A DNA stretch of 64,000 bases from Alphaproteobacteria bacterium HGW-Alphaproteobacteria-18 (GTDB lineage: Bacteria > Pseudomonadota > Alphaproteobacteria > Caulobacterales > Hyphomonadaceae), in contig PHEH01000003.1 of assembly GCA_002841155.1 (NCBI GenBank), forward strand, positions 186,001-250,000, written 5' to 3'. This document shows, piece after piece, positions 1-64,000 of the stretch. Within the stretch, counting starts at the first letter, position 1. The number at the start of each line of letters is the position of its first letter. The notes beneath the pieces are model-generated. The model did no database searches. It saw only the letters and a program-made list of their open reading frames with translations, and was not told the DNA's origin. The translations under genes were made by a program, and so were the position numbers.

Positions 1-1085
1 GCATAACGGAAATTGGCACCGGCAACCTCGACCGGGAGTCGCGATGAATCAGACCGGCCGTCGATGCGGCAGTCGGCGTTGGGGCTGGGCGGAACACCGT
101 TTGCCGATGCCGGCGTCGTGCGCCCGCTGCCACAGATCCGTTCGAGAACATCGGTCGGACCGCCATCCTCCAGCTGCGTGATCCCGGCTTTCAGCTCCAG
201 GTCAAAAAGATTGCTGGGCTCAAAGGCCAGCGTCAACCGGCCGCTCGCGGATTCTCCGCCCCCCCGGCGATCAGCAACAGGGCTGCGGGTCATGCCAAGC
301 GGGTCGCTGTAGCTGGCAGCGGCGGTATTGGTAAAAGCGCCGTCAGATTCCGACATGCGCACGGCAAGACGACCGCGAAGGGACTCCGTCAGCGGCCCGG
401 AAATGACGCCCTCGCCATAGAGCTCTTTGGCTTCAAATCCATATCCCGTCTTGGCGTACGCTTCGAATTCATCCGTAGGCGATTTTGTCACGACACTGAT
501 CAGACCGCCGGTGGTGTTCTTGCCGTAGAAGAGGGCCTGGGGCCCCTTGAGGACTTCAACCCGCTCGATGTCATACTGGGCCAGCGATATCTCCCGGCCC
601 CGGCTCATCGGCATACCGTCAATGATAAAGGACACCGACTGATCAAACCCGGCGCTCAGCGCCGTGGAGCCGACGCCGCGCAGGAAGATGCTGGCAGAAG
701 ACCCGGAGGCTGCCTTACCGGCCACCATGGTGGGAACCAGCGTCGAGAGATCCTGGAAGCGGGTGACCGCATAGTCCTCAAGCCCCTCCCCTGAAAAAGC
801 GGTGATTGCGACCGGCGCGTCCTGGAGGCTTTCCTCCCGCCGGCGCGCTGTGACGGTTACGATACCCAGGCGGCGCAGACGCTCAGCGTCCTCGACGGCA
901 TCGACTCCGGCATCGACCGGATCTGCCGGCACAGCCTGCGCCGGCAGGTCGGCTTCCTGCGCAGCTGCCGGGAGCGCTCCAGCGAGCGCCACGAAAGCGG
1001 CAGCGCCCAGAAGCGCCACCTGGAATCTGGCCTGCTGCGGGGCCCGCGCCTGCGCGCAATTTGACTCTGGTGATTGAAAAGACAT
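1..1085 (-). CDS. TonB-dependent receptor, N-terminal part (C-terminus lies beyond window start)
   Basis: Reverse-strand translation from ATG at 1085 gives MSFQSPESNCAQ...ALPAAAQE signal-like region, then RRLGIVTVTARRREESLQDAPVAITAFSGE...VERVEVLKGPQALFYGKNTTGG (TonB box/plug). Open to the window edge; absent from the supplied ORF track. Confidence 0.93.
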   Translation of the reverse strand, partial: MSFQSPESNCAQARAPQQARFQVALLGAAAFVALAGALPAAAQEADLPAQAVPADPVDAGVDAVEDAERLRRLGIVTVTARRREESLQDAPVAITAFSGEGLEDYAVTRFQDLSTLVPTMVAGKAASGSSASIFLRGVGSTALSAGFDQSVSFIIDGMPMSRGREISLAQYDIERVEVLKGPQALFYGKNTTGGLISVVTKSPTDEFEAYAKTGYGFEAKELYGEGVISGPLTESLRGRLAVRMSESDGAFTNTAAASYSDPLGMTRSPVADRRGGGESASGRLTLAFEPSNLFDLELKAGITQLEDGGPTDVLERICGSGRTTPASANGVPPSPNADCRIDGRSDSSRLPVEVAGANFRY

Positions 1086-1117
1086 GACTACCTCCCGAAA
1101 TTCCGCCCCGGCATTTG

Positions 1118-1132
1118 CCTAACGGTATTAGT
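1118..1132. promoter_or_regulatory. Operator A copy: CCTAA-CGGTA-TTAGT
   Basis: Upstream of the TonB receptor; one of six sites with the same CCTAW-N5-WTAGK architecture. Confidence 0.65.
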
Positions 1133-1343
1133 TATAAGGACCTTACTTCGCGTGATCCGAGGTCGTCAACAAAATCCAAAAATAGGCAGAATTTATCTTA
1201 TACTCTCCATTTTTGGACAACATTAACTCTTAATTTTCTGATTTATAATATTTATATATCATTTATCCTTGGGTTTTTGAATTTTTGCCCTATCGAAGCC
1301 CCCACAAAAATAGTTGCTAAAAAGCATCACTTAGTAGATTTTA

Positions 1344-1358
1344 CCTATTGCAATTAGT
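1344..1358. promoter_or_regulatory. Operator A copy: CCTAT-TGCAA-TTAGT
   Basis: About 100 bp upstream of the TetR gene at 1459, in an AT-rich intergenic region. Confidence 0.6.
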
Positions 1359-1458
1359 TCTCAAGAATTTTCAGGCATACTGCGTGTCAGCTTGCCAAAC
1401 CGGCCAGGATCACGATTACCCGGCTATTAGGATATTCAGATGATGCAGGAGAGATATC

Positions 1459-2082
1459 TTGGGTAGACCGGAGAGACCCCTGATTTCCAGGGAGCGCGCG
1501 GCCCGGGCGGCGCTGGACGTGATTGATGTCCAGGGACTGAACGCCCTCAGCCTGGAACTCGTCGCCCGAAAGATCGGGGTGCGCGCCCCGTCCCTTTATC
1601 ATCATTTCAAGGACAAATCGGAACTTCTCTCGGAAGTGGCCCTCTGCATTCTCAGGGATATCCAGGCCCCCTTCGTGGACCCGAAGAGATGGGAAGACAC
1701 TCTGATCGGCTTGTGTGTTGCCGCCCGGCGGACGGTGCTGCTACATCCCAATGCTGCCCCACTGCTGCTGGAGTTCTTTCCGCGGCGGATCTTTCTGGAA
1801 GCATACGACTATTGGACTTCATTTTGTCCGTATCCACCAAAATACCAGCTCCAGATACTTGAAGGTTCAGAAAAGATAACCTTCGGCTCAGCGCTGTTTG
1901 CCGCCGCATCGCGCTCCCGCGGCATCCCCGCCATGCCGGAGTTTTCCTCAACCGACCTGCCTCATCTGGCGGGCGCGGTCCGGGCAAACCACCATGATGA
2001 AGAAGGCCTGTTCATCGAAACCCTCAAGACCTTCTTCGCCGGGGTGGCGGTCATCGCTGAGAAGGACGCGCAGAAGAGCTGA
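1459..2082 (+). CDS. TetR family transcriptional regulator
   Basis: ERAARAALDVIDVQGLNALSLELVARKIGVRAPSLYHHFKDKSELL helix-turn-helix; TTG start in the ORF track. Confidence 0.88.
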   Translation: MGRPERPLISRERAARAALDVIDVQGLNALSLELVARKIGVRAPSLYHHFKDKSELLSEVALCILRDIQAPFVDPKRWEDTLIGLCVAARRTVLLHPNAAPLLLEFFPRRIFLEAYDYWTSFCPYPPKYQLQILEGSEKITFGSALFAAASRSRGIPAMPEFSSTDLPHLAGAVRANHHDEEGLFIETLKTFFAGVAVIAEKDAQKS

Positions 2083-3519
2083 TCAGCGGACCGAACTGGT
2101 GTCTTTGGGGATATAGATCGCTTTGGGCTGGGTGAACTCCATCAGTCCGTAGACACCGTTTTCCACCCCGACGCCAGACTGCTTATGGCCCGCCAGCGGC
2201 GTCAGCGGCGTCGATTGCAGGTTCTGATTGATCCAGACCGTTCCGGTATCGAGCCGGGCAGCCATTTCGGCCGCCTGTTTGAGATCGGCTGACCAGACCG
2301 CGCCCGCAAGTCCGTACTCAGTATCATTGGCCCGGGCGATTACCTCGTCTACTGAGGTAAAGCGGAGCATAGGCAGGACTGGTCCGAAAGCTTCCTCCTG
2401 CACCACCCGGGCGCTGTCGGGCGGGTTATCCACAAGCGTCAGCGGGATGAAATACCCCCCCTGCGAAGAAGGTGTCTTTCCCTGATACAAGGTCAGGCCG
2501 TCGGCCCGCGCTTCCTCGATCAGCGCCGTGACGCGATTGAATTGAGGCAGATTCTGCACAGGGCCGAACAGGACGCCCTGCTCGCTGCCATCCCCCATCG
2601 AAGCGCCCTCGATCAGCTTCACAAGCCGGTCTCGTACCGCCTCGTAGATATCTTCATGCACATAGAGGCGCTTGGTCGCGACGCAGACCTGAGCCGAATT
2701 GAAAAAAGCGCCCATGAAGAGCTGCTCGGCGACCTTGCCAGGATCTACATCCGGCAGGACGATGGCGGCATCATTCCCTCCAAGCTCCAGGGTCACCCGT
2801 TTGAGGTCGCGGGCGGCCGCTTCCATCACCCTTTTGCCTGTCGCTGTCGAACCGGTGAATGTGATCTTTGCAAACCCCTTATGACCCGTCATCAGGGGGC
2901 CAAGCTCATCGCCGCCCGAAATTATGTTGAGGACACCTTTCGGGAAAACATCCCGCAGGATCTCACCAATTTTCAGTGTACAGAGCGGCGTAAAGGGCGA
3001 AGGTTTCAGCACAATGGTGTTACCCGCAAGGATGGCCGGCGCAATTTTCCAGGCAGCGAGCAGAACCGGAAAATTCCAGGGCACAATCCCGCACACGACC
3101 CCGAGCGGCACATGGTGCACCTCAATCCGGCGCGCATCTGTTTCTTCAGTAACATCGACCGGAAGGTCGAGCGCAGCGGTTGCATGGAACCACTGGCCCG
3201 CCCCCTGTACTTCCTGCAGCGACAGGGGCAGCGGACGACCCTGCTCGCGCGTGAAGATTGCGGCGAGTTCGTCAGCATGCGCTAGGATAAGGTCACCGGC
3301 CTTTTGCAGCAATGCCTTGCGCTCTGCGATCGGCGATGTCTTCCAACTCTCAAAAGCCCGCGTGGCCGCCGCGACGGCGAGGTCGAGGTCCTGCGCCGAC
3401 GCGCGGGGCGCGGATGCAAATACTTTTCCCGTCGCCGGGTTTACGACATCGACTGTGCCCGGGCTCGCTACAAGGGCGCCATCAATCAGCATTCTCACAT
3501 TTATCGCATCTGCGCTCAT
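2083..3519 (-). CDS. Aldehyde dehydrogenase family protein
   Basis: VPWNFPVLLAAWKIAPAILAGNTIVLKPS, FTGSTATGKRVMEAAARDLKRVTLELGGND, FFNSAQVCVATKRLYVH; start refined to MSADAINV. Confidence 0.93.
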   Translation of the reverse strand: MSADAINVRMLIDGALVASPGTVDVVNPATGKVFASAPRASAQDLDLAVAAATRAFESWKTSPIAERKALLQKAGDLILAHADELAAIFTREQGRPLPLSLQEVQGAGQWFHATAALDLPVDVTEETDARRIEVHHVPLGVVCGIVPWNFPVLLAAWKIAPAILAGNTIVLKPSPFTPLCTLKIGEILRDVFPKGVLNIISGGDELGPLMTGHKGFAKITFTGSTATGKRVMEAAARDLKRVTLELGGNDAAIVLPDVDPGKVAEQLFMGAFFNSAQVCVATKRLYVHEDIYEAVRDRLVKLIEGASMGDGSEQGVLFGPVQNLPQFNRVTALIEEARADGLTLYQGKTPSSQGGYFIPLTLVDNPPDSARVVQEEAFGPVLPMLRFTSVDEVIARANDTEYGLAGAVWSADLKQAAEMAARLDTGTVWINQNLQSTPLTPLAGHKQSGVGVENGVYGLMEFTQPKAIYIPKDTSSVR

Positions 3520-3585
3520 GTCTGTTCCTCCTGCAGGGTTCAGCCTGCCTGTTCTGGTTTCAGGGACGCCCGCCATCCCTGCTGG

Positions 3586-4755
3586 TCACAGCGTCTCTTC
3601 GGTCCCGAATATGGCAGACGAGACGATCGGGGCGCCCGGCCCCCCGGCCAGCAGGCAGGTCCGCGCGCCTGGAACGGGATTTGCCGACTCGCCGCGGAGC
3701 TGGCGCACCGCTTCGATCGGCATCCCGATGCCATGAATAAAGCCCTGGGCGAGATTACCGCCGGCCGTGTTCACCGGCAGTTTGCCGCCCGGCGCAATCA
3801 GGTTTTCAACCCTGCAGAACTCCCCTGCCGATTCATAATCACAGAAGCCATGATCGATCAGGGACGCCACGCCCTGGGCGCTGAAATTCTCGTAGATCTG
3901 AGCCACGTCGATCTCGTCGGGCGAAAGGCCCGTCTGGCGCCAGAGCTGGCGCGCAACAGAGCGGAATCCGGCTGTCGCATACTGATCATCGGCATCATTT
4001 TCGAGCAGGTCACCCCAGCCGGCTGCCGCCCCCTGCGCGACCCCCAGGATATGAACGGGCGGCTTTCGCAAATCCCTGGCGACTTCCGCGCTGACGATCA
4101 GGAGCGCGCCAGCCCCATCATTCTCCCTGGAGCAATCAAGCAGACGGAAGGGTTCGCTGATCCAGCGGGCAGACCGGTAAGCCTCAATATCGAATTCCTT
4201 GTTATACGCTACGGCGTCGGGATTGCGGGCTCCATGATAATAGGCCGCTTCAACAAAGGCTTCGACAGCAGAACCCGGCACGCCATGATGCTCGAACATA
4301 CGCTGCGCCCGGATCGCGCAGACCTGCGCGGGCGCCACGAGCCCTGCCGCCATCATGTGTCCATTGAGATGGTGCGCCATCACGGCTGCAGAAAGCCGCC
4401 CGCTATTGTCCTGCGCGAGCGCCCTGAACACGATTACGGCGGTCGCCTGCCCGGTTGCGATGGCCCCCACAGCCTGGCCGATCGCGCCGGCGATCCCCCC
4501 GCCCCCGCCCCCGAAAACCTGGCTGGACCATGTGAGCTCACGTGTGCCCAGATCACTCATCAGCCTGACCGGCTCATTGTGATCGTCACCATAGGACGAA
4601 AACCCATCAATCTGCGCCGGATCAAACCCCGCATCCTCACACGCATCGATGATGGCCCGAACCAGCACGCCCCGTTCGGGCAAGGGGGATGCCCCCCGGC
4701 GATACTGACGGACACCGACGCCCGCAACCGCTGCAATCCCGGCGATCGGCCTCAT
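3586..4755 (-). CDS. Thiolase-like protein (SCPx/Ltp2-type; no acylating Cys motif)
   Basis: Thiolase-fold sequence MRPIAGIAAVAGVG...; VFGGGGGG where thiolases carry a nucleophilic Cys; IYENFSAQG segment. Directly upstream of a DUF35 gene. Confidence 0.85.
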   Translation of the reverse strand: MRPIAGIAAVAGVGVRQYRRGASPLPERGVLVRAIIDACEDAGFDPAQIDGFSSYGDDHNEPVRLMSDLGTRELTWSSQVFGGGGGGIAGAIGQAVGAIATGQATAVIVFRALAQDNSGRLSAAVMAHHLNGHMMAAGLVAPAQVCAIRAQRMFEHHGVPGSAVEAFVEAAYYHGARNPDAVAYNKEFDIEAYRSARWISEPFRLLDCSRENDGAGALLIVSAEVARDLRKPPVHILGVAQGAAAGWGDLLENDADDQYATAGFRSVARQLWRQTGLSPDEIDVAQIYENFSAQGVASLIDHGFCDYESAGEFCRVENLIAPGGKLPVNTAGGNLAQGFIHGIGMPIEAVRQLRGESANPVPGARTCLLAGGPGAPIVSSAIFGTEETL

Positions 4756-5165
4756 GACGTCCTCCAATGGATGGCAGGCACCGCCCTGCCAGCATACATC
4801 GTTGATCCAAAAGTTCCGGCAACAGGTGCGCCAATCTTCACGGGCGTCCCCGCTTCCTCCACGAGCCCCATCAGCCTTGCCCCGCCTGCCGCCTCAAGTT
4901 CAATAATCCCGATCAGAAACGGGACCTTGAGACTTTCCAGGCCCCCGAAAGGATGCCAGTTGCGCGTCCAGCTATAGATGCGGCCTGCAGGCACAACCTG
5001 TTGCCAGCCATGGTCCCAGGACCCGCAATCTCCGCAGCGCCAGACAGCCGGCCAGTGCCAGCGTCCACAGCCCCCGCATACCGGCAGCATAAGCTGCCCC
5101 CGTGCCAGCCCGTCCCAGTAAGGACCATCGGCCCCGGTGGACCAGATTTCGCCTGCCTCACCCAT
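4752..5165 (-). CDS. DUF35 / OB-fold Zn-ribbon protein (partner of thiolase-like protein)
   Basis: PVCGGCGRWHWPAVWRCGDCGSWDHGWQQVVPAGRIYSWTRNWHPF: CxxC...CxxC ribbon and OB-fold; start/stop overlap with the thiolase-like gene. Confidence 0.87.
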   Translation of the reverse strand: MGEAGEIWSTGADGPYWDGLARGQLMLPVCGGCGRWHWPAVWRCGDCGSWDHGWQQVVPAGRIYSWTRNWHPFGGLESLKVPFLIGIIELEAAGGARLMGLVEEAGTPVKIGAPVAGTFGSTMYAGRAVPAIHWRTS

Positions 5166-5168
5166 CTG

Positions 5169-6377
5169 TCAGACCGGCCACTGGATCGGGAGAGACTCGA
5201 TCGCGATCACCGTACCCACCCGGGAATGATGGCGCAGGCCAGGCTTCAGGGAAAAGCGTGGTATCCGCTTTATCCATTCTTCCGTCAGGATACGGATTTC
5301 CATACGGGCAAGATTATGCCCCAGACAGAGGTGGGGGCCGGAGGAAAAGGTCAGATGGGTCAGTGCCTGCCGGTCGATGTCAAATTCTGCCGAATTTTCA
5401 AACCGCCGGTCATCCCGGCTGCCGAGGGGCAGGACGCAGAGGACCATATCCCCTTCCCTGAACTGCACCCCGAACCGCTCGCAATCCTTCACGACGAGGC
5501 GCGGGGTGTTGATGACGCCAAAACTGCGAATGCCCTCTTCCACGAAGCGCGGTATCAGGGACGCGTCCGCTGCGAGACGCGCCTGAAGCGCATCATCCTG
5601 GGCCAGATGGCGGTAGGTATAGGACGCCACATTCGTCACGGTATCCATGCCACCAAGGAACATCACGAAGAGCATTGACTGAAGTTCGCCAAGGGCGATG
5701 GGCCTGCCGTCCACCTGGAATTCAATCATCTTTGAGATCAGGTCGTCAGCCGGCTCTTTCTGCCGCAGCTCCACCAATTCTGTCATGAGACCGATGATGC
5801 GCTCGCCCAGCGCGCCGATCTCTTCATTCGTGCGCGCTTTGAAATAATCATCCGCCAGGGCCCTGAAGTCGCGAAGGCGGTCCAGCGGCATGCCCATCAG
5901 TTCCATGAAGACGGATACGGGAAAGCGCGCCGCAATATCATGCACGAAATCGCATTCTCCCCGGGCGAGGACTTCGTCGATGAAATCTGCGGCAAATGCC
6001 CGGAGCTTTGGCTCCATCGCGCTGACCGCCTTGGGGGAAAAATGCGGCATCAGCGCCTGGCGATAGGGAAGGTTCGTAGGCGGATCAAGGCTCAGAGGTA
6101 TGAAGACAGGCGGGTTTTCGATCCGGGGGATCTGCATCTCCCTTACGGAAAAATGCTCATAATCTTTCACGATGTCGAAGATGTGCTCATAGCGCGTGAT
6201 CATCCAGTGACCGCCATTGAGCGGAGAATAGAAGATCTCGGGCGCGTCCCGGTGGAGCGACTGATAGCTGGCCTGCACATCCTCTGTGAGGCGAGGATCG
6301 CCATATATGTTGAACGCGAACACACGGTCCGCAGGCACATGGCCCGGAACAGGCGCGTGCATCAGATCGTCAGCCAT
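5169..6377 (-). CDS. Cytochrome P450
   Basis: LGGMDTVTN I-helix, heme loop FSSGPHLCLGHNLARMEIRI. Confidence 0.94.
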   Translation of the reverse strand: MADDLMHAPVPGHVPADRVFAFNIYGDPRLTEDVQASYQSLHRDAPEIFYSPLNGGHWMITRYEHIFDIVKDYEHFSVREMQIPRIENPPVFIPLSLDPPTNLPYRQALMPHFSPKAVSAMEPKLRAFAADFIDEVLARGECDFVHDIAARFPVSVFMELMGMPLDRLRDFRALADDYFKARTNEEIGALGERIIGLMTELVELRQKEPADDLISKMIEFQVDGRPIALGELQSMLFVMFLGGMDTVTNVASYTYRHLAQDDALQARLAADASLIPRFVEEGIRSFGVINTPRLVVKDCERFGVQFREGDMVLCVLPLGSRDDRRFENSAEFDIDRQALTHLTFSSGPHLCLGHNLARMEIRILTEEWIKRIPRFSLKPGLRHHSRVGTVIAIESLPIQWPV

Positions 6378-6428
6378 GTCTTTAAGTCCTCCGTCATCGG
6401 GCAACTCTGCGTCGCCTTCTCCATTTTG

Positions 6429-6443
6429 CCTAACATCATTAGT
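6429..6443. promoter_or_regulatory. Operator A copy: CCTAA-CATCA-TTAGT
   Basis: About 50 bp upstream of the P450-DUF35-thiolase-ALDH operon. Confidence 0.65.
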
Positions 6444-6470
6444 TTTATGTGAAAAGCCTCTATCGTGCGC

Positions 6471-6791
6471 TCAGGACTGCGATGGCGGAACCTCTATCCG
6501 GGCGCCGTCTAGCGCCGCTGAGACCTGGATCTGGCAGGTGAGCCGGGATTGAGGGCGGATGTGGACGCCAAAGTCGAGAATACTGCGCTCGCCTTCCTCC
6601 GGCTGCGGGAGCGCCGCACTCCAGGGCTCAGAAATCCAGGCATGGCAGGTTCCACAGGACATCGAGCCCCCGCAAGCCGCTTCAATCCCCTCAACCTGAT
6701 GACGCACAGCGGCCTGCATCAGGCTTTCGCCTTCGCTGGCCTCAACCCGCCGGACATCGCCGGAGGGGGTGACAAATTCGATCCACACCAT
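6471..6791 (-). CDS. [2Fe-2S] ferredoxin
   Basis: ACGGSMSCGTCHAWI ... SRLTCQIQVS cluster ligands; start refined to MVWIEFVTPSGDVRRVEA. Confidence 0.92.
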   Translation of the reverse strand: MVWIEFVTPSGDVRRVEASEGESLMQAAVRHQVEGIEAACGGSMSCGTCHAWISEPWSAALPQPEEGERSILDFGVHIRPQSRLTCQIQVSAALDGARIEVPPSQS

Positions 6792-6837
6792 GACAGGCTC
6801 TGTCCTTCCGTTTTCGAGATCTCTTGCGCTCCAGACT

Positions 6838-6858
6838 AAACCTATGACAAATAGGTTT
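6838..6858. promoter_or_regulatory. Operator A copy, perfect palindrome AAACCTAT-GACAA-ATAGGTTT
   Basis: Perfect 8-bp inverted repeat, 5-nt spacer, in the divergent ferredoxin/GMC intergenic region. Confidence 0.75.
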
Positions 6859-6903
6859 TCAAGTGGCCGCGAACCGGAACGCCGGCGCAGGGAGGCGTAG
6901 ACC

Positions 6904-8502
6904 ATGCAGGAATTTGACTATGTGATCGTAGGGGCCGGCGCTGCCGGCTGCGTGCTGGCTTACCGCCTGTCAGAAAATCCGGCGGTGCGGGTCGCGCTCC
7001 TGGAAGCGGGACCGCGGGATGTGCACCCGTTCATCCATATGCCCAAGGGGCTCGCCAAAGTAATGGCCGACCCGGCCCATATCTGGGCCTATACGAGCAA
7101 GCCTGAAAGCGCCAATGCTCAGACCCCCGAAGTGTGGGTCCGGGGCCGCGTGCTCGGCGGGTCCTCCTCCATTAACGGCATGATGTATGTGCGCGGTCAG
7201 CCGGCTGACTATGACGCCATCGCTGAATCGACCAGTAATGACTGGAGCTGGGATCATATCGGTCCTGCCTTTCGCGCCCTGGAGACTCATGAACTCGGGC
7301 CGGACGAAACGCGCGGCGACCGCGGCCCGCTGAATATCACCATGCCCGACACCAAGGACGCCCTGACCGATGCCTTTGTTGAGGCAGGCCAGTCGCTCGG
7401 ATGGCGGTATAAGCAGGACACAAATGCGCCCGAAGACATAGAAGGCATCGGATACGCGCCCCGCACCGTCCATAAAGGCCGCCGGGTGAGCGCCGCCACC
7501 GCCTTCCTGAACCCGATCCGCAACCGGTCAAACCTGACGATCCTGACGGACTGTACGGCTGACAGGGTCACCTTTGAGGGCAACCGGGTCACCGGCGTTG
7601 AGGTCATTGCATCAGGCAAGGCGCAAACCCTTCGGGCTCGCCGGGAGATTATTCTGAGCGCCGGCGCTATGGCGTCACCGGGCATTCTGGAACGCTCAGG
7701 GATCGGATCACGCGCGCGCCTTGAAGCGCTTGGCGTCGAAATCCGGCTGGAAAATCAGAATGTCGGCGAGAACCTGATCGAGCACCGGGGACTGATCATT
7801 CAATGGAAACTGAACCGGGATATTTCGCACAACAAGAAGTATCATGGCTGGCGCGTCCTGCTGAACGGCATTCAATACTATCTGACACGCAAAGGCCCGC
7901 TATCAGCGGCCGCCTATGAACAGGTTGCCTGGTTCAAGTCCCGCCCTGGCCTCAACCGGCCGGACGTTCAGTTTCTGCTCGCGCCCTTCAGCTTCGATTT
8001 CGCCAAGAACCGGCAGGATGTCGAACGCGTGCCCGGCATGCATCTTGTGACCTATCCCCTCCGCCCGACCTCGCGCGGCTCGGTCCATGTGACCAGCCTC
8101 GACCCGAATGCGCCGCCCGACCTGATTACAAATTACCGCGATACCGAAGAAGACCGCCAGTCGATGATCGGCGCGGTGCGCATGGCCCGCCGGCTGGTCG
8201 AGCAGCCCGCCCTCAAGGCCATCGTCGAAGCCGAAACCATGCCGGGCCCGGACTATGATACAGACGAGAAGATCCTGGAAGCCTATGACCGGTTTGGCAC
8301 CTGCGGCTATCACGCCGTCGGCAGTTGCCGGATGGGCCGCGAGCCTGAAACCAGCGTCGTCGATCCGGCCTTGCGGGTCCATGGTCTTGAAGGCATCCGG
8401 ATCATGGACACGTCCATCCTGCCCGCCATTCCTTCCGGGAACACCAACGGGCCGGTCATGGCCATGGCCTGGCGCGCCGCAGACATAATCCTGAGGGGCT
8501 GA
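6904..8502 (+). CDS. GMC family FAD-dependent oxidoreductase (choline dehydrogenase-like)
   Basis: FDYVIVGAGAAGCVLAYRLSENP, GRVLGGSSSINGMMYVRGQ, YHAVGSCRMG, GNTNGPVMAMAWRAAD. Confidence 0.95.
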   Translation: MQEFDYVIVGAGAAGCVLAYRLSENPAVRVALLEAGPRDVHPFIHMPKGLAKVMADPAHIWAYTSKPESANAQTPEVWVRGRVLGGSSSINGMMYVRGQPADYDAIAESTSNDWSWDHIGPAFRALETHELGPDETRGDRGPLNITMPDTKDALTDAFVEAGQSLGWRYKQDTNAPEDIEGIGYAPRTVHKGRRVSAATAFLNPIRNRSNLTILTDCTADRVTFEGNRVTGVEVIASGKAQTLRARREIILSAGAMASPGILERSGIGSRARLEALGVEIRLENQNVGENLIEHRGLIIQWKLNRDISHNKKYHGWRVLLNGIQYYLTRKGPLSAAAYEQVAWFKSRPGLNRPDVQFLLAPFSFDFAKNRQDVERVPGMHLVTYPLRPTSRGSVHVTSLDPNAPPDLITNYRDTEEDRQSMIGAVRMARRLVEQPALKAIVEAETMPGPDYDTDEKILEAYDRFGTCGYHAVGSCRMGREPETSVVDPALRVHGLEGIRIMDTSILPAIPSGNTNGPVMAMAWRAADIILRG

Positions 8503-8512
8503 AGCCCCTCAG
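8491..8512. terminator. Hairpin CTGAGGGGCT-GA-AGCCCCTCAG between convergent genes
   Basis: Perfect 10-bp arms overlapping the GMC stop codon; lies between convergent GMC (+) and Rieske (-) genes. No strong T tract. Confidence 0.5.
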
Positions 8513-8528
8513 GCATTGTTGTGCCGGA

Positions 8529-9731
8529 TCAGAGGAACCGCTCGAGAATATCATAATAGAGCGGGATGGTCTCTTCGAGGCCGCAATACACCACATCTGT
8601 CATCGCGCCGGAGGACAATCCGGCATGGGAGATTTCAGCCGCGCGGAAATCTTCGCCCCCGAACACATTGAGGATCATCTCATAGGACCGCCGATAGACG
8701 TCCTCGGCCTTTTCATTATCGGGCTTGCCGCGTGTCATCATGATATAATCAACGACAGTGCGTCCGGGACCGCGCGGAATGATGAACATCACGCTGATAT
8801 AATAGGGGCTGGTGACGATAACCGTGTTGGGGAAGACCAGATAGGCGTGGGTCACCGATTTGTGGATATTCTCGCCCTCGATATCGAGACAATCGGGGGT
8901 GAAATTCACCTTGCCGGAAATCTGCCGGATGTTCAGCCCAAGGACATCTGTTACATTGGGGACATCGGCAAACATCGGGCCAACCGACCGGGCGTGCAGA
9001 CGCTGAACATGGTAGCCTTCAAGGAAGGGTTCCTGGACGAGCTTCCAGTTGGCCGCCAGGTCGAAGGTCTTCCGGCCATAGACGTGCATGCGTGGCAGAT
9101 CAAGCGCCTCCATGTCGGCCGCCAGCAGGTCATCCATTCCCCGGAAGTCGGGCTCGGCATTCCGGTCAAGCATAACCCAGACAATGCCACCGGCTTCGCG
9201 GCAGGCAAGCTCCGCCAGTCCGCGCTCTGTCTTGTCGAAGTTGGCGATGGTTTCTTCGCGCGGCACAGCCACAAGCCGCCCGTCCAGCGCGAACGTCCAG
9301 GCATGATAGGGACAGGTCAGCTTCTTGGTGAGATGCGTCTCACAGTCTTCGACCAGCTTTGATCCCTTATGCGTACAGGCGTTTAGAAAGGCGCGCACCC
9401 TGCCATCGGTATCCCGGCTGATCAGGAGCGGTACACCATAGCTGTCATGGGCAATCACGCTGCCATTGCGCGGCAGGCGCGCTGAAACGGTAACGGGCAC
9501 GGCAAACTTCCGGAACACGTTCGCCTGCTCCCGCTCATAGCGCGCCTGATCGAGGAAGATCGAAACAGGCCGGCGCGCATCAATGGCCCGGGGTTTGGCG
9601 TCATCATGTCCGGGAATTTCACGAATTGCCCGGACCTGATCGCGGCTCAGGTCTTCCAGCGTCTGGACTCTCTTCAGCTCGGGGCCGGTGGGGGCCGGGC
9701 CGGCCGGTACGGTTTTATCGATCAGGTTCAT
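8529..9731 (-). CDS. Rieske non-heme iron oxygenase, alpha-subunit type
   Basis: ACTHKGSKL...LTCPYHAWTF Rieske CxH/CxxH motif; NWKLVQEPFLEGYHVQRLH non-heme iron region. Confidence 0.92.
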   Translation of the reverse strand: MNLIDKTVPAGPAPTGPELKRVQTLEDLSRDQVRAIREIPGHDDAKPRAIDARRPVSIFLDQARYEREQANVFRKFAVPVTVSARLPRNGSVIAHDSYGVPLLISRDTDGRVRAFLNACTHKGSKLVEDCETHLTKKLTCPYHAWTFALDGRLVAVPREETIANFDKTERGLAELACREAGGIVWVMLDRNAEPDFRGMDDLLAADMEALDLPRMHVYGRKTFDLAANWKLVQEPFLEGYHVQRLHARSVGPMFADVPNVTDVLGLNIRQISGKVNFTPDCLDIEGENIHKSVTHAYLVFPNTVIVTSPYYISVMFIIPRGPGRTVVDYIMMTRGKPDNEKAEDVYRRSYEMILNVFGGEDFRAAEISHAGLSSGAMTDVVYCGLEETIPLYYDILERFL

Positions 9732-9778
9732 GGAACTCCTACCCCTCTGGTGTAGCGCAGCGTCGCGTCTTCTTATTA

Positions 9779-9793
9779 CCTAATGTCGTTAGT
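9779..9793. promoter_or_regulatory. Operator A copy: CCTAA-TGTCG-TTAGT
   Basis: About 48 bp upstream of the Rieske oxygenase start. Confidence 0.65.
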
Positions 9794-9846
9794 TTATGAT
9801 CCGCGCGTCGCAAAGTCAATTCCTGCGGTACGGGAGATAGGGAGAG

Positions 9847-11067
9847 TCAGAGCCCCAGCTGCCCCTTGGAGAGAATGCCGCGCTGGATTTCATTGGAGCC
9901 GGCATAGATCGACCCGGCCCGGTCATTCAGATACTTGGCCGGAGCGGTGACCGCGCTTTCCGGGCCAACCAGCGGGACGTTCGGGGACAGATTGAGACTT
10001 TCCGCAGCCGGAACAGGCCCGCCGGGAGACGTATGCTGGGGCTGGAAAGGCGCGGCATAGACACCCGCCAGTTCAATCGCCAGCTCGGTGAGGTGCTGGC
10101 TGAGTTCTGTCCCGCGGATTTTCATCATTGAGGCCTTGAGGCCCGGCGTGCCGCCTTTGGCAAGGTCTGACATCTGCTGAAGCTCTGCGGCTTCAAGCGC
10201 GAGGATGTCGGCTTCGGCCAGCGACAGCTTGCGGGCAAAGCCGGGCTCCAGCAGGCCCTCTTCAGCGGCGGTGGCGCGGATGGCGCGCAGGCGCGCGAGC
10301 AGGCGCGGACCATAGGAAGACCCACCGCGCTCGAATTCGAGCAGGTATTTGGCGACCGTCCAGCCTTCATTGACCTTGCCGACCACATTCGCCTTGGGCA
10401 CGCGCACATCGGTGAAGAACACCGCGTTCTGGATATGCTCGCCCGACAGCATCAGGATCGGGTCCACCTTCACGCCGGGCTGGTCCATGTCGATCAGCAG
10501 GAAAGTGATGCCCTGCTGTAGCTTGCCGGAGCTGTCTGTCCGCACAAGGCAGAACATCATATTGGCTTCATGCGCATGCGTGGTCCAGATTTTCGAGCCA
10601 TTGCAGATGAAGGCGTCGCCATCATCGACCGCGGACATGGTGAGCGCGGCAAGGTCGGAGCCGGCATGGGGTTCTGAATAGCCCTGACACCAGAAATCCT
10701 CGCCCGAGAGAATGCGGGGGAGGTAGTAATCCTTCTGTTCCTTCGAGCCGTGGCCGATCAGCGCCGGGCCGCACATGCCGATGCCCATGGGTGAGAGCGG
10801 CGGGGCGCCCGCGCGGGCCATTTCCACATCGAAGATATAGCGCTGGGCCGGCGTCCAGCCCGTGCCGCCATACTCAACCGGCCAGGAAGGGCAGGCCCAG
10901 CCCTGCTTCACCAGAATTTCCTGCCATTTCATGCCGATGGGCTTGGTGGAATAAACGCTGGTCATGCGCCTGGCATAGGCGCGCAGATCCTCGGTCAGGT
11001 TCTTGTCCAGGAAAGCGCGGACTTCTTTGCGGAAGGCTTCTTCCTCGCGGGTAAAAGCAAGATCCAT
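9847..11067 (-). CDS. Acyl-CoA dehydrogenase
   Basis: WCQGYSEPHAGSDLAAL, IYAGSNEIQRGILSKGQLGL; start refined to MDLAFTREEEAF. Confidence 0.93.
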   Translation of the reverse strand: MDLAFTREEEAFRKEVRAFLDKNLTEDLRAYARRMTSVYSTKPIGMKWQEILVKQGWACPSWPVEYGGTGWTPAQRYIFDVEMARAGAPPLSPMGIGMCGPALIGHGSKEQKDYYLPRILSGEDFWCQGYSEPHAGSDLAALTMSAVDDGDAFICNGSKIWTTHAHEANMMFCLVRTDSSGKLQQGITFLLIDMDQPGVKVDPILMLSGEHIQNAVFFTDVRVPKANVVGKVNEGWTVAKYLLEFERGGSSYGPRLLARLRAIRATAAEEGLLEPGFARKLSLAEADILALEAAELQQMSDLAKGGTPGLKASMMKIRGTELSQHLTELAIELAGVYAAPFQPQHTSPGGPVPAAESLNLSPNVPLVGPESAVTAPAKYLNDRAGSIYAGSNEIQRGILSKGQLGL

Positions 11068-11175
11068 TCGGCTGTCTCCTCTGATGTGGTGCTGCGCGCT
11101 TCCCTCATCGGGAAACCGCCGCGGGCGCATATCTGGCGCATATAAGGGGATTGCCTGAACCGCAGCAATCATTAA

Positions 11176-11190
11176 ACTATTGCCAATAGG
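11176..11190. promoter_or_regulatory. Operator A copy: ACTAT-TGCCA-ATAGG
   Basis: Divergent ACAD/CoA-ligase intergenic region. Confidence 0.6.
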
Positions 11191-11231
11191 TTTTTGATCA
11201 GCGGCGCGACAAGCCGTTCCGGGAGGACAGA

Positions 11232-12728
11232 GTGCAGACAATCAATGACGCCATTCACTGGTGGGCCCGGGTTATGCCTGACGCCATTGCGCTGGATTTC
11301 GGCGACGATCGGGTGACCTATCTCGAATATCGGAACTGGTCGGAACGCATTGCCGCCGATCTGATCGCGCGCGGTCTGAACCCGGGCGAGCGGGTCGGGA
11401 TCTGCGCCACCAACAGCCTGTCATACTGCGTTCTGATCCTCGGAATACTCCGCGCGGGCGGGATCGCCCTGCCCATGAACATGCGCTACACACCCCATGA
11501 ACTGGCCGAAATCGCAGAAGACACGGCCCCCCGCTTTATCTTTGCCGACGCGGACCGCCTCGGCAAAGTAGATGGGCTGTCATCGGCCGCGATCGATATC
11601 CAGGACATCAACCCTCTCCGGAACGGCCCCCCCGCGCGCATCGCGCATCAACCGAGACCCGATGACCGGGTGGTGATTATCTCCACCAGCGGCTCAACCG
11701 CGAAGCCCAAGGGGGTTGTCTTCACCCATCGCAGTATGACGGGCTATGTGGCGACCCACGCCATCGAGGAACAGAGCCTCGGCAAAGGGTCCCGCGTGAT
11801 CATCCCTGCCCCGCTCAGCACATCGGCCGGGTTTGTTCAGCTCACGCACTACACTGTCCTCGGATGCACGCTGCACTTCCTGAATGCGTTCGAACCCGCG
11901 CTCTTCCTCAAGACTCTCGTGGACAAGAAGATCAACGGCTTTGGCGCCGTACCGGTGTTTTTTGAGGCAGTCTCTAAACTGCCGGAGTTTGCAGAAGCCG
12001 ACCTCTCCAGTATCACCATGGCAACCTGCGGCGGCGCGCCGGTCACCCAGTCCCTTCAGGACACCTGGATGAAGAAAGGCATCGTTCTCCGCCAGATCTA
12101 CGGCCAGACCGAATGTGGCGGCAATGGCACCATCATGCCGGAACATATCGCGCGCTCGCAGCCTCAGAAATGCGGCATGGGCGGAATGTTCAATGAAGTC
12201 GCCATTGTCAACGAAGACGGAAGCCTGGCGCCTCCCGGAACGGTCGGACAGATTATCCTGCGCGGACCGGGCAACATGCTCGAATACTGGAACAATCCGG
12301 AAGAGACCGCCAAGGTTCTCAAGGACGGATGGCTGCATACCGGCGATCTGGGCGTCCTCGATGAGGATGGCCTTCTGACCTTCATTGACCGGATGAAGGA
12401 CCTGATCATTTCCGGCGGGCTCAACATCTCCGCTGCCGAAGTGGAACGCGCGGTCCTCTCTTTCCCGGGCATCGAGGAATGCATGGTGATCGCCGCCCGG
12501 GATGCCAAGTTCGGGGAAACGCCGCTGGCGGTCATACATGCCCGGCAGGAGATCGATATCCCTGCTCTGATCTCCCACTGCAACGCCCGCCTCGCGGATT
12601 ATAAAGTGCCGCGTTACGTAGCCTTGGAACAGATGCCCTTGCCAAGGACCGCAACCGGAAAACTCGCCAAGCCGGAGATGCGGTTAAAATATGCCAATGC
12701 GCCAGATCAGTTGCCGCGGGTGCGCTGA
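11232..12728 (+). CDS. AMP-binding acyl-CoA synthetase
   Basis: VVIISTSGSTAKPKGVVFTH, GWLHTGDLGVLDEDG, PLPRTATGKLAKPEM. Confidence 0.94.
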   Translation: MQTINDAIHWWARVMPDAIALDFGDDRVTYLEYRNWSERIAADLIARGLNPGERVGICATNSLSYCVLILGILRAGGIALPMNMRYTPHELAEIAEDTAPRFIFADADRLGKVDGLSSAAIDIQDINPLRNGPPARIAHQPRPDDRVVIISTSGSTAKPKGVVFTHRSMTGYVATHAIEEQSLGKGSRVIIPAPLSTSAGFVQLTHYTVLGCTLHFLNAFEPALFLKTLVDKKINGFGAVPVFFEAVSKLPEFAEADLSSITMATCGGAPVTQSLQDTWMKKGIVLRQIYGQTECGGNGTIMPEHIARSQPQKCGMGGMFNEVAIVNEDGSLAPPGTVGQIILRGPGNMLEYWNNPEETAKVLKDGWLHTGDLGVLDEDGLLTFIDRMKDLIISGGLNISAAEVERAVLSFPGIEECMVIAARDAKFGETPLAVIHARQEIDIPALISHCNARLADYKVPRYVALEQMPLPRTATGKLAKPEMRLKYANAPDQLPRVR

Positions 12729-13041
12729 GACATAGCCGTCCGGCACTATTCGATGACGCCACGCGTCGCCGGAGAACGCAATCAATCATCATCCCCGCGC
12801 CAGACATCGGAGCGGTGATTTTCAGGAGGCGTCGCGCTTGGTTTTGCAGAACGCATGAGTTCACCCGCGTCCTCAACCGCTAAATCGATGTGTAACGAAG
12901 GATGCTCCGCTTGGTCACTGAACTTTTCATAGAATTGGGTGAGATTCCGTGTTGAAAAAAAGGACGCGAATTCACCGCCTGCGTGCAGGTGTTGAAACGG
13001 CGTAAATCAATACTCGTTACCACACCCGAACTGCGCAGCAA

Positions 13042-13863
13042 TCACTCAAGAAGCCTGTCCCGTATGGCACTCACCTGCGCGGCCGTTAAGCCGTACACTG
13101 TCTTGACGAAAGCTTCGATCGTCCCATGCTCTTTTTGCAGGTGAGTCAATGTGGCCCGAATGTAGTCGGGATGTGAGATCAGAAGCGGTTCAACAAGCTC
13201 ATCAGCCAGTTCGCGCAATATGTTCTGCCCGTGCAGCCTTGAAGGCTTCTCGCCGTCGAGGCCTAGTTCCTTCCGGTAATCCACGATCCGGGAAGACAGC
13301 GAGTAATCGTCGATGACGAGGTGCTCCGGGACACCCAGGAGACACAAGATGATCGCAGCGATCACACCCGTCCTGTCCTTACCTGCCGCACAGTGAAAAA
13401 GCAGGGGAACTTCGCCTTCAGACAGATGTTGTAACACTGAGGAATAGGCCTCAGCGTGATCGTAAGGCATCTTCCTGTAGAGATTGAGCATGAAAGCGGT
13501 TACAGTTTCCGGCCGCAGGCCGGGATCAGTAAACGTCGTGTTCATCACGGCGAGGTTGCCACTCGCGGCGGACGAAAAGCCTATCTCTTTGACAGGCGCG
13601 CCAGCCCAGATCGTAGGGAAGGCTTGACGTTCCTCCGGAGTTCTCAGGTCAAAAATGCGCTTCAGCTCAAGCCGGTCGATTCTGCGATAGTCAGAAGGCG
13701 TCAGCCTGTTGAGACCGGCGGAACGGAACACCTTATACCGCCTGACTGATTTTCCGCAGGCGGTAGGATATCCACCAAGATCACGAAAGTTCTGCCCCCT
13801 CTGCAGTTTCAGAACGCGGCTGGGAACGCCCCCCACATAGGGTTTAAATGTTCTTATCCACAT
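13042..13863 (-). CDS. Tyrosine/serine protein phosphatase (Y_phosphatase3-like)
   Basis: NFRDLGGYPT...FRSAGLNRLTPSDYRRI...HCAAGKDRTGV P-loop. Confidence 0.88.
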   Translation of the reverse strand: MWIRTFKPYVGGVPSRVLKLQRGQNFRDLGGYPTACGKSVRRYKVFRSAGLNRLTPSDYRRIDRLELKRIFDLRTPEERQAFPTIWAGAPVKEIGFSSAASGNLAVMNTTFTDPGLRPETVTAFMLNLYRKMPYDHAEAYSSVLQHLSEGEVPLLFHCAAGKDRTGVIAAIILCLLGVPEHLVIDDYSLSSRIVDYRKELGLDGEKPSRLHGQNILRELADELVEPLLISHPDYIRATLTHLQKEHGTIEAFVKTVYGLTAAQVSAIRDRLLE

Positions 13864-14232
13864 AACTGATCCCTACCCGGTCGATCGCATGTCTGTCTTG
13901 CGGCAAGCAGTAGCGGCGCCCTGGTCTGTCCCCAAATTTCAGCTGAACAGCCCTGAGTTTTTTTGGATGGCTTTCATTGAGGTTGAGCCGAAGTGGCCGT
14001 GATGTGCAGCAACGTGTGAGAGCGCGAGCAGATGCGGCAACACCCCTGCTTCTTTCGAGAATCGGTGAGACGCGACGCGTTCGAATTCATCGAGATGCTC
14101 CAGGCCGAAACGCGCAAACACATTTGGAAGGGGGAGCCATTACCCGTCCAGTTCGAGAGGCAGCCTGAATTGAAAGCCGAGGGCATTCAAGAAACGTGAG
14201 GCAACTCAAAAAACAGTCTTCGCAACGATCCC

Positions 14233-14904
14233 TCAGTCATGAATTTCCACAACGGTATCTGCATTGCCGCAGGAACAGGCCGCCCCTGATAAGGCCCCCA
14301 TGACGCCCGTCCTCAGCCCCGAAACCGGTTCAAAACGGTTCAAACGGCTGGAAAGCACCAGTTCACCCTGCTCGGATCGTATGTCCCATTCCCACCGGTC
14401 CAGATGAACCTCGCCCTGCTCGCATCCAAAGCCAAGCGCGGGACCGATCAGCAGGCAGCGGCGCGCTGTCACGCCGTCCATACGGCTCACGGCCTGCCAC
14501 GCGTCTGGGCGTGCCCAGATTACCCGCCCCCGAAAGACAGTCTCAGGGTCATGTCCCATCATCTTCAGCCCTTCCAGGGTCTGGGCGCTGACCCCCATCA
14601 TTCCGGCGGGATTAAACTGCCGGCTGATGGACTCAACCCGGCCGGCGTCGAACGGGCTGTCATCGGCATTGATCCCGAACAGGCCCAACTGCTGAACGGC
14701 CGCCTCAAACGGCGCGAACTGAATGACCTCAGGGGTCGAGGAGATGGTCAGAACAAAGCTTTGCGGCGCGAACCCGAACGTCTGCAGGGTACGGACCATA
14801 CGGGTTCCGGACCGGTCGAGTTCGGTACGCATGGCAGAATAGAATTCCCGCCTTGTGCCAACGGCATAGGAACCAACGATGTCAGGATTTGAGGTCATGG
14901 CCAT
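14233..14904 (-). CDS. Stand-alone PaaK-like adenylation-domain homologue, apparently degenerate
   Basis: GELVLSSRLNRFEPVSGLRTGVMGALSGAACSCGN aligns by eye with GELVVTTLVDRLCPLIRYRTGDLVVIDRAPCGCGR of the adjacent PaaK-like ligase; no Thr/Ser/Gly-rich P-loop and no C-terminal domain. Confidence 0.6.
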   Translation of the reverse strand: MAMTSNPDIVGSYAVGTRREFYSAMRTELDRSGTRMVRTLQTFGFAPQSFVLTISSTPEVIQFAPFEAAVQQLGLFGINADDSPFDAGRVESISRQFNPAGMMGVSAQTLEGLKMMGHDPETVFRGRVIWARPDAWQAVSRMDGVTARRCLLIGPALGFGCEQGEVHLDRWEWDIRSEQGELVLSSRLNRFEPVSGLRTGVMGALSGAACSCGNADTVVEIHD

Positions 14905-16205
14905 CACTTCTTCGTCACTCTGGGGATTTTATGAGGCGGGCCCAGCTTCAGCAGCTCAGCCTCCTCGACAAGTTCGATCACGGTCCGAACGCCAATCTGC
15001 CCGGCGATGTCGTCATGCAACCTTGCTTTCAGGGCATCCGCGCGGCCCGTCAGGCGTTCGGGATCATACCCGATACGGATCGACAGCTCCGGCATCTCGC
15101 GGTCCCGCCGGATGATCTGAAACAGCCCGTGGCGCGTCTCGGAATGGTTTTCGACAATCCCCATGATCTCGCGCGGCAGGATGGACCGGCCTTCGACAAG
15201 GATCTGATCGGTCGCGCGTCCGAGTATCTTAAAGCGTGAATGCACACGTCCGCAGCCACAGGGCGCCCGGTCAATGACCACCAGGTCACCCGTGCGGTAA
15301 CGGATCAGCGGGCAGAGCCGGTCTACCAGCGTCGTCACCACAAGCTCACCAATCTCACCATCCGCAACCGGGTCTGTGGTAATCGGATCTATGGCTTCGA
15401 TATAGGCAAGATCTTCATAGGCGTGGAAGCCGTTATGCATCCGGCAATCGGTGGTCGAGGCGACATCCCCAAGGCTCGTCGTCTCGTAAAGCTCAAGGCC
15501 CCAGGATTTGACGACGGCCTTCATCCGGTCACTCAGCGGCTCGCCGCCGAAGATTGCGCCCTTGTAGGAGCTGAAGACATCGACCGGATCGATACCGGTC
15601 TTTTCGATATACTGCTCCATCGCGTGAAGGAACGGGCTGGCAAAATTGTTCATGACGGTCGGTCGGAACCGGAGAGAGGCCTCCACAAGGCGCGGCAATT
15701 CAGCCGGATGCATGGAGAGATAGATGTCCGAGACCCCGAGTTCATTGTAAAGGCGCCGGCGATGCCCGCCGCGATACGTGAACATCATGTGGACGTGATA
15801 GTCTCCGGGGCGCATGCCGATCCCCCAGAGGTCCCGGCAATACCCGATTTCCGGAGCGCCCAGGCGGCTGTTCGGAATCGGGGTCGGGTCACCCGTGGTT
15901 CCCGAAGTCGTTCCCATCGAGACCGTCAGTCCAGGGATCGTGACGCTCGTCCCGCCCCCGACATCATTGTGCGTGTCCCGGAAAATGCGGATATCGTCCT
16001 TGTCGATGAAAGGCCAGATCTCCCTGAAGGCCTTGACCGAGGTGACGTCCCGCGCGTCCACACCGGCTTCGGCACATTTCTGACGGATCAGGGGCGCGTA
16101 GTCCTGCGCATGGCGGCACATCGCGCCGATGGCGTTGTCCTGAAGATCGTTCAGAAATTCGCGAGACGCCGTCTCAAGCGGGTCGAGAAATTCGGGGTAC
16201 TTCAT
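14904..16205 (-). CDS. Phenylacetate-CoA ligase (PaaK)-like adenylate-forming enzyme
   Basis: SMGTTSGTTGDPTPIP, GGEPLSDRMK, IRYRTGDLVVIDRAPCGCGRVHSRFKILGRATDQILVEGRSILPREI. Confidence 0.9.
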   Translation of the reverse strand: MKYPEFLDPLETASREFLNDLQDNAIGAMCRHAQDYAPLIRQKCAEAGVDARDVTSVKAFREIWPFIDKDDIRIFRDTHNDVGGGTSVTIPGLTVSMGTTSGTTGDPTPIPNSRLGAPEIGYCRDLWGIGMRPGDYHVHMMFTYRGGHRRRLYNELGVSDIYLSMHPAELPRLVEASLRFRPTVMNNFASPFLHAMEQYIEKTGIDPVDVFSSYKGAIFGGEPLSDRMKAVVKSWGLELYETTSLGDVASTTDCRMHNGFHAYEDLAYIEAIDPITTDPVADGEIGELVVTTLVDRLCPLIRYRTGDLVVIDRAPCGCGRVHSRFKILGRATDQILVEGRSILPREIMGIVENHSETRHGLFQIIRRDREMPELSIRIGYDPERLTGRADALKARLHDDIAGQIGVRTVIELVEEAELLKLGPPHKIPRVTKK

Positions 16206-16252
16206 GTTTCCTCCTTTTACGACACGCGTTCGATTGCGCATTCGTTGTCAAC

Positions 16253-17809
16253 TTATCCGGCACTTGGATAGCCGCCCCCGCCAAACGCGGCGTCCACGGC
16301 CTCCCGGTCGATTGCCCCGGCCGTATTCCTGGGGATCTGATCGGCAAACACGACGATCTTCGGCTTTTTGTAGGAGGCAAGGTGACGCCGGCAATGGTCG
16401 ATGAATTCTTCCGGCGCATGGTCTCCGCCCGGCTTGCGAACAATAACGGCCTTGATGTTCTGGTCCCAGGCCGGATCGGGTACGCCGATGACGCAGACAT
16501 CGGCCACGCCCTCATGCTGGCGCAGACACGCCTCCACCTCGGCCGGATAAACGTTTTCGATGCCGGTTTTGATCATCGTGGTCTTCGGACCCACAAAGAC
16601 CAGGGACCCGTCCGGCAGGCGTTTTCCAAGGTCGTTGGTCCGGTGCCAGCCATTGACCACACGCCGCGCATTCTCTTCGGGCCGGTTCCAGTAGCCGCAC
16701 ATCACCAGAGGGCCGCGCGCCAGAATTTCTCCGGTCTCCCCGACCGGCTTCTCCTGGCCTGCCTCATCGCCGACCATGATCTGGATGAACGGTGAAGCGC
16801 GGCCTGCGCCCGAGCCCCCAAACCAGAGCAGATTGACCAGCCCGCCGATCTCGGTCTGGCCATATCCGCCCATATGCCGCATCTGGGGCGCATCGGCGGG
16901 CATGACCAGAGGGATACGGTAGTCAGACATCTGAGGATCGGAAAAGATCGATGAAACATCGTATTTTCCTTCCTGGTTGAGCGCCCGCATCTGGGCAATG
17001 GTCGGCGCCGCGATGAAGGCATGGGTCAGCTTGTAGCGGTCTATCATGCCGAGCATCTCTTCAGCATCCACACGGGACACAAAGGCGCAGCGCCCGCCGC
17101 AGAGGAATGTTGCCATGGCACCCATGAGGACGCCGAGATGGAACATCGGCCCCGATACCAGATAGCCGCTGCGTTCATCCACCTTCTGCCCCATGGTCGA
17201 GAGCCAGGAAACCAGCAGGATGGATTCATGGCTCAGCAGGGCGGCGCCGGGCCGGCCACTGAAACCGGCGGTGTAGATGGCCAGCAGAGGTGTCGACGGC
17301 TCGACCGGATCGAAGACGGATTCAGGGTTGGCCGCGGCCAGAAGTTCCTCATAAGCCGCTTCCCCGTCGCACCCGTCATGGCAGATCCAGTTGGAGTCCG
17401 GCCGCCAGGCGCTTCTGGCTTCCCGATTGACGGCGCCGATTTCCTTTTCCTGCCAGAAGACAATGGCCGGATCGAAGTCATCCAGGGCAAAAGCAATCTC
17501 GCTCGCCGACCACCGCCAGTTTGCCGGACAGACAATTGCGCCGAGACGGGCACTTGCCAGCAGCGTCTCAAGCACGCGGAACGAGTTCTGCCCCAGCCAT
17601 AGGATGCGATCACCCTTCCCTACGCCTTTGGCGCGGAGGACAGCCGCCAGACGGTTTACCCTATCATCGAGCTGGCGAAAGTTGAAGGAGACATCGCCTT
17701 CGATGATGGCAGTCATATCCGGCCGGTCACGCGCGTGCTGATGAAGCAGGTCGCCGAGCCCATAAGCGTGAATTCCAAGATAAGGATTAAGCGCAGTATG
17801 CTGTTTCAT
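16253..17809 (-). CDS. AMP-binding acyl-CoA synthetase
   Basis: LLAIYTAGFSGRPGAALLSH, GQTEIGG, GWHRTNDLGKRLPDGSLVF, PRNTAGAIDREAV. Confidence 0.91.
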   Translation of the reverse strand: MKQHTALNPYLGIHAYGLGDLLHQHARDRPDMTAIIEGDVSFNFRQLDDRVNRLAAVLRAKGVGKGDRILWLGQNSFRVLETLLASARLGAIVCPANWRWSASEIAFALDDFDPAIVFWQEKEIGAVNREARSAWRPDSNWICHDGCDGEAAYEELLAAANPESVFDPVEPSTPLLAIYTAGFSGRPGAALLSHESILLVSWLSTMGQKVDERSGYLVSGPMFHLGVLMGAMATFLCGGRCAFVSRVDAEEMLGMIDRYKLTHAFIAAPTIAQMRALNQEGKYDVSSIFSDPQMSDYRIPLVMPADAPQMRHMGGYGQTEIGGLVNLLWFGGSGAGRASPFIQIMVGDEAGQEKPVGETGEILARGPLVMCGYWNRPEENARRVVNGWHRTNDLGKRLPDGSLVFVGPKTTMIKTGIENVYPAEVEACLRQHEGVADVCVIGVPDPAWDQNIKAVIVRKPGGDHAPEEFIDHCRRHLASYKKPKIVVFADQIPRNTAGAIDREAVDAAFGGGGYPSAG

Positions 17810-17812
17810 GGA

Positions 17813-18253
17813 TCAGGCTTTCCGGAAAATCGGCAGTTTCCAGCCATCGCGGATGTCGTTCCAGTCAACCCGCACTTTCATCCCGATGACCACGTCCTCA
17901 GCGGGCATGCCCACCAGGTTGGACACAAGCCGGGCACCAGGCGCGCCATCAAGATCAACCACGACCGGGACGTAGACAAAGTCCGGAACATCCGGAAACG
18001 GAGATTTGTTGCAGATGGCAAAACTGAATACTGTGCCGGTTCCTGGCAGGGCTGGCCAGTTGACCTTCTGGCTCTGGCAGTTGGGACAAAAGGCGGTTGG
18101 CGGCATCCTGAAATGTCCGCAGGCGCCGCACTGGCAGGCGGTCAGCCGCTCCGCCTTTGCCGCCTGCCAGAAGGGTTCGGTCCAGGTATCGGTCGTAATC
18201 TGGATGTGGTCGCCAGGGATCTTCATGGCGTCGCCATAGGTGATGCCGGTCAT
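17813..18253 (-). CDS. DUF35 / OB-fold Zn-ribbon protein (second copy)
   Basis: LTACQCGACGHFRMPPTAFCPNCQSQKVNW; TGATG start/stop overlap with the thiolase-like gene. Confidence 0.87.
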   Translation of the reverse strand: MTGITYGDAMKIPGDHIQITTDTWTEPFWQAAKAERLTACQCGACGHFRMPPTAFCPNCQSQKVNWPALPGTGTVFSFAICNKSPFPDVPDFVYVPVVVDLDGAPGARLVSNLVGMPAEDVVIGMKVRVDWNDIRDGWKLPIFRKA

Positions 18254-19452
18254 CAGGAATCCCTCCTCAGGATGCATCCGGATACAGGTAAGGAAGCCGG
18301 CCCACCGGTTACCAGCGCAAACTCGGCATCCTTCACCTGGTTGATCGCGCTTTCGCGCAACTGCTCGACCGCCTCACGCGTATGGGTTGCGCCGATGATG
18401 TAGGCTTCAGAGAGCTGTCCACCATGCGGGTTGACGGGAAGTGACCCTCCGTTGAACCGGATCGCACCGCTCTCGACAAACGGACCGCCCTCGCCCTTGG
18501 CGCAGAAACCATAATCCTCAAGCTGCATGACGACCATAGCACTGAAATGATCGTAGATAAGCGCGACATCTATATCAGAAGGCTGCAGGCCGGAGAGCTG
18601 CCAGAGCCGGTCGCCGATTGGCTTGTGGCCGGAGGATCCGAAATCAGGATCCGGCATGCCCATCCAGGCGAAGGCTCGCCCCCAGTTGCGTGACCCTCCG
18701 TGCGCGGCCGCATGAATGAGGACGGGCTTCTGCCTGAGATCCCGCGCGCGCTCGGTGGACGTGGTGATCCAGGCAACGGCGCCATCCGTCTCCAGGCAGA
18801 AGTCGAGCCTGCAAAGTGGGTCTGCAAGCATGGGGCTTGCAAAATATTCGTCGAGCGTGAGCTCGGTCTTGCGCACGGCCTGCGGCCGGTTCATCGCGTT
18901 CAGGCGCTGGCTGATAACAACCTCTGCGAAGGCTTCCCGCCGGGTGCCGTAGAGGTGCATGTGCCGGCGCGCGAGTACGCTCATGAGATGGCCGGGGCCG
19001 ACCAGGCCGGATGGCTGCAGAAAGGAGTTTTCCGGGCTGGGGGCCGAGGCGCCGAAAACGGTCCCGAGGCGCTGGCGGTATTGCTGGAGCGCCATTACGG
19101 TGACGACGTATCTGGCGTCCTCGTTCTGAATGGCTGCCGCTGCAAGGCCCACGGCGCCAGCAGCGCCGCCGCCCCCGCTGGTGAGTGCTGCCGTAAAGCC
19201 GACCTCCTCAATCCCCAGCATTTCCATGAGAGACGCGGTATCGGCCTTGTCACCATAGCCCATCTGAGCGCCTGAATAGTAGGCAAAACCATCGATCTGC
19301 TTAACGCTGATCCCGGCATCCTCACAGGCCTTGAGGATGGCTTCGCCAACCATCTCGTTTATTGTACGAGGAAAGCTCTGGCCGCGGATATAATAATCCG
19401 TCGCCCCTATTCCTGCGATCGCGCATTTGTCCTGATTGACCCAGACCAACAC
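18253..19452 (-). CDS. Thiolase-like protein (SCPx/Ltp2-type; second copy)
   Basis: CAIAGIGATDYYIRGQSF..., ALTSGGGGAAGAVG (no Cys nucleophile), ALIYDHFSAMVVMQLEDYGF. Confidence 0.86.
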   Translation of the reverse strand: MLVWVNQDKCAIAGIGATDYYIRGQSFPRTINEMVGEAILKACEDAGISVKQIDGFAYYSGAQMGYGDKADTASLMEMLGIEEVGFTAALTSGGGGAAGAVGLAAAAIQNEDARYVVTVMALQQYRQRLGTVFGASAPSPENSFLQPSGLVGPGHLMSVLARRHMHLYGTRREAFAEVVISQRLNAMNRPQAVRKTELTLDEYFASPMLADPLCRLDFCLETDGAVAWITTSTERARDLRQKPVLIHAAAHGGSRNWGRAFAWMGMPDPDFGSSGHKPIGDRLWQLSGLQPSDIDVALIYDHFSAMVVMQLEDYGFCAKGEGGPFVESGAIRFNGGSLPVNPHGGQLSEAYIIGATHTREAVEQLRESAINQVKDAEFALVTGGPASLPVSGCILRRDS

Positions 19453-19483
19453 TGTCCTCCCAAGCCCGGCAATTTTTTGCCAG

Positions 19484-19500
19484 ATATATAACTAGGTGTA
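19484..19500 (+). promoter_or_regulatory. Operator B copy: ATATATAACTAGGTGTA
   Basis: About 32 bp upstream of the thiolase-like gene heading the 19452-14233 operon. Confidence 0.7.
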
Positions 19501-19562
19501 TAAGGCTTTGAGCGTGGGCATGTCTATACCCCAGTTGTCCACCCGTCCTGAATTTCCGCGGG

Positions 19563-20789
19563 TCAGGCAAAATGGAGCCGCCGGTACCTGCCCTTGAAAT
19601 AGAGGAGCGGGTCACGCCTTGGCTCGTACCGCGCGCGCTCAACCCTGCCGACGAGGATCACATGGTCTCCCCCGTCATACTCTGCGTGGCGGACGCACTC
19701 AAAATTGACCAGCGCTCCGGACAGGAGCGGCACATCATGCTGTCCCCGCTGCCAGGGTGTTTCAGAGAAACGGTCTGTGCCAGGCCTGGCAAACCGGTTG
19801 GAGACAGGTTGCTGACCTATGTGGAGCACATTCACCGCAAAATGCTCAGCCCCCTCCATTGCCCTGAGACTGCCGGAAGTCTTGGCGATGCAGACCAGGA
19901 GCAGCGGCGGATCGAGGGACACCGAGGTAAACGAGTTTGCCGTCAGACCGACCGGCTGCCCCTCTCTGTCCATTGCGGTCACCACCGTGACGCCCGTCGC
20001 AAAACACCCCAGGGCGTCCCTCAGTGTCCTTGCATCAGAACCCGTGCGATAGTCCGGCAGGTATCTTGGAACCCGGCGCTCCAGAAAATCCAGAAGCGTT
20101 GCGTTGAAAAGGTCCGACCGGTCAAACGCCACCATGTGTCCGGCATCCCGGATTTCTGCAAATTCGGCGCCCTCGATCTGATTGACATATCGCCCCGCCG
20201 CCTCTGCCTCGGTAAGTTCGCTCAGCGCGCCGCGCACGAACAGTACAGGGATCTTCAGGTTCGGCGCTGCGGCTACCACACGGCGCGTCGCGGCTTCGAG
20301 GTTCATGGCGTCCAGAAACCGGGGGTCCCACCGCTGCCCGGGCTCGCTTCTGGCGCTGCGTTTGCGCAGGGCATCGCCGACCTTCCTTGCGGCCTTCGCA
20401 CTGATCTCCGGAGGGGCATCGGCAAGGACCAGACCGGCAGCGAGATGCCCGCCGTCTTCGCCAAGCGTTGCAGCCGCGATCCAGCCACCCAGCGATGCGG
20501 CGACTATCACGGGCCGGACCGGCAGCTGTGAAAGCACACATCTCAGGTCTTCGACATAGGCATCGAAATCATATCGGCCGTCCTGCGGCCAGTCGCTGTC
20601 GCCATGGCCGCGCAGATCAAGATTGATAACATGCCGGCCGGCCTTCACAAGCGCTCTGGCCGCATCCTCCCAGACGCGACGTGTCTGGCCACCGCCATGC
20701 AGAAGCAGGACTGCCGGGTCCTCGGGCGACCCGCTGATCTCGGCGCGAAGTGTGGTGGCGGCAAACCCGCGGAATTCCGTCACAGACAT
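19563..20789 (-). CDS. Fusion protein: N-terminal alpha/beta-hydrolase + C-terminal flavin reductase (HpaC-like)
   Basis: N-half LLLHGGGQTRRVW...LRGHGDSDWP...VAASLGGWIAA...RDAGHMVAFDRSD; C-half LRDALGCFATGVTVVTAMDREGQPVGLTANSFTSVSLDPPLLLVCIAKTSGSL...FAVNVL. One continuous ORF. Confidence 0.88.
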   Translation of the reverse strand: MSVTEFRGFAATTLRAEISGSPEDPAVLLLHGGGQTRRVWEDAARALVKAGRHVINLDLRGHGDSDWPQDGRYDFDAYVEDLRCVLSQLPVRPVIVAASLGGWIAAATLGEDGGHLAAGLVLADAPPEISAKAARKVGDALRKRSARSEPGQRWDPRFLDAMNLEAATRRVVAAAPNLKIPVLFVRGALSELTEAEAAGRYVNQIEGAEFAEIRDAGHMVAFDRSDLFNATLLDFLERRVPRYLPDYRTGSDARTLRDALGCFATGVTVVTAMDREGQPVGLTANSFTSVSLDPPLLLVCIAKTSGSLRAMEGAEHFAVNVLHIGQQPVSNRFARPGTDRFSETPWQRGQHDVPLLSGALVNFECVRHAEYDGGDHVILVGRVERARYEPRRDPLLYFKGRYRRLHFA

Positions 20790-20812
20790 GCGCGTCTGCC
20801 CTCCCTTTTGTT

Positions 20813-21541
20813 TTACTTTTTTCCGCGCGACTGCTCCGAAAGCCACTCGGCAATCATCGCGGTCCGGCGCGCGGTCAGAAGACGCGCAATCTCGGGATCC
20901 CCCTCAAGAATTGCATTGCAGAGCTGGATCTGAAGGCTGCGCGCCCGTGCGCGGTCCTCCGCCTGCTGATAAAATCTGATGTTCTGCTCTTCCCGGCCGA
21001 ATGTATAGCCGATTTCCATGAACAGACCGATTGCTGGATTGCCGCTCATGGACGACATCATCCGCGCGAGCCTTGTCTCCATCTGGATAAGCGCTTCGGG
21101 AGAATCGTCTGCCGGCTGCACACCGGCAACCAGGTCCCGGTGCGCGCGCAGGGCGGTCCTGAGATCTTCATCCTGGCATTGCGCGGCAAGGGCGGCCGCT
21201 TCTGCGGCGATCAGGCGCGTAACGGCATGAACATGATCCAGGGTTGCGCCATTCAGGCGAAGGAAGCGCGCGGGTGCACGGATGACATCGGCCGCCGAGG
21301 GCCGGGTGGCAAAGAAGCCCCCGCCCTGCCCCTTCCTTACGGCAATCAACCTGTCCGCCTCGACAATCTTTGCTGCCTGCCGGAGGGTCGGCCGGCTTAC
21401 ACCAAGCTCAGTGAGCAGCTCTGTCTCAGACCCGATATGCTCTCCTTCGGCCACCGACAGGGATCGTTCGGCCAATCGCCGGGCCGTCTCCGAGACGCGG
21501 CTCCCGGCAGATCCGATTTGCAGAGTGGATTCATAGGGCAT
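20813..21541 (-). CDS. FadR/GntR family transcriptional regulator
   Basis: AERSLSVAEGEHIGSETELLTELGVSRPTLRQAAKIVEADRLIAVRKGQGGGFF winged HTH, FCD-like C-terminal domain. Confidence 0.87.
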   Translation of the reverse strand: MPYESTLQIGSAGSRVSETARRLAERSLSVAEGEHIGSETELLTELGVSRPTLRQAAKIVEADRLIAVRKGQGGGFFATRPSAADVIRAPARFLRLNGATLDHVHAVTRLIAAEAAALAAQCQDEDLRTALRAHRDLVAGVQPADDSPEALIQMETRLARMMSSMSGNPAIGLFMEIGYTFGREEQNIRFYQQAEDRARARSLQIQLCNAILEGDPEIARLLTARRTAMIAEWLSEQSRGKK

Positions 21542-21586
21542 GGTAGTCTCCGGCCTTTTAGATACCTATTGGGACATTTTTCGTCA

Positions 21587-21603
21587 ATAACATAGTTGTA
21601 TAA
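21587..21603 (-). promoter_or_regulatory. Operator B copy (reverse strand): TTATACAACTATGTTAT
   Basis: Divergent FadR/amidohydrolase intergenic region. Confidence 0.65.
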
Positions 21604-21671
21604 CTCGGAATTCTGTTTTATTAGTTACCTGTTAGAGGCGATCGATGCCGGACAAAACAGGGAGACTTTTT

Positions 21672-22778
21672 ATGCAGACTTTCGTATTCAGCGCGGACGC
21701 GCACGTGGTTGAGCCGCCAACCCTGTTTCTGGACGGCCTGCCCGCCTCACTTAAGGATCACGCCATCCACGCCCGCAAGGAAGGTGATTTCCTGATTACG
21801 GGCACAAAGGACAAAACGATCTACCGCCTGCGTGTCGGCGCCAAGGGGGAAAAGGAACTCGGCGACCGCGAACGCCGGGGCGTGCGGGAAATTCCCGGCC
21901 GGATCCTCGACATGGAGCTCGACGGGATCAATGCCGAGATCGTTTTCCCCTCTCTCGGTCTCTGGCTGTACTGTCTGGATGATGCAGAAGCTGAAGCGGC
22001 CTCCTGTAAAGTCTACAATGACTGGAACAACGCCTATTTTGCCGGAAATCTGGACAGGTTTGTCCGCTGCGGCGTCCTGCCTGTCCAGGATTTCTCAAAC
22101 ACGCTTGAGGAAATGAAACGTCTCGTAAAGCTTGGCTTCACGGCCGCCATGCTGCCGGCGGTGACCCCGCCTGGTATCCCGAAATACAATGACGAAGCCT
22201 GGGATCCTGTCTTCGCGCTCGGCGGCGAGCTCGGACTCGTTTTTGTGCTTCATACCGGAACCGGTCTTGAGACCGTCGTCCATGAGCGCGGCCCCGGCGC
22301 CGCCGTGATCAACTATTCAAACCAGATGTCGGACGCGATTAACTCATGCCAGTATCTCGTGGCGGGCGGTGTGCTTGATCGCAATCCAGAAGCCAGGGTT
22401 GCCTTCATCGAGAGCGGTGCAAGCTGGCTTTCAGCCATCGCCGAGCGGATGGACGAAGTGTATGTCGCCCACGACATGTTCGTCCGCCCCAAACTGTCCA
22501 TGATGCCGAGCGAAATCATCAAGCGCCAGGTCTTTGTGTCCTTCCAGCATGACCGGGCCTGCATCGCCCACCGCAATGAAATCGGGGTGGAGAACTACAT
22601 GTGGGCATCTGACTATCCGCATGCAGAGGGCACATTTCCCAAATCGAAGGACATTGTCGAAGGCCTTTTTGCCGGCATCGATATTACCGACCGCGAGAAG
22701 CGCCTGATACTGGGCGGCAATGCGGCCCGGCTGTTCCGGCTCAACCATCCTGCCGTGGCGGATCTTGTCACGGCTTGA
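21672..22778 (+). CDS. Amidohydrolase (Amidohydro_2) family protein
   Basis: FSADAHVVEPPTLFLDGLP, LDMELDGINAEIVFPSLGLW, NYMWASDYPHAEGTFPKSK...NAARLFRL. Confidence 0.9.
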   Translation: MQTFVFSADAHVVEPPTLFLDGLPASLKDHAIHARKEGDFLITGTKDKTIYRLRVGAKGEKELGDRERRGVREIPGRILDMELDGINAEIVFPSLGLWLYCLDDAEAEAASCKVYNDWNNAYFAGNLDRFVRCGVLPVQDFSNTLEEMKRLVKLGFTAAMLPAVTPPGIPKYNDEAWDPVFALGGELGLVFVLHTGTGLETVVHERGPGAAVINYSNQMSDAINSCQYLVAGGVLDRNPEARVAFIESGASWLSAIAERMDEVYVAHDMFVRPKLSMMPSEIIKRQVFVSFQHDRACIAHRNEIGVENYMWASDYPHAEGTFPKSKDIVEGLFAGIDITDREKRLILGGNAARLFRLNHPAVADLVTA

Positions 22779-22822
22779 TCCAGCGCCTGTCCGTCTCCTC
22801 CGACGCAGCGCTTAAACCTGCA

Positions 22823-22854
22823 GGCTCCGGCGGTCACGCCGGAGCCATTTTTTT
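22823..22854 (+). terminator. Rho-independent terminator
   Basis: GGCTCCGGCG-GTCA-CGCCGGAGCC perfect 10-bp stem, 4-nt loop, then ATTTTTTT, directly after the amidohydrolase. Confidence 0.92.
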
Positions 22855-24115
22855 ACAGAGCTGCCTTCCCGCGCATGACCGAGCGCGCGGCCATGGCCGC
22901 AGCTACAGCGCCGATCGCAAGTCCGGCGGTCATTGTCACCAGCGAATACCGGATCGCCTCTTCGCCGAAAGAGAGGGTGTATGCATCACTCAGGACGCCA
23001 ACGACCATGGTGCCGAGACCGACCCCCGCCAGGATGATGAACAGGTTGAAGACCGCGCTGATCGTGGCCCGCATCTCGACCGGCACCAGTGAGAACACCA
23101 GCGCCAGGGTCGGCGGCACCCAGAGCGTCATAAAGAATTTGAGGCCGACAAAACAGACTAGCGCAAGGCGGGCGTCCGGCAGCAGCGCGAAGCCGAGGGC
23201 GAACGGAATGGCGGCCAGAAGCCCCACGGCCGACAGCCAGCCGTTGAACCTGGGATTGTCCTTGCCGTACTTGTCGCCCAGCCAGCCGGCCAGAAGGTTC
23301 CCGGCCACCAGCCCGATGAGGATCGCATATCCCAGGAGCGCCAGTTCCGATTTTTCAAAACCGTGCACACGCTGGAGAAAAGAAGGGCCCCACATCAGAT
23401 AGCCAAATCCGGCCATCGGGACGGCGACACTCAGCAGCCCGACCCAGCGCAGGGCGGGTATTGCGGACATGATCCGCAGCGCCTGCAGAATCGGGACCGT
23501 CTGGTGCGCCTGGCCAGAGCCGATCTTCCCGCCCTTCCGGCGCGGCTCCCAGACATAGACTGCAACGATGATGGCCAGAAGGACGCCCGGCAACCCCATC
23601 ACCAGAAACACGCTTCTCCAGGGCAGGAAGGAGGCAAGCCACGCGGCCACAATCACGCCGAAGGAGAGCCCGACGGAGCTGGCGGCCTGCATCACGCCGA
23701 TGACCAGCACGCGTCGCTCAGGCGGGAAGATCTCTGTCAACACGGACATCGACGCCGGGCCGGAACCGGATTCCCCGACCGCCACGGTCATCCGGGCAAT
23801 CGCCATCTGCCAGGCATTGCCGACGAAGCCGCAGGCCGCCGTCGCCAGGCTCCAGAGCCCCAGACACGCGCCGATGACCAGGGGCCGGTCTCCCTTGTCC
23901 GCAAGTCTGGCAATAGGGAGCGCCACGAGCGCATATATAACCCCGAATACCAGGCCACTGATCAGACCCAGAACGGTATCGTTGATCACCAGATCGGCCT
24001 TGATGTCTTCCATCAGTACCGTGAACACCTGCCGGTCGAAATAATTGACCACGGCGACCAGTGCCAGCAGCCAGAGCGAAACCTGCCGCTTCAGAGCGAA
24101 GCCATCTGAAGCCAT
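22853..24115 (-). CDS. MFS transporter
   Basis: Multiple hydrophobic segments; NYFDRQVFTVLMEDIKADL, LVALPIARLADKGDRPLVIGACLGLWSLATAACG; start refined to MASDGFALKRQ. Confidence 0.92.
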   Translation of the reverse strand: MASDGFALKRQVSLWLLALVAVVNYFDRQVFTVLMEDIKADLVINDTVLGLISGLVFGVIYALVALPIARLADKGDRPLVIGACLGLWSLATAACGFVGNAWQMAIARMTVAVGESGSGPASMSVLTEIFPPERRVLVIGVMQAASSVGLSFGVIVAAWLASFLPWRSVFLVMGLPGVLLAIIVAVYVWEPRRKGGKIGSGQAHQTVPILQALRIMSAIPALRWVGLLSVAVPMAGFGYLMWGPSFLQRVHGFEKSELALLGYAILIGLVAGNLLAGWLGDKYGKDNPRFNGWLSAVGLLAAIPFALGFALLPDARLALVCFVGLKFFMTLWVPPTLALVFSLVPVEMRATISAVFNLFIILAGVGLGTMVVGVLSDAYTLSFGEEAIRYSLVTMTAGLAIGAVAAAMAARSVMRGKAAL

Positions 24116-25323
24116 TACAACGTACCTTTGCGGACAACATGTTCGAGGAGGTCTGAGACGCCATGCGCCTGCAGCGCACCGGCAAGCGTATCCCGCGTGC
24201 GGAGTCTGGCTTCGGGCATGTGGCCGTAACCGCCAAAGGCATATGCCTTCATGTGGGCATCCCACTGATCAAGGATGCACAGCGCATAATCGCGCGCCGC
24301 CCGGGTCCGATCCATTCGGATACCCCGGGCCTCCAGACCGTCAAGATACCGGGCGATCAGGGCTGTTTCATGAGATTGCCGCATCGCCTCGGGAAGCGCG
24401 GACATCAGGAAATAGGCCACATCGCGCAGGCCAGGACCCCGGAAAATGACCTGCCAGTCAAAGAACCCCGCACTGCCATCGGGCGCGCCAAAGGTATTCC
24501 CCAGATGCGAGTCCCCGTGCAGCACGGTCGGTGTCAGGGTTTCCCAATAGTCGTAAACGGCCAGATCATTTTCCCCCCAGAGGCTCAGAAGGCGGCGCAG
24601 GTCATCGGGAAGGGATTTGCCAAGGTCCATGTCCAGATACCGCCGCCGCGCCTCCAGAAAAGACTGGCGGTGCCATTTGCGTCCGAACTTCCGTGTGCGC
24701 GGACGCACCCAGGCCATGTCGCCTGCAAACCGGTCTGTGTCCCAGAATGTGGCATGCAGAAGCGCAAGCGCGTCCATGACCGCGCCGGCATGTTCGACCG
24801 AACAGGCATGGTGGGCCCAGTAGGGTGTCAGGCCGCGCGTTTCGAGATCCTCCATGATCAGCAGAAAGCGGCCGCCGGGATAGTAGGCGGCATGGTAGGC
24901 TTCGGGCGCGATACGGGCCACTTCACATTGTAACTGGGTGTAAAAGCGCATTTCATTCTCTGCCATATGCAGCAGCGCCAGCGTTTCACGAAGATAGGGC
25001 CCGTGCGGCGTGGCTTTTGCGAAGGCATAGGCGGGAAGCGCGGCGGCCTGTCCTGCTTCATTCCAGGTCAGCTTCCAGCGGCGGCGGTCTGTCATGCCGT
25101 CATGGCCGTCAACGATTTCTGCCTTGGTGAGTTTTGCCCCTTCCACGCCCGCCGCGATCACCTGCTCCAGGAACCCGGAACTGACTTGGTCTGCCGTATG
25201 CGGCGCGTCGATTTTGAGGCCGTCCGCATGGGCAAGCGCCATGTCGGCCTGCTCAAGGGCATCGAGTGAAAATTCTCCGAGCGCGTCGGACCGGTCCGGT
25301 TGCATGGGTTCCCTCAAAGACAA
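24115..25323 (-). CDS. Phosphotransferase, EcKinase/APH-like
   Basis: ENEMRFYTQL...LLIMEDLETRG...PTVLHGDSHLGNTFGAPDGSAGFFDWQVIFRGPGLRDVAYFL kinase-like catalytic motif. Confidence 0.82.
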   Translation of the reverse strand: MSLREPMQPDRSDALGEFSLDALEQADMALAHADGLKIDAPHTADQVSSGFLEQVIAAGVEGAKLTKAEIVDGHDGMTDRRRWKLTWNEAGQAAALPAYAFAKATPHGPYLRETLALLHMAENEMRFYTQLQCEVARIAPEAYHAAYYPGGRFLLIMEDLETRGLTPYWAHHACSVEHAGAVMDALALLHATFWDTDRFAGDMAWVRPRTRKFGRKWHRQSFLEARRRYLDMDLGKSLPDDLRRLLSLWGENDLAVYDYWETLTPTVLHGDSHLGNTFGAPDGSAGFFDWQVIFRGPGLRDVAYFLMSALPEAMRQSHETALIARYLDGLEARGIRMDRTRAARDYALCILDQWDAHMKAYAFGGYGHMPEARLRTRDTLAGALQAHGVSDLLEHVVRKGTL

Positions 25324-25382
25324 AGGAGGCGGGACCAGAAGATCCCGCCCCGGAGGTGGTTACCAGGAGAGTTCCGGGCGCA

Positions 25383-27740
25383 TTACTCCGCGCCAAACCG
25401 GTAGCTTGCCGTGACGCCATAAGTTGCCGGCTCACGGAAGCGTCCGCTCACATATCCGAAGTTTCCGAGGTAAAGCCCTGTCAGCTTTGACCGGTCATCC
25501 AGAATATTCCGTCCCCAGATTGACACATCCCAGCCATTTTCGAAGGAAAGGCCAAGGCGGGCGTTCAGGACATCACTCGCCGGCGCGGTGATGGCATCCT
25601 GCAGGGCCGGCGTTGACGCCGGAGAACTCGGCGCCAGCTCGTTATTGTAGTAGGAGTCCCGCCAGGCGTAGTCGACCCGCGCCATGAAATTGGCAAAGGA
25701 GAGCGGGCGTTCATAGGTTGCGGCAAGCGCAAACTCGGATTCCGGGACACCAATGATCCGCCGGTCCGAAACATCCTGTCCGGCATCGACATATTCATCA
25801 TAGCTTGTGTCAATGATCGCGGCGCTGCCCTGCAGGGTCCATCCTTCAGCCGGAATGACGGTTGCCTCGAGTTCCAGGCCGGTATTCGTCATCTCCGCCG
25901 CGTTCTGAACAACCGTCGCGTTTCCGGAACCGACGACCACGATGATGGAGCGTTGGGCATCCTTGACCTTGTTCGTGAAGGCCGAAACATTGAACCGGAC
26001 GCGATTATCAGCGAGATCACCTTTGAATCCTGCCTCAAATTCATCAACCGTTTCGGGATCGAAATCCAGATCGGCCGTTCCATTGAGACGAAGGTTCTGG
26101 CCCCCCGACCGATAGCCATGACTGAATTTTCCATAAACCAGGGTGTTCCCGGTCGGCTTGAAATCCAGTCCGAATGTATAGGACAGATCGTCATAAGTGT
26201 CCGAATAGGTCTCGGCGCAATTGGGCGGGGCCTGCCCCCCCGAACAGGAAACAAACACATCCGATCCGCCGATCGAATTCCCGTTGAAGGTTGTTATCCC
26301 CTTCTCGTCTTCAGAGTAGCGCAGTCCGACCGTCGCGCGTAGTCGGTCGGTCAGGTCGTATGTTCCCTGACCATAGAGACCGATACTCTTTGTATCGACA
26401 TCGCCGAAGAAGCGCAGGATGACAGGATTAGGAACCACTCGAAGATCGGTAAGGGTCGCATCGAATCCGGTCTCTTCAAACCATGTCCCCCCCACGACAT
26501 ATTGAAGGCGATCATTCAATCCCTGCCCGGCATACTGAGCCTCGAAGGAGGTCTGACTCAGATCGAGCACCGTGGTCGTGATGTGAAGCGAGTCGCCCGC
26601 TCCAGCCGGAAAGGCAAAGCCGTCGAGATCCGTGCGGGTCCGGCTGGAAATCCGGCGATCCCCGGCAACCAGTTTCAGGGTGCCAGGGCCGATATCCCAG
26701 TTCAGAACACCGCTATAGGTCTGGGCCGTGGCCGTGAGGAAGGGGTCCCCATCCAGGGCCACGCTGTCACCGCCGGAAGAGTTCACAACATCCGTGTAGC
26801 CCGGTACGGCAACCGGGACCGGACCGACAGGTGGCACCGGACTGATCCCGTTCAGAAACGCTCCGGTCAGCCCGGTCCCGAAGACCGTACCATATCCCGG
26901 GCCATTCATGTCTTCATCATACACCTCAGCGCTCAGGATGAGCTCCACATCGTCATGTGGCGCGATCAGCACTTTGAGGCGCGCATTGGTGATATCGCGG
27001 TCGTTATACTCCTCGCCATTGATCAGATCGGTGATGTAACCGTCGCGATTGGACTGGCGCACGGCGGCGCGAACCGCAATCTTGTCGGTTACCACCGGGA
27101 GGTTGAGGACGCCTTCATACACCTGGGCATTGAGGTTCCCGAGCGTGACAGAGCCTTTGCCACTGATCGCAGAGGCATCGGGCCTGGCCGAAGTGAAGAC
27201 CAGCGCCCCGCCCGTCGTGTTCCGGCCGAACAGGGTTCCCTGCGGCCCTTTGAGAACCTGCACCGACTCCATATCGAGCAGGTTGAAATTGAGACCATAG
27301 GCGCGCGCCCAGTAGACATCATCCACATAGGTTCCGACGGAGGGATCCAGCGTGGCCAGCACATCGTTCTGCAACTGGCCGCGCAGGGAGAAAACCAGCG
27401 CCGTAGAATTGCTGTTGGCCTCGCGCGTGGTGAAGCCGGGTGTGAAGGCAGCGATATCGGCGACTTCCACGACACCTTTTTCGGCAAGCAGCTCTCCGGT
27501 AAAGGCGGTCACGGAAACAGGGACATCCTGCAGATTTTCCTCAACCTTGCGGGCCGTAACCGTCACGGTCCCCAGCCGGTTGGTCGCGTCCTCGGTTTCG
27601 GTCTCCTGCGCGCTGGCCGGCATGACAAACAGCGCGGCGCTGAGAGCGGCCATCGACGCGCCAAGAATGCTGAAACTGCCGATGCCGCTTGTGTCAGAAA
27701 ATCCCGAGAATCGGCATGAGTACTGTCGCTTTTTGGCCAT
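25383..27740 (-). CDS. TonB-dependent receptor
   Basis: NRLGTVTVTARKVEENLQDVPVSVTAFTGE, VQVLKGPQGTLFGRNTTGG, C-terminal YGVTASYRFG. Confidence 0.95.
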   Translation of the reverse strand: MAKKRQYSCRFSGFSDTSGIGSFSILGASMAALSAALFVMPASAQETETEDATNRLGTVTVTARKVEENLQDVPVSVTAFTGELLAEKGVVEVADIAAFTPGFTTREANSNSTALVFSLRGQLQNDVLATLDPSVGTYVDDVYWARAYGLNFNLLDMESVQVLKGPQGTLFGRNTTGGALVFTSARPDASAISGKGSVTLGNLNAQVYEGVLNLPVVTDKIAVRAAVRQSNRDGYITDLINGEEYNDRDITNARLKVLIAPHDDVELILSAEVYDEDMNGPGYGTVFGTGLTGAFLNGISPVPPVGPVPVAVPGYTDVVNSSGGDSVALDGDPFLTATAQTYSGVLNWDIGPGTLKLVAGDRRISSRTRTDLDGFAFPAGAGDSLHITTTVLDLSQTSFEAQYAGQGLNDRLQYVVGGTWFEETGFDATLTDLRVVPNPVILRFFGDVDTKSIGLYGQGTYDLTDRLRATVGLRYSEDEKGITTFNGNSIGGSDVFVSCSGGQAPPNCAETYSDTYDDLSYTFGLDFKPTGNTLVYGKFSHGYRSGGQNLRLNGTADLDFDPETVDEFEAGFKGDLADNRVRFNVSAFTNKVKDAQRSIIVVVGSGNATVVQNAAEMTNTGLELEATVIPAEGWTLQGSAAIIDTSYDEYVDAGQDVSDRRIIGVPESEFALAATYERPLSFANFMARVDYAWRDSYYNNELAPSSPASTPALQDAITAPASDVLNARLGLSFENGWDVSIWGRNILDDRSKLTGLYLGNFGYVSGRFREPATYGVTASYRFGAE

Positions 27741-27782
27741 TTAATTCCTCCCATGGGCCTTCGTAACGAGGCGCCTGATTAC

Positions 27783-27799
27783 TTGTATAACTAGGTGCA
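27783..27799 (+). promoter_or_regulatory. Operator B copy: TTGTATAACTAGGTGCA
   Basis: About 43 bp upstream of the TonB receptor; core TTGTATAACTA is a perfect TNGTNNNACNA match. Confidence 0.75.
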
Positions 27800-27832
27800 C
27801 TGTGATTGACAAGCACATGACAGGAAAAAGGA

Positions 27833-28849
27833 TTAACGCGCGTGGGCGGTGTGTCTTTCGAGCATCAGGCAGAGACGGGGGACATCCGCCAGCGCGCGCA
27901 GGACGTCATTGAGATGGGTACATCCGAGCGTGCCTGGAAGTTCGGCCAGGACCGCTGACCGGAAGGATTCCAGCGAACGTCCGATCAGCCGGCCGATGTT
28001 CCCTGCGGCCACGGGGCATTCCCTGTACGGCAGAACCCGCGGATCCGCAGACAGGGCAACCAGGCGTTCACCCCGTGCATCAGCCCTCGCCGAGACGAGA
28101 TACTCATGAATCGCAATACGGGCTCCCGACGGATCGCTTGCGCTGTCCTGGAAACCGGCTTCGATCCGGATGTCTTCAGTCTCAGACCAGACATCGATCC
28201 AGCGGGCCCGCCGCATGCCCGTGCCTTCCTGGACCTCCGGTGAATGCCAGCCGTCAGGATCGTCACGATGCGTCAGGGGGGAAACATAAGCGCTTGACTG
28301 AATATCCTGGCGCGGACGTCCGTCCTCTGTGAGGGAGGAGGCCCCGGGCCGGAATCCGGCGCAGATGCCTTCCATTCTGGGAGGCCGCCTTACCTCGCTC
28401 TGCCTCGCGGACGGGTCGTCGCTCTCCGCCCATCTCGACCAGGCCCATCCTGCCACAAGGCTCGCTCCGGCAAAGTCATCCAGCAGCAGGTGGAGCGGAT
28501 CACCCAGACCGTCATTGGCTGCCAGCAGGGCCTCGATTGCGGCGCGCGACTGCCCTCCCGCGCGCACGCCGACCAGTCCTTCAAGCCCGCTGAGGCGGGG
28601 TTCGGATTTGATGGAGAGGATCTGCCGGGACGCTGAGGCGAGGAGTTCAAACCGTCCCAGTCCGACAACAGCGCTTTCATGCAGGGAAGGACCTGTCACC
28701 AGATCCCGGGCGAGGCCCTGCATCCGCATCGGGCCACCCCGCCCTTCTGGCCAGGATGTCTCGATGCTGGAGGTCCGGCGCAGGGAATAGGGGCGCCGGA
28801 CAGGCAAATGGCCCGACGGCCGGTCAGGGGCGCGCCCGGATCCGGCCAT
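27833..28849 (-). CDS. DUF2889-like protein
   Basis: PYSLRRTSSIETSWPEG N-terminus, VAAGNIGRLIGRSLESFRSAVLAELPGTLGCTHLNDVLRALADVPRL C-terminal motif. Confidence 0.7.
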   Translation of the reverse strand: MAGSGRAPDRPSGHLPVRRPYSLRRTSSIETSWPEGRGGPMRMQGLARDLVTGPSLHESAVVGLGRFELLASASRQILSIKSEPRLSGLEGLVGVRAGGQSRAAIEALLAANDGLGDPLHLLLDDFAGASLVAGWAWSRWAESDDPSARQSEVRRPPRMEGICAGFRPGASSLTEDGRPRQDIQSSAYVSPLTHRDDPDGWHSPEVQEGTGMRRARWIDVWSETEDIRIEAGFQDSASDPSGARIAIHEYLVSARADARGERLVALSADPRVLPYRECPVAAGNIGRLIGRSLESFRSAVLAELPGTLGCTHLNDVLRALADVPRLCLMLERHTAHAR

Positions 28850-29634
28850 CAGCGCGGCGCCATGCGGATCGCCCCGTCAAGCCGGATCGTCTGACCATTG
28901 AAGTAGGCGTTGCGAACGAATTCGAGCACCAGCGACGCAAACTCTTCAGGCTTTCCAAGCCGTTTCGGAAACGGAACGGACGCCGCCAGCGACTCCAGGA
29001 CTTTTTCCGGGACACCCATCATCGGCGGGGTTGCCATGATGCCGGGCATGATGGAATTGACCCGGATTCCCTCGCTCATGAGGTCACGGGCGACAGGCAG
29101 GACCAGGCCATTCACCCCGGCCTTCGACGATCCGTAGGCGGCCTGCCCCATCTGACCATCCTGCGCAGCGACGGACGCCGTCAGCGTGATCACGCCGCGC
29201 TCTCCATCGTCATTGACCGGGTCCAGCGTCGCCATGCCCGCCGCCGTCATTGTGATACAGCGAAATGAGCCAACCATGTTGAGAAGCACGTTGCGCTGGT
29301 ATTCGTCGGTCGGAAACCGCACGATCTCACCGGTCTCCCGGTTGCGCGAGATGGTCTTTCGCGACGATCCGCCCCCGGCGCAGCCGACGAAAATGCGCTC
29401 CTGGCCGTGGGCGGCGCGGGCGCGCGCGAATCCCTCGAGGCAGCTTTGCTCGTCCATGATGTTGACATTGCAGAAGACAGCGCCGATTTCGCCGGCCACA
29501 GCTTCGCCACGTTCGGCGTTCATGTCGAAGACCGCGACTTTCGCTCCGGCCGCGCGAAGCGCCTTCGCGGTTGCAAGGCCAAGTCCGCTGGCGCCGCCCG
29601 ATACGATTGCTGAGGTTTGCTGCGTGATTTCCAA
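28849..29634 (-). CDS. SDR oxidoreductase, HSD10/type II 3-hydroxyacyl-CoA dehydrogenase-like
   Basis: AIVSGGASGLGLATAKAL, TASVAAQDGQMGQAAYGSSKAGVNGLVLPVARDLMSEGIRVNSIMPGIMATPPM. Confidence 0.88.
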   Translation of the reverse strand: MEITQQTSAIVSGGASGLGLATAKALRAAGAKVAVFDMNAERGEAVAGEIGAVFCNVNIMDEQSCLEGFARARAAHGQERIFVGCAGGGSSRKTISRNRETGEIVRFPTDEYQRNVLLNMVGSFRCITMTAAGMATLDPVNDDGERGVITLTASVAAQDGQMGQAAYGSSKAGVNGLVLPVARDLMSEGIRVNSIMPGIMATPPMMGVPEKVLESLAASVPFPKRLGKPEEFASLVLEFVRNAYFNGQTIRLDGAIRMAPR

Positions 29635-29660
29635 AGTGTTTCTCCGATACGGCTTGTGAC

Positions 29661-31157
29661 TTATGTGAACAGTTGCCTGATCTGCAGGACGGCGGGCTTC
29701 ATCGAGGCCGTGCGCGGCACATCATCGACTTCAAGGAAGCGAACCGGGATCTGATACGGAAGCAGCCGGTCCTTCAGGAACGCGCGGAACTCTGCGTCGT
29801 CTGGCATTGCGGCGCCCTCTGCCAGAATGATGGCGGCGGCCGGGACTTCTCCAAGACGCGCGTCCGGAATGCCCACGACAGCCGCCTCGCGAACAGACCT
29901 GTGCTGCTCAATCTGGCGAACGACATCGTCCGGGTGGACCTTGAACCCGCCTCGGACAATCGCATTGTCCGCCCGCCCCCGGATGAACAGAAAACTGTCT
30001 TCGTCCAGCACCGCCCGGTCCGTCGTCCGGCGCCATATCCCGGTATCGCCGATCTGCGGCGCCTTCAGCTCCAGCAATCCCTCAGAGCCCGGCGGCAGGG
30101 GCTCACCCGTCTCGGGATCGACAACCCGGGCTGTCACATCATGATGAAGGCGGCCCGCAGCGCCGCGCTTGTCCTTCCAGTGGAGACGGAAATCTTTCAG
30201 GGACCATCCTGCGACCGCGCCGGCAAATTCGGTTGCACCATAATTGCCAAGAATGGGAAGATCGTAACGCGCGAGGAATTCATCGACGATTGCCGGATCG
30301 AGCGGCGCAGTCCCGCTAATGATCGCTGACAGGCTGGAGAATGTGTCGGCGGGCAGGTTCGCCTCGAGGATCATGCGCAGCGCGGAAGGGACACCCGGCG
30401 CAACTTTTGGCCGGTGACGGACGACGGCGCGTGCCCATTTCTCGACCGAGAACCGCTCGACGAGACAGATCCGGCGTCCCGCCATGAGCGCTCCGATCAC
30501 CCCGTAGATCCCGCCGATATGCGTAACCGGATTGATGATCAGTGTCGCGCTCTCGCGCAGTTTCGCCGGATCGCCTGCCTTGCGTGTGCCCTCATAGACG
30601 GCGACGGCGGCAAAACTCGCATCAAAGGCAGCTCGGGAAAGCGGCACGCGCTTCGGTTTACCTGTGGTGCCGCTGGTGAGCATTTCGATGGCAACGCCGT
30701 CTGCGACGGGACGCTCGAAAGGCGCCTCCCCCATCGCGCCTTTTTGAGCGGCAAAGCTCAGATCTGGCGAAATGGCGATGATCAAGGGCGAGGTCCGCGC
30801 CATCGCGCCGGCAATTTCGGGCCGGGAGAGGTCTGAGGGCTCGCCGATGATAACCGGCGCGCCGAGCGCCTCAACATCTCCTGCAAGAACCGTATCCGGA
30901 TAGATCGGGTTGAGGGTTACCAGGCAGCGATCCGTCGCCAGCACGGCCAGGATTGCCGCGATGTGTCCGGGCCGGTTGTGCAGGAAGACACCGACACGTC
31001 CGCCGGCCGGTACCTTGTGCTCAGAGAGAAGGGCAGAGATGTCATCGACGCGCGCTTTCAGCTGCGCCCAGGAATACCAGGTCTCATCATGGTCGATGAC
31101 AGGCGCCTCAGGATCGAGCGTCATCACAGCGCGAAGCTTTTCAGAAATCGTTGCCAT
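29661..31157 (-). CDS. AMP-binding acyl-CoA synthetase (paralogue of 53413-54936)
   Basis: EMLTSGTTGKPKRVPLS, GNYGATEFAGAVAGWSL, RTTDRAVLDEDSFLFIRGRADNAIVRGGFKVHPDDV. Confidence 0.93.
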   Translation of the reverse strand: MATISEKLRAVMTLDPEAPVIDHDETWYSWAQLKARVDDISALLSEHKVPAGGRVGVFLHNRPGHIAAILAVLATDRCLVTLNPIYPDTVLAGDVEALGAPVIIGEPSDLSRPEIAGAMARTSPLIIAISPDLSFAAQKGAMGEAPFERPVADGVAIEMLTSGTTGKPKRVPLSRAAFDASFAAVAVYEGTRKAGDPAKLRESATLIINPVTHIGGIYGVIGALMAGRRICLVERFSVEKWARAVVRHRPKVAPGVPSALRMILEANLPADTFSSLSAIISGTAPLDPAIVDEFLARYDLPILGNYGATEFAGAVAGWSLKDFRLHWKDKRGAAGRLHHDVTARVVDPETGEPLPPGSEGLLELKAPQIGDTGIWRRTTDRAVLDEDSFLFIRGRADNAIVRGGFKVHPDDVVRQIEQHRSVREAAVVGIPDARLGEVPAAAIILAEGAAMPDDAEFRAFLKDRLLPYQIPVRFLEVDDVPRTASMKPAVLQIRQLFT

Positions 31158-31199
31158 GTTTGGGCCCTGCCTGTGCCGACGCCCCGGTGTCGGCCTTAC

Positions 31200-31216
31200 C
31201 TATATAACTAGGTATT
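31200..31216 (+). promoter_or_regulatory. Operator B copy: CTATATAACTAGGTATT
   Basis: Upstream of the CoA ligase-SDR-DUF2889 operon. Confidence 0.7.
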
Positions 31217-31261
31217 ACATTAAGGCCGGGTTTGGCAAGCGCACCCGAACAATCGTCCACA

Positions 31262-31825
31262 TCATCCGTCAATGATGGCCTGAAGCGAACGGGCGAGCCA
31301 CTGACGCACGCCCTCATCGGCGCGTCCCTGAAACGGCTGAAGGGGCAGGATCAGCTGGAATGTGAAGAAGCCGGTGGACACGGCCATGATCTCGGCCGCC
31401 CGTGCTGCTGCGTCCGCCCCGCCGATCCATCTCTCCAGGGGTTGCATGATCTTCTTGTGGAGGAGCGCGACGGCGATGGCCTGCGTCTCCTTATTGGCTG
31501 CTGAAAAGATCAGCATGGGCAGAGGATTGATCCTGGTCTGAGAGGGGGTAGTAAACAGCTCTGCGATCGCCTCTCCGAACCGATCGCGCGGCACGGATGT
31601 AAGCATGCCTACGTCCAGCGCGCCGCTCAGCGCTTCCTCGAACAGTTTCTCCTTGGATCCGAAATAGCGGCTGACAAGCGCCGGATTCGCTCCGGCCCGA
31701 TGGGTAATCTCCTTAAGCGAGGCTTCGCCATAGGGCGTTGTGGAGAACACGTCCTGAGCTGCTGCGAGGATGGCTTCCCTCGTGCGCTCTGCATTCCGTT
31801 TCCTGAGGTCAGACCCGTCGCTCAT
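31262..31825 (-). CDS. TetR family transcriptional regulator
   Basis: RKRNAERTREAILAAAQDVFSTTPYGEASLKEITHRAGANPALVSRYFGSKEKLFEEAL. Confidence 0.92.
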   Translation of the reverse strand: MSDGSDLRKRNAERTREAILAAAQDVFSTTPYGEASLKEITHRAGANPALVSRYFGSKEKLFEEALSGALDVGMLTSVPRDRFGEAIAELFTTPSQTRINPLPMLIFSAANKETQAIAVALLHKKIMQPLERWIGGADAAARAAEIMAVSTGFFTFQLILPLQPFQGRADEGVRQWLARSLQAIIDG

Positions 31826-31841
31826 GCACTTGGTTATATAT
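31825..31841 (-). promoter_or_regulatory. Operator B copy (reverse strand): ATATATAACCAAGTGCA
   Basis: Divergent TetR/P450 region, directly abutting the TetR start codon. Confidence 0.6.
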
Positions 31842-31901
31842 GTATTGACTCGCAAGTAAATCACAATTTACTTAGCAAAAAACTGTGGGAGAGGAAACCA
31901 G

Positions 31902-33101
31902 ATGGTAATGGCTGAAGTTCCGGCGCATGTCCCGGCAGACCGGGTTTTTCCGTTCGACTATCACAATGATCCTCTGATCGCAGAAGACGTCCATGACGGC
32001 CTCCTGAAGCTCAGGCAGGCTGCGCCGCCGATCTTCTGGACACCGACACATGGTGGGCACTGGATCGTCTCGGACAGTGACCTGATCTCTAGCATCCTCA
32101 AGACGCCGGCACTCTTCTCGAGCAAGCAGTTGCAGATCCCGCCGCGGGAAGATGCGCCCCGGATGATCCCGGAGTCGCTCGATCCCCCCGAGCACCTTCT
32201 CTATCGCCACCTGATGATGGAGTATTTCGAGAAGTCGCGGATCGCGCATCTGCAGGAACGCGTCAGCTACTGGACCGATACCCTTCTGGCCGATCTCAAA
32301 GGCAAGCAGGACTGCGAGTTCGTCGACGCCGTCGCCTCACGCCTGCCGGTTTATGTGTTCATGGAGTTTGCCGGCTTTCCGCTGGACCGGGCCGATGATT
32401 TCCGCGCGCTTGTCGACGGGATGTTCCGCTCGAGCGATCCGATGCAGCGCCAGCAGTTTGCGATGCGGATCATGGGCGAGCTCCAGCAGCTCATTGCAGC
32501 CCGCATGGCTGAGCCGAAGGATGACATCCTCAGCAAGCTGATTGAAGCGGATTTCCAGGGCCGGAAGCTGAACTTTGAAGAGCTGATGTCGATCGGCTTT
32601 CTGCTTTTCCTCGCCGGACTCGACACCGTCACCAATGCCATGACATTCGGAATCCGCCACCTCGCACGCGATGCGTCTTTCCGCGCGAAACTCAGGAACA
32701 ATCCGGACAAGTCACCCGAAGCCGTTGAGGAGCTCCTGCGGCGCTACACATTTCCGACCCTGCCAAGGCAAGTCACTGAAGACACCGAGCTGGGCGGGGT
32801 CAGCCTGAAAGCCGGCGACATGGTCCTCTGCCTTATCGCGCTGGTTGGCCTCGACGAAAAGCTCAACCCCGACGCCCTCGCTGTCGACCTTGACCGGGAA
32901 AAGCGGACACATTTTGCATTCGGCACGGGCGGTCATACCTGCCTCGGCCGCCATCTCGCAAAGATGGAGCTCGAAACCCTCTACCGCCGCTGGCTGGAGG
33001 CGTTTCCCGATTTCGAGATCGACCCGTCCCGCAAAGCTGCAGCGCCCCGCGGCGGCGCCGTGATGGGGATCCCCGAACTCTGGCTGCGTCTGCCTGTCTG
33101 A
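31902..33101 (+). CDS. Cytochrome P450 (paralogue of 5169-6377)
   Basis: FLAGLDTVTNAMTFGIRHLA, FGTGGHTCLGRHLAKMELETL. Confidence 0.95.
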   Translation: MVMAEVPAHVPADRVFPFDYHNDPLIAEDVHDGLLKLRQAAPPIFWTPTHGGHWIVSDSDLISSILKTPALFSSKQLQIPPREDAPRMIPESLDPPEHLLYRHLMMEYFEKSRIAHLQERVSYWTDTLLADLKGKQDCEFVDAVASRLPVYVFMEFAGFPLDRADDFRALVDGMFRSSDPMQRQQFAMRIMGELQQLIAARMAEPKDDILSKLIEADFQGRKLNFEELMSIGFLLFLAGLDTVTNAMTFGIRHLARDASFRAKLRNNPDKSPEAVEELLRRYTFPTLPRQVTEDTELGGVSLKAGDMVLCLIALVGLDEKLNPDALAVDLDREKRTHFAFGTGGHTCLGRHLAKMELETLYRRWLEAFPDFEIDPSRKAAAPRGGAVMGIPELWLRLPV

Positions 33102-33118
33102 AACTCCCGGAGGAAAAC

Positions 33119-34576
33119 ATGGTCACTGACATTAAGCTGCCTGACGTCAAGATCTGGATCGGTCAGGACGGCCGCTCACAGGGGAGCGGCGGAACCTTTG
33201 CGCACCTCAACCCGGTGACCGGAGAGAAGCAGGCCGACATTCCCCTTGCCGGTATTTCCGAGGTGCATGAAACCGTTGAGAAAGCCGCCGAGGCCTTCAA
33301 AGCCTGGCGCACCACGCGCCCGGAGCATCGCCGCGATATACTCAACCGGTTTGCCGACCTGATCGATCAGCATAAGGAAGAGTTTGCCGCCCTGGCGGCG
33401 AAGGATGGCGGCACGCCCCTGCCCTCCGGTATGGGCATGGCCCTGCTGTCAGTCCAGTGGACAAAGTATTATGCAGGCTGGTGCGACAAGCTCGACGGAG
33501 ATCTCTACTCGACCTATGACACGCGCGGCGAGTTTTCCTATTCTGTCCCGGAACCGCTGGGCGTCGTCGGGATCATCATTACCTGGAACGGGCCCCTCAT
33601 CTCCCTGTCGATGAAAGTTGCACCGGCCCTGGCGGCGGGCAATTGTGTCGTGGTCAAACCTGCCGAGATCACCCCCTTCGCACCGGACCTCTATGCCCGG
33701 CTTGCCAGGGAGGCCGGTATCCCCGACGGGGTCCTGTCGATCATTCCCGGCGGGATTGAAGCGGGCGAAGCGCTCGTGAAACATCCCAAGATCGAGAAAC
33801 TGAGCTTCACCGGCGGCCCGATCGCGGCGCGCAAGATCATGGCCGCCTGCGCCGAAAACATTAAGCCGTCGGTCATGGAGCTTGGTGGCAAATCCGCCAG
33901 CCTCATGTTCCCCGACGCCGACATCGACGCGGCCTGCGCGCGGGCCATTCAGTGGTCGATTGGTGTCATGGCCGGTCAGGGCTGCGCGCTGCCGACCCGG
34001 CTTCTCGTCCACAGCGACATCTATGACGAGGTCTGCGACAGGCTCGTGGCAATTGCCTCCCAGTACAAGGTCGGCGACCCTTTCGAACCCGGGGTTGCGG
34101 TCGGGCCCGTCATCAACCGGGCCGCCTGTGACCGGATCGTCGGCATGCTGGACCGCGCCAAAGCGGCAAAGGCCGGCCGCATCCTGATGGGAGGCAGTCA
34201 TTGCGGGGGACCGCTTGTGGGCGGAAACTTCATCGAGCCGACCATCATTGCCGATGTCGACCCCAAAAGCGAAATCGCCCAGGTCGAGATCTTCGGACCC
34301 GTCCTGCTCGTCTTCAGGTTCGAGACAGAGGACGAAGCCGTGGCGCTCGCCAATGATACCGAGTATGGCCTTGCCGCCTATATCCAGTCGAATGACATCA
34401 GGCGCATCCACCGGGTTGCCGAGCGGCTGAAGGCCGGCGGCGTCTATGTCAACGGCGCCGTCCAGATCAATCCGCACACCCCGTTCGGGGGCCTCGGCCT
34501 TTCGGGCTTTGGCAAGGAAGGCGGACGCGCCGGAATCGACGAGTTCCTCCGCTACAAGACCGTATCCATCGCCTGA
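33119..34576 (+). CDS. Aldehyde dehydrogenase family protein
   Basis: ITWNGPLISLSMKVAPALAAGNCVVVKPAEITPF, SFTGGPIAARKIMAACAENIKPSVMELGGKSASLMF, GQGCALPTRLLVH. Confidence 0.94.
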   Translation: MVTDIKLPDVKIWIGQDGRSQGSGGTFAHLNPVTGEKQADIPLAGISEVHETVEKAAEAFKAWRTTRPEHRRDILNRFADLIDQHKEEFAALAAKDGGTPLPSGMGMALLSVQWTKYYAGWCDKLDGDLYSTYDTRGEFSYSVPEPLGVVGIIITWNGPLISLSMKVAPALAAGNCVVVKPAEITPFAPDLYARLAREAGIPDGVLSIIPGGIEAGEALVKHPKIEKLSFTGGPIAARKIMAACAENIKPSVMELGGKSASLMFPDADIDAACARAIQWSIGVMAGQGCALPTRLLVHSDIYDEVCDRLVAIASQYKVGDPFEPGVAVGPVINRAACDRIVGMLDRAKAAKAGRILMGGSHCGGPLVGGNFIEPTIIADVDPKSEIAQVEIFGPVLLVFRFETEDEAVALANDTEYGLAAYIQSNDIRRIHRVAERLKAGGVYVNGAVQINPHTPFGGLGLSGFGKEGGRAGIDEFLRYKTVSIA

Positions 34577-34595
34577 GCCAGGAAAGCCAGAACCC

Positions 34596-35381
34596 ATGAC
34601 CTTTTCCCTCGACCAGTTCCGCCTTGACGGCAAAGTGGCCATCGTCACCGGCGCCGGCGGGCGCGGCAACTCCATCGGCCGGGCCTATGCGCTGGGGCTC
34701 GCAGCGGCGGGCGCAGCCGTGGTTGTTGCCGACATCAACAAGGACGGCGCTGTCAGTGTCGCCAATGAGATCATCCAGGCAGGCGGGCACGCGGCCGGTG
34801 TTCAGACCGACATCACCGATCGCGCCTCTGTCGAGGCAATGGTTGCAGCGGCCGAAAAGCAGTTCGGCGGGGTCGACATCCTCGTCAACAACGCCGCGCT
34901 GATGGTGGAAATCGTGGCGACCCCGGCAATCCAGCACACCACGGACCAGTGGAACCGCGCCTTCGCCGTCAATGTGACAGGTGCGCTCCACTGCGCGCAG
35001 GCCGTCGCGCCTCTGATGGCCAGGCGCGGCGGCGGAAAGATCATCAACCAGGTCTCGGGCGGCGCATATCCTCCGTCTACGGTCTATGGTATCACTAAGA
35101 TTGCGCTGGTCGGCCTCACCACGACGCTGGCCCGGGAACTCGGCAGTCAGAAGATCAACGTCAACGCCATCGCGCCTGGCAACACGATGTCGGATGCCGG
35201 CGCCCTGCTGACACCCGACAGTTCGCCGTTTGTGAAGGCGCTGGAGGCCTCGATCGCCATGCGTATGCGCGGACAGCCCGACGAACTCGTTGGTCCGCTC
35301 CTGCTACTTTGCTCACCGGCCGGCGACTGGATGACGGGCCAGGTTCTGCACGTTGATGGCGGCTGGATCATTCGCCCCTGA
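34596..35381 (+). CDS. SDR family oxidoreductase
   Basis: KVAIVTGAGGRGNSIGRAYALGLAAAGA, NNAALMVE, STVYGITKIALVGLTTTLARELG. Confidence 0.92.
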   Translation: MTFSLDQFRLDGKVAIVTGAGGRGNSIGRAYALGLAAAGAAVVVADINKDGAVSVANEIIQAGGHAAGVQTDITDRASVEAMVAAAEKQFGGVDILVNNAALMVEIVATPAIQHTTDQWNRAFAVNVTGALHCAQAVAPLMARRGGGKIINQVSGGAYPPSTVYGITKIALVGLTTTLARELGSQKINVNAIAPGNTMSDAGALLTPDSSPFVKALEASIAMRMRGQPDELVGPLLLLCSPAGDWMTGQVLHVDGGWIIRP

Positions 35382-35591
35382 GACTGAAACAATGTGGCGG
35401 CCAATGGTCGGGATACTGCGTTACCCCTCTGTTGGCTGCCTGGATCGCCTGTCGTGGAAACCGGCTTCTGACGGGCACGCCCTTCGCCGTCCCGTCCGCA
35501 CTTTCAGGCGGCGTTTCACGGCCGGTAATATGCGTGTCGCCACGTTCACGTCCCGGGACGCGGCGTCCTTCCTGCCTGGAAAACGCCGCGC

Positions 35592-36194
35592 TCAGTCATC
35601 GACACCCATGACGCAGCCCGTGATATAGGCCGCATAATCGCTCACGAGATAAGCCGCCAGCGCGCCGAGGGAGCGGAGCTGGGACCTGGTACCACCCGCG
35701 ACAACGCGGCTCGCAATGGTGTTGACCCGGATTCCGTCCCGGGCCCATTCAACGGCGAGCGTCTTCGTCAGATTAGACAGCGCGCCCGAAGCGGCTGCCT
35801 GCACGGCGCCGCCCGCCTCTTCGGGCAAGTCGAGGAACAGGATAACACCGGGCCTGCCCTGCGCGATGAGGCTTTGCGCAAGTTCCGCTGCATAGAAGAA
35901 CCCGCTGTCGACACCCGCCTGCAGTCCGGCGCGCCAGGCGCGCGGATCCAACTGATCGGCGCGCGTGCCGTCACCGGCTGACCCGGCGTGGACCAGCAGC
36001 GTCACCGGATCGCGTGCGGCCGCGCTCGCAGCGTCTATAGCCGCGGCCGCATCTGCCCGGCTGGCAACGACCGGCCCCCGCGCAATCGTGGCGCCCGCCG
36101 CCGCCAGTTCGTGAGCGACGGCCTCCAGGCCCGCTCCTTCGCCGATGACAATCGCCACCGGGTCTGCCAGCCAGCTCGGAACGGTCCGGCTCAT
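35592..36194 (-). CDS. Degenerate SDR-fold protein (catalytic Tyr/Lys apparently absent)
   Basis: SDR-like C-terminal half SGALSNLTKTLAVEWARDGIRVNTIASRVV, but QAAAS occupies the YxxxK position; start/stop overlap with the upstream SDR. Confidence 0.75.
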   Translation of the reverse strand: MSRTVPSWLADPVAIVIGEGAGLEAVAHELAAAGATIARGPVVASRADAAAAIDAASAAARDPVTLLVHAGSAGDGTRADQLDPRAWRAGLQAGVDSGFFYAAELAQSLIAQGRPGVILFLDLPEEAGGAVQAAASGALSNLTKTLAVEWARDGIRVNTIASRVVAGGTRSQLRSLGALAAYLVSDYAAYITGCVMGVDD

Positions 36195-37072
36195 TGGGAA
36201 TACCCCCAGATATTGGCACGCTGGTTGGGCGGCACGAAGTCAGGAGACAACAACGCGCGGCGCAGGCTTTCACCGCCATCAATCATCATGACCTGACCCG
36301 TAATGGCCGAAGCAAAGGGCGAACACAGGAAGGCGCCGGCCCAGCCGAACTCCTGCATTCGCCCGGTTCGCCCCGCCGGAATCATCCGGCCCAGTTTTTC
36401 AACCATCTCAGGATCATCTCCATTGGGCGAAGCGGCATGCGGGAAGAAGCCGGCTGCCACACAGTTCACGCGAATGCCGCCGGGCCGCCAGTCCCTCGCG
36501 AGCGCGCGGGTCAGGGTGGCTATCGCTGCCTTGGCCGCGGCCGAATGGGCGTCACCGGGAAAGCCGGTCCGGATGTATTGCGCGCTGTTATTGACGATGG
36601 CGCCCGGCAAGGCGATCGCCATCCGCCGCCGGGCAAACTCGGCCGAGCAGAGAAACGTTCCGTCGATGGCAATCTGCGTGATGGCATTCCAGGCATTTGT
36701 GGAAAGCGATTCGGCGAGTGCCGGGAAATTTCCCCCCGCATTGTTGGCGAGGATGCTGACAGGCCCAAGCTCATCCTCTGCAGCATCAAATGCGGCAGAC
36801 ACCTGGGCTGCGTCACGCACATCCGCGGCGATGGCCAGGGCCCTCTCGCCCATGGCCTCAATCTCAGCGGCAACAGCGCGGGCCTTATCAATATCCCGGC
36901 CAAGGATTGCGAGCTTTGCGCCGCCCTGCGCAAAGGCGAGGGCCATGCCGCGGCCCATGCCTGAGCTCCCGCCCGTGACCAGGACGACATCGTCGGAAAA
37001 CACGGCCTCCGGCAGGAAGGGCCGGTCAAAATCCGGCGGCGCGATGATCCGGTCTGCTCTCTGGTTTGTCAT
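36191..37072 (-). CDS. SDR oxidoreductase, 2,4-dienoyl-CoA reductase-like
   Basis: VVLVTGGSSGMGRGMALAFAQGGA, NNAGGNFPALAESLSTNAWNAITQIAIDGTF, HSAAAKAAIATLTRALARDW (S-x3-K instead of Y-x3-K, as in DECR-type SDRs). Confidence 0.85.
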   Translation of the reverse strand: MTNQRADRIIAPPDFDRPFLPEAVFSDDVVLVTGGSSGMGRGMALAFAQGGAKLAILGRDIDKARAVAAEIEAMGERALAIAADVRDAAQVSAAFDAAEDELGPVSILANNAGGNFPALAESLSTNAWNAITQIAIDGTFLCSAEFARRRMAIALPGAIVNNSAQYIRTGFPGDAHSAAAKAAIATLTRALARDWRPGGIRVNCVAAGFFPHAASPNGDDPEMVEKLGRMIPAGRTGRMQEFGWAGAFLCSPFASAITGQVMMIDGGESLRRALLSPDFVPPNQRANIWGYSQ

Positions 37073-37161
37073 TGACTGTCCCCTCTCGCCGGGTGCCCCT
37101 TGTGCCGGCATCGGGCCGCGTGCCATCCTTCCGGCATCAGGATTTCGCCGAGACGCACCGC

Positions 37162-37593
37162 ATGACCGACCCCCGCTTTTCCGAACGCATGGCCATTACC
37201 GATCTCATGGCACGTTACACGATCAACGGAGATCGCGGCCAACTCGCCGGACTCGCCGCGTGTTTCGCGCCGGACGGCATCCTTGAATTTCCAGGCACAA
37301 GCGCGAAAAGCCCTGCCGAAATTATTAGTGTACTGAGCAATGGCCCACGCAACCCGTCGCTCACGTTTGTTCGTCATCATCTGACTTCGTCCCTGATCGA
37401 GTTCGAGGCAACAGGCAAAGCGACCGGCCGGACCTATTTTCAGGTCTGTTCGAATGCTGGCCTCGACCATATCGGCGTCTATGCTGACCGCTTCGTCCAT
37501 CTTGTTGACGGCTGGCGCATCGCCCACCGGCAGGTTCGCATCGACTGGCAGTCGCCGGATTCCCTGTTTCGAAGATTTGAGACCCGCCATTAG
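37162..37593 (+). CDS. SnoaL/NTF2-like protein
   Basis: ERMAITDLMARYTINGDRGQLAGLAACFAPDGILEFPG...YADRFVHLVDGWRIAHRQVRIDW. Confidence 0.85.
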   Translation: MTDPRFSERMAITDLMARYTINGDRGQLAGLAACFAPDGILEFPGTSAKSPAEIISVLSNGPRNPSLTFVRHHLTSSLIEFEATGKATGRTYFQVCSNAGLDHIGVYADRFVHLVDGWRIAHRQVRIDWQSPDSLFRRFETRH

Positions 37594-38753
37594 AGTCCCC
37601 GTGCGATCAGGACCTTCATGATTTCATTCGAGCCGCCATAGATCCTCTGAATGCGCGAATTCTTCCACTGTCTGGCGATGGGGTATTCGTTGACATAGCC
37701 GTACCCGCCGTGGAGCTGCAGGCAGGCATCCATGATTTCCCACTCGGTATCCGTCACCCACATCTTGGCGATGGCGGACGTGTCGTTGTCCAGGGTCCCG
37801 TCGATGGCTTTCTGGATACAGTCATTGATGAAGGTTCTTGCCACAACCGCCTTGGCCTTGCAGGCGGCGAGCTGAAACTGCGTATTCTGGAAGTCGAACA
37901 CAGACTGGCCGAAAGCTTTGCGCTCCCGGGTATATTCGAGGGTCCAGTTGATCGCCTTTTCCATCGCAATGACCGAGTTAACGGCAATGATCAGCCGTTC
38001 GCGCGGCAGTTCGGCCATCAGCTGGAAGAAGCCCTTGCCTTCCTCGGCGCCGAGAAGGTTGTCAGCAGGCACAAACACATTGTCGAAGAACAGCTCTGAA
38101 GTGTCCTGCGCCTCATGCCCGATCTTGTCCAGCTTGTTGCCCCGCCGGAACCCCTCGACCTGATCGGTCTCCACGATGAGCAGGGATACGCCGCGTGCGC
38201 CCCTGGACGGATCGGTCTTTGCGACCACGACAATGAAGTCAGCGATCTGTCCGTTGGAAATGAAGGTCTTCGACCCGTTGATCCGGTAGCCGTTGCCATC
38301 CCGGAGCGCGGTTGTCCGGATTGCCTGAAGATCGGAGCCGGCTCCGGGCTCACTCATGGCGATGGCGCAGACGCGCTCACCTGAAATCAGCTTCGGCAGC
38401 CAGCGGCGTTTCTGGTCTTCGGTGCCGTGCAGCGCGATGTAGGGCGCGACGATCACATTGTGCAGCGTGAGGGCGAACCCTTCCAGTCCAAGGCGCGCGC
38501 AGAGTTCGCAAAGGACAATGTCGTGCCGGAAATCGCCGCCGGGCCCGCCATAGGCTTCCGGCAGGCTCACACCGAGAAATCCGGCCTCACCGACTTCGGT
38601 CCAGAAACGTCTTTCCACCTGTCCGTCGGCCACCCATTTCGCCACCCGCCCGGGCGGCGCGGCGCGGGTGAAGTATTTTTCAGCGCCGGCCGCGAACATT
38701 TTGATTTCCTCGTCCTGCATGAAAGCGGGATCGGGTAGTTTGAGCGTCGACAT
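37590..38753 (-). CDS. Acyl-CoA dehydrogenase
   Basis: CAIAMSEPGAGSDLQAIRTTA, LHGGYGYVNEYPIARQWKNSRIQRIYGGSNEIMKVLIARGL. Confidence 0.95.
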   Translation of the reverse strand: MSTLKLPDPAFMQDEEIKMFAAGAEKYFTRAAPPGRVAKWVADGQVERRFWTEVGEAGFLGVSLPEAYGGPGGDFRHDIVLCELCARLGLEGFALTLHNVIVAPYIALHGTEDQKRRWLPKLISGERVCAIAMSEPGAGSDLQAIRTTALRDGNGYRINGSKTFISNGQIADFIVVVAKTDPSRGARGVSLLIVETDQVEGFRRGNKLDKIGHEAQDTSELFFDNVFVPADNLLGAEEGKGFFQLMAELPRERLIIAVNSVIAMEKAINWTLEYTRERKAFGQSVFDFQNTQFQLAACKAKAVVARTFINDCIQKAIDGTLDNDTSAIAKMWVTDTEWEIMDACLQLHGGYGYVNEYPIARQWKNSRIQRIYGGSNEIMKVLIARGL

Positions 38754-38814
38754 GGGCGGGCGTCTCCGGAATGAAAGCTGTCTGGATCAGAGCGATCCAC
38801 CGCTCCAGTCAAAG

Positions 38815-38831
38815 CACACCTGGTTATATAT
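38815..38831 (-). promoter_or_regulatory. Operator B copy (reverse strand): ATATATAACCAGGTGTG
   Basis: About 60 bp upstream of the ACAD at 37590-38753. Confidence 0.65.
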
Positions 38832-38894
38832 CTCAACCCAAAGCTTCTTTCAGAAAGCCGGCCGGATGGTCAGCCCGGCGATCCGTTCCGGCGT

Positions 38895-40226
38895 TCAGGA
38901 ATCCGCTGACAACGCCCGGAAAGGTTTCATACCGAAATAGAAGAACACCGCGCCGATGGGCGCAAATGTCAGATATGTCATCACAAGGGATTTCTTGACG
39001 GCCAGCTCGTCCCGGAAAACGAAGTCTGTCAGAAATGCCGGAAAGGAGGGCCCGATCGTCAGGCCCGTAATCGAAATGGCAGCGATGAAGACCGCCGACA
39101 TTCTGCCCCGCAACTCGGCAGGTGTTACAATCTGAAGCGCGGCGGCCGACACACCGATGAAGTTGCCCAGTATTTTTACAGGTGCCATCGCCAGAAGGAA
39201 ACCGATCGCCCCGAATGGCATCACCAGAACAACCGGCGCAGACAAAGCAATCACGATAAATCCGTATACATAGTATCTGAGATGCGCATCCCTGACGCCC
39301 CTCGAATAGAGCCCGTCCACCATGGCGCCGTTGAACAGTAATCCGGAAACGCCCAGAAGGGCCGACCACAGGCCGAGCGCCAGCCCGACCGTCCCGATGG
39401 ACCAGCCATAGACCCGGTGCAGGATCACTGCCGTCCAGGACAATCCGGCATAGGCACAAATCATCATGCACGCCGACCCGAGAATGAGGCAGGTGAGAAA
39501 CCGCGCATTGGCCGACATGAAGGAAAAAACGGCTCTGAAGGGCGCCCCTTCCGCCACCAGAGTATGGCGCCTTTTGGGTTCTGGCATCGCAAATACGAGG
39601 AAAGCGATCAGGACGCCGGGGGCCCCGGTCACGACAAAGGCAATCTGCCAGACCTCCAGATCCGGGAGGAGTGGAAGACTGCCTCCGGATGCGGCCCAGG
39701 AGATCACGGCGCCGCCGACCATGTAGGCAATAGATGCCCCCAGCAGCGAGCCAATGGAATATACCGACAAGGCGAGCGCGAGGCGTTTTTTTGGAAACAG
39801 GTCACTGAGAATCGAATAGGCCGCCGGGCCGAGGGCGGCTTCACCGAGCCCGACCCCGATTCTTGCTGCCAGAAGGGCGCCGTAGGTCTCGGACAACCCG
39901 CACAGGACAGCGCAGATGGACCAGGCGAAGACGCCCCAGAAAATCACCCAGCGCCTTGAAAACCGGTCTACAGCATAGCCAAGGGGTAAACCGGCCGTGG
40001 CGTAGAGTATTCCGAAGGCCAGCCCCTGAAGCAGGCTTACCTGGAAATCCGTTACGCCGAGGTCAAGCTTGATCGAGTCCACCAGGAGGGCAACGATCTG
40101 CCGGTCCAGAAAGGCATTGATGCCCATCACCAGCAGGATCGCCACGCTCGACCAGGCGAGCAGCGCGGATGGGAAGGCTGGCTCGGCGCCGGTCTCGATT
40201 TCGTCTTTCTCCGGCACCGGAACCAT
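38895..40226 (-). CDS. MFS transporter
   Basis: GINAFLDRQIVALLVDSIKLDLGVTDFQVSLLQGLAFGILYATAGLPLGYAVDRFSRRWVIFWGV; many hydrophobic spans. Confidence 0.93.
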   Translation of the reverse strand: MVPVPEKDEIETGAEPAFPSALLAWSSVAILLVMGINAFLDRQIVALLVDSIKLDLGVTDFQVSLLQGLAFGILYATAGLPLGYAVDRFSRRWVIFWGVFAWSICAVLCGLSETYGALLAARIGVGLGEAALGPAAYSILSDLFPKKRLALALSVYSIGSLLGASIAYMVGGAVISWAASGGSLPLLPDLEVWQIAFVVTGAPGVLIAFLVFAMPEPKRRHTLVAEGAPFRAVFSFMSANARFLTCLILGSACMMICAYAGLSWTAVILHRVYGWSIGTVGLALGLWSALLGVSGLLFNGAMVDGLYSRGVRDAHLRYYVYGFIVIALSAPVVLVMPFGAIGFLLAMAPVKILGNFIGVSAAALQIVTPAELRGRMSAVFIAAISITGLTIGPSFPAFLTDFVFRDELAVKKSLVMTYLTFAPIGAVFFYFGMKPFRALSADS

Positions 40227-40290
40227 CGGTCACTCCCATTTCCACGTCAGTTGTCTGTATCGTCAGATCCGTTCCTGCCTGCGGGGCAAT

Positions 40291-42579
40291 TCAGAACTCG
40301 TAGCCGAGCCGGACGCCCCAGGTCCGCGGAAGGTTGCGTTGGGCGAACACCACATCAAAGAGACCGGGCGCATAGAACTTGTTGGTGTAATAGGTTTCAT
40401 CGTTCAGATTTTCGACGAAGACCTGCCCGTTGAGCGCGCCGTCCGGCGAAGTCCAGAGAAGGCGGAGATTGGCAATGCCATACGCCTCCTGAAGTTCATA
40501 TGGGTTGGCATCGATATTGAGACTGGTTTCTGACTGGTACCTGGCGTCAAACTGAAGATCGAATGCGCCCAGGCTGATCTGCGGGAAGCTGTAGCGCAGC
40601 AGCATATTTGCATTGAGCTCGGGGGCGCCCGGCAGGCTGTTTCCATCCACATTGCTGCCGTCGAATATCAGGTCCGATTCAATTTCAGACTCGAGGAGCC
40701 CGAGCCCCATGGAAAGATAAACCGCATCTGTGGGGACAGCCGTCAGCTCGATTTCGGCGCCGGTGACGGTTGCGTCGCCGGCATTGAGGAAGTCAACAAC
40801 GATGTTGCCCTGCTGGTCCGATGTTCCGGCATTCGCCTGAAGGCCCTGGAAGTCGTAGTGGAACACAGCCCCGTTGAGCCGCAGACGGTTTCCCAGCAGG
40901 TCTGATTTTAATCCCGCCTCAAAAGCTGTCAGCCTTTCGGCATCGGCTGGACCGCGGGCGGCGAGGCTGGTTGCATTGGCCGCAAACCCGCCGCTTTTGA
41001 AACCGCGGGAGAGTTTCACATAGGTCAGCACGCTGTCGGCGGGCTTGAAATTCAGGGTAATGTCTCCGGAAAAATCGCTGAATGAGGATACCTCCGGACC
41101 AGCAATAGAGGCGCCGGCACGGGTGACCATTCTTTCCAGTGTGCGCTCTTCGTCCGTGAACCTGCCTCCCACGATGAGAGAAAGCCTATCGCTCAGTTCG
41201 GTATCCACCTGCGCAAAGACCGCCCACGCGCTCGTATCGACCTGGCCCTGCCCGCTGCCCAGATTGAACTCATTCCCCGGAAAGACCGAGGCGACGAAAG
41301 CGGTGAAATTTTCAATCTCCCTTTCATCCTTGTACGCATAGGCTCCCAGCACCCATTTGGCTGCCCCGGTATCGCCATTGAGACGGAACTCCTGGCTCAG
41401 CGCTTCGGTCTGCGCATTGAAAAAGGGCGCCAGATAGCTCGATCCCCCGGTTGAGAGATACGGGCCAGGCGTGGTGGCGTAGCGCGTCACGGTTTCGTAG
41501 TGTTCCAGACTCGAGATCGAGGTGAAGTCTGCCCACCCGAAATCGTGCCGGACCTGCGCCGATACGCCTGTCTTGTCATAGTTCAGGGGAAGCGGAAATT
41601 CGGCATAGGCATCTTCGAACGCCTGGGTAGGCACCTGCAACCCGCGCCGGGTGAAGCAGCTTCCGCTCTCGACATCGGCGACACCGCAGAGGCTGGTGCC
41701 GTCGGCCTCCAGAACGCCGAAGAAGACAGGGCTCGTGGTGGTACCGCGCGACTGTGTATGATTGGCGCGGAGGGTAACATCCCCCCCCTCCCAGAGATCA
41801 GCCGCCAGCGTGCCCCGCAGGGACAGCACTTCCGATTCACCGAAGCCCCCCTGTCCGGTAATGGGGTTGGTCTGCTGTTCTCCGTTTTCACTGTAGCGGG
41901 CAGCCACCCTCATCCGCAGCCCGGGCGCGACCGGGCCTCCGACGGCGCCTTCAATAACGCGCTTGTCGAAGGCTCCGGCCTGAGCGGTAAGGTATCCATT
42001 CAGCTCATCTCCGGGCTCCCGAGAAATGAAGTGAACCAGGCCTGCCGTTGTATTGCGGCCAAACAGGGTGCCCTGAGGTCCTTTGAGCACTTCAACCCGC
42101 TCCACATCAAACAACTGGCTGAGCGCGGCGCCCTGGGCGGGCTGGAAAACCTCATCAATGTAGAGGGCAACGGGACCATCATTCACATTGGAAAAATCAA
42201 CAAAACTGATGCCGCGCAGGCTGAGCCAGGCATTGGTGGACCCGCCCCCGCCCTCGCCCTGCAGGCCGGTGACGGTAAAGTTTGGCGTTTGCCACGCAAC
42301 CTGACTGATCTGTTCGAAGCCAAGCTTGTCGATCATGTCGGACGAAAAGGCGGTCACGGCAACCGGCACATCCTGCAGATTCTCTTCTCGTTTCTGCGCG
42401 GTTACGACAATCGTCCCAAGGCGGCTCAATTCATCTGCCTGAACGCCCGAAGCAGGAGGCTCCCCGGTCCCGGCCTCCTGCGCACTGGCGGCAGAAACAA
42501 AGAGAAAGGCTGCTGCGCCCATGAAAGCGCATGTGCTCATCAAAAGTGAACGGATACCCGGCGATCTCGTAATCATCAT
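40291..42579 (-). CDS. TonB-dependent receptor
   Basis: SRLGTIVVTAQKREENLQDVPVAVTAFSSDM, VEVLKGPQGTLFGRNTTAG, C-terminal WGVRLGYEF. Confidence 0.96.
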   Translation of the reverse strand: MMITRSPGIRSLLMSTCAFMGAAAFLFVSAASAQEAGTGEPPASGVQADELSRLGTIVVTAQKREENLQDVPVAVTAFSSDMIDKLGFEQISQVAWQTPNFTVTGLQGEGGGGSTNAWLSLRGISFVDFSNVNDGPVALYIDEVFQPAQGAALSQLFDVERVEVLKGPQGTLFGRNTTAGLVHFISREPGDELNGYLTAQAGAFDKRVIEGAVGGPVAPGLRMRVAARYSENGEQQTNPITGQGGFGESEVLSLRGTLAADLWEGGDVTLRANHTQSRGTTTSPVFFGVLEADGTSLCGVADVESGSCFTRRGLQVPTQAFEDAYAEFPLPLNYDKTGVSAQVRHDFGWADFTSISSLEHYETVTRYATTPGPYLSTGGSSYLAPFFNAQTEALSQEFRLNGDTGAAKWVLGAYAYKDEREIENFTAFVASVFPGNEFNLGSGQGQVDTSAWAVFAQVDTELSDRLSLIVGGRFTDEERTLERMVTRAGASIAGPEVSSFSDFSGDITLNFKPADSVLTYVKLSRGFKSGGFAANATSLAARGPADAERLTAFEAGLKSDLLGNRLRLNGAVFHYDFQGLQANAGTSDQQGNIVVDFLNAGDATVTGAEIELTAVPTDAVYLSMGLGLLESEIESDLIFDGSNVDGNSLPGAPELNANMLLRYSFPQISLGAFDLQFDARYQSETSLNIDANPYELQEAYGIANLRLLWTSPDGALNGQVFVENLNDETYYTNKFYAPGLFDVVFAQRNLPRTWGVRLGYEF

Positions 42580-42664
42580 TTCCTCCCTGGAGCGCTCTGT
42601 TCCGGCGCCTGTCCGATCGCGGCGGATTTATGATTATGATCGCCGCAGAAGATATATGACCTAA

Positions 42665-42681
42665 TGCACATAGTTGTACAA
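42665..42681 (-). promoter_or_regulatory. Operator B copy (reverse strand): TTGTACAACTATGTGCA
   Basis: Upstream of the TonB receptor; TAGTTGTACAA is a perfect TNGTNNNACNA match. Confidence 0.75.
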
Positions 42682-42924
42682 GTCAGAATCCGGTTGAAAC
42701 AACTTCTCCACTTTCGCGAGAACTCCAGGTCCGCACGTGCCATGATGAAATCCTGACACATCCGGAAGCGGGCGCCGGTGCATGTAAAAGGATGTGATTG
42801 AAACCCGCCAGGACGTCCAGGTCAGGATCTGAAACAGTCTGTCAGCGCCCAGGCGCCATTATGCGGCCACGGCCCACAGACTCACCGCGCGGCCTGCCCA
42901 GGCGCTGGCGTATACGGAAGGTGT

Positions 42925-44469
42925 TCAGCCCGTGCGGGGCTGCGCCCGAAGCAGCGGCTTGAGAACCTTGCCGGTCGCATTTCTCGGCAACGCATCGACC
43001 CGTTCAATGAATTCCGGGATCTTCTGCTTCGCAATTCCCAGGCCCAGAAAGTGGCGGCTGATCTCATCGAGCGTCACGTCCCGCCCCTCGATGAACACCT
43101 TGACCCGCTCGCCGAGACGCTCATCTTTCACGGCAACGGCCGCCGCGTCCGTCACGCCGGGAAGGGACCGCATCGCATCCTCGACTTCGCGTGAGGAGAT
43201 ATTCTCACCCCCGCGAATAATGATGTCTTTCTTCCGGTCAGTAATATGCAGGAACCCGCTATCATCGAGGAACCCGATATCCCCTGTCCGATACCAGCCG
43301 TCCGCCGTGAAGGCGGCCGCATTCAATTCTGCATCCAGATAGCCCAGAAAAAGTTCCGGCCCGCGCGTCAGGATCTCGCCGTCGCCGCTGGTAACAGGTT
43401 GGTCCTGATCATCCACGATCAGGATCTCGGATCCGGGCATGAGACGGCCTTCTGTATCGAGCCGGGCGGCAAGAGGATCGTCAGGCTTGCCCATGGTGAC
43501 GGTCGGATGTTCGCTCGACCCGTAGGCATGCACGACACTGATCCCGTAATCCACGCAACGCTGCACGACGCTTGCCGGAACCGGCGCGGCGCCCAGGACA
43601 TAGTGTTTCAGGCTGGAAAGGTCGTGCCCCCCCGTTTCGGCGGCGTCCAGCAGGCCCGCCATATGATAGGGGGTGCCGGACGATCCGGTGATCCGGTACC
43701 GCTCGATCAGGCGCGCCGCCTCCTCGGCATTCCACTCGTCCATGGCGACAACCGGCGTCCCGAGCACCAGAAATCTGAGTAGCTGCAGAGCCCCGGCCAC
43801 GTGTCCGGGCGGCCATGGCGACAGGTTGATGTCCGTTTCAGCGTCCCCCCGCCAGTTTGCCTGAACTTCGATCTCGGAGAGAAGGGTCCTGCCGGAATGC
43901 ATGACGCCTTTGGGATCTGCCGTTGTCCCGGAGGTGAAGACGAGGAAAGAGAAAGCGTCCGCGGCAACCGCATGCGGCCCGGTAAACCGTTCCGGGGTCA
44001 GCATCGCCGGGAAAGGGATGGTCCCCTCAACGGACGCCCCCACGACCATGTGCAAAGGCCGGCCTGCAGGACCGACACAGGTGTCGACGAGTTTCTTATA
44101 GTCGACGCCGCGATAACTGTCCGGCGTCACAACAATCCGAGCCCTCGAGTGACGAAGAATGAACTGAAGTTCCTTTCCCTTGTAGAACGTCACGATGGGC
44201 ATGAAGACGGCCCCGGCATAGGCAGCGCCGACCATCAGGGCTAGCCACTCCGACCAGGGTGGAAGCATGACGCCGACAACATCGCCGGGCCTGATCCCAA
44301 GGTCGATCAGACTCTGGCCGACCATCTCCCCCTGCCGGACAATTTCAGCGAGCTGGATCGTATCGGGACGGGTTCTGGAATGGGCAACAAACAACGCCTC
44401 AGGCGACATCCTTTCGGCTGCCTTGAAGGCCTCATAAAAGCTTTGCTGGACCACTCGCCCCTCCCGCAA
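42925..44469 (-). CDS. AMP-binding acyl-CoA synthetase (cyclohexanecarboxylate-CoA ligase-like)
   Basis: FLVFTSGTTADPKGVMHSG, GWYRTGDIGFLDDSGFLHITDRKKDIIIRGGENISSREVEDAM, PRNATGKVLKPLL. Confidence 0.93.
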   Translation of the reverse strand: MREGRVVQQSFYEAFKAAERMSPEALFVAHSRTRPDTIQLAEIVRQGEMVGQSLIDLGIRPGDVVGVMLPPWSEWLALMVGAAYAGAVFMPIVTFYKGKELQFILRHSRARIVVTPDSYRGVDYKKLVDTCVGPAGRPLHMVVGASVEGTIPFPAMLTPERFTGPHAVAADAFSFLVFTSGTTADPKGVMHSGRTLLSEIEVQANWRGDAETDINLSPWPPGHVAGALQLLRFLVLGTPVVAMDEWNAEEAARLIERYRITGSSGTPYHMAGLLDAAETGGHDLSSLKHYVLGAAPVPASVVQRCVDYGISVVHAYGSSEHPTVTMGKPDDPLAARLDTEGRLMPGSEILIVDDQDQPVTSGDGEILTRGPELFLGYLDAELNAAAFTADGWYRTGDIGFLDDSGFLHITDRKKDIIIRGGENISSREVEDAMRSLPGVTDAAAVAVKDERLGERVKVFIEGRDVTLDEISRHFLGLGIAKQKIPEFIERVDALPRNATGKVLKPLLRAQPRTG

Positions 44470-44491
44470 CTGTCAACAGGGTCTGACCCTG

Positions 44492-45301
44492 TCAGGTATT
44501 GAGCGAATCCACGATGCGCTCGCCCTCGCCGGGACCAGCCCAGCGCGCATGGGCATTCTTCAGATGCAGCCGCCAGTGGGCAACTGCCGCTTCTTCCTCT
44601 CGCGCCTCAATCAGCTTGATCAGCTTACGGTAAGATTTCATGCCACCCAGAAGTCTCTGCTTTCGCACCTCCGCGTCAATGGCATCGCGGCGCATCACGC
44701 CCTGCTTGTGGTTGATCATCAGATCATTGATGATGTGATTGACAAAGGTAAGCGTGTTGTTTCCTGTCAGCTTGACCAGAAGCAGGTGGAAGTCAGCGAC
44801 GCCGCGCGTGAAAGCTTCGAGTTTTGAGCGTTCGACCAGCGTCAGCAGATAATCAACATGCGCGTTCAGTGCCTTGACGACTTCGCTATTATTTTTCATC
44901 CGGCAGAGCGTTCGCACGACATAAGGTTCCAGCGCCATCTGAGAGGCATACAGATCGGCAATCGTCGTGCCCTGTGACTGAAGCACATAACCGGCATATC
45001 GGGAGGCGACCGCCTCCTGAGGTTTGTGAACCTGGGCGCCCGAACGCGATCCGCGCGTGACTGAAATGAGCTTCTCAGCTTCCAGGATCCGGAACGCTTC
45101 GCGCAGGGTTGGCCTGGAAACACCCAGCGTTTCCATAAGCTGCCCCTCCGGAGGCAGGGTGTCTCCTTCCGTCAGCTCGCCGCGGACAATCTGCCCCCTG
45201 ATCTGATCAGCCACCACTTCTGATGTCTTGGGCGTCCGGATACGCGGCTGAACAGCCGCGCTGTTGTCGGCGGGTTCGCGAGTCATCATTCCCCTGCTCA
45301 A
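44492..45301 (-). CDS. FadR/GntR family transcriptional regulator
   Basis: VVADQIRGQIVRGELTEGDTLPPEGQLMETLGVSRPTLREAFRILEAEKLISVTRGSRSGAQV; FCD-like domain. Confidence 0.94.
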   Translation of the reverse strand: MSRGMMTREPADNSAAVQPRIRTPKTSEVVADQIRGQIVRGELTEGDTLPPEGQLMETLGVSRPTLREAFRILEAEKLISVTRGSRSGAQVHKPQEAVASRYAGYVLQSQGTTIADLYASQMALEPYVVRTLCRMKNNSEVVKALNAHVDYLLTLVERSKLEAFTRGVADFHLLLVKLTGNNTLTFVNHIINDLMINHKQGVMRRDAIDAEVRKQRLLGGMKSYRKLIKLIEAREEEAAVAHWRLHLKNAHARWAGPGEGERIVDSLNT

Positions 45302-45368
45302 AATAGTCTCCGATCATGCCGCAAACAAGAATATCCCGGCTTTATAGAGATGAGATACCACTATATAG

Positions 45369-45385
45369 TAAACCTAGTATAACAT
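45369..45385 (-). promoter_or_regulatory. Operator B copy (reverse strand): ATGTTATACTAGGTTTA
   Basis: Divergent FadR/CoA-ligase region; core TAGTATAACAT has the GT-N3-AC core. Confidence 0.65.
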
Positions 45386-45427
45386 CTTCAGTTGAAGGTT
45401 ACCATAATCCATTTCGGGAACACCCAC

Positions 45428-46966
45428 ATGCCCCACCCCCGCACGCACGCTGCCCTGACCCCCCGGAAGCCAGCCGTCATCCTGGCTGAAACTGGTGAAC
45501 ATATCACCTACAGTGCTCTGGAAACGGCAGCCAATCAAGGCGCCCATCTGTTCAGGCGCCTTGGGCTGCAGTCCGGTGACACGGTTGCGGTCTGGCTGCC
45601 AAACATCCTGGCATACTTTGAAATTTACTGGGCGGCGCAACGCGCCGGGCTCTACATCGCGCCGCTGTCCACCTCGCTGACGGCCGATGAAGCCGGTTAC
45701 ATTGTCGCTGACAGCGGCGCCAAAGCGTTGATTACGGGTTCGACTGTCCGCAGCGCGGCGGATCTCCTGCGCGGCCCCGTCCTGCCAGCGGGTCTTTCCG
45801 TGATCCAGGCCGATGCCGGCTGGGACGGCGTTCCCCACTGGCAGACCTGCCTCTCGGATGAGCCCGCAACCCCTATTCGCGACGAAGCGCCAGGGTTTCA
45901 CATGGTCTATTCTTCCGGCACGACCGGACGGCCAAAAGGGGTGCGCCAGCCCCTGGGGACCGGGGCCGCGACCGATCCACATCCCCTGGCCGAAAGGATG
46001 CGAACGGCATACGGCCTTGGCCCGGATTCAGTCTATCTCTCGCCCGCGCCCCTCTATCATACGGCGCCGCTCGCTTTTTCGACATCCTGCCACCGCATCG
46101 GCGCAAGTGTTGTCATGATGGAAAAGTTTGATCCATCCAAAGCGCTCGCGGCAATTGAAACCTACAAGGTCACGATCAGCCAGATGGTGCCCACGATGTT
46201 CGTGCGGATGTTGCGCCTGCCTGATGCAGAACGCCTTCAGTATGACCTCTCATCGCTCCAGACATTGATCCATGCTGCTGCGCCCTGCCCGGTCGACATA
46301 AAGCGCCAGATGATTGACTGGCTGGGACCTATCATCCTTGAGTATTACGGGGGCTCAGAAGGCAACGGAGCGACCAATATCACCTCTGAAGAATGGCTGA
46401 AGAAACCCGGCTCCGTCGGGCGTGCCAGCATGGGCATCCTGCATATCTGCGATGAGTCGGGCCGCGAACTTCCTGCCGGCGAGACAGGGATCGTCTATTT
46501 TGAAGGCGGCGCGGATTTTCAGTACCACAACGACCCGCAGAAAACACGCGACGCCCGCCATCCCCGGCATGCTGGCTGGTCTACCCTCGGTGATATCGGC
46601 TATCTGGATTCAGATGGCTATCTGTTCCTGACGGACCGGAAAAGCTTCATGATCATCTCGGGCGGCGTGAACATCTATCCTCAGGAGACGGAGAATATTC
46701 TCCTGTCCCACCCCGGTGTGATGGATGCTGCCGTGATCGGCGTGCCCCATGCTGAAATGGGCGAAGAGGTGAAAGCGGTTGTGCAGCCCGTAGACCCGGC
46801 CGCGGCCACACCTGAATTTGCCGCTGAGCTTATCGCCTGGTGCCGCGCCAAACTGTCGCCGATTAAATGCCCCCGCAGTGTCGACTTCGACATGAGCCTG
46901 CCGCGCGGCGATAATGGCAAACTCTACAAACGCGAGATCCGCGCCCGCTACTGGCCTGCGTCCTGA
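45428..46966 (+). CDS. AMP-binding acyl-CoA synthetase
   Basis: MVYSSGTTGRPKGVRQP, YYGGSEGNGATNI, GWSTLGDIGYLDSDGYLFLTDRKSFMIISGGVNIYPQETE. Confidence 0.94.
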   Translation: MPHPRTHAALTPRKPAVILAETGEHITYSALETAANQGAHLFRRLGLQSGDTVAVWLPNILAYFEIYWAAQRAGLYIAPLSTSLTADEAGYIVADSGAKALITGSTVRSAADLLRGPVLPAGLSVIQADAGWDGVPHWQTCLSDEPATPIRDEAPGFHMVYSSGTTGRPKGVRQPLGTGAATDPHPLAERMRTAYGLGPDSVYLSPAPLYHTAPLAFSTSCHRIGASVVMMEKFDPSKALAAIETYKVTISQMVPTMFVRMLRLPDAERLQYDLSSLQTLIHAAAPCPVDIKRQMIDWLGPIILEYYGGSEGNGATNITSEEWLKKPGSVGRASMGILHICDESGRELPAGETGIVYFEGGADFQYHNDPQKTRDARHPRHAGWSTLGDIGYLDSDGYLFLTDRKSFMIISGGVNIYPQETENILLSHPGVMDAAVIGVPHAEMGEEVKAVVQPVDPAAATPEFAAELIAWCRAKLSPIKCPRSVDFDMSLPRGDNGKLYKREIRARYWPAS

Positions 46967-47017
46967 CCGGAAATCCTGTTTACCCGGGTCCGGTCAGGAT
47001 GGATCGGCCCGGACATC

Positions 47018-47998
47018 TCACCGCCGCAGGCGGGCCAGTCGCTCGTCCAGAATGGCTTCTGCCTCCGACATGATACGGTCGATCAGAACTTTGCAGGACG
47101 GAATGTCGTGAATGAGTCCCTGCACCATGCTCGCCCAATAGATCCCTTTTGAGAGATCCCCGGTTTCAAGCAATTCACGTCCTGCTTTTCCGTTGACAAG
47201 TTCGGCAACATCGGAAAATCGCGCGCCGGGAGCCGCCAGCCGTTTGACGACCTCATCGGAGACAGGACTCTTTCCGACACGCGCAGTATTTTTCAGGCTG
47301 CGAAAGATCAGATTGGTGCCGCGTTCATCATTGTCGACATAGGCCTGTTTTACGTTGGGATGGATTTTCGCTTCCTCGGTCGCGCAAAAACGCGTTCCCA
47401 TATTGATCCCCTCAGCCCCCAGCGCCAGCGCCGCGACCAGGCCCCGGCCATCCCCAAATCCTCCGGAGGCAATCATGGGGATGGAGACCTGGTCGGCAGC
47501 GCATGGAATAAGGATCAGCCCTGGAATATCATCCTCACCCGGATGACCGGCGCATTCAAATCCATCGATCGAGATCGCATCAACCCCGCGCCTTTCCGCC
47601 GAGACAGCATGGCGCACGGAGGTACACTTGTGCAGAATGCGGATACCGTGTGGCTTCAGCATTTCCCAGATTTCCTGGACGGCCGGCGTGCCAGCGGTCT
47701 CGACGACCCTGACCCCGCCATCGATGATCGCCTGGGCATACGCCTTATAGTCCGGGGAGTTGACAGTCGGGAAAACGGTCAGGTTGACCCCGAATGGCTT
47801 TGCCGTCATCGACCGGCAGCGGTCAATCTCGAGCCGTAACGCTTCTGGTGACGGCTGGGTGAGAGCGGTGAGAATTCCCAGTCCGCCGGCATTGGATACG
47901 GCAGCGGCGAGCTCTGCCACACCGACACTCTGCATGCCGCCCTGAACAATCGGATGCTCGATTTCGAGCATCTCTGTAATGCGGGTTCTGATACTCAT
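47018..47998 (-). CDS. Nitronate monooxygenase/IpdC-like FMN flavoprotein
   Basis: MLEIEHPIVQGGMQSVGVAELAAAVSNAGGLGILTA, IPMIASGGFGDGRGLVAALALGAEGINMGTRFCATEEAKIH. Confidence 0.9.
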   Translation of the reverse strand: MSIRTRITEMLEIEHPIVQGGMQSVGVAELAAAVSNAGGLGILTALTQPSPEALRLEIDRCRSMTAKPFGVNLTVFPTVNSPDYKAYAQAIIDGGVRVVETAGTPAVQEIWEMLKPHGIRILHKCTSVRHAVSAERRGVDAISIDGFECAGHPGEDDIPGLILIPCAADQVSIPMIASGGFGDGRGLVAALALGAEGINMGTRFCATEEAKIHPNVKQAYVDNDERGTNLIFRSLKNTARVGKSPVSDEVVKRLAAPGARFSDVAELVNGKAGRELLETGDLSKGIYWASMVQGLIHDIPSCKVLIDRIMSEAEAILDERLARLRR

Positions 47999-48022
47999 CC
48001 GGCGCTTTCCCTGACTGCGTTC

Positions 48023-48039
48023 TTGTATTACTAGGTTAT
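48023..48039 (+). promoter_or_regulatory. Operator B copy: TTGTATTACTAGGTTAT
   Basis: Between the divergent flavoprotein genes; TTGTATTACTA is a perfect TNGTNNNACNA match. Confidence 0.75.
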
Positions 48040-48063
48040 ATATATTTCTACGGAGTCCACGTC

Positions 48064-49011
48064 TTGTCAAACCGGATCAGGGGATTTGGCCCTCGCTTGC
48101 CGCTGATGGCCGCGCCGATGTCGATCGCCTCAACTGTGGCCCTTGTCAGCGCGTGCTCCCGGGCAGGCATAACGGGCTGTTTTCCAACCCACAATGCCGC
48201 GCGCGATGGCGGGCTTGCCAACTGGCTTTCCCGCATTCAGGCCGATCAAAAGGCCTTTGCAGATCAGGGCGGATGCCCGGCTCCGTTTGCCGTCAATATC
48301 AATGTCTCGCGGCTTAAGCCGCAACACGTGCTGGATCAGGAAATCGCCGACTGCAGGGCCGCCGGGATAAGCATCATCACCTCAAATGCAGGTAATCCTG
48401 CGGAGCTCGTCAAACGCGTCCACGACTGGGGCGGTGTTGTCATTCATGACGCAACGACCGTCGAGCAGGCCGAGAAAGCGGCCGCGGCGGGCGTCGACGG
48501 CCTCATGCTCGTCTGCGCCGGGGCGGGCGGGCTTGGCGGGCTCCTCTCACCCTTCGCTTTCGTCCCTAAGGTCCGCAGTTTCTTCGGCGGGATCATCCAG
48601 CTGGCAGGCGGCGTTGCCGACGGCGCCGGTATCGCGGCGGCAGAAATACTTGGCGCCGATATGGTCTGCATGGGCACGCGCTTCATTGCGACCGAAGAGT
48701 CTGGCGTAGCGGCGGGCCACAAGCAGATGCTCGCACACGCCCGCATGAGCGACATTCTCTGGACCGAGAACATTGTTGGCATCGGCGCAAGCTTCCTCAA
48801 GCCCTCGCTTGCCGAGCATGGCCTCGATCCGGACCACCTGCCCGCACTCGACGAAAAAGGACGTCCATCGCTTCCGGAAGGTCTGAGGCCCTGGACCATG
48901 CTCTGGTCAGGCGGTCAGAGCGCTGCCTTGATCGCGGATGTTCCGTCAGTAGCCGATCTCGTATCGCGGCTGCAGGAGGAATACAGGCTCGCCCGCAGGC
49001 AGGCCGACTGA
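48064..49011 (+). CDS. Nitronate monooxygenase-like FMN flavoprotein
   Basis: PLMAAPMSIASTVALVSACSRAGITGCFPTHNA, VDGLMLVCAGAGGLGG, ADGAGIAAAEILGADMVCMGTRFIATEES. Confidence 0.87.
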   Translation: MSNRIRGFGPRLPLMAAPMSIASTVALVSACSRAGITGCFPTHNAARDGGLANWLSRIQADQKAFADQGGCPAPFAVNINVSRLKPQHVLDQEIADCRAAGISIITSNAGNPAELVKRVHDWGGVVIHDATTVEQAEKAAAAGVDGLMLVCAGAGGLGGLLSPFAFVPKVRSFFGGIIQLAGGVADGAGIAAAEILGADMVCMGTRFIATEESGVAAGHKQMLAHARMSDILWTENIVGIGASFLKPSLAEHGLDPDHLPALDEKGRPSLPEGLRPWTMLWSGGQSAALIADVPSVADLVSRLQEEYRLARRQAD

Positions 49012-49046
49012 TCAGCGCACGTACCTGCCAGACAAGCCACCTGCGA

Positions 49047-50117
49047 TCACCAGCTTGCCATGCCGGCGGCGCGGCTCCGGTGAACGGATGGGCTACCGAG
49101 ATAGGCCTTGTCGAACACGGACCGGCGGAACCAGATGTTCAGACCGTACTCCCACGTGTAGCCAATGCCGCCATGGGCGGCGATGGCGTCGCGGGCCACT
49201 TCGGCAAACCGGTCGCAGATATGGGCCTTAGCCATGGCCGCTGCCCTTGAGGCATCCGGCAGGTCCCTGTCCCAGGCATAGGCAGCATACCAGAGCAGCG
49301 CGCGCGCCGGCTCAACGTTCATGGCCATGTTTGCGAGCTGGTGCTTTAAAGCCTGGAACTTGGCGATCGGCTGACCGAACTGCTGGCGCTCCTGCGCGTA
49401 AGCGACACTGAGATCGACACAGTGTTGCGCGCCGCCCAGCGCGTCGGCCGCAATCAGCACCAGCGCTGCATCAATCACGCGCTGAACAGCAAGGTCGCCG
49501 CCCTCAAACAGGATCTGGACCGGCGCATCGCGGAAAGTCACACTGGCACATTTCCTTGTCCTGTCGGTTGACCGGACCGGCGCCACGGCCACGCCTTCGC
49601 CGGCCTCAACAAGCGCCAGTCCGCCGCCCTTGAGGCCCACGAGGAAGAGGCCGGCGCTGCTGGCAGAGGCAACAAACCTGACCTGTCCCGTGGCACGTCC
49701 GGCCTCGTGCAAAACGTCCCAGCTTTCAGCCAGGCCGTTTCCGCCGAAGGCCAGCCCGGCGACCACCGAACCGCAGGCGACATTCTGCAGGAAAGCTTCG
49801 CGCGCTGCCGTGTTGGCCGTCTGCGACAGCGCGTAGGCAGCCAGCATCTGTCCCATCATCGGGCCTGGCGCAGCACTGCGGCCGAGGGCCTCGGCGCAGA
49901 GCGCCGCTTCAAATAGTCCGAGCCCGCTCCCGCCTGCCTCCTCACTCAGCATCATGCCGGCAAGCCCAAGTTCCATCAGCGCGCGCCAGCTATCGGGCTC
50001 GAGATCAGCGTCCGCATCCAGATAGGCCATCAGTTTGTCGCGGGGCAGCGCATCCTGTACCGCGCCGAAGACGGCATCCTGAATGGCTGTTTGATCGCTA
50101 TCGGGATGAAATCTCAT
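49047..50117 (-). CDS. Acyl-CoA dehydrogenase, small-type subunit (tandem pair with 50114-51310)
   Basis: AYAQERQQFGQPIAKFQALKHQLANMAM, AHGGIGYTWEYGLNIWFRR; overlaps the upstream ACAD by 4 nt. Confidence 0.9.
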   Translation of the reverse strand: MRFHPDSDQTAIQDAVFGAVQDALPRDKLMAYLDADADLEPDSWRALMELGLAGMMLSEEAGGSGLGLFEAALCAEALGRSAAPGPMMGQMLAAYALSQTANTAAREAFLQNVACGSVVAGLAFGGNGLAESWDVLHEAGRATGQVRFVASASSAGLFLVGLKGGGLALVEAGEGVAVAPVRSTDRTRKCASVTFRDAPVQILFEGGDLAVQRVIDAALVLIAADALGGAQHCVDLSVAYAQERQQFGQPIAKFQALKHQLANMAMNVEPARALLWYAAYAWDRDLPDASRAAAMAKAHICDRFAEVARDAIAAHGGIGYTWEYGLNIWFRRSVFDKAYLGSPSVHRSRAAGMASW

Positions 50118-51310
50118 TTGCTGTGCTCCGCCGGAAAGTCACGCGGCAGCCCCAGGCCTCGCTCGGCAATGATGTTGCGCTGGATGTTGGTGGTGCCGCC
50201 CGCAATGGAGTTGCCGAGTGAGCCCATGATCTGATCGAGCCATTTTTCAGGCCCGCGGCCTTTCGAGCCGGCAGATTCCGGCTCCAGCAAGGCGTCCTCA
50301 CCGATGATCTCCTGTGCCGCGCGCGCGATGTCATGGCCGATTTCCGTCAGCACGAGCTTCATCATCAGGCTGACCGGTCCTGGCGCCTCATCGGCAATGG
50401 CATGCGACATGATCCGGTAACTGGAATAGCGGTGCGCCATGACCCAGCATTCGATGCGGGCCAGCATGTCGCGAATCAGCGGGTCTTCGATCGCCGGGCG
50501 GCCGTTGCGCTGGGCTTCCTTGGCGACCTCGACAAGTTTTTCGAACTGGTTGCCGAGGACGGCCGCCGAGCCGATGCTGGCACGCTCATGCTTCAGCGTG
50601 GTGCGCGAGACGTTCCACCCCTCGCCCCGGTTCCCGACGATCCACTCGGCTGGTGTTTCGGCATTGTCGAAGAAGAATTCATAGAACCCGCTCTCACCCG
50701 TCATCTGGCGGATGGGCCTGCGGGTGATGCCGGGCTGGTTCAGGTCGATCAGCAGGTAGGAAATGCCGTCATGCTTGCCGGCGTCGGGCTCGGTTCGCAC
50801 CAGCGCAAACATGTGTGTGGCCTGGCCACCCTGGCTGGTCCAGATCTTCTGGCCATTGATGATCCACTTGTCGCCGACCAGGTCTCCCCGCGTGCGCACC
50901 GAGGCAAGGTCTGATCCTGTTCCGGGTTCTGAATAGCCCTGGCCCCAGATATAGTCTCCGGCCATCGTTGGCCGGATGAAGAGATCCTTCTGCAGGGCGC
51001 TGCCCCGCTCAAGGAGTGTCGGCACGAGCATGTTCATGCCATTGCCGGCAACTTCCATCGGCGCGCGCGCGCGCGCAAACTCTTCCCGGATCACCTGGGC
51101 GCGGATCACGTCGGCCGGCTGCTCCGACCCGCCATAGGCTTTGGGGATCGAGCGATAGAGATATCCGGCCTCGGTCGCCTGCAGCCGGAATGAGGCGATG
51201 AATGCCTTCATACCCGCCCTGTCTACATCCTTCGGGGTCCACGCCGTCTTCAGAAACGCGCGGACGTGCTTGCGGAAGGCCTCCGCCTCCGGACCATAGC
51301 TCAGATCCAT
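50114..51310 (-). CDS. Acyl-CoA dehydrogenase (tandem pair)
   Basis: WGQGYSEPGTGSDLASVRTRGD, GQKIWTSQGGQATHMFALVRT, AGGTTNIQRNIIAERGLGLP. Confidence 0.93.
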   Translation of the reverse strand: MDLSYGPEAEAFRKHVRAFLKTAWTPKDVDRAGMKAFIASFRLQATEAGYLYRSIPKAYGGSEQPADVIRAQVIREEFARARAPMEVAGNGMNMLVPTLLERGSALQKDLFIRPTMAGDYIWGQGYSEPGTGSDLASVRTRGDLVGDKWIINGQKIWTSQGGQATHMFALVRTEPDAGKHDGISYLLIDLNQPGITRRPIRQMTGESGFYEFFFDNAETPAEWIVGNRGEGWNVSRTTLKHERASIGSAAVLGNQFEKLVEVAKEAQRNGRPAIEDPLIRDMLARIECWVMAHRYSSYRIMSHAIADEAPGPVSLMMKLVLTEIGHDIARAAQEIIGEDALLEPESAGSKGRGPEKWLDQIMGSLGNSIAGGTTNIQRNIIAERGLGLPRDFPAEHSK

Positions 51311-51313
51311 CCT

Positions 51314-52105
51314 CTATTTCCCGTCATTCTTCTTCTGGAGCGCCGCATGAATGCGGCCGGCGGCCTGGGTGGACAGGCCCATATAGAGACTTTCCTGGTC
51401 GAGATGCTGCTCGAACACGCCGTCCTCGGCATTGTTGAGGTTGGCCTTCATGTAGCGCCAGCCCATGCGCGGTCCGGCGGCGAGCCGGCGGGCCACCTTC
51501 AGCGTCTCCTCGCGAAGCACCTCGTCTGCAAATATGCGGGTATACAGACCGAATTGCAGCGCTGACTGGGCATCATACTTCTCCCCGAGGAAGAAGAGTT
51601 CCCGGGCTTTCCCGCTGCCGAGAATCTTGGGCCAGAACCAGGTCGAGCCGAAATCACCGCTGCCTCCGATCCTGTCGAAGGCTGAGAGGAAGGTTGCGGA
51701 CGTTGCGGCAAATCGCAGGTCGCAGGCGCCGGCGATCCCGATACCGGCCCCGGCGACCGGGCCATTGATCATGGCGATCGTGGGTTTGCCCATTTCGTGA
51801 AGCAGGCGGGCCGTTTCCATATGGGCGCGAAGCCGCAGATGCCCCTGCTCCGTCGGCCCGCCTGTCTCAGGCGTTGCCTCGGCCGGCGCCCGGCTTCCCT
51901 TGATGTCTCCGCCGGCGCAGAACCCCCGGCCGGCGCCGGTGACCACGACGCAGCCGATCGCGGCGTCCCGCGCTGCGTCCGCAACCGCGTCTGCCAGCGG
52001 CGCCATGATCGAATCATTCAGCGCGTTCAGCCGGTCTGGGCGGTTCAGCGTAATGATCCGGACGCCATCGGTATCCTCAAGGAGGACAGTGGCTTCCTCG
52101 CTCAT
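51314..52105 (-). CDS. Enoyl-CoA hydratase/isomerase (crotonase)
   Basis: IITLNRPDRLNALNDSI, GAGRGFCAGGDIKGSR, MINGPVAGAGIGIAGACDLRFAA. Confidence 0.95.
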   Translation of the reverse strand: MSEEATVLLEDTDGVRIITLNRPDRLNALNDSIMAPLADAVADAARDAAIGCVVVTGAGRGFCAGGDIKGSRAPAEATPETGGPTEQGHLRLRAHMETARLLHEMGKPTIAMINGPVAGAGIGIAGACDLRFAATSATFLSAFDRIGGSGDFGSTWFWPKILGSGKARELFFLGEKYDAQSALQFGLYTRIFADEVLREETLKVARRLAAGPRMGWRYMKANLNNAEDGVFEQHLDQESLYMGLSTQAAGRIHAALQKKNDGK

Positions 52106-53385
52106 GTCTTTGACAGTTCCCAGTGGCGCGCCATCATGCGCGCGGCTTCCTCGGCAAGATCGGCCGGGACTTCCGGATACATGGCCATCCGGCCCTTGCG
52201 CGGCAATGCAATCGTCGCGGTCGCCTTCACCGTTACCTCGTCCCGCTGATTGACAAACTGTGCCATCACATCAACGAGACATTGCCCGTTCTCTTCGCGC
52301 TTGCCGACCACCTCACCTGTGATGAATTGGGTGTCGCCCATATAGTTGAACTTGCGGATCTCATCATGAACATGCGTGATAATCCCGTCATCCCCGGCCC
52401 AGTCCTGCAGATAGTGGAAAAGGTAATTCTCGCGCATCACCCCATAATCATAGGCCATGGGATTGCCGATGGCCTGCGCCCATTTCGGATCCCAGTGAAG
52501 ACGCTGCGCAACATCGGGAATACCCTGTTCATTCTTGACGTAGAAGGGCGCGATCCGCTTGCGATTCTGATGAGCCAGCCGCCCGACAGTCGGCGCGTAA
52601 GGCACAAATCCGTAGCCGCCTGAATGGAAACAGATGACATCCGTGACGGTGAGCGGGCCTTTGGCCATCTTGCCAAGCGTATCTCCGACACCGACATCGT
52701 CGAAGTAGCGGGTCTGCGCGCCGCGAACGACTTCCGCCGCATAGACAGCATCGATCTCTGCCATGTCTTCATCCGTATACGTGGCGGGCTCGATGGCAGA
52801 GTATTTCCCTTTCTTGGCCGCCGTCTTGCGCTCAGTCAGGATGCGAAGGATGCGATAGACCGCCACGACCTCGCCGCGCTGGTTGACCTTTACGTCCTTG
52901 CGCGTGCAGATCACGGAGCGTCCGGAGAATTCGGATGGTTTGACCTCGCAGGACTCGTCCCCGTTATAGGAGTAGATCGTGTCGCCGGGCCGCATGGGAC
53001 GGTAAAAATCCCAGGTAGACCCGGAGACAAAAACATGAATGCCGCGAAAGAGCGACTTCCGCAATGCCTTGATTTCCTCAGAGGGCGGATCGCCTTTCAT
53101 CGGAGAATTGACCGAACCGATCATCATCCCCGGCGCGATCACCCCGCCCCAGCGCGTACCGGCTGCATAGTCGGGATCGCAGAAAAGCGGATTGTCATCG
53201 CCGCAGCCATGGGACCAGTTGCGGATATTGTCGACCGTGGCCGTCTGGTTGTACTCGCGATGCTTCGACGGGGACATGTGGCCCAGCAGCTTCATCTGCC
53301 GTTCGATATCCTCGTCCGTGATGGTGTAATCGACCGCTTTCTTCCATTCTTCGCTTTCAAGAATGTCGTTCTTGGACTCGGCCAT
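52102..53385 (-). CDS. Double-hotdog MaoC-type/FAS1-like dehydratase (enoyl-CoA hydratase)
   Basis: SHGCGDDNPLFCDPDYAAGTRWGGVIAPGMM hydratase-like motif, C-terminal second hotdog half. Confidence 0.83.
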   Translation of the reverse strand: MAESKNDILESEEWKKAVDYTITDEDIERQMKLLGHMSPSKHREYNQTATVDNIRNWSHGCGDDNPLFCDPDYAAGTRWGGVIAPGMMIGSVNSPMKGDPPSEEIKALRKSLFRGIHVFVSGSTWDFYRPMRPGDTIYSYNGDESCEVKPSEFSGRSVICTRKDVKVNQRGEVVAVYRILRILTERKTAAKKGKYSAIEPATYTDEDMAEIDAVYAAEVVRGAQTRYFDDVGVGDTLGKMAKGPLTVTDVICFHSGGYGFVPYAPTVGRLAHQNRKRIAPFYVKNEQGIPDVAQRLHWDPKWAQAIGNPMAYDYGVMRENYLFHYLQDWAGDDGIITHVHDEIRKFNYMGDTQFITGEVVGKREENGQCLVDVMAQFVNQRDEVTVKATATIALPRKGRMAMYPEVPADLAEEAARMMARHWELSKT

Positions 53386-53412
53386 CTTGTATCTCTCCCT
53401 TTAGGTCCACGC

Positions 53413-54936
53413 TCAGGTGGACGCTTCAACCTGATTTTCGAACATCGCCCGTACTTCGGCGAGAATAGGTTTCAGGGAGGGCGTGCGCGGGACGTCCTCC
53501 ACAAACGCAAACCGCACGGGCACCTGATAGGCAATAAGCCGCTGACGCGCGAACGCCTTGAGATCGTCCTCGCTGGGTCTGTCCGCCCCTGCCCTCAGGA
53601 TAATAGCGGCCACAGGAACCGCGCCGAGCCGGCGGTCAGCAATGCCGACAACCACCGCTTCGCGAACGGCCGGATGACTTTCCAGGACAGCATTCACATC
53701 GTCGGGATGGACCTTGAACCCGCCCCTCAGGATCGCATTATCGGCTCGTCCCCGGATGAACAGGAAACCATCCGCATCGATCACGGCGCGGTCTGTCGTG
53801 CGCAGCCAGGCGCCGCCATTGCCAAACTGGCGGGCCTTCATTTCGAGCACGCCTTCTTCCCCCGGAGCAAGTTCCTCTCCCGTAACCGGATCGACCACGC
53901 GCCCGGTCACACCCGGCTGGAAACGGCCGACACTGCCCGGTTTGCTGGCGTAATACTGCCGGAAATCCGGCAGTGACCAGCCGGCAACCGCGCCGGAAAA
54001 CTCCGTAGCACCATAATTCTGCAGCACCGGCAGATCATACCTGTCCAGGAATGCCTGCGTGATGGCCGGATCGAGCGGTTGGGCGCCTGTGCGCAGGGCA
54101 ACAAGGCTTGAAAAAACATCCCCCGGCAGGTCCGCGTCCAGAATCATGCGCAGCCCGGTCGGCACGGCGCCGGCCACTTTTGGCCGGTGGCGCACGACCG
54201 CATCGCGCCAGGTTTCAACGGAGAATTTTTCAATGATACAGACCTTGCGGCCCGCCAGGATCGTCGACAGGGCGTGCCAGAGACCCCCGATATGCGCCAT
54301 CGGGCTGTTCAGGAGCTGCACCCCCGACCGCAGCTTTGGCGGATCGTCCGGGTTCCGGCCTGTTTCATAGGACATGGCCGACCTGAAGCTCTGAAGGAAT
54401 GCGTCGCGCTGAAGCGGAATGCGCTTGGGTGTTCCCGTGGTGCCGCTGGTCAGCATTTCAATGATCACGCCGGGCTGTTCCCGGCGGATGTTCCGTCCCG
54501 TGATCTTTTCAAAACCCGGGCGGAGCCGCGCGCCTTTGAGAACAGGATGGGTTTCGATGATGGCGGTTCCGGCTGCTTTCAATGTATCCAGCAGGCCGGG
54601 CCGGTCAAAATCCTCATCGATGCCAATGACCACGGGAAGATCGAGCTTTTCGAGATCGGCCCGCAACTTGTCTTCCGGCAGGACGTGATTGATCGACACC
54701 ATCGTGCCATCCATGGCAACGGCCGTGAGGATGGCGGCCAGAACATCGGGATGATTGCGGATCATGACCCCGATCCGGGCGCCTTCACCAAGCCCAAGTT
54801 CCGCCAGGGCAGCCTTGATCGCGTCGATCGTCAGCTTCAGGTCGCCCCAGCTCGACCAGGTTTCATTGAAATCGATGACGTCGGCGGCCGGATCAATTTC
54901 GACAACACCATTCAGAAGATCCGACAGAAACGACAT
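53413..54936 (-). CDS. AMP-binding acyl-CoA synthetase (paralogue of 29661-31157)
   Basis: EMLTSGTTGTPKRIPLQ, QNYGATEFSGAVAGWSLPDFR, RTTDRAVIDADGFLFIRGRADNAILRGGFKVHPDDV. Confidence 0.93.
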   Translation of the reverse strand: MSFLSDLLNGVVEIDPAADVIDFNETWSSWGDLKLTIDAIKAALAELGLGEGARIGVMIRNHPDVLAAILTAVAMDGTMVSINHVLPEDKLRADLEKLDLPVVIGIDEDFDRPGLLDTLKAAGTAIIETHPVLKGARLRPGFEKITGRNIRREQPGVIIEMLTSGTTGTPKRIPLQRDAFLQSFRSAMSYETGRNPDDPPKLRSGVQLLNSPMAHIGGLWHALSTILAGRKVCIIEKFSVETWRDAVVRHRPKVAGAVPTGLRMILDADLPGDVFSSLVALRTGAQPLDPAITQAFLDRYDLPVLQNYGATEFSGAVAGWSLPDFRQYYASKPGSVGRFQPGVTGRVVDPVTGEELAPGEEGVLEMKARQFGNGGAWLRTTDRAVIDADGFLFIRGRADNAILRGGFKVHPDDVNAVLESHPAVREAVVVGIADRRLGAVPVAAIILRAGADRPSEDDLKAFARQRLIAYQVPVRFAFVEDVPRTPSLKPILAEVRAMFENQVEAST

Positions 54937-54979
54937 TCCAGGGCTCCGGCAACAACAGCTTAGCGGTGAACAGATCCTC

Positions 54980-54996
54980 TTATATAACTAAGTGTG
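54980..54996 (+). promoter_or_regulatory. Operator B copy: TTATATAACTAAGTGTG
   Basis: About 44 bp upstream of the CoA ligase start. Confidence 0.7.
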
Positions 54997-55026
54997 CCTT
55001 CTGAAAAGAGGCAAGGACACCCGCGT

Positions 55027-56232
55027 TCACTTTAACTCACTGAAAGGGACACCCTTGTCCGCCCGCATTTCACCGGGCATGCCGAGAACACGTTCGGCAA
55101 TCTGGTTGCGCAGGACTTCGTCGGCGCCGCCTGCGATACGCAGGGCGGCGGACCAGATATAGTCGTCCCAGAGCGCCTGCGTCTGCGACTCTGCCGGCTC
55201 GACAGCGAGCGCGCCCGCCCCCCGGATTTCCATCGCGATGGCAGAAGATTTCTGGAGCCGGCTGGCATAGGAGAGCTTCATCATCGCCGCCAGCGCGCCG
55301 GGATTCTCGCCGCGCGACACCATCGTGCGCAAACGGGCCTGAAGGTAGGCCTGCGCCTGCTCCTCAGCATAGGCGGTTGCCAGCGAAAGCCTGTTTGCGG
55401 ACTGGTCGAGCGCCGTCCCCGGCCCGGCGGGCGTTTCGGCGGCATATTCCATGAGGCTGGCAATCTTGCCTTCTTCGCCCTGATTGAGCCGCTCGCCCAT
55501 CAAAACGGTCATGCAGCATGCCCAGCCCTCTCCGACGGCACCGATCCGCCAGGAATCAGGAATCCTGACATCGGTCAGGAAGGTCTCGTTGAAATCGGAA
55601 GCACCGGAAATCTGCCGGATCGGGCGCACCTCGATGCCGGGGGTCTTCATGTCGATGACGAAGAAGGTCAGACCCTTGTGCTTGGCAACGGAAGGGTCCG
55701 TTCGCACCACAAGAATCCCCCAGTCTGAATGGTGGGCCCAGCTCGACCAGACCTTCTGGCCGTTGATGATCCAGTCATCACCGTCCCTGACAGCCCGCGT
55801 GCGGACCGCCGCAAGATCAGATCCGGCTGCCGGCTCGGAAAACAGCTGGCACCAAGTCAGGTCCCCCTTGAGCGTTGGCTCGACAAAGCGGGAAATCTGG
55901 GCCTCGGTTCCATGCTTGCCGATAACCGGCAGGGCCATGCCGAGCCCGATCCCGATATAAGGCCCTTTCGGGAGATTGTAGCGCGCCTCCTCCTCATCGA
56001 AGACGACGGCTTCAATGATCGTGCCCCCCCGGCCACCGAGCACCCTGGGTAAGGTGATACCGGCATAGCCTCCGTCATATTTGGCGCGCTGCCAGGCTTT
56101 GCCCCGCGCAACCTGTTCGGCATCGGAAATCTGCTGGCCTGCGGCAAGAGCGTGCGCCGGCGCCGTCTTCTGAAGCCATGCCCTGACCTCGGAGCGGAAA
56201 GCGGCCTCTTCCGGTGTGTCGTTGAAATCCAT
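55027..56232 (-). CDS. Acyl-CoA dehydrogenase (second tandem pair)
   Basis: WCQLFSEPAAGSDLAAVRTRAVRDGDDWIINGQKVWSSWAHHSDWGILVVRTD. Confidence 0.94.
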   Translation of the reverse strand: MDFNDTPEEAAFRSEVRAWLQKTAPAHALAAGQQISDAEQVARGKAWQRAKYDGGYAGITLPRVLGGRGGTIIEAVVFDEEEARYNLPKGPYIGIGLGMALPVIGKHGTEAQISRFVEPTLKGDLTWCQLFSEPAAGSDLAAVRTRAVRDGDDWIINGQKVWSSWAHHSDWGILVVRTDPSVAKHKGLTFFVIDMKTPGIEVRPIRQISGASDFNETFLTDVRIPDSWRIGAVGEGWACCMTVLMGERLNQGEEGKIASLMEYAAETPAGPGTALDQSANRLSLATAYAEEQAQAYLQARLRTMVSRGENPGALAAMMKLSYASRLQKSSAIAMEIRGAGALAVEPAESQTQALWDDYIWSAALRIAGGADEVLRNQIAERVLGMPGEMRADKGVPFSELK

Positions 56233-56235
56233 GTC

Positions 56236-57366
56236 CTATGCTGCCTCATTGCTCTGTGTCCGGACGGCATCCACAAGCCGCCCGGCCCAATAGTCTTTTG
56301 GCCCCAGGGTGAGCGCCAGGGTGCGTTCCCGCCGATAGTAGAAATGGCAGTTGGCCTCGAAGGTGTAACCGATCCCGCCATGGACCTGCAGGTTCTCGCG
56401 CGCCGCCGCAGCGAGCGCGTCCAGAGATGTGAGGCGGGCGGCCGCCGCAGCCACCGGAAGCTGGCCGGGCGCTTCTGTTGCAGCCCAGCCGGCAAAATAG
56501 GCGTTTGATCGCGCGAGCTCCGTCGCCATCAGGGTGTCGGCAAGCTTGTGTTTGATCGCCTGATAGCTGGCCAGCGGACGCCCGAACATCTGGCGCCCCA
56601 TCGTATAGTCCCGCCCCATCATCACGCAGGCTTCGGCCGCGCCGACGGCTTCGAAAGCGGCCTGCACCGCTGCGCGGTCGAGAAGCGCGCTGATCCGGGC
56701 CTGCCCGCCCTGCGGCATCAGTTCGGCATGGGCCGCCCGGAATTCGATTTTGTAATGGGGCCGGAGCTGGTCGAAACTCTGCAGGCGTGTCCGCTCAATT
56801 TCAGGCTGGCCCAGATCCACCAGCGCGAGCGCCTCCTGCCCTTCGGCAAGGCATTGCACAACCGCCAGACCGGCGATACCGGCATCGGCCACGGGAAGTT
56901 TGATTCCCGTGAGTTTGCCATGCTCGAAGCGCACGCCCGGTTGAGCAGGACGCCATCCCGCCTTACCTTCCGCGCTGGCGAAGGTTGCGATCTGATCCCC
57001 GCTGGCAAGACCGGGCAGCCAGTTCATCTTCTGGGCTTCGGTGCCCGCCATCGCGATGGCATCGGCCGCGCAGACAATTGAGGAGAAAAAAGGCACGGCC
57101 GCATTGGCCCGCCCGAGGGCCTCACTGATGACACCCAGATCGAGATCTGTCAGGCCCAGACCGCCATAGGCTTCGGGAATACGCGCGCCCGGGAGTCCCA
57201 TTTCGCAGAGCGCTCTCCATGTCACCTCGTCCCACTCGGCCTGCGCATCGACAAGTGCGCGCAACCGGTCATAGGGTGCGTGCCCGGCCAGCAGGCTCCG
57301 GGTTTGGTCCGCCAGCAGTTTCTGTTCTTCTGATAGATCGAAGTTCACGCTGTCCTCACCTTGCAT
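56236..57366 (-). CDS. Acyl-CoA dehydrogenase, small-type subunit (second tandem pair)
   Basis: LSEEQKLLADQTRSLLAG, MGRQMFGRPLASYQAIKHKLADTLM, VHGGIGYTFEANCHFYYRR. Confidence 0.91.
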   Translation of the reverse strand: MQGEDSVNFDLSEEQKLLADQTRSLLAGHAPYDRLRALVDAQAEWDEVTWRALCEMGLPGARIPEAYGGLGLTDLDLGVISEALGRANAAVPFFSSIVCAADAIAMAGTEAQKMNWLPGLASGDQIATFASAEGKAGWRPAQPGVRFEHGKLTGIKLPVADAGIAGLAVVQCLAEGQEALALVDLGQPEIERTRLQSFDQLRPHYKIEFRAAHAELMPQGGQARISALLDRAAVQAAFEAVGAAEACVMMGRDYTMGRQMFGRPLASYQAIKHKLADTLMATELARSNAYFAGWAATEAPGQLPVAAAAARLTSLDALAAAARENLQVHGGIGYTFEANCHFYYRRERTLALTLGPKDYWAGRLVDAVRTQSNEAA

Positions 57367-57389
57367 TTTCTTTGGGGTACAATATCGAC

Positions 57390-57406
57390 TTATATAACTA
57401 GGTCAA
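57390..57406 (+). promoter_or_regulatory. Operator B copy: TTATATAACTAGGTCAA
   Basis: Divergent ACAD-pair/crotonase intergenic region. Confidence 0.7.
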
Positions 57407-57439
57407 TTAGCATCATGACAAACAAGGGAGACAGACCCA

Positions 57440-58234
57440 GTGACTTACGAGACCCTTCTTCTTGACGTTTCCAACCATATCGCCACGGTAACGCTCAATC
57501 GGCCCGAGGCGATGAATTCCTTCACGCGGAAAATGATGGATGAATGCGCCGAGGTCTGGCGCCACATTGCCGAGACTGACGATATTCACTGCGCCGTCCT
57601 GCGTGCCGCCCCGGGCCGGGCCTTCTCCACGGGCGTTGACGTGAAGGCGGCCGCCCAGCCCGGCGGTTCTGTCATGCATGACAATATCTGGACGGCCGAA
57701 GACCCCGGTGAGAAGCTCGGTCCCAAATCCAACCGCTGCTGGAAACCCGTGATCTGCGCCGTACATGGAATGGCCGCCGGCGGAGCCTTCTACTGGATCA
57801 ACGAGGCGGACATTGTGATCTGTTCGGAAGACGCAACCTTCTTTGATCCGCATGTGACATATGGCATGACTGCGGCGCTCGAACCCATCGGCGCCACCTA
57901 CAGGATGCCGCTGGGAGATGTCTTGCGTATGGCGCTTCTGGGGAATGATGAGCGTATCTCGGCAGGAACCGCGCTGCGCCTCGGGCTGGTGACGGAAATC
58001 ACCCCCAACGAGGCGCTCTGGAACCGCGCGCAGGCGCTGGCCGAGATCATCGCGGCCAAGCCGCCCGCGGCCACGTCCGGCACGGTCAAGGCAATCTGGG
58101 AATCGCTCGACATGCCGAGATCCGTCGCGCTGCGCACCGCCCTGAAATACTGCCAGATCGGAAATCCGGTCGGCACCTCGCAGGTAGACCGCGCGGCCCT
58201 GATGGGCACCCGCCAGGGCTACACGGTCCGCTAG
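57440..58234 (+). CDS. Enoyl-CoA hydratase/isomerase (crotonase)
   Basis: ATVTLNRPEAMNSFTRKMMDE, APGRAFSTGVDVKAA, AVHGMAAGGAFYWINEADIVI. Confidence 0.94.
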   Translation: MTYETLLLDVSNHIATVTLNRPEAMNSFTRKMMDECAEVWRHIAETDDIHCAVLRAAPGRAFSTGVDVKAAAQPGGSVMHDNIWTAEDPGEKLGPKSNRCWKPVICAVHGMAAGGAFYWINEADIVICSEDATFFDPHVTYGMTAALEPIGATYRMPLGDVLRMALLGNDERISAGTALRLGLVTEITPNEALWNRAQALAEIIAAKPPAATSGTVKAIWESLDMPRSVALRTALKYCQIGNPVGTSQVDRAALMGTRQGYTVR

Positions 58235-58339
58235 CCCCGCCCTTCCCCCGTGAACCATGCATCTTCCCGGGCGAAACAGTTCACCCGGCATCGACCCGCC
58301 GAAGCCCTGCCGCGCGCAGGCATCTAAGGAGCCTGTTTC

Positions 58340-59128
58340 TTGACCTTCCAGAACGTCCTTTTCGAAGTATCCGGCGGGGTCGCAAAACTGACCCTCAATC
58401 GTCCCGATGCGGCCAATGCGATGAACCTGGACCTGCTCCGGGAACTCGCAGAAGCCCTTCTCGTCTGTGAGGAGTCGGCGGAGGTCCGGAGCGTCATCCT
58501 GACCGGAAGCGGCCGCTTCTTCTGCGCCGGTGGCGACCTGGCCGCCTTTGCAGATGACCTTGAACGGTTACCCTTCTTCCTGAAGCAGCTGACTTTTCAT
58601 CTGCATGCAGCGGTATCAAGGATCACGCGCATGCGCCAACCGGTTGTCGCCGCCGTCAATGGCCCGGCGGCTGGCGCCGGCATGGCCCTTGCCGCGGCCT
58701 GCGACCATGTCCTGGTGTCGGATGCGGCAGGTTTTACCATGGCGTATACGGCTGCAGGGCTGTCCCCGGACGGGGCGAGCAGCTGGGTCCTGCCACGCCG
58801 GATCGGCCCGGGCCGAACGCGGGAACTGATGCTGACGAATCGCCGCCTTTCCGCATCACAAGCGCTTGACTGGGGACTGGCCAATGAAATTGTTCCGGCG
58901 ACGGGCCTGGCGACACGGGCCCAGGATGTCGCCGGGCAGTTTGCGAACGGACCGACGGCCGCCTTCGGAGAGGTCAAGTTGCTCCTTGCCAGCGCGGCAA
59001 CCAATCCGATCGAAACACAGATGGAACTGGAGGCGCGCGCCATTGCGGCCTCGGCCCGTACCCGGGATGCGCGCGAGGGCATCGAAGCCTTCGTGCAGAA
59101 ACGTAAACCCCGGTTCACGGGCAACTGA
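58340..59128 (+). CDS. Enoyl-CoA hydratase/isomerase (crotonase)
   Basis: AKLTLNRPDAANAMNLDLL, GSGRFFCAGGDLAAF, VNGPAAGAGMALAAACDHVLVS. Confidence 0.95.
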   Translation: MTFQNVLFEVSGGVAKLTLNRPDAANAMNLDLLRELAEALLVCEESAEVRSVILTGSGRFFCAGGDLAAFADDLERLPFFLKQLTFHLHAAVSRITRMRQPVVAAVNGPAAGAGMALAAACDHVLVSDAAGFTMAYTAAGLSPDGASSWVLPRRIGPGRTRELMLTNRRLSASQALDWGLANEIVPATGLATRAQDVAGQFANGPTAAFGEVKLLLASAATNPIETQMELEARAIAASARTRDAREGIEAFVQKRKPRFTGN

Positions 59129-59160
59129 GCACACATGACCGGTCTTTACCCGGAGGATAG

Positions 59161-59952
59161 ATGATGAGGTCTGGTTCGCCTGAGGCCCTCGCCCTGCTTG
59201 AGACCCTGAAACCGCCGCCGCCGGTCACGGGCGCCGGCGGCAACCTGATGCCGTTGTCGGCACGCGTGACTGCAGAAGGCGCGGAGGGTTCAATCGACGC
59301 ATGGCGGGCCGGCTCCGGCCCTGCGATCCTATTTGTGCACGGATGGGGTGATACCCACCGGGTCTGGCGGCGCTTTGTTCAGGCGGCCCTGGCCGATGGC
59401 AAAGCGGTCATTCTCATGGATCTGCCCGGGCATGGCATTTCCGGTGGCGCCTTCACAACCTATCACAACGCCGGTGAAGCGATCCTGGACGTCTGCCGCG
59501 CCACCGGGCCGGTCTGGTCGGTGGTCGCACACTCTTTCGGCTGTATCGCCGCTGCGCGCGCAATTGCGCGCGGGCTCGGTATTGAAGCAGCTGCCCTGAT
59601 TGCGCCGCCGGTGCCGGGCGAGACCTCTCAGTGGATAACGCAGTGGCGCGCGGCTGGCAGAAGTGAAGCCGTTATCCGCGAAGTCGAAGATCTCTACCGT
59701 GACCGTACGGGTGTGAGCCTCACACCGTTCGACCTGCGCAGAGCGCTCAGCCCCTGGGAGGGTGACGTCTTTCTTGCCGCGTCATCAGAGGACAAGGTCA
59801 CCCCGATTGAGCCCATACTTGACCTCGCCGAAAACCTTCCGGCGGCAACATTCGATGGCCGCTTCCGGTCGGGTCACCGCGACATGACCGATGATCCCGA
59901 TGTCATCGCGGCGGTCCTGTCCTATCTGGGCCACCCCCGGGGGGGCTACTGA
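59161..59952 (+). CDS. Alpha/beta-fold hydrolase
   Basis: ILFVHGWGDTHRVWRRF, LMDLPGHGISGG, VVAHSFGCIAAARA nucleophile elbow, FRSGHRDM. Confidence 0.9.
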   Translation: MMRSGSPEALALLETLKPPPPVTGAGGNLMPLSARVTAEGAEGSIDAWRAGSGPAILFVHGWGDTHRVWRRFVQAALADGKAVILMDLPGHGISGGAFTTYHNAGEAILDVCRATGPVWSVVAHSFGCIAAARAIARGLGIEAAALIAPPVPGETSQWITQWRAAGRSEAVIREVEDLYRDRTGVSLTPFDLRRALSPWEGDVFLAASSEDKVTPIEPILDLAENLPAATFDGRFRSGHRDMTDDPDVIAAVLSYLGHPRGGY

Positions 59953-60051
59953 GACAGCCAATCTTCCCCCGCCGCGCACAACAGTCCTGCTGACCATCCA
60001 GCCTTACAACCGGGCACTAATTATCCGGAGCCGGATTTTTCAGAGATCGCT

Positions 60052-60654
60052 TCAATCAGTATTTATGGCGCCGCAAGCCATGTGTCGGGGTACTCCTGTC
60101 TCAACCAACAGACCGATCATGACTGGAAGCAGGTCTTTGCGCAGGCTTCGCGATGGCCCTTCAGGATCTGTGCGGACAGAAAGCCTCACCCGGCAGCAAC
60201 CGCTGACACAGGAATTTCTCAGGGGCGCACCGCACCCGTCCTCACTCCAGTCGAACTGGAACGCCTCGCCCGGCGCAAACGAGAGCGGCACAAAAGTGCC
60301 GCGTCCGCTCGTCTGCTGCTGGATACGGTAATCGTCTTGCCAGGCCCGTGCAAACGCCGCCACACGGCCATACGAGCCGTCATACCCAAGGCTCACCAGA
60401 TCGGCATGCAGCTGCTTGATCGTGCGCTTCTGCTTGCGCGGCCGTGTCATCTCCCGCCGCAGCCACGCCGACAGCCTGTCCGCATAAGGATCCAGCTTGC
60501 TCGGCCGGTCCGGCGTCCTGAAACGCGGCTCGACCACCTCGGATCACGGGTACTTGCGTAGCGTGTTTCTTGAAAGGCCTGTCCGCCGGGAGATCTCCCG
60601 GATCGACATCTGGTTGCGGTGATACCACCGCCGGATAACGCTCAATAATGCCAT
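60052..60654 (-). pseudogene. IS21-family IstA transposase remnant (in-frame TGA and truncated)
   Basis: Reverse strand MALLSVIRRWYHRNQMSIREISRRTGLSRNTLRKYP*SEVVEPRFRTPDRPSKLDPYADRLSAWLRRE...KQLHADLVSLGYDGSYGRVAAFAR...FQFDWSED, then IstA-like similarity stops. TGA codon at 60544-60546. Confidence 0.85.
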
Positions 60655-60707
60655 GTCCAACACTCCATGGTCCCCCGCTCGCCAAAGCTCGGGACCGGTT
60701 CAAACAT

Positions 60708-60768
60708 GGGTCATTTCTCAGTGGAAATTTCTGCCCTCCCAGGGTCAGTTCTCAACGGCAATCAACAG
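60708..60768. repeat. Tandem terminal repeats, likely IS21-type end
   Basis: GGGTCATTTCTCAGTGGAAATTT (60708-60730) and GGGTCAGTTCTCAACGGCAATCAACA (60742-60767): two related copies outside the istA start. Confidence 0.7.
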
Positions 60769-61112
60769 CCAGATATCGAAGCAGTGCTTTTCAGGGGGCT
60801 GGGTCAGTCGAACAGAATCTCATACGCCTGAAGGGTCGGGATCAGCGGTTGGCGCCGTGAGACAAATGGCCGATCGCACCTCACCAAAGTTTAGCGGCCT
60901 CACAAAATCGCGCACGCCTCGCGCGATCCAAAAACTGATGAAGTTGATCGCAATACAGGATAAAATTATTGTTGTATTAAATTTTGCGTCTTTTTTTTCG
61001 ATTTTACAGTTGCATCCTTTACACCCGGCTCCCCCGCTAGTACCCGATTGGGAAAGAAAACGAACGCTTACACTGCGGCACACCACCGAGCGCATACGAA
61101 GGGGAAACAATT

Positions 61113-62108
61113 TTGAGTTACGATGACAGCTGGGATAAGCCCCACACCCCGTCAGAAGACGAACATTGGCAGGAAAGTGACTGCTACTGGTTCTACGACC
61201 ATAAGAACAGAATAGGCGGGTTTCATCGCATTGGACAAAAGCCCAACCTCGATTCCGGCCAGGTGACACTCTTCGTCTTCAAGGAAGGCGGCGACAGATT
61301 TGTCCTCAGTTCCGGCGAAAGAGCTGAACACAAACTTGGACCAAACGCACGCCAAGCGGCCAAGCAGATTGTGGGCAGCCACACCGCAGAAGCGCTTGGT
61401 GCCGGGCGGATGCGGTTCACTTGGGGCGAGGAAGAATGCAAGGGCGATCTGGAATTCTATGAGTCGTTTCACGAACCGCGGAACTGGTCGAAGACGGGCC
61501 ATTCCGACGATTTTATGAGCAACATCAATTCCGATGGGCATCTTGAATGCTCAGGCCGCATTCGCGGAACCGTGAGGATCGGTAAAACCAGCTACGAGAT
61601 TGACGGTCTCTGTCACCGGGACCGCTCCTGGGGCTTTCGCGACAATAGCCGCGCCAGTCTGCATCGCTACCGGATGTTCTCAGGAACCGTCGGGCCCGAG
61701 CTAAGCTTTGCAAGCTTTCTTCTGGACCTCAAAGGCGGGCCGAAAATGGTTGCCGGCTTTGTCGCGCGCAATGGTGAGGATCTTGACGTCCGGGACCTGC
61801 GGGTGATCACGAGGTTTGATTCAGATGGCCTTACGCCCTTGGGAGCAACAGGAATTCTGACGCTCGAGACCGGCGAGGAAATCAGAATCGAAACACGTTC
61901 CGTTCAAGGCTTCATGACTCCCGTTCCGGAGGCGGGGGCTGCCTCGCAGGACCATATCTCGACGTTTATGTATAACGGAAAGACGGGCTTCCTGGACCTC
62001 GAACTGAGCACCAATCCAGGTCGGGGCACTTATATACCAACCCAGGAAGACGTCACTTTTCTGGCCGTAGACCAAGGGCTGTCAGCCAGCGTCGAATATA
62101 CTGATTAG
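61113..62108 (+). CDS. CrtC/AttH-like (DUF7064/7065-type) protein
   Basis: HWQESDCYWFYDHKNRIGGFHRIGQKPN, YEIDGLCHRDRSWGFRD; TTG start preceded by AGGGGAAA. Confidence 0.65.
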   Translation: MSYDDSWDKPHTPSEDEHWQESDCYWFYDHKNRIGGFHRIGQKPNLDSGQVTLFVFKEGGDRFVLSSGERAEHKLGPNARQAAKQIVGSHTAEALGAGRMRFTWGEEECKGDLEFYESFHEPRNWSKTGHSDDFMSNINSDGHLECSGRIRGTVRIGKTSYEIDGLCHRDRSWGFRDNSRASLHRYRMFSGTVGPELSFASFLLDLKGGPKMVAGFVARNGEDLDVRDLRVITRFDSDGLTPLGATGILTLETGEEIRIETRSVQGFMTPVPEAGAASQDHISTFMYNGKTGFLDLELSTNPGRGTYIPTQEDVTFLAVDQGLSASVEYTD

Positions 62109-62188
62109 TCTAGCACCATTCAAAGAATTCGCCCGTCCGATTAGGTCGGCTTATTCGGCTACGCCACCGTGCGGCAGCGAGGGACAAA

Positions 62189-63283
62189 ATGTCGACAGAT
62201 GAACTTAAAGGTACGATGGCGGAGTCTGTAAGGCAGGCCAAATCGCGCTTTATGAGAATTGATACTCCGGCGATCCAGCGGTTTATTGAGGGTCAGCCCG
62301 ATGTATCAGGACCTGTCTCTATAGAAGATGTCGTTTTTCCGACTGATGGCGCAGGCTCAAGCAATGGCATCGCCTTCCTGAAGGCCACCGGCAATTTCGG
62401 AAATAGTGTGCAAACGCTCGATCTGGTTCTGAGATATTCACCCGGCGAGCAGCTCCTCAAACAGAAGAGGTATGACCACGAGTTCGAAACGCTGATGGCG
62501 CTGCAACCATCTGGATTACCGGTTCCGCAAGCGCTCTGGCTGGACGCAGACGGGCACTGGCTGGGTGCGGCGGGCTACATCATGAAGAGGGTCGATGGCG
62601 AGGTCCCGAGTGCGGCCATGTATTCCGCAGGCCCTCTGGCAAACGTTGCGCCTGATATTCGCAACGAGCTCATGCTTAAAGCGGCGGGATTTCACGGCCG
62701 ACTCAGAAAGGCCGCGATTGGACCCGACAAAGTTCCTCATCTTATGAACAGGGGCAATGGCGCAACGCCCATCCGCCGCGAGCTGAACTGGTGGCTAGAA
62801 GAAGTAAATCGCGTTTGCGAGGAGGATGATCCGAAAGCACAGACGATCAAAGCCGTGCACAACTGGATGGTTAGGTATGAGCCGACAGACCTTTATCCAG
62901 CTAACCTTGTGCATGGCGACGCGCAAATCGCGAACATCATTTACGCCGAAGGCGACATCGCCGCTGTGGTTGATTGGGAATTATCGTATCTGGGACACAA
63001 TGAGTCTGACCTGGCGCTGATCTGCTTCCTCACGGAAAGTCAGAAACTGACAGACACAGCTGTCGAGGGCACACCGACAGAAGAAGAGTATCTCGCACGC
63101 TACAGCCGCGAAAGTGGCGCCGAGATCATGCACTGGCCATATTTCAAACTATTCAATCTGTACAAAATTATTGCCGTCTCCCGAATGTCAGCCCACTTCA
63201 TGCCGTCATTCGAACATCTTTGGTCTTTCTATGTCCAGACTCTCGAAGACGTCTGGTCAGCAGCAAAAGCAACCTACGAATAG
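62189..63283 (+). CDS. Phosphotransferase (APH family; ACAD10/11-kinase/LvaA-like clade)
   Basis: LVLRYSPGEQLLKQKRYDHEFETLMAL, GYIMKRVDGEVP, LVHGDAQIANIIYAEGDIAAVVDWELSYLGHNESDLALICF. Confidence 0.83.
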   Translation: MSTDELKGTMAESVRQAKSRFMRIDTPAIQRFIEGQPDVSGPVSIEDVVFPTDGAGSSNGIAFLKATGNFGNSVQTLDLVLRYSPGEQLLKQKRYDHEFETLMALQPSGLPVPQALWLDADGHWLGAAGYIMKRVDGEVPSAAMYSAGPLANVAPDIRNELMLKAAGFHGRLRKAAIGPDKVPHLMNRGNGATPIRRELNWWLEEVNRVCEEDDPKAQTIKAVHNWMVRYEPTDLYPANLVHGDAQIANIIYAEGDIAAVVDWELSYLGHNESDLALICFLTESQKLTDTAVEGTPTEEEYLARYSRESGAEIMHWPYFKLFNLYKIIAVSRMSAHFMPSFEHLWSFYVQTLEDVWSAAKATYE

Positions 63284-63320
63284 GCGCCATGAGCCTCGCA
63301 GTCGGCAGAGTCTTAAACAG

Positions 63321-63977
63321 CTACTGCCGTAGCCTTATCAGCGTCAGAAACTCACGGCGCAGGGACGCGTTTTCCAGAAACTGCCCCCGCATGACGCTGT
63401 TGATCATCTGGGTGTTGTCGTCCTTTACGCCGCGCCAGTGCATGCAAAAATGATCTGCTTCCATGACGATAGAAATCCCGTCCGGCGTAATCAGCGTTTG
63501 GAATAGGTCGGCGAGCTGGACGATTGCCTCTTCCTGGATTTGCGGGCGTGACATGATCCAGTCTGTAAGGCGCGCATACTTTGACAGACCGATCAGGTTC
63601 GAGGCTGCATTCGGAAGGATCCCAATCCAGACCCGGCCGATAATCGGACAGAGATGATGGCTACATGCACTGCGAACGGTAATTGGGCCAACGATCATCA
63701 GCTCGTTCAGACCTTTGTCATTCGGAAACTCGGTTGCTTCCGGTGCCGGAAAATACCGGCCGGCAAACACTTCGGTAAGATACATGCGCGCGACGCGCTC
63801 GGCCGTCTCGAGTGTATTGTGGTCACGTCCGGTATCGATCACAAGGCTGTCGAGAACGCGGCCGACTGCCGCCTCAACTTCCGCCTTGATGGCATCGAGA
63901 TCCCCGGGCTCAAGAAACGCCGAAATATTGTCATTTGCGAAATACCTATGGCCTGCCGCCTCGAGGCGTTCGCGCAC
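63321..63977 (-). CDS. folE: GTP cyclohydrolase I (start may lie further upstream)
   Basis: ETAERVARMYLTEVFAGRYFP, ITVRSACSHHLCPIIGRVWIGILP, LIGLSKYARLTDWIMSRPQIQE, ADHFCMHWRGVKD. Confidence 0.9.
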   Translation of the reverse strand: MRERLEAAGHRYFANDNISAFLEPGDLDAIKAEVEAAVGRVLDSLVIDTGRDHNTLETAERVARMYLTEVFAGRYFPAPEATEFPNDKGLNELMIVGPITVRSACSHHLCPIIGRVWIGILPNAASNLIGLSKYARLTDWIMSRPQIQEEAIVQLADLFQTLITPDGISIVMEADHFCMHWRGVKDDNTQMINSVMRGQFLENASLRREFLTLIRLRQ

Positions 63978-64000
63978 TCTTGCAGACGCAGATGTGGGCG

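Follow-up and report, generated by a model that had tools for sequence, protein, structure and literature searches.

The last two genes of an operon in the window (the 64,000-nt stretch of contig PHEH01000003.1 of Alphaproteobacteria bacterium HGW-Alphaproteobacteria-18 that was analyzed here) encode a PaaK-like ligase and a small protein that, judged from its sequence, is homologous to the ANL/PaaK family and yet is no catalytic member of it. Comparison across genomes and plasmids shows that the small protein is found solely alongside one particular clade of PaaK-like proteins and that its family is under purifying selection. That it serves as a non-catalytic subunit in a split acyl-CoA ligase is, in our estimate, about as likely as not.

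The gene pair and its operon

Both open reading frames named in a previous sequence-only reading of this DNA are present on the minus strand. The PaaK-like gene (14904-16205) encodes a protein of 433 aa and is preceded by a clear Shine-Dalgarno sequence on the same strand (AAAGGAGG, 16210-16217). The small gene occupies 14233-14904, as that reading had it, with its stop codon at 14235-14233; the protein, however, is 223 aa long from the ATG at 14904 rather than 224 aa, the longer figure having counted a GTG one codon 5´ of the ATG. The TGATG overlap between the two genes is real. At the junction, AAGTGATGGCC, a single base (14904, minus strand) is common to the TGA of the PaaK-like gene (14906-14904) and the ATG of the small gene (14904-14902), which implies translational coupling of the two genes. 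At the other loci with adjacent genes where the junction was inspected, the PaaK and small genes overlap in ATGA or TGATG or lie 11 nt or less apart.

The PaaK-like gene is the last but one and the small gene the last in an operon that runs, on the minus strand, from a GntR/FCD-type regulator (20813-21541) through a fusion of an alpha/beta hydrolase with a flavin-reductase domain (427 aa, 19563-20846), a thiolase-like protein of the SCP-X type (399 aa, 18253-19452), a ChsH2-type OB-fold/zinc-ribbon protein (154 aa, 17813-18277, overlapped by the thiolase gene) and an AMP-binding protein (518 aa, 16253-17809). The hydrolase-reductase fusion is found in the same operon in Henriciella relatives; the cluster of Sphingomonas paeninsulae has a shorter alpha/beta hydrolase alone, without an annotated reductase. 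A divergent gene for an Amidohydrolase_2-family protein (21645-22778, plus strand) is kept beside the operon in relatives. The Y_phosphatase3-type tyrosine phosphatase encoded downstream of the operon (13042-13863, minus strand) is probably unrelated, since none was seen at the other loci. An Rfam scan of 13800-22000 detected no RNA family, and a promoter scan gave nothing above chance. The terminator scan returned 10 candidates, slightly above the shuffles (mean 5.4), with none 3´ of the small gene.

Beside the operon, 6904-12728 encodes a GMC oxidoreductase, a Rieske oxygenase alpha subunit, an acyl-CoA dehydrogenase and an ordinary acyl-CoA ligase (11232-12728), and is a further part of the degradation region. 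The thiolase/OB-fold pairs and the nearby Rieske oxygenases suggest aromatic or alicyclic acids as the substrate class, with the ipfDE thiolase of ibuprofen catabolism as an analogy (PMC11347016).

A PaaK-type adenylation-domain homologue without catalytic residues

The small protein had been aligned by eye with the middle of its PaaK-like neighbor, and profile comparison bears this alignment out. Using hhalign, a profile of 14 small-family members (A3) was matched to one of 13 members of the PaaK clade (A4) with a probability of 96.9 and a score of 78.6 over 207 columns, far above the score of 14 for a reversed profile and of 24 for the best of 60 column shuffles. The alignment is collinear, pairing small-protein residues 10-221 with PaaK residues 97-327. 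Generic PaaK proteins outside the clade were matched by the small family with a probability of 96.3% over 193 columns, and about 200 columns together with the CxCG zinc knuckle are shared with the PaaK ligases (PDB 2y27, 2y4o and 4r1l), NatL2 and 2-hydroxyisobutyryl-CoA ligase (6hdw). The proposed homology to the ANL N-domain is thus upheld by profile comparison (hhalign 97%), and the small protein is, on this evidence, a homologue of the PaaK-type adenylation (N-)domain. A search with the small protein matched no Pfam family and gave weak PaaK-type matches in NCBIfam, one of them to PaaK at E 0.02; scans of all small-family members against both collections yielded nothing beyond weak PaaK- or FadD-type matches. 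An AlphaFold2 model built from a shallow alignment of two sequences (the window's and that of Henriciella mobilis) reached a pLDDT of 39, and a Foldseek search with this model returned no match at E<=0.001.

The losses described for the small protein, namely of the P-loop, of the RTGD aspartate (replaced by valine) and of the C-terminal lid domain, are correct: in the segment aligned to the P-loop hairpin the loop is gone, and the chain ends before the lid domain. The A5 acid, the A7 Asp and the A10 Lys are also absent. Compared with the PaaK family, of which its neighbor is a full-length member, the small protein is about half the size and lacks in addition the helical microdomain. Without any catalytic residue, it would therefore act by binding.

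The two halves of the small protein differ in their resemblances. C161, H167, C210 and C212 are kept in the protein of the window and probably form a zinc site of the PaaK/NatL2 type; in NatL2, a PaaK relative, the site is made up of Cys248, His254, Cys308 and Cys310 (PMC7204872). Across the 16 sequences of the family, all four ligands (C-x(5,6)-H ... C-x-C) are found in seven, the site is missing from eight and one has a partial set. That ligands ~45 residues apart are kept all or none is consistent with a genuine metal site within a fold like that of PaaK, and this pattern is evidence that the C-terminal half of the small protein keeps the PaaK fold. The C-half matches PaaK only. The N-half (residues 1-108; 14581-14904 in the window, minus strand) scored 52.5 against the N-terminal subdomain of PtmA2-like proteins and 41.1 against the middle of PaaK, both well above the shuffle controls (20-21), and members with the zinc ligands lean to PaaK while the others lean to PtmA2-like proteins. 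By these scores the N-half resembles an ordinary ANL N-terminal subdomain, of the FadD/PtmA2 type, at least as well as it does the middle of PaaK. This pattern could reflect either a quasi-repeat of ANL subdomains or an ordinary N-terminal subdomain that was kept here and is lacking in PaaK enzymes. A mosaic origin of the family, with an N-half of the FadD/PtmA2 type and a C-half from PaaK, is possible. Because the N-half also matches subdomain A of the PtmA2-like proteins, the exact domain assignment of the small protein is tentative.

The small family, annotated only as 'hypothetical protein', was found at 16 loci in Pseudomonadota and Actinomycetota. Ten are in genomes of the window's order (the window's own, three more from the same family, Henriciella mobilis among them, and six that belong to two other families) and six are on plasmid records (Massilia, Novosphingobium, Sphingomonas, two Rhodococcus and Mycobacterium branderi). 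The family is rare, with a true member only in the window's own genome among 399 genomes sampled from the phylum and 385 from the class, though these absences are approximate since the genome searches rank and score just the top candidates of each genome. A single-sequence search of viral contigs with the small protein found no relatives. Where it could be estimated, dN/dS within the family was 0.06-0.44, and six residues (G74, R89, G154, P155, W173 and R190) are invariant in all 16 sequences. A protein stripped of all catalytic motifs could come from a duplicated ligase gene that has lost its function and is decaying, but such a remnant would hardly keep intact frames in two phyla, these invariant residues and this dN/dS, nor would it be retained after separation from PaaK as it is in Novosphingobium, and we regard this explanation as barely credible. 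Pseudogene status of the small gene itself is ruled out by dN/dS together with the distribution.

Co-occurrence with one PaaK clade and a PtmA2-like protein

The sequence-only reading had named the lack of a conserved association with PaaK-like ligases as one thing that would refute it; such an association was found. At 15 of the 16 loci a PaaK gene, always of the same clade, lies directly 5´ of the small gene. The sole exception is Novosphingobium pSA2, where the two genes are in one cluster 14 kb apart and the small gene overlaps the PtmA2-like gene instead. When 72,556 plasmid records were searched with the PaaK-like protein of the window, the six top-ranking matches came from exactly the six records that encode the small protein, and the seventh match fell to 28% identity. 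PaaK matches in a sample of 200 genomes from the order separated into a group at E < 1e-200, in which all five genes were accompanied by the small gene, and a group at E about 1e-62, in which none was. Five further members of the clade found in other searches all have the small gene (5/5). It is absent beside seven PaaK genes from the class that fall outside the clade, and for generic PaaK genes the count is 0/12. Clustered genes can co-occur because the cluster is transferred as a unit, so these data show a functional link rather than a physical complex.

The PaaK-like protein matches solved PaaK structures over its whole length and is predicted to be competent for adenylation, as it keeps the P-loop (SGTTG), an acid at the A5 position (D247), A7 (D307), A8 (R330/D333) and A10 (K426). 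The P-loop, A5 acid, A7 Asp, A8 Arg/Asp and A10 Lys are present in 14/14 sequences of the clade. We had considered a loss of adenylation in the clade, because A5 seemed to be gone, and rejected it when structure alignment placed an invariant acid at the A5 Glu; this acid is Asp throughout, except for Glu in Novosphingobium. Scores against the equivalogs TIGR02155/NF041878 were 126-130 bits, below the cut-offs of 646-700, and by its sequence the protein belongs to a subfamily related to the phenylacetate-CoA ligase PaaK that lies outside the curated equivalog.

As far as can be told from its sequences, the clade keeps everything that an ordinary complete ligase needs, which speaks against a split reaction. 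With all catalytic motifs kept, the small protein could serve as a folding or stability chaperone or as a regulator, stabilizing or switching a complete PaaK ligase outside any split reaction, and co-translation and the strict pairing with the PaaK clade are consistent with such a role. It would leave unexplained, however, why a PtmA2-like protein that lacks the adenylation lysine is always present, and we consider it quite improbable.

This PtmA2-like protein, overlooked in the sequence-only reading, is the AMP-binding protein encoded at 16253-17809, whose best solved relative is PtmA2 (PDB 5upq, E 1.5e-133, residues 17-517). It has a degenerate P-loop (YTAGFSGRPGA) and has lost the A10 Lys, with A5 and A7 kept, and it resembles PtmA2 both in these lost motifs and in a GGGGYP C-terminus. 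In its family the A10 Lys is absent from 17/17 homologues and a normal P-loop is found in 0/17, whereas the three control ligases of the window keep the A10 Lys and an ordinary or near-ordinary P-loop. By homology and by loss of the adenylation motifs it is of the PtmA2 type, and on the same grounds it is predicted to carry out thioesterification only. PtmA2 is a non-adenylating, thioesterifying half-ligase according to PMC6594144 and to the title of Wang et al. 2018 as cited in PMC10847714.

A PtmA2-like gene is part of the cluster at 16/16 small-gene loci, at distances from adjacent to within about 40 kb, and at all 16 the adenylating candidate encoded with it is the clade PaaK. In a sample of 180 genomes from the order, searched by ranking just the top candidates of each genome, PtmA2-like genes were found in five genomes, the same five that have the small gene; weaker matches in two other genomes arose because the PtmA2-like profile included one ordinary ligase. 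The PtmA2-like genes adjoin thiolase and OB-fold genes at most loci. The PtmA2-like family of such catabolic-looking operons is probably a widespread and misannotated half-ligase.

The Rhodococcus oxybenzonivorans pRB98 locus (10646-13551) has a PaaK-like gene directly followed by a PtmA2-like gene and then by OB-fold and thiolase genes, and is by its sequence the same module in a two-part form. It has no small gene, and its PaaK lies outside the clade. Such a split ligase can therefore work without the small protein, which is thus tied to the PaaK clade rather than to PtmA2-like proteins generally.

The gene arrangements also bear on which protein the small one contacts. The small gene of Novosphingobium shows coupling to the gene for the PtmA2-like protein and not to PaaK, so the physical partner could be the PtmA2-like protein, and in Massilia the small gene lies 1 nt upstream of the PtmA2-like gene. 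The small protein might then be an escort that carries the acyl-AMP or acyl group from the PaaK-like to the PtmA2-like protein, or that docks on the latter. Its presence only where both half-ligases occur, the position of its gene between or beside theirs, including these two junctions, and an N-half whose best match is the N-terminal subdomain of PtmA2-like proteins are all consistent with an escort. On the other hand, PMC6594144 describes PtmA1/PtmA2 as a pair of enzymes, and all nucleotide-binding motifs are absent from the small protein, so that binding of acyl-AMP in its ancestral site is unlikely. Overall, we judge an escort function unlikely.

A candidate three-component acyl-CoA ligase

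This leaves the reading as a non-catalytic subunit of a split ligase. With a PtmA2-type half-ligase encoded upstream, the PaaK-like protein is more likely to be an adenylating half than a complete ligase helped by an accessory protein. In the mechanism we propose, the PaaK-like protein would make the acyl-AMP, the PtmA2-like protein would convert it to acyl-CoA, and the product would feed the thiolase/OB-fold pair. The small protein would bind the PaaK-like enzyme. Published PaaK structures are dimers; with their shortened N-domain the P-loop stands isolated, and this makes dimerization necessary (PMC8388817, section 8). By analogy with these dimers, the small protein would most plausibly replace the second protomer, which would give a PaaK:small heteromer that is asymmetric and has a single active site, and it may also offer the acyl-AMP to the PtmA2-like protein. 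The full arrangement, a three-component acyl-CoA ligase in which a PaaK enzyme with a dead half-size mate passes acyl-AMP to a PtmA2-type enzyme, is offered as a tentative model whose chances we place well short of even.

ANL enzymes are, in the textbook view, single-chain, two-step catalysts. PtmA1 and PtmA2 of platensimycin biosynthesis reportedly split adenylation from CoA attachment, a result said to come from Wang et al. in 2018. The system described here differs from that pair in its setting in a catabolic-looking thiolase/OB-fold cluster and in having a third, small pseudo-subunit, and it may also differ in its adenylating candidate, which is of the PaaK type. Among other families, HisZ of HisG-HisZ is a pseudoenzyme subunit derived from a partner enzyme, and encoded and conserved with the active enzyme; the small protein is likewise a catalytically dead relative that is encoded and conserved with an active PaaK. 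In the literature we found no example of a pseudo-subunit within the ANL superfamily and no description of such a small subunit. If the model is true, then, as far as the literature found shows, neither a heteromeric ANL ligase with a pseudo-subunit nor a catabolic split ligase of the PtmA1/PtmA2 kind would have been described before.

In a split ligase such as PtmA1/PtmA2 the unstable acyl-AMP would have to move between proteins, and the structural element missing from this picture may be a conserved, dead PaaK domain that always accompanies both half-ligases. The idea of a split ligase is directly testable since Rhodococcus jostii RHA1, which is genetically tractable, has the small protein (WP_011600127.1, beside the PaaK-like WP_011600128.1 and the PtmA2-like WP_011600124.1). 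A family so far called only a hypothetical protein would thereby gain a name linked to function.
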